Below, in pieces: positions 1 to 9,864 of a stretch of 9,864 nucleotides of DNA (the first letter of the stretch is position 1; every line of letters starts with the position of its first letter). The notes under the pieces were generated by a model. That model was not told where the DNA came from, did no database searches, and saw nothing but the letters and a program-made list of their open reading frames with translations. The translations under genes were made by a program, and so were the position numbers. Source of the DNA: Oscillospiraceae bacterium (GTDB taxonomy: Bacteria > Bacillota_A > Clostridia > Oscillospirales > Oscillospiraceae); assembly GCA_017398105.1 (NCBI GenBank), contig JAFQHF010000132.1:1-9864 (forward strand), written 5' to 3'.

Positions 1-13
1 CTATCAGATTGAC

Positions 14-29
14 GCTTTTTTTGTTTTCA
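14..29 (+). terminator. probable 3' tail of an upstream intrinsic terminator (partial)
   Basis: A GC followed by seven T, G, four T, C, A. The same 16 bases occur at 787-802, where they form the end of a clear intrinsic terminator. By analogy this is the end of a terminator whose hairpin begins at or before the window edge; the upstream arm is not visible, so this rests on the resemblance alone. Confidence 0.4.
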
Positions 30-40
30 AAATCAATTTA

Positions 41-46
41 GGAGGA
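41..46 (+). promoter_or_regulatory. strong ribosome binding site for the 54-743 gene
   Basis: GGAGGA lies 7 bases before the ATG at 54 (the core GGAGG ends at 45). It fixes the start of the first gene. No convincing promoter can be placed in the 40 bases upstream. Confidence 0.7.
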
Positions 47-53
47 AAATACA

Positions 54-743
54 ATGAGCGTCCGCGCAGAGGAAAAGAAAAGATACTTCCAGGAAACCGC
101 CATTGCCCTACGGCGTGAAGGTTTCAAAGTCGAGCCGAGTGTCGGCGGCAGGCTTGCGGTCTGGCTGGATGACCACCCGCTCTGTGAGGTAGACCAGATC
201 GGCGGAATAACATACCGCAGTGACAACATCCCCACCCCGGAGTATGTGGCAGCAAAGGACAAGGTATACAGGATCGTCTGCAATACTGCCGAGTATATGA
301 AGCAGATGGAACAGGCCCCTCCCCTGAAGGTCAGCGACCTGCCGGACAGATACAAGGTGTTGGCTGACTTCAACGGTGTAGTGCTGGCAGGAGCACATGG
401 CAAGTATGGCGTGGAGTTCGTCACCTGGGACTGGGATCACGACCGCAAGGGTCTGTCCCACGGTCACTACTTCACCGGCAACTACGAGGGGGCCAAGCAG
501 GACTTTGCCACCCGCTCCGGCCTCATCCCCGAACAGCAGCTTTTCAAGGACGAACAGCTCATCGAGATCTACCGTTGCTGCGCAGACACCCTCGACGCAG
601 GCTTCGACCTGACCTACGAACAGGAAAAGTGCATCAAGAGCGTTCAGGAGCAGATCGAACACGGAATGCCTGATATCATGGACCGCATCAGAGAGCAGGA
701 TCAGCACACCGTGGAACCCTACAGCCAGGAACAGACCATGTAA
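54..743 (+). CDS. conserved mobile-element protein of unknown function
   Basis: A 229-residue soluble protein with no signal peptide or membrane segment. The start is ATG 54, set by a GGAGGA ribosome binding site 7 bases upstream. It has a charged N-terminal helix (1-22), a probable beta-rich part (24-56), a helix with Cys and Met around 65-88, and a central motif WDWDHDR (125-131) followed by GHYF (137-140). A helical C-terminal half has two adjacent Cys (175-176). The style of the central motif and of the C-terminal part matches hypothetical proteins I associate with clostridial conjugative elements, but I cannot name a domain. It stands apart from the next gene: a good intrinsic terminator follows 12 bases after the stop. 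The C-terminus ends in EQTM, loosely like the Gln/Met-rich tails of its neighbours. Function unknown; the reading frame itself is secure. Confidence 0.85.
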   Translation: MSVRAEEKKRYFQETAIALRREGFKVEPSVGGRLAVWLDDHPLCEVDQIGGITYRSDNIPTPEYVAAKDKVYRIVCNTAEYMKQMEQAPPLKVSDLPDRYKVLADFNGVVLAGAHGKYGVEFVTWDWDHDRKGLSHGHYFTGNYEGAKQDFATRSGLIPEQQLFKDEQLIEIYRCCADTLDAGFDLTYEQEKCIKSVQEQIEHGMPDIMDRIREQDQHTVEPYSQEQTM

Positions 744-755
744 CAACCAACGACA

Positions 756-795
756 AGCGCCGGAGTTTTAGCAATAAGACTCCGGCGCTTTTTTT
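756..795 (+). terminator. intrinsic (rho-independent) terminator
   Basis: A perfect 11-bp GC-rich stem (756-766 with 779-789, AGCGCCGGAGT / ACTCCGGCGCT) can be extended inward by a G-U and two A-U pairs to leave a six-base loop. It runs into seven T (789-795). It should end transcription of the 54-743 gene. Only 11 bases separate it from the SD of the next gene, so no full promoter fits between them. Confidence 0.9.
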
Positions 796-822
796 GTTTT
801 CACCGAAAGGAGCCAATCACCT

Positions 823-1521
823 ATGACACGTTACTTTATGCGGGATACCCCTCTGCGCCAGTTGGAACAGCAGATGATGACCCCGCCCAATTTCAAACCC
901 AGAGGTCACGGCCTGTATCATCCCGGATTCCGGTATACATCCAAGGATGTGGACTGCCGCTACTGCATGAGCTTCGACCGCAAGCACCCCTGTCCTCTGA
1001 GCCAGTGTCCCTACCTGGAAGAACGTATCGAGGCTGGAGCACTTGACCTGAATGAATTTGTTCAGGACTGCTTCTGTGCTGAATTGGGGCCGCAGCTCCA
1101 GAGCCGACTGCAAGAATACTTTAGTTGCCGCTCTGTCTGGTTCTTCCTTGGCGACGCACATCAGAAACGCTGGACACACTGGCGCAACCGCTACTACAAA
1201 ATGTCAGACCGCAACAAGGCCGCGCTATTTCTCCTCACTGCATACGAGGACATCTGGCGCAGGATCATTTGGAAATTTGACGAAAGCGGCTTTGACTTCC
1301 AATCTGTCCAGCTCTCCGGTATCCAGCCGGAGCTATACAGCGTCTACCAGGCGGCAAAAGCCATCGCAACGGGCAGCCGCAACATCACTACTGCCGATCT
1401 CGCATCTCCCGAATTGGTCACAGATGAGGCGTTCCAACTGATCATCTGCGCTCTGATTCTGGCCAAATACGGAGATGTGATTTTGAATTTAGAAAGAAAG
1501 ACAGGTGATATCAAGCAATGA
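823..1521 (+). CDS. unknown protein with a four-Cys putative metal-binding motif
   Basis: A 232-residue protein starting at ATG 823, with AAGGAG (807-812) 10 bases upstream. Its N-terminal third has four cysteines spaced C-x2-C-x8-C-x4-C (Cys45, 48, 57, 62), within DCRYC and CPLSQCPYLEERI, which looks like a small zinc-binding knuckle. Two further Cys (83, 85) follow. The middle holds aromatic and basic stretches (FFLGDAHQKRW, 118 onward; WRNRYYKM) and the C-terminal half is mostly predicted helix, ending in a hydrophobic helix (LIICALILAKYG) that looks like protein core rather than membrane. I recognise the general pattern from hypothetical proteins of clostridial conjugative elements, but I know no assigned role. 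The stop overlaps the start of the next gene (ATGA at 1518-1521), so the two are probably translationally coupled. It is the first gene after the terminator at 756-795. Confidence 0.85.
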   Translation: MTRYFMRDTPLRQLEQQMMTPPNFKPRGHGLYHPGFRYTSKDVDCRYCMSFDRKHPCPLSQCPYLEERIEAGALDLNEFVQDCFCAELGPQLQSRLQEYFSCRSVWFFLGDAHQKRWTHWRNRYYKMSDRNKAALFLLTAYEDIWRRIIWKFDESGFDFQSVQLSGIQPELYSVYQAAKAIATGSRNITTADLASPELVTDEAFQLIICALILAKYGDVILNLERKTGDIKQ

Positions 1522-2717
1522 TGCAAGCAGTATTGAGCAACGCCGCTCACCCGGAATACGGTGTTGCGACTATCCCGTTCCCCATTCCCAGAGAACAGTT
1601 CGACCAATGTATCGAGCTGGTGGAAGCACTGGAGATCGGCAATGCTTCCGCCAGGGACTGTCATGTGGATGAGATCCGAAGCGCATGGCCTGTGCTGAAC
1701 CGACTGGAGGACGATGTGGTCAATCTGGACGAGCTGGATTATCTGGCAAAGCGGCTGGACAGCTTCGATGTGGGCGAGGCCGCACAGTTTCAGGCCATGG
1801 CCGAGAAGCTGGATCTGACCGACATGAAAGACCTCATCAACCTGACCTTCTGCTGTCAGGAAACCACAGTTATCACAGACTTCTCTGACCTGGGAGCCGT
1901 TGGCCGTGACCACTATATGAACACCCACGGCGGCTGTGCCAGCATACAGGAGCTGGAGGAACTGGACGGAGAAGAAACCGCCATCCTGCTGATCGACGGC
2001 GGTGGAGGCACTGTGACCCGCTACGGCGTGGTTTACGACAACGGCATGAAGCTGGACCAGTCCTATGACGGAAGGTACTTCCCGGCATACCTCTATGAGC
2101 CGCCCATGCTTATGGTGGCGCTGACCTCCAGTCAGGAGCCGGAGGATACCAAGAACATCACTTGGCTCTATCTCCCCGCAGCCAAAGGCCAGATCGAGCG
2201 TGCCATGGCCCGCTCCGGCATCGCAGACCCGGAGGATATGCGCTTCCGGTTTGCCGAGAGCATGTTCCCAGACGAAGTGGATGCTGCGCTGGACTTCCGG
2301 TATGAGGGCATCTTCGAGCTCAACGAGCTGGCACAGGCCGTGGATAAGCTCTCTATGGATGACCGAAAAAAGCTGGGTGCTGTGGTGGCCATGGCCGAGC
2401 CGGAATACGCCATGCAGATCCGCCATCTGGAAGAAAACCTGGACCAATTCGAGTTTGCGCCCGGTGTCCATACCCCTGCGGAGTACGGCAAGTTCATGAT
2501 CCAGGAATCCGGTCACTTTGAGTATGACCCCAATCTGGATGAGTTCTACGACTACGAAAAGTACGGCCTGCAGCGCATAGAACAGCAGTCCGGTATGTTC
2601 ACTGACCGGGGCTATATCTCTTATCACGGCACGATGAATCTGGGGGAATTGATGATGGAAGATCCTGCGGAAAGCTACCAGCAGGAGCAGGGCTTTCAAA
2701 TGGGAGGCATGGCATGA
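1518..2717 (+). CDS. ArdA-like antirestriction protein, double module
   Basis: A 399-residue, strongly acidic protein. ArdA proteins are elongated DNA mimics that bind and inhibit type I restriction enzymes in the cytoplasm, and they usually have about 165-180 residues; this one has two modules of that size (about 1-178 and 195-371). Each has a beta-rich start, then a conserved helix (NLDELDYLAKRLDSF at 69-83; ELNELAQAVDKL at 267-278), an acidic helical middle and a closing Gly/Tyr-rich part. The second module ends like Tn916-type ArdA: a DY-x2-YG element (DYEKYG, 345-350), then a glycine strand (DRGYISY). The assignment rests on this pattern recalled from ArdA, not on a search. ATG 1518 overlaps the previous stop; AGGTGAT (1503-1509) lies 8 bases upstream, and a second in-frame ATG sits at 1521. 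The last residues (QMGGMA) are encoded by the SD of the next gene, which begins inside the stop codon (ATGA). Confidence 0.8.
   Translation: MMQAVLSNAAHPEYGVATIPFPIPREQFDQCIELVEALEIGNASARDCHVDEIRSAWPVLNRLEDDVVNLDELDYLAKRLDSFDVGEAAQFQAMAEKLDLTDMKDLINLTFCCQETTVITDFSDLGAVGRDHYMNTHGGCASIQELEELDGEETAILLIDGGGGTVTRYGVVYDNGMKLDQSYDGRYFPAYLYEPPMLMVALTSSQEPEDTKNITWLYLPAAKGQIERAMARSGIADPEDMRFRFAESMFPDEVDAALDFRYEGIFELNELAQAVDKLSMDDRKKLGAVVAMAEPEYAMQIRHLEENLDQFEFAPGVHTPAEYGKFMIQESGHFEYDPNLDEFYDYEKYGLQRIEQQSGMFTDRGYISYHGTMNLGELMMEDPAESYQQEQGFQMGGMA
2697..2711 (+). repeat. junction repeat CARATGGGAGGNATG, copy 1
   Basis: This sequence encodes Q-M-G-G-M at the end of the 1518-2717 gene and contains the SD GGGAGG (2702-2707), 6 bases before the next start at 2714. 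The same 15-base pattern ends three other genes of the cluster. Confidence 0.85.
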
Positions 2718-3826
2718 TACGACTGAAGCTCTCCAACAAAAGCGCAAACGAGGGGATCAACCTCGACCTGCCTGCCACCCCCGCAGAAATAGGCGAAGCG
2801 TTCTCGTGGTTTGAACGAATCGGCGTTGACCTCTCTGCCGTCCGCATCGCAGGTGTGAACAGTCCCGTCCCTACCCTTGGGCAGTATATCCTTCGTACTG
2901 ATATCCACGATCCCGGACAGATGAAAATGCTGAACGAGCTGGCAGATTCTATCGCGCAGATGGATGACCGGGAGTGGAACATTTTCGCCGGAGCGCTGGA
3001 TGCGGAAAGCATCAATGGTCTGGGCGATGTTCTACAGCTCTCCAAGCGGCTGGATGACTATATCATCCTTCCTAATGTCAAGACGGACACCGAGCTGGGA
3101 CGCATTCTGGTGGATACCGGATACAAAAACTTCCCCGAAGCCGTACAGCCCTATCTGGACTACCGTGCCATTGGCGCAGAGTACTATGCCGAGAACGGTG
3201 GCGCATACGGCCCCGGTGGATATGTCCGGCGCAAAAGCTCACTGGAACAGGGGCAGGAACGCAGAAACGCCTTGATCACGCTCCATCTGACCACCCAGCA
3301 GGCTGAATGCCGCCTTGTGCTTCCCGCAGAGGAAGAAGAACTGGAGCAGGCCAAGGAGCGACTGGGAATCGAACATTTCACCGAAGCCACCATCACCCAA
3401 GTAGAGTTCGGCAAGCCCTATATGGATGACCTGATTCCCAAGGACTGTATCTGCGTAGAGGATGCAAACGAGCTGGCTCTGGCTATCGAGGAGTTTTGGC
3501 AGAGAGATGGTGAGTTTCTGAAATTCCTTGCCGTTCTCTCTATGGAACAGCCGGAAACCATGTCGAATGTGCTCCGATTCGCCATCAACCTGGATGACTA
3601 CGAGCGTATCACCGAGGGCACCTATGAGTACGGACAGACAGTTCTGCGCCGCCATGGTGCCGACGATGAATTGCTGGAGGCCATGGATGGATATATGGAC
3701 TTTGAAAAGCTGGGCGAAGATGCCATGGTGGAGGACGGTGTCCGTCAGACCGAGTTCGGTCTCATCCGCAGGTGCAGTACCCCTTTTCCTGAAGAAACAC
3801 AATCGATGCAGATGGGAGGAATGTAA
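2714..3826 (+). CDS. ArdA-like antirestriction protein, double module
   Basis: A 370-residue acidic protein, probably a second DNA-mimic antirestriction factor. Module 1 (about 1-172) starts with a strand and an LPATPAE segment (19-25), followed by MLNELADSIAQM (72-83), RLDDY (112-116), TDTELGRILVDTG (124-136) and YLDYRAIGAEY (147-157). That last block closely parallels the NYIDYQAYG region recalled from Tn916 ArdA. Module 2 (about 187-353) repeats the order: LVLPAEEEEL, ANELALAIEEF (251-261), NLDDY (292-296), YMDFEKLGED (327-336), then a closing strand. The start is ATG 2714, overlapping the previous stop as ATGA, with GGGAGG 6 bases upstream. The C-terminus MQMGGM is encoded by the SD of the following small gene. 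It is a diverged paralogue of the genes at 1518-2717 and 5463-6641, sharing module architecture rather than close identity. Exact targets cannot be read from the sequence. Confidence 0.8.
   Translation: MIRLKLSNKSANEGINLDLPATPAEIGEAFSWFERIGVDLSAVRIAGVNSPVPTLGQYILRTDIHDPGQMKMLNELADSIAQMDDREWNIFAGALDAESINGLGDVLQLSKRLDDYIILPNVKTDTELGRILVDTGYKNFPEAVQPYLDYRAIGAEYYAENGGAYGPGGYVRRKSSLEQGQERRNALITLHLTTQQAECRLVLPAEEEELEQAKERLGIEHFTEATITQVEFGKPYMDDLIPKDCICVEDANELALAIEEFWQRDGEFLKFLAVLSMEQPETMSNVLRFAINLDDYERITEGTYEYGQTVLRRHGADDELLEAMDGYMDFEKLGEDAMVEDGVRQTEFGLIRRCSTPFPEETQSMQMGGM
3809..3823 (+). repeat. junction repeat CARATGGGAGGNATG, copy 2
   Basis: It encodes QMGGM at the end of the 2714-3826 gene and carries GGGAGG (3814-3819), 7 bases before ATG 3827. 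That position is strong evidence that the small reading frame at 3827 is translated. Confidence 0.85.
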
Positions 3827-3940
3827 ATGAAGAAGAAAATCATCATCGCGCTGGCATCGCTGGCGGCAGTCGGAGCTGCCATCGCAGGTTATCTCCACTT
3901 CTCCGGCAACCGCTCTTTTGGTCATAGCTATTTCCACTAA
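3827..3940 (+). CDS. small membrane or secreted peptide, 37 residues
   Basis: A 37-codon reading frame. ATG 3827 comes directly after the stop of the preceding gene (TAA 3824-3826), with GGGAGG 7 bases upstream, and the frame ends at TAA 3938-3940. The product begins MKKK, continues with a hydrophobic stretch of about 17 residues (III to AIA, roughly 5-20) and ends in a polar, aromatic and His-containing tail of 17 residues (GYLHFSG near 21-27; last residues SYFH). This is either a single-pass small membrane protein with its tail outside, or a signal peptide with a possible AIA|G cleavage releasing a short peptide. It lacks a lipobox Cys. It lies inside the antirestriction run and shares the same junction element, so it belongs to the operon. 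I do not recognise the family. Possible roles include a membrane regulator, an exclusion-type factor or a signalling peptide; none is shown by the sequence. Confidence 0.65.
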   Translation: MKKKIIIALASLAAVGAAIAGYLHFSGNRSFGHSYFH

Positions 3941-3972
3941 GCTGTGGTATGTTATGTAGCTATACCCAGAGA

Positions 3973-3980
3973 AAGAGGTG
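3973..3980 (+). promoter_or_regulatory. ribosome binding site that sets the start at 3987
   Basis: AAGAGGTG lies 6 bases before ATG 3987. The in-frame GTG at 3978 sits inside this SD and so is an unlikely start codon. Confidence 0.65.
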
Positions 3981-3986
3981 AAAACA

Positions 3987-4484
3987 ATGCAGAAAAACAA
4001 AAACGAAGTAAATAACCCCAAGTTTGAGATCAGGCCAGCTTCTTCTGAGGAAGCTGGCCTTTTCTATGCCCAGCATCCCGCGGAGGATGAGCGGCTTGGC
4101 TGCATCGGTCACATCCGCATGGACTTCGGGCGAAACGGCAATGAGTTTTGGCACACATGGTGGCCCAGGGGTCCTGAAGAATGGAACAGCCCCGCATTCA
4201 AGGCCGAGCTTCAGGAGGTGGTGGATGAGCTTCGGCAGAGCGTGCTGAAAAACCGCACTGCCATGGAGCGCTTCTGCTATGGTCACGGTGGGAAGATCAA
4301 CGGCGGCTATGTGCAAAACTATGGCTATGTGGTGGAAACTGAACATTACCGCTACTGCCTGCGGTGTAACCCCTCGCCGGGTGACTACAATGGTTATCTG
4401 ACGGCCTATGACCTGGACATCCAGCGTCATAACATGGAGCAGGAACAGCCTGACCAAGGTATGCAGATGGGAGGTATGGCATGA
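3987..4484 (+). CDS. unknown mobile-element protein with FWHTWW motif
   Basis: A 165-residue protein. The start is ATG 3987 rather than GTG 3978, because the latter lies within the SD. The first 15 residues are polar and probably disordered. A conserved-looking core follows: [13 protein letters not shown] (36-48) and NEFWHTWWP (52-60), then a helix ([15 protein letters not shown], 70-84), a Cys (97), a Gly-rich turn ([10 protein letters not shown]) and [17 protein letters not shown] (121-137) with a Cys-x2-Cys. The DFG..G..F..TWW and RPGDY-like blocks resemble a family I associate with conjugative elements and phages of Firmicutes, but I cannot give it a name or role. The C-terminal tail QMGGMA is encoded by the SD of the next gene, whose ATG overlaps the stop (ATGA). 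A terminator-like hairpin lies within codons 16-24 (4033-4063). Confidence 0.8.
4033..4063 (+). other. terminator-like hairpin inside the start of the 3987-4484 gene
   Basis: A perfect 10-bp inverted repeat, GGCCAGCTTC (4033-4042) with GAAGCTGGCC (4050-4059), has a 7-base loop and is followed by TTTTCT. It looks like an intrinsic terminator or attenuator, but it lies 46 bases inside a reading frame. It could attenuate the distal genes when translation is weak, or be a chance product of Glu/Ala/Ser codons. Confidence 0.5.
4464..4478 (+). repeat. junction repeat CARATGGGAGGNATG, copy 3
   Basis: It encodes QMGGM at the end of the 3987-4484 gene and carries GGGAGG (4469-4474), 6 bases before ATG 4481. 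It differs from copies 2 and 4 only at the N position. Confidence 0.85.
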
Positions 4485-5470
4485 ACACGATTTCGAGAGA
4501 ATGGCTGGAGTTTCTGCGTGAGCAGTATCCCAAGGGCTCCCGCATCAAGCTCAGAGAGATGCAAGATTCCCACGACCCGGTCCCTCCCGGCACCATGGGA
4601 ACGCTGGATCATATCGACGATGCAGGCCATTTCCACATGAAATGGGACAATGGCAGGACGCTCAGTCTCGTCATCGGTGAGGACAGCTTCTCCGTTCTGC
4701 CGCCCGAACCCACCACCATGAAGCTGTATATGCCCCTGACGGCAGATGCCTACTATTACAACGAGTACGGCGACATGGAGGATGAAAGCTATCCGATGGA
4801 CGGCAGAGAGCTTCGCTCTTATGAGGGAGCGATCCTGAAAGCACTGATCAACAACCGTATGCCGGAGGAAAGTGAAAGTGGCATCATGCACTGGTACGAC
4901 GGCAACGACTCCGTGGAAGCCAAAGTCAAGTCCGTGGTGTTTACCGTCGAGGAGCGTGAGGGCAAGCTCTGGGGCGTAGCCGAATGCCGAGTCGTGGGTG
5001 ACCTCACCCCGGATGAGCTGTCCACCCTGAAGGAGTATATCACCGGGCAGGCATCGGACGGTTGGGGCGAGGGCTTCGAGCAGCGTGAGATCGACATCGG
5101 TGACGGTGACATGTATGTTCATCTCTGGAACGACAATGATGACTGGGATGTTCGCACCGAGGAGGAATGCTTCGGCCCCAAGCTGGCAGAAGGTCTGCCG
5201 GAAATGTGCTTCTCTGTTCTCCCTGACACCGGCGCGCTGATTTGTATCAAGCGCGGAGAAAGCGGCTACTATCCTTCGGATTGGAGTACAGGTAATAGAG
5301 AGCGCAACATCCAAATCAGAGATGATGCCAATGAGAGCATGGGAGTCACAGATGCCCAGCGCAAGGCCATGGAAGCAGGCTCAATGTTTGGCTGGAATGT
5401 CCCCGGCGCTGACCCAGCCAAGTACCAGGAGCAGGAAGCCCCGCAGATGGGAGGAATGACCCTTGGATAA
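4481..5470 (+). CDS. DUF4314-domain protein with a long C-terminal extension
   Basis: A 329-residue protein. Residues 4-75 are recognisable as DUF4314, a small beta-barrel-like domain of unknown function common in Firmicutes mobile elements: [31 protein letters not shown], a MKWDNGRTL strand and GEDSF. Residues 80-226 form a second, acidic region ([56 protein letters not shown]). Residues 238-313 form a third block ending in [20 protein letters not shown], a pattern I have seen in other element-borne proteins. DUF4314 proteins are often near 70-80 residues alone, so this is a multi-domain version. The start is ATG 4481, overlapping the previous stop (ATGA), with GGGAGG 6 bases upstream. The end carries QMGGM plus TLG, and overlaps the next gene's TTG start by 8 bases. 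No function is known. Confidence 0.85.
5444..5458 (+). repeat. junction repeat CARATGGGAGGNATG, copy 4
   Basis: It encodes QMGGM near the end of the 4481-5470 gene and supplies GGGAGG (5449-5454), 8 bases before the TTG start at 5463. The ATG inside the repeat (5456) opens only a four-codon frame, so TTG 5463 is the working start. Confidence 0.85.
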
Positions 5471-6641
5471 AGTCTTCCGCGTGGAACTGTCCGGGGGCAA
5501 CCGAAGATACTGCGAACTGGACTTGCCGGCGACCAATTATGAGATGCTGGATGCGCTGGAGCGCCTGCAGCTCAAACCCGGTGATAAACCGGATTGGGAG
5601 ATCATTGAGCATACCGGCTTCCAATTCCTCCATGTGCATCTGACCGGAGAATGCGACCTGTACCAGCTCAACGCTCTGGCCACCCGCCTTGGGCAGATGA
5701 ACAGCAGCGACAAAATCGCCTTCGAAGGTCTATTCAATATGGAGGTGGCCAAGAAATACGGACCCATCTCCATCGCCACCATGGTCGACCTTGCTTACAG
5801 CACCGACTGCTGTCATGTGGTCGAGGGCGTGACCACCGATGCGCAGCTCGGTGAGTTCTACGCGGAGAACGGCTTTATGCCGGAGCTGGATGCTTTGCCG
5901 GACGGCGTATTCCAACTGCTGGATTTTGATAAGCTGGGCGAAAAGATGCGCATTGAAGATGGCGGCATTCTGGTCAACCGGGGCTATGTGTCACCGCACG
6001 CCGATATGAAGCAGGTCTATGATACCCTGACCCTTGTACCCCAGCCCCCGGATTATGCCTTCCGACTGCTCATCGGCAGATACCCCTTCGAAACCAACGA
6101 CCAGCCGGAGAAGCAAGTAGCCCTGACACTCCCCGCCACACCGGATGAACTGGCTGACGCTCTGAACGCCTGCGGTGCCGCATCCTGGGATGAGGTGGTC
6201 TTCCAGACCGAGGACAGCGCAGTCCCTCACATTCTGGACAAGCTGGACAGCGACGGCATCGAGGAGATCAACGAACTGGCGCAGGCGATCCAGTACCGGG
6301 CGAAACGTTCTGAGCTGACCAAGCTGAAAGCTGTCCTCCACGCTTCCGACTGCCACAGCATCCATGCCGCCACCTATATCGCGGAGAATCTGGATGACTA
6401 CCTGTACGAGCCTGACCAGCGCACCGCCGAAGAAGTTGCTATGGAGGAACTTCGCTTCGTGGTAGATGAGCAGTCCCTTGCCACCCTGCAAAAGCACGTC
6501 AACCTCTTCAACTACGGTATGGATGTGATCAGAGAATCCAATGCCATGATGACACCCTATGGACTGGCACTGCGCAGAGATGGCGAGATGCTTCTCTCCC
6601 TCGATGAAACTCCTTCCCAGGGAGGGATGCAAATGCAATAA
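5463..6641 (+). CDS. ArdA-like antirestriction protein, double module (TTG start)
   Basis: A 392-residue acidic protein, the third double-module ArdA-like protein here. Module 1 (about 4-178): [15 protein letters not shown] (18-32), [13 protein letters not shown] (67-79), [14 protein letters not shown] (124-137), then [17 protein letters not shown] (152-168) and NRGYVS. Module 2 (about 197-373): [16 protein letters not shown] (219-234), [10 protein letters not shown] (267-276), [10 protein letters not shown] (308-317), [13 protein letters not shown] (347-359) and a closing strand. The recurring LPAT-x2-E, ELN-x-LA, LDDY and DY/DF-x2-LG elements match the gene at 2714-3826. The presumed role is inhibition of type I restriction by DNA mimicry. 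The start is TTG 5463: the SD GGGAGG is 8 bases upstream, the next in-frame ATG would cut off the first conserved strand, and the ATG at 5456 is out of frame. The tail SQGGMQMQ is a degenerate version of the MGGM tail with no gene at the expected distance. A terminator follows. Confidence 0.8.
6618..6629 (+). repeat. degenerate junction repeat (copy 5, orphan)
   Basis: CAGGGAGGGATG encodes Q-G-G-M at the end of the 5463-6641 gene. It keeps an SD-like GGGAGG but lacks the ATG before it seen in the other copies, and no reading frame starts downstream at a usable distance. It may be a relic of a former downstream gene or a tail kept for its protein sequence. Confidence 0.5.
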
Positions 6642-6664
6642 ATCGAAAATCAAATACGACTATA

Positions 6665-6705
6665 GGGGCCGTTACCCGAAAGGGACAACGGCCCCTTCCT
6701 TTTTT
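6665..6705 (+). terminator. intrinsic terminator with stacked hairpin
   Basis: The outer stem GGGGCCGTT (6665-6673) pairs perfectly with AACGGCCCC (6687-6695). An inner CCC/GGG stem closes a GAAA tetraloop (6675-6684). A T-rich tract follows (6696-6705). It should end the 823-6641 transcription unit. Part of it (6672-6681) is also perfectly complementary to 6714-6723. Confidence 0.88.
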
Positions 6706-6743
6706 GCGCTCTTTTTCGGGTAATGCCCCGGAAAGGAGTCCTC

Positions 6744-7085
6744 ATGGAGAAAATCCATCCCATCACGGAGTATCTGAGAAAATATCACACCGGAGAACAA
6801 AATATCATCTCCAGCCGTGAGCTGGAAACTGCTTTTCAGATCCGTGGGCCGGAACTGCGAAACATCATCAATGCGCAGCGTGGCCAGGGGTATCCCATCT
6901 GCAGTACCGATAAAGGATACTTCTACGCCGAAACCGAGGAGGAACTGCAAAGGACGATCCGGCAGCTTCAGAGCCGCATCAAGAAGATCGCCCATGCGGA
7001 GCGTGGCCTCGTCAAAGCATGGCGGGAGCGATTCACCGACAGCGGTCAGATCGCCTTCCCTCTGGAGGGAGGCGATAAGGATTGA
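6744..7085 (+). CDS. small winged-helix-like DNA-binding protein
   Basis: A 113-residue basic protein. The start is ATG 6744, with AAAGGAG (6732-6738) 5 bases upstream. An in-frame ATG at 6723 has no SD and lies in the terminator's downstream arm, so it is not favoured. Residues 5-64 read as a winged helix: a first helix (ITEYLRKY), SSRELETAFQIRGPELRNIINAQRGQGYPI as the helix-turn-helix (23-52), then the wing CSTDKGYFYAE (53-63). A long helix with regular hydrophobic spacing follows (64-95), suitable for dimerisation. Similar small wHTH proteins occur in phages and conjugative elements as regulators or replication accessories. It overlaps the methyltransferase gene by TTGA (7082-7085), so the pair is co-translated; it may regulate the methyltransferase or help target DNA. 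The exact role is an inference. Confidence 0.75.
   Translation: MEKIHPITEYLRKYHTGEQNIISSRELETAFQIRGPELRNIINAQRGQGYPICSTDKGYFYAETEEELQRTIRQLQSRIKKIAHAERGLVKAWRERFTDSGQIAFPLEGGDKD
7064..7072 (+). promoter_or_regulatory. ribosome binding site for the TTG start of the methyltransferase
   Basis: GGAGGGAGG lies 9 bases before TTG 7082. It supports a TTG start inside the stop region of the upstream gene. Confidence 0.65.
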
Positions 7086-8047
7086 AAAGCTTCATCCCCT
7101 GGGTAGGAGGCAAAGGCAAACTGCTGTGGATACTCAGCAAACTGGCCCCGGAACGATATAACCGATTTATCGATGTCTTCGGCGGCAGCGGCACAGTGAC
7201 CATGAACCGCCCGATCCAGCCGGGATGTATGGAGGTTTACAATGACTTCAACAGCAATCTGACCAACCTGTTCTGCTGTGTAAAAAGTCGACCCATGGCA
7301 TTGCTGAAAGAGCTTGGATTTCTGCCGCTGAACACCCGTGACGATTTCAATGTGCTGTACAAATATTTCAGCCGGGATGAATTCACGGATGATTATCTGC
7401 GGGAAGAAATGGAGTTGACCGAAATACTCCTGAAACCGCCTGACGCTGAAGCGATCCGCAAGCTGATGCTGGAGCGAGCGCCCCGCGGAGATATCCGCCG
7501 TGCGGCAGATTATTTCAAAATGATCCGTTACAGCTTCAGCGGCAGTGCCAAATCCTTCGGCGGCAAGCCCTGTGACATCCGCCGCTTCTTCCACCTCATC
7601 TGGGAATGCTCCCGCAGACTGGCGAACGTGGTCATTGAAAACAAGGATTTCGAGGACTTGATACGCCAGTATGACCGTACCGATGCCTACATCTACTGCG
7701 ACCCGCCCTACTTCGAGGCCGAGTGCTATGAGGTAGGCTTCCCAAAAGAAAACCATCAGCGGCTCCACGATGTGCTTCTGGAATGTCAGGGCTATGTGAT
7801 GGTGTCCTACAACTACTGCGAATTCATCTCAGAGCTGTACAAGGAGTTCTATATCTTCCGCACCGTCCGTCCCAACAGTATGTCCCAGAAAGCCGGAAGC
7901 GAATACGAAGAAGCGATCATCACCAACTATGACCCGCGCAGGGCGGCTTGGCAGCTTTCCTTGGAAAGCCTGCTGGGAGATGACTGCGACAGCCGGTATG
8001 AGTTGATGCATGAACCGGAATACCCGCTCAAGATATCTGCCCTATAA
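7082..8047 (+). CDS. D12-class (Dam-like) N6-adenine DNA methyltransferase
   Basis: A 321-residue protein that should transfer methyl groups from S-adenosylmethionine to the N6 of adenine in DNA. The order of motifs is that of the alpha/D12 class (Dam, DpnM type): motif X PWVGGKGKL (6-14), motif I DVFGGSGTV (31-39) binding SAM, an acidic EVYND (51-55), a target-recognition region around 80-190 with the SFSGSAKSFGG element (151-161), the catalytic DPPY (207-210, within YCDPPYF), and a VSYN strand (241-244). All key residues are present and the length is normal. The start is TTG 7082: it must lie close before motif X, and a strong SD is in place. Specificity (GATC or other) cannot be read. GATC is common in the window (about sixteen in the first 2.5 kb by eye), so it is not avoided. 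No partner nuclease is next to it, so it is probably an orphan methylase protecting element DNA or regulating it. Confidence 0.93.
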   Translation: MKSFIPWVGGKGKLLWILSKLAPERYNRFIDVFGGSGTVTMNRPIQPGCMEVYNDFNSNLTNLFCCVKSRPMALLKELGFLPLNTRDDFNVLYKYFSRDEFTDDYLREEMELTEILLKPPDAEAIRKLMLERAPRGDIRRAADYFKMIRYSFSGSAKSFGGKPCDIRRFFHLIWECSRRLANVVIENKDFEDLIRQYDRTDAYIYCDPPYFEAECYEVGFPKENHQRLHDVLLECQGYVMVSYNYCEFISELYKEFYIFRTVRPNSMSQKAGSEYEEAIITNYDPRRAAWQLSLESLLGDDCDSRYELMHEPEYPLKISAL

Positions 8048-8071
8048 ATCTAAAAACATGGAGGAATTCAA

Positions 8072-8566
8072 ATGACCTTTATCAAGTACACCAACGACGG
8101 CAAGGCCGTTATCCAGCCTGCCGCCCTGACTCTGAGCAACCTCGACAACGAGGATGCTCTGGAGATGCACACCCTGAACAATGCCATCGTCCTGCTCAAG
8201 GAAAATATGACGCCCATGGAGAAGTTCTTCGCCTTTGAATCTTTGGTTCGTCTGATGGAGAGTCTGGCCGTCGAGCTGGAGGCCGACACGGACGATGACA
8301 CCGACGATGATAGCGAAGCAGATGACACCGTCAATATCTGCGACGGCATGATTTCCATCCCCGGCGAAGCATTCGAAATGGCTGGTATTTGGGGCAAGGA
8401 TCTGAATATCCGCAGTGTCGAGGGCGCAGTAGTTATCACCGAAGATATCTCCGACGAGGATAAGGTCGATGCCCTTATGAACGGTATGGGCAGAGCGCCT
8501 TATGATTTGGCTGTGCTTCTCAATGTGATGAACAACATCGTGAGATCCGGTGATGCCGATGCCTAA
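8072..8566 (+). CDS. acidic protein with AbrB-like hairpin segment
   Basis: A 164-residue acidic protein starting at ATG 8072, with GGAGG (8060-8064) 7 bases upstream. It has an N-terminal strand region (1-20), a helical part (28-70), a strongly acidic low-complexity linker (71-85, with DTDDDTDDD), then residues 91-123 with a pattern of the AbrB/MazE swapped-hairpin type (DGMISIPGEAFEMAGI, a charged turn, DLNIRSVEGAVVITE), and a C-terminal helix (130-158). AbrB-type segments bind DNA or form antitoxin dimers; this match is by pattern only. The alternative is an uncharacterised element protein in which the acidic stretch serves as DNA mimic or flexible linker. It overlaps the next gene, so the two are probably coupled, and it follows the methyltransferase gene after 24 bases. 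Confidence 0.75.
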   Translation: MTFIKYTNDGKAVIQPAALTLSNLDNEDALEMHTLNNAIVLLKENMTPMEKFFAFESLVRLMESLAVELEADTDDDTDDDSEADDTVNICDGMISIPGEAFEMAGIWGKDLNIRSVEGAVVITEDISDEDKVDALMNGMGRAPYDLAVLLNVMNNIVRSGDADA

Positions 8567-9287
8567 GGACCACGCCTATCTCTACCTCGGCTCCGTGTCT
8601 GAGGCCAGACGGTACAACGAACTGGACAAATGGCGTGCAAGCCATGAACAGAACATCGCCTGCAAACAGGCCATCGAGGAAGCCATCCGCCAAGGCTTCG
8701 ACGGTATGTATCTGGACAAAGCCTGCGCCGAAAGTGTCATCGAAGCCTATGGGTTCAAACGTGTGGGATGGGTGCTGTCCAGCACCCTACAGCAGAAAAA
8801 GGATGACGGCAGATTCAGCACCCAGAACAAGGAATGGGCCAAGACCACCTTCGTCCCCAGGAGCGACCGCAACCATGACTTTACCGTGCAGAGCCACCCG
8901 GCCGTACTGGATGGATTCGTCAGCCAGTTCCGCAAGGCTCAGGCAGAACTCCAGATGTTTGACCGTACCCACTGTGATACCATGACCGGACAAGCTCTGG
9001 CCGGAAAGGTGCTGGTCATGAGTCCCTTTACTCTGAAGGAGTCCTACTGGGCGCAGGAGAACCAGCTCTGGCTGGCGACCGGAGGCTTCGGCTGCAGTCC
9101 CACCGCCGCAGGCAGAGCTGTATATGCTACCTGTCTCGGTGACGGTGAGCATACCCGTTGGGACCGCAGCGACTTCATTGGCATTCTCCGTGAGGAGCAT
9201 CTGCCCGACTGGGCAAGAGAAAGTCTGGAACAGATTCGGCAGGATGCGCCTGCCGAATCTCCCAATATGAATATCCAATCCATGTAA
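8559..9287 (+). CDS. DUF3849-domain protein
   Basis: A protein of 242 residues from ATG 8559; ATG 8553 or GTG 8550 would add 2 or 3 residues. I prefer 8559 because GGTGAT (8549-8554), complementary to the 16S tail, then lies at a usable distance. Residues 5-115 match what I know of DUF3849: YLYLGSVSEARRYNELDKWR, then IACKQAIEEAI, DGMYLDKACAESVIEAYGFKRV, WVLSSTLQQK and DGRFSTQNKEWA (84-95). A second block (115-220) contains LAGKVLVMSPFTL, a WLATGGFGCSPTAAGRAVYATC strand-loop region (171-192), WDRSDFIGI and LPDW; it resembles a segment present in other conjugative-element proteins. The function of both parts is unknown; no catalytic motif stands out. It shares a short overlap with the gene at 8072-8566. 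The tail (NIQSM) lacks the MGGM form. Confidence 0.82.
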   Translation: MPKDHAYLYLGSVSEARRYNELDKWRASHEQNIACKQAIEEAIRQGFDGMYLDKACAESVIEAYGFKRVGWVLSSTLQQKKDDGRFSTQNKEWAKTTFVPRSDRNHDFTVQSHPAVLDGFVSQFRKAQAELQMFDRTHCDTMTGQALAGKVLVMSPFTLKESYWAQENQLWLATGGFGCSPTAAGRAVYATCLGDGEHTRWDRSDFIGILREEHLPDWARESLEQIRQDAPAESPNMNIQSM

Positions 9288-9307
9288 CTGAAAGGAGAGC
9301 GATCATT

Positions 9308-9664
9308 ATGGCAGCTACCAAGAAAAAGCAGGAAGTCACCACCCCTCAAATCGAAGCGAAAATCGACCGCATGGTGGATGGCGACTTCAAGACCAAAGCC
9401 TACGCCAGCGCCACCATCGGTGGGGCCTTCGCCGTCCACGGCATCCGTGTCATCGAATCTGACAAGGGCCGCTTCATCTCCATGCCCCAGGATTCCTATC
9501 AGAAAAACGGCGAAACCAAGTACAGCGACACCTTCCACGCCATCACCGCCGATGCCCGAACTGCTCTGGTGGAAGCGGTCAACGATGCCTATGAGCAGAA
9601 GCTGCAGGAGCAGATGGAGCAGAAAGCGGATGCTCCCAGTCAGGCCATGGGCCAGCAGATGTAA
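9308..9664 (+). CDS. SpoVG-family protein
   Basis: A 118-residue protein; residues 14-97 match the SpoVG family well: IEAKIDRMVDGDFKTKAYAS, TIGGAFAVHGIRVIES, KGRFISMPQDSYQKNGETKY, then a FHAITADARTALVEAVNDAYEQKL helix. SpoVG proteins are small nucleic-acid-binding regulators: the Bacillus and Listeria proteins act on RNA or DNA and affect septation, sporulation and virulence. This copy has an N-terminal Lys-rich extension (ATKKKQ) and a Gln/Met-rich tail (EQMEQKADAP... QQM), as in element-borne versions, which are thought to be regulators separate from the chromosomal spoVG. It starts at ATG 9308, with AAAGGAG (9291-9297) 10 bases upstream. The next gene's SD lies about 13 bases after its stop. 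Confidence 0.92.
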   Translation: MAATKKKQEVTTPQIEAKIDRMVDGDFKTKAYASATIGGAFAVHGIRVIESDKGRFISMPQDSYQKNGETKYSDTFHAITADARTALVEAVNDAYEQKLQEQMEQKADAPSQAMGQQM

Positions 9665-9679
9665 GCCGTTCGTCCTGAA

Positions 9680-9689
9680 GGGAGGTGAT
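9680..9689 (+). promoter_or_regulatory. near-perfect ribosome binding site for the TTG start at 9695
   Basis: GGGAGGTGAT nearly equals the full anti-SD complement. The GGAGG core ends 9 bases before TTG 9695. The ATG at 9688 overlaps the SD and is in another, short frame. Confidence 0.7.
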
Positions 9690-9694
9690 GTACC

Positions 9695-9864
9695 TTGGTT
9701 CGATTCACTGTAGACAACCGAAACCGTCTGGTCTTCTATGGCAATATGGTGGGGTATGTGAAAGACAACACCGCTGTCGTGGATGAAATGTTCCAGACAG
9801 ACGAGCTCACACGCTATCTGAACAGGCTGAGTCTGACTCCCCAGTGGGAAGATGGCGTATTCGA
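9695..9864 (+). CDS. unknown protein, 5' part only (runs off the window)
   Basis: An open frame of 56 codons from TTG 9695 to the window end, without a stop. It begins (L/M)VRFTVDNRNRLVFYGN, followed by MVGYVKDNTAVVDEMF and a helix (TDELTRYLNRL), then TPQWEDGVF. The strand-rich start with a 'GYVKD' turn and the WEDGVF block resemble N-terminal parts of element-borne hypothetical proteins. I cannot name the family from this fragment. The start is set by an almost perfect SD; the gene is the third here with a TTG start. It probably belongs to the same operon as the SpoVG-family gene, 30 bases upstream. Confidence 0.7.
   Translation, partial: MVRFTVDNRNRLVFYGNMVGYVKDNTAVVDEMFQTDELTRYLNRLSLTPQWEDGVF

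Follow-up and report, generated by a model that had tools for sequence, protein, structure and literature searches.

A methionine-rich C-terminal tail is, in our confident view, common to a class of otherwise unrelated proteins encoded by a family of mobile elements of gut bacteria, and it goes with the class of the upstream protein, not with the gene junction at which it may lie. At abutting junctions the DNA of the tail very probably has the Shine-Dalgarno (SD) sequence of the next gene overlaid on it. The account that joins the two layers, i.e. an element-specific secretion tail with an SD overlay, is given a probability of about one half.

Gene ends in the window

The window, i.e. the whole stretch of 9,864 nucleotides analysed here, contains four exact matches of CARATGGGAGGNATG, all on the + strand; allowing up to two mismatches returns the same four sites and no more, and four copies were reached in 0 of 200 dinucleotide shuffles of the window. 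Translated in frame, each match reads QMGGM and ends a gene, with GGGAGG 6, 7, 6 and 8 bases before the next start (2714, 3827, 4481 and the TTG at 5463). The sequence-only reading, which had described one 15-base element ending four genes, with GGGAGG 6–8 bases before each following start, is borne out on both points. Its description of large genes in a row holds except at 3827, the start of a 37-residue ORF (3827–3940), and two of the four tail-bearing genes belong to the ArdA family. The features are:

1518..2717, + strand, ArdA-family gene with tail (PF07275, E 7.3e-10)
2697..2711, + strand, its QMGGM tail; GGGAGG at 2702–2707 for start 2714
2714..3826, + strand, ArdA-family gene with tail (PF07275, E 2e-13)
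3809..3823, + strand, its QMGGM tail; GGGAGG at 3814–3819 for start 3827
3978 (or 3987)..4484, + strand, FWHTWW gene with tail, itself without Pfam match
4464..4478, + strand, QMGGM tail of this FWHTWW/LPD28-type gene; GGGAGG at 4469–4474 for start 4481
4481..5470, + strand, DUF4314 gene with tail (PF14192, E 2.3e-28)
5444..5458, + strand, its QMGGM tail; GGGAGG at 5449–5454 for TTG start 5463
2703–2705, 3815–3817, 4470–4472 and 5450–5452, + strand, first Gly codons of the four QMGGM tails
5459..5470, + strand, last codons (T-L-G-stop) of DUF4314 gene 4481–5470; the next ArdA-family gene starts within them, with TTG at 5463
5463..6641, + strand, ArdA-family gene with tail (PF07275, E 6e-12)
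6618..6638, + strand, its Met/Gln tail QGGMQMQ; next called gene 102 bases on
717..740, + strand, Met/Gln tail (YSQEQTM end; EQTM) of gene 54–743; next gene 79 bases on
9264..9284, + strand, Met tail NMNIQSM of DUF3849 gene 8559 (or 8550)–9287, which is followed after 20 bases by the next gene
9644..9661, + strand, Met tail (QAMGQQM; AMGQQM) of SpoVG-like gene 9308–9664, the last called gene
6744..7085, + strand, contrast gene without Met tail, overlapping by 4 bases the downstream Dam-like methyltransferase gene (start 7082)

Four further window genes (stops 743, 6641, 9287 and 9664) carry Met/Gln tails although no called gene abuts them, and a terminator-like hairpin lies between gene 54–743 and its downstream neighbour. 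The Dam-like methyltransferase (7082–8047) scores 82.4 bits with TIGR00571, under that model's cut-off. LPD28 (PF18843) sits in front in some homologues of the FWHTWW gene; a fold search with a model of the FWHTWW protein gave a best E of 0.07 and no identification, and an Rfam run on the window gave no match. In the two models made, residues 157–168 and 319–329, i.e. the tails, have pLDDT below 50, so that the last 11–12 residues are predicted to be disordered and exposed at the C-terminus.

Polyvalent-type domains (ArdA, LPD28, YodL) occur in these elements, and conjugation genes (TrbL, a T2SSE-type ATPase, a TraG-like ATPase and MobL) are seen in related elements, the window not being long enough to show the machine. 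The window DNA had no near match among plasmid records and one of 77 bases among phage records. The DUF3849 protein matched 6 plasmid and 12 phage records; the MobL protein matched 472 plasmid records, of which one spanned 80% of the query and those listed were mainly Sel1/TPR repeats. For this reason covariation was tested on genome loci. The loci analysed are the 80 top-ranking of 170 confirmed matches, and 20 genomes (G001–G020) were selected among them; gene ends are those of a purpose-made gene caller, which misses small ORFs.

Gene spacing, protein class and the ribosome-binding site

Among tail-class genes, Met is found in the last 8 residues at any distance from the next gene: in 164/176 abutting cases, 59/61 at 4–25 bases and 178/188 beyond. 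What changes with spacing is the form, the GG tail being present in 134/176, 24/61 and 44/188 cases, respectively. GGA is the first Gly codon of the tail in 110 of 134 abutting cases versus 3/24 at 4–25 bases (where 17/24 use GGC), and still in 28/45 cases beyond 25 bases, against a background of 785 GGA among the 4830 Gly codons counted in the bodies of tail genes. GG-tail genes number 248, of which 200 are listed. Among 63 DUF4314-cluster genes of the loci, all 39 with an 8-base overlap lead to a TTG start. At the junctions with 4-base overlaps, and at those with TTG at overlap 8, the upstream gene contains both the SD and the start, suitably spaced. It is in this sense that a gene can be said to carry the start signal of the next, as had been suggested: at abutting junctions the tail codons themselves make up the SD.

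The further proposal, that the tail is a modular junction element, is contradicted by the same counts. Where genes of other families abut in these loci, an SD-like sequence is present at 94/159 junctions and a GG-end tail at 4/159 (a computation that still includes one doubtful family (49), removed from the final spacing counts). Homologues of the window genes, and unrelated genes as well, retain the tail when no gene abuts, then often with GGC, which is an outcome that the sequence-only reading had itself named as refuting a junction role. If the tail were the translated SD of the next gene and nothing else, the well-spaced GGGAGG at all four window junctions would be explained, as would the preference for GGA and the GG form where genes abut; the spacing, Gly codon and control-family counts, and the presence of the tail on relaxases, led to the rejection of such a pure module, which we now regard as most improbable.

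The tail-bearing class includes ArdA, DUF4314, LPD28/FWHTWW, DUF3849, SpoVG-like, YodL and other proteins. A mean of at least one Met in the last 8 residues is found in 17 of the 49 families having at least 5 members; since Met content served to define the tail families, the only comparisons free of that definition are those by leave-one-out, relaxase and spacing. With each family left out in turn, scores exceed the host 99th percentile in 26/27 SpoVG-like, 32/37 DUF3849, 43/51 LPD28/FWHTWW, 39/53 DUF4314, 114/159 ArdA and 16/33 MobL proteins, and in 0/13 TraG-like and 0/16 TrbL proteins (machinery genes as far as named), 0/29 members of a sortase cluster and 1/39 D12 methylases. The tail is absent from further soluble proteins encoded in these operons, namely the D12 methylase and the families of 6744–7085 and 8072–8566. 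The clusters used for this score are loose, one of them (F1, 31/82) mixing the gene-54 family with that of 6744–7085, and the spacing table was therefore built on stricter ones. One of the 17 Met families (F29, ending ...MFDYxG) nevertheless scores 0/6. A few scores above the line also occur in clusters outside the 17 (F28 2/10, F34 2/9, F18 2/15). In two homologue families (the best 120 of 3715 and the best 120 of 812), 119 and 98 proteins have Met in the last 8 residues, and 100 and 85 combine GG with a hydrophobic residue close to the C-terminus; the tail invariance in an alignment of the window FWHTWW protein with 18 of 120 homologues is biased, these having been chosen partly for intact ends.

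Genes may, as had been suggested, be shuffled at the repeat, in which case the breakpoints of gene replacement would fall inside it. Where a conserved downstream gene follows unrelated upstream genes, similarity reaches back 17–24 bases from the start codon in 19 of 46 locus pairs and so stays within the tail; these 19 amount to a handful of independent events, and a shared tail and SD alone would yield the same similarity without recombination. The remaining 27/46 pairs have no similarity before the start, some tail junctions included, and in the reverse case (upstream gene conserved, downstream gene replaced) none is seen in 38/40. Alternatively, the tails would have hitch-hiked by duplication or recombination between neighbouring genes, with no function for the protein; the ArdA genes are indeed related neighbours, and in the 19 pairs the replacement of the upstream gene ends inside the tail. 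Against hitch-hiking, FWHTWW homologues retain the tail despite a domain inserted in front of it, the Gly codons depend on context, and the forms of the tail vary (MGGM, MxM, QQTM) while Met persists; the explanation is judged very unlikely.

Relaxases and the two types of element

A tail of the Met type (score above the host 99% line) also ends 16 of 25 distinct MobL/MobP3 relaxase ORFs in the 20 genomes with such elements, the 25 being the loci for 30 of 61 matches minus one with an internal stop (L125), one off the stretch (L138) and three duplicates. In 99 further genomes, all from a single taxonomic family, 4 of 22 distinct MobL ORFs (27 new loci minus five running off the stretch) exceed the same line; the tail therefore marks a subgroup, and a Met tail as a general property of MobL is ruled out. 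In one relaxase (L143) the tail is present and yet the neighbour's own SD and ATG come after the stop.

By element type, Met tails end 180/570 genes of Met-type elements, 6/150 of Arg-type elements and 15/259 host genes; for most of elements E01–E18 some tails were known when the element was chosen, whereas E08, E11 and E19–E23 were taken without such knowledge. Eight of the 14 Met-type elements have a relaxase with the Met tail; in the other six (E08, E09, E10, E11, E13, E14) the relaxase has no Met in its last three residues, that of E09 having Met at -4; the SpoVG-like protein has it in 13 of the 14 Met-type elements having one (not in E13). In Arg-type elements the SpoVG-like protein ends in R in 8/8 and the relaxase in 6/7 (exception E18), E16–E18 having been picked for an R-ending SpoVG-like protein and only E19–E23 without knowing the end; as the latter resemble one element type, independent cases are few. 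The 12 other families with at least 3 members in Arg-type elements yield a single R end in total. SpoVG-like loci (30 of 34 matches) comprise 18 with Met, 6 with R and 6 with neither, and two copies far from any relaxase match have neither tail.

These patterns bear on what the tail may do. C-terminal degrons exist, and a tag that hands early-expressed cargo, once used, to a host protease or folding factor would be expected to be a short disordered end shared by many unrelated proteins; the rarity of the Met tail in host genes and the joint R end of SpoVG-like protein and relaxase in the same hosts, which fits element-coded recognition better, make such a tag unlikely. A docking tag, by which cargo and relaxase would be tethered to an element-coded hub in the donor or the new host, agrees with the class pattern and the element specificity and differs from a secretion signal only in that no protein crosses; nothing direct speaks against it, and we consider it rather unlikely. 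Candidates for the hub are the coupling protein, the relaxosome and the mating site.

A proposed secretion signal with a second code

In the preferred two-layer account, the tail would be a short disordered C-terminus, in which a Gln/Pro/Glu-rich linker precedes the Met-containing forms given above, common to ArdA-type antirestriction and other ‘polyvalent’-type cargo from a single family of conjugative elements in Oscillospiraceae, and borne in many of them by the MobL/MobP3 relaxase as well. It may act as a C-terminal type IV secretion signal, through which the coupling apparatus of the element would take up the relaxase and, by the same signal, co-deliver protective cargo to the recipient; a second element family would use an Arg-ending signal on relaxase and SpoVG-like protein instead. 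Where the next gene abuts, selection very probably favoured the GG form and GGA, making the tail DNA double as an SD, and at the DUF4314 junction the tail DNA also holds the TTG start. The translocation step, in which the coupling protein would recognize the tail and the cargo would be delivered, is put forward tentatively, at slightly less than even odds. More tentative still is the generalization that each conjugative-element family of these gut Firmicutes may label its relaxase and anti-defence cargo with its own C-terminal ‘shipping label’ (Met or Arg), the Met label being dual-coded as a ribosome-binding site.

The first described C-terminal signals of type IV systems are of positively charged and hydrophobic types (PMC10025392). 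Those of Agrobacterium VirF (Arg type) and Legionella RalF resemble the tail as short C-terminal stretches on unrelated proteins, in charged or hydrophobic versions (PMC10025392), whereas the window tail is Met-rich, sits on antirestriction-type cargo of Gram-positive-type elements, is reused as an SD and is known from sequence alone. Polyvalent proteins, known from phages and conjugative elements, likewise contain ArdA, YodL and LPD-type domains in Firmicutes conjugative elements, and some of them are transferred with the DNA; the relevant part of that survey describes the domains and no shared C-terminal tail, and the window proteins are small, unlike its giant multidomain chains (PMC5512222). 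In the F-plasmid ‘conjutome’ the conjugation machine co-delivers proteins possibly benefiting the recipient, with diverse C-terminal or internal signals in the sections consulted (PMC11288057), whereas here one recognizable tail runs through much of the cargo set. Translationally coupled overlapping genes (ATGA) also have SD and start codon within the upstream coding sequence; here, however, the SD lies in upstream codons for a protein motif that is itself conserved. A search of the open-access literature by title and abstract opening found no paper describing this tail.

The double coding means that selection for a ribosome-binding site and for a peptide motif acts on the same bases, with the non-abutting genes as a built-in control. 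Should the tail be a secretion signal, one could predict from sequence which proteins an element injects into its recipient, the proposed travel of antirestriction and polyvalent proteins with the DNA would become a testable list for Gram-positive-type elements, and DUF4314, DUF3849, LPD28 and the gene-54 family would gain a common context.

The tail and the gene junction

The 15-base element occurs four times in the window, as the sequence-only reading had described, and none of 200 window shuffles reached four matches. Each copy closes a gene in frame, and its GGGAGG is followed at a normal distance, i.e. after 6, 7, 6 and 8 bases, respectively, by the next start:

2697-2711 (+), QMGGM end of an ArdA gene
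3809-3823 (+), the same end of a second ArdA gene
3827-3940 (+), ORF of 37 residues, including a hydrophobic stretch, for which the second tail supplies the Shine-Dalgarno sequence
4464-4478 (+), end of the gene for the FWHTWW protein, some homologues of which contain LPD28
5444-5458 (+), end of the DUF4314 gene
5459-5470 (+), last tail codons of DUF4314, with the embedded TTG start (5463) of the next gene, which is of the ArdA family like the two upstream tail genes

The neighbourhoods of DUF4314 homologues were compared in 80 loci from Oscillospiraceae-type genomes and four viral contigs, with genes called by a small codon-based caller, which reproduces the window genes, and proteins then clustered; removal of near-duplicates at 95% retained 1193 of 1499 genes. 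In tail-bearing families, Met is found among the last eight residues of 164/176 proteins whose genes abut the next one (3 bases or less), of 59/61 at 4-25 bases and of 178/188 beyond (181/191 if one doubtful family is kept). The 35 families without the tail have a GG end at only 4 of 159 abutting junctions, although at 94 of the 159 the next start is preceded by an SD-like sequence. Thus, the tail follows the protein and not the junction, an outcome that the sequence-only reading had itself named as refuting a junction role, and the proposal of a modular junction element, which carries the start signal of whatever follows, gives way to a protein-level tail with a Shine-Dalgarno sequence overlaid.

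The element had also been suggested as a possible patch for recombination. Where the downstream gene is conserved and the upstream one replaced, 19 of 46 pairs, all at tail junctions and representing a handful of events, stay similar over the 17-24 bases that precede the start; the other pairs, some tail junctions included, have no upstream similarity in an ungapped test. In the reverse case, any similarity is found in 2 of 40 pairs. Recombination may have contributed, but the shared tail and Shine-Dalgarno sequence explain the length of the similar stretch without it.

Shine-Dalgarno overlay and hairpins

The overlay on the tail codons is real, and to this extent the idea of a translated Shine-Dalgarno sequence stands; it is as a mere junction product that the tail cannot be understood, Met being kept at non-abutting genes. 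Of 211 GG-type tails, 8 lack a usable neighbour; in the others, the first Gly is encoded by GGA in 110/134 abutting cases, 3/24 at 4-25 bases (where GGC accounts for 17/24) and 28/45 beyond (abutting versus both farther classes, Fisher p = 1.3e-7), the last of which a simple spacing rule does not account for. As background, GGA makes up 785 of 4830 Gly codons in the bodies of GG-tail genes, and 19 of 270 at the first position of their internal Gly-Gly pairs. The GG form itself is commoner at abutting genes (134/176 versus 24/61 and 44/188 with increasing distance). In at least one far-class case (locus L011, 8784), GTG-AAA-AAG comes directly after the tail, possibly a small ORF missed by the caller; ORFs resembling 3827-3940 may follow ArdA genes elsewhere. 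At the DUF4314-ArdA junction (63 genes examined), the final residues (TLG, TLE, TFG, TLA and similar) also hold the start of the next gene, which is TTG in 39 of 39 overlaps of 8 bases, in the window and related loci.

Two terminator-like hairpins are also present in the window:

755-790 (+), strong, 16 pairs and a T run, after gene 54-743 and before gene 823-1521
4032-4060 (+), 13 pairs then a T run, early in the FWHTWW coding sequence, over codons for RPASxEEAGLF

The latter can form in all 32 genes matching this peptide (31 distinct, window included), with pairs 2-12 kept in 27 or more of the distinct genes, standard pairing in 339/403 cells versus 175-240 with slid partners, and double changes at three third-position/third-position pairs (8, 2 and 2 cells). 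It is possibly an intragenic attenuator, protein constraint adding to the pairing.

Proteins and elements carrying the tail

A survey of 1454 sequences (after 90% dereplication) gave 49 families with at least five members, 17 of which have on average at least one Met in the last eight residues. On a composition score whose training set left out the family being scored, the majority of members in most of these 17 families exceed the 99th percentile of 255 host genes.

Table. Family members above the host 99th percentile
SpoVG-like: 26/27
DUF3849: 32/37
LPD28/FWHTWW: 43/51
DUF4314: 39/53
ArdA: 114/159
YodL-type cluster: 5/7
Relaxase-adjacent protein: 10/14
MobL: 16/33
F29 (a cluster among the 17 Met families): 0/6
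TraG-like ATPase (no tail): 0/13
TrbL (no tail): 0/16
Sortase cluster (no tail): 0/29
Family of window gene 8072-8566 (no tail): 0/43
D12 methylase (counted as without tail): 1/39

The tail is disordered in both structure models (residues 157-168 in one, 319-329 in the other). Three FWHTWW homologues (P0135, P0154 and P0193) have an extra domain between body and tail and keep the latter (KMGGM, MTMGGIK and MTFGGM).

In three complete or near-complete genomes the tail genes share a stretch with a MobL relaxase (MobP3 by NCBIfam), TrbL, a T2SSE-type ATPase and the TraG-like ATPase. Many MobL ORFs of 20 genomes have similar ends (e.g. QGGMVMGGM, DMGGMTMGW, WPQMTM and GPSMSM); 16 of 25 distinct ones exceed the host percentile, versus 4 of 22 from 99 other genomes of one taxonomic family, so that the Met tail is a property of a MobL subgroup. 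In Met-type elements, 8 of 14 relaxases have either two Met among their final eight residues or one among the final three. Across the relaxase loci L122-L151, L213, L215 and L217, a GHKxDDHEE-like stretch lies immediately N-terminal to the tail in many MobL ORFs; WEQTMQ or WQQTM(S) is the end of three relaxases of the PF03432 type, and the GHKxDDHE stretch recurs in two of these. One MobL relaxase scanned (L094:1007-4000) contains Sel1 repeats.

A second type of end is found in eight elements (E16-E23), of which seven have a PF03432-kind relaxase. Met tails are found in 6/150 of their genes versus 180/570 in the Met-type elements E01-E15, and Arg/Lys ends in 44/150 versus 39/570 (host, 29/259), figures that represent few independent element types, E16-E18 having been picked for the R end and E19-E23, picked otherwise, being alike. 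Among their 15 families with three or more members, three end in R, namely the SpoVG-like family (8/8), the relaxase (6/7) and a 197-residue family (5/5), the remaining twelve having one R end in total. The SpoVG-like protein has a Met end in 13 of the 14 Met-type elements where it is found and an R end in all eight Arg-type ones; copies with neither comprise two far from any relaxase match, two near a divergent small relaxase (E24 and E25) and one more.

A putative secretion label

A label on unrelated cargo and many relaxases, not seen in TraG-like proteins or TrbL, rare in host genes and hydrophobic or Arg according to the element, has the features expected of a C-terminal type IV secretion signal. 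The first two types of such signals described are, in one account, hydrophobic and Arg, as in the tails found here (PMC10025392). Most of this would equally be expected of a degron or a docking tag. If the tail is instead a secretion signal, cargo so labelled would be delivered to the recipient, along with the relaxase, by the conjugation machine. Such machines do move proteins that may benefit the recipient (PMC11288057), and transfer is known for some polyvalent proteins of conjugative elements (PMC5512222). Beyond a protein-level tail with a Shine-Dalgarno overlay, this bolder reading, in which the tail would label relaxase and cargo alike, is open to test.
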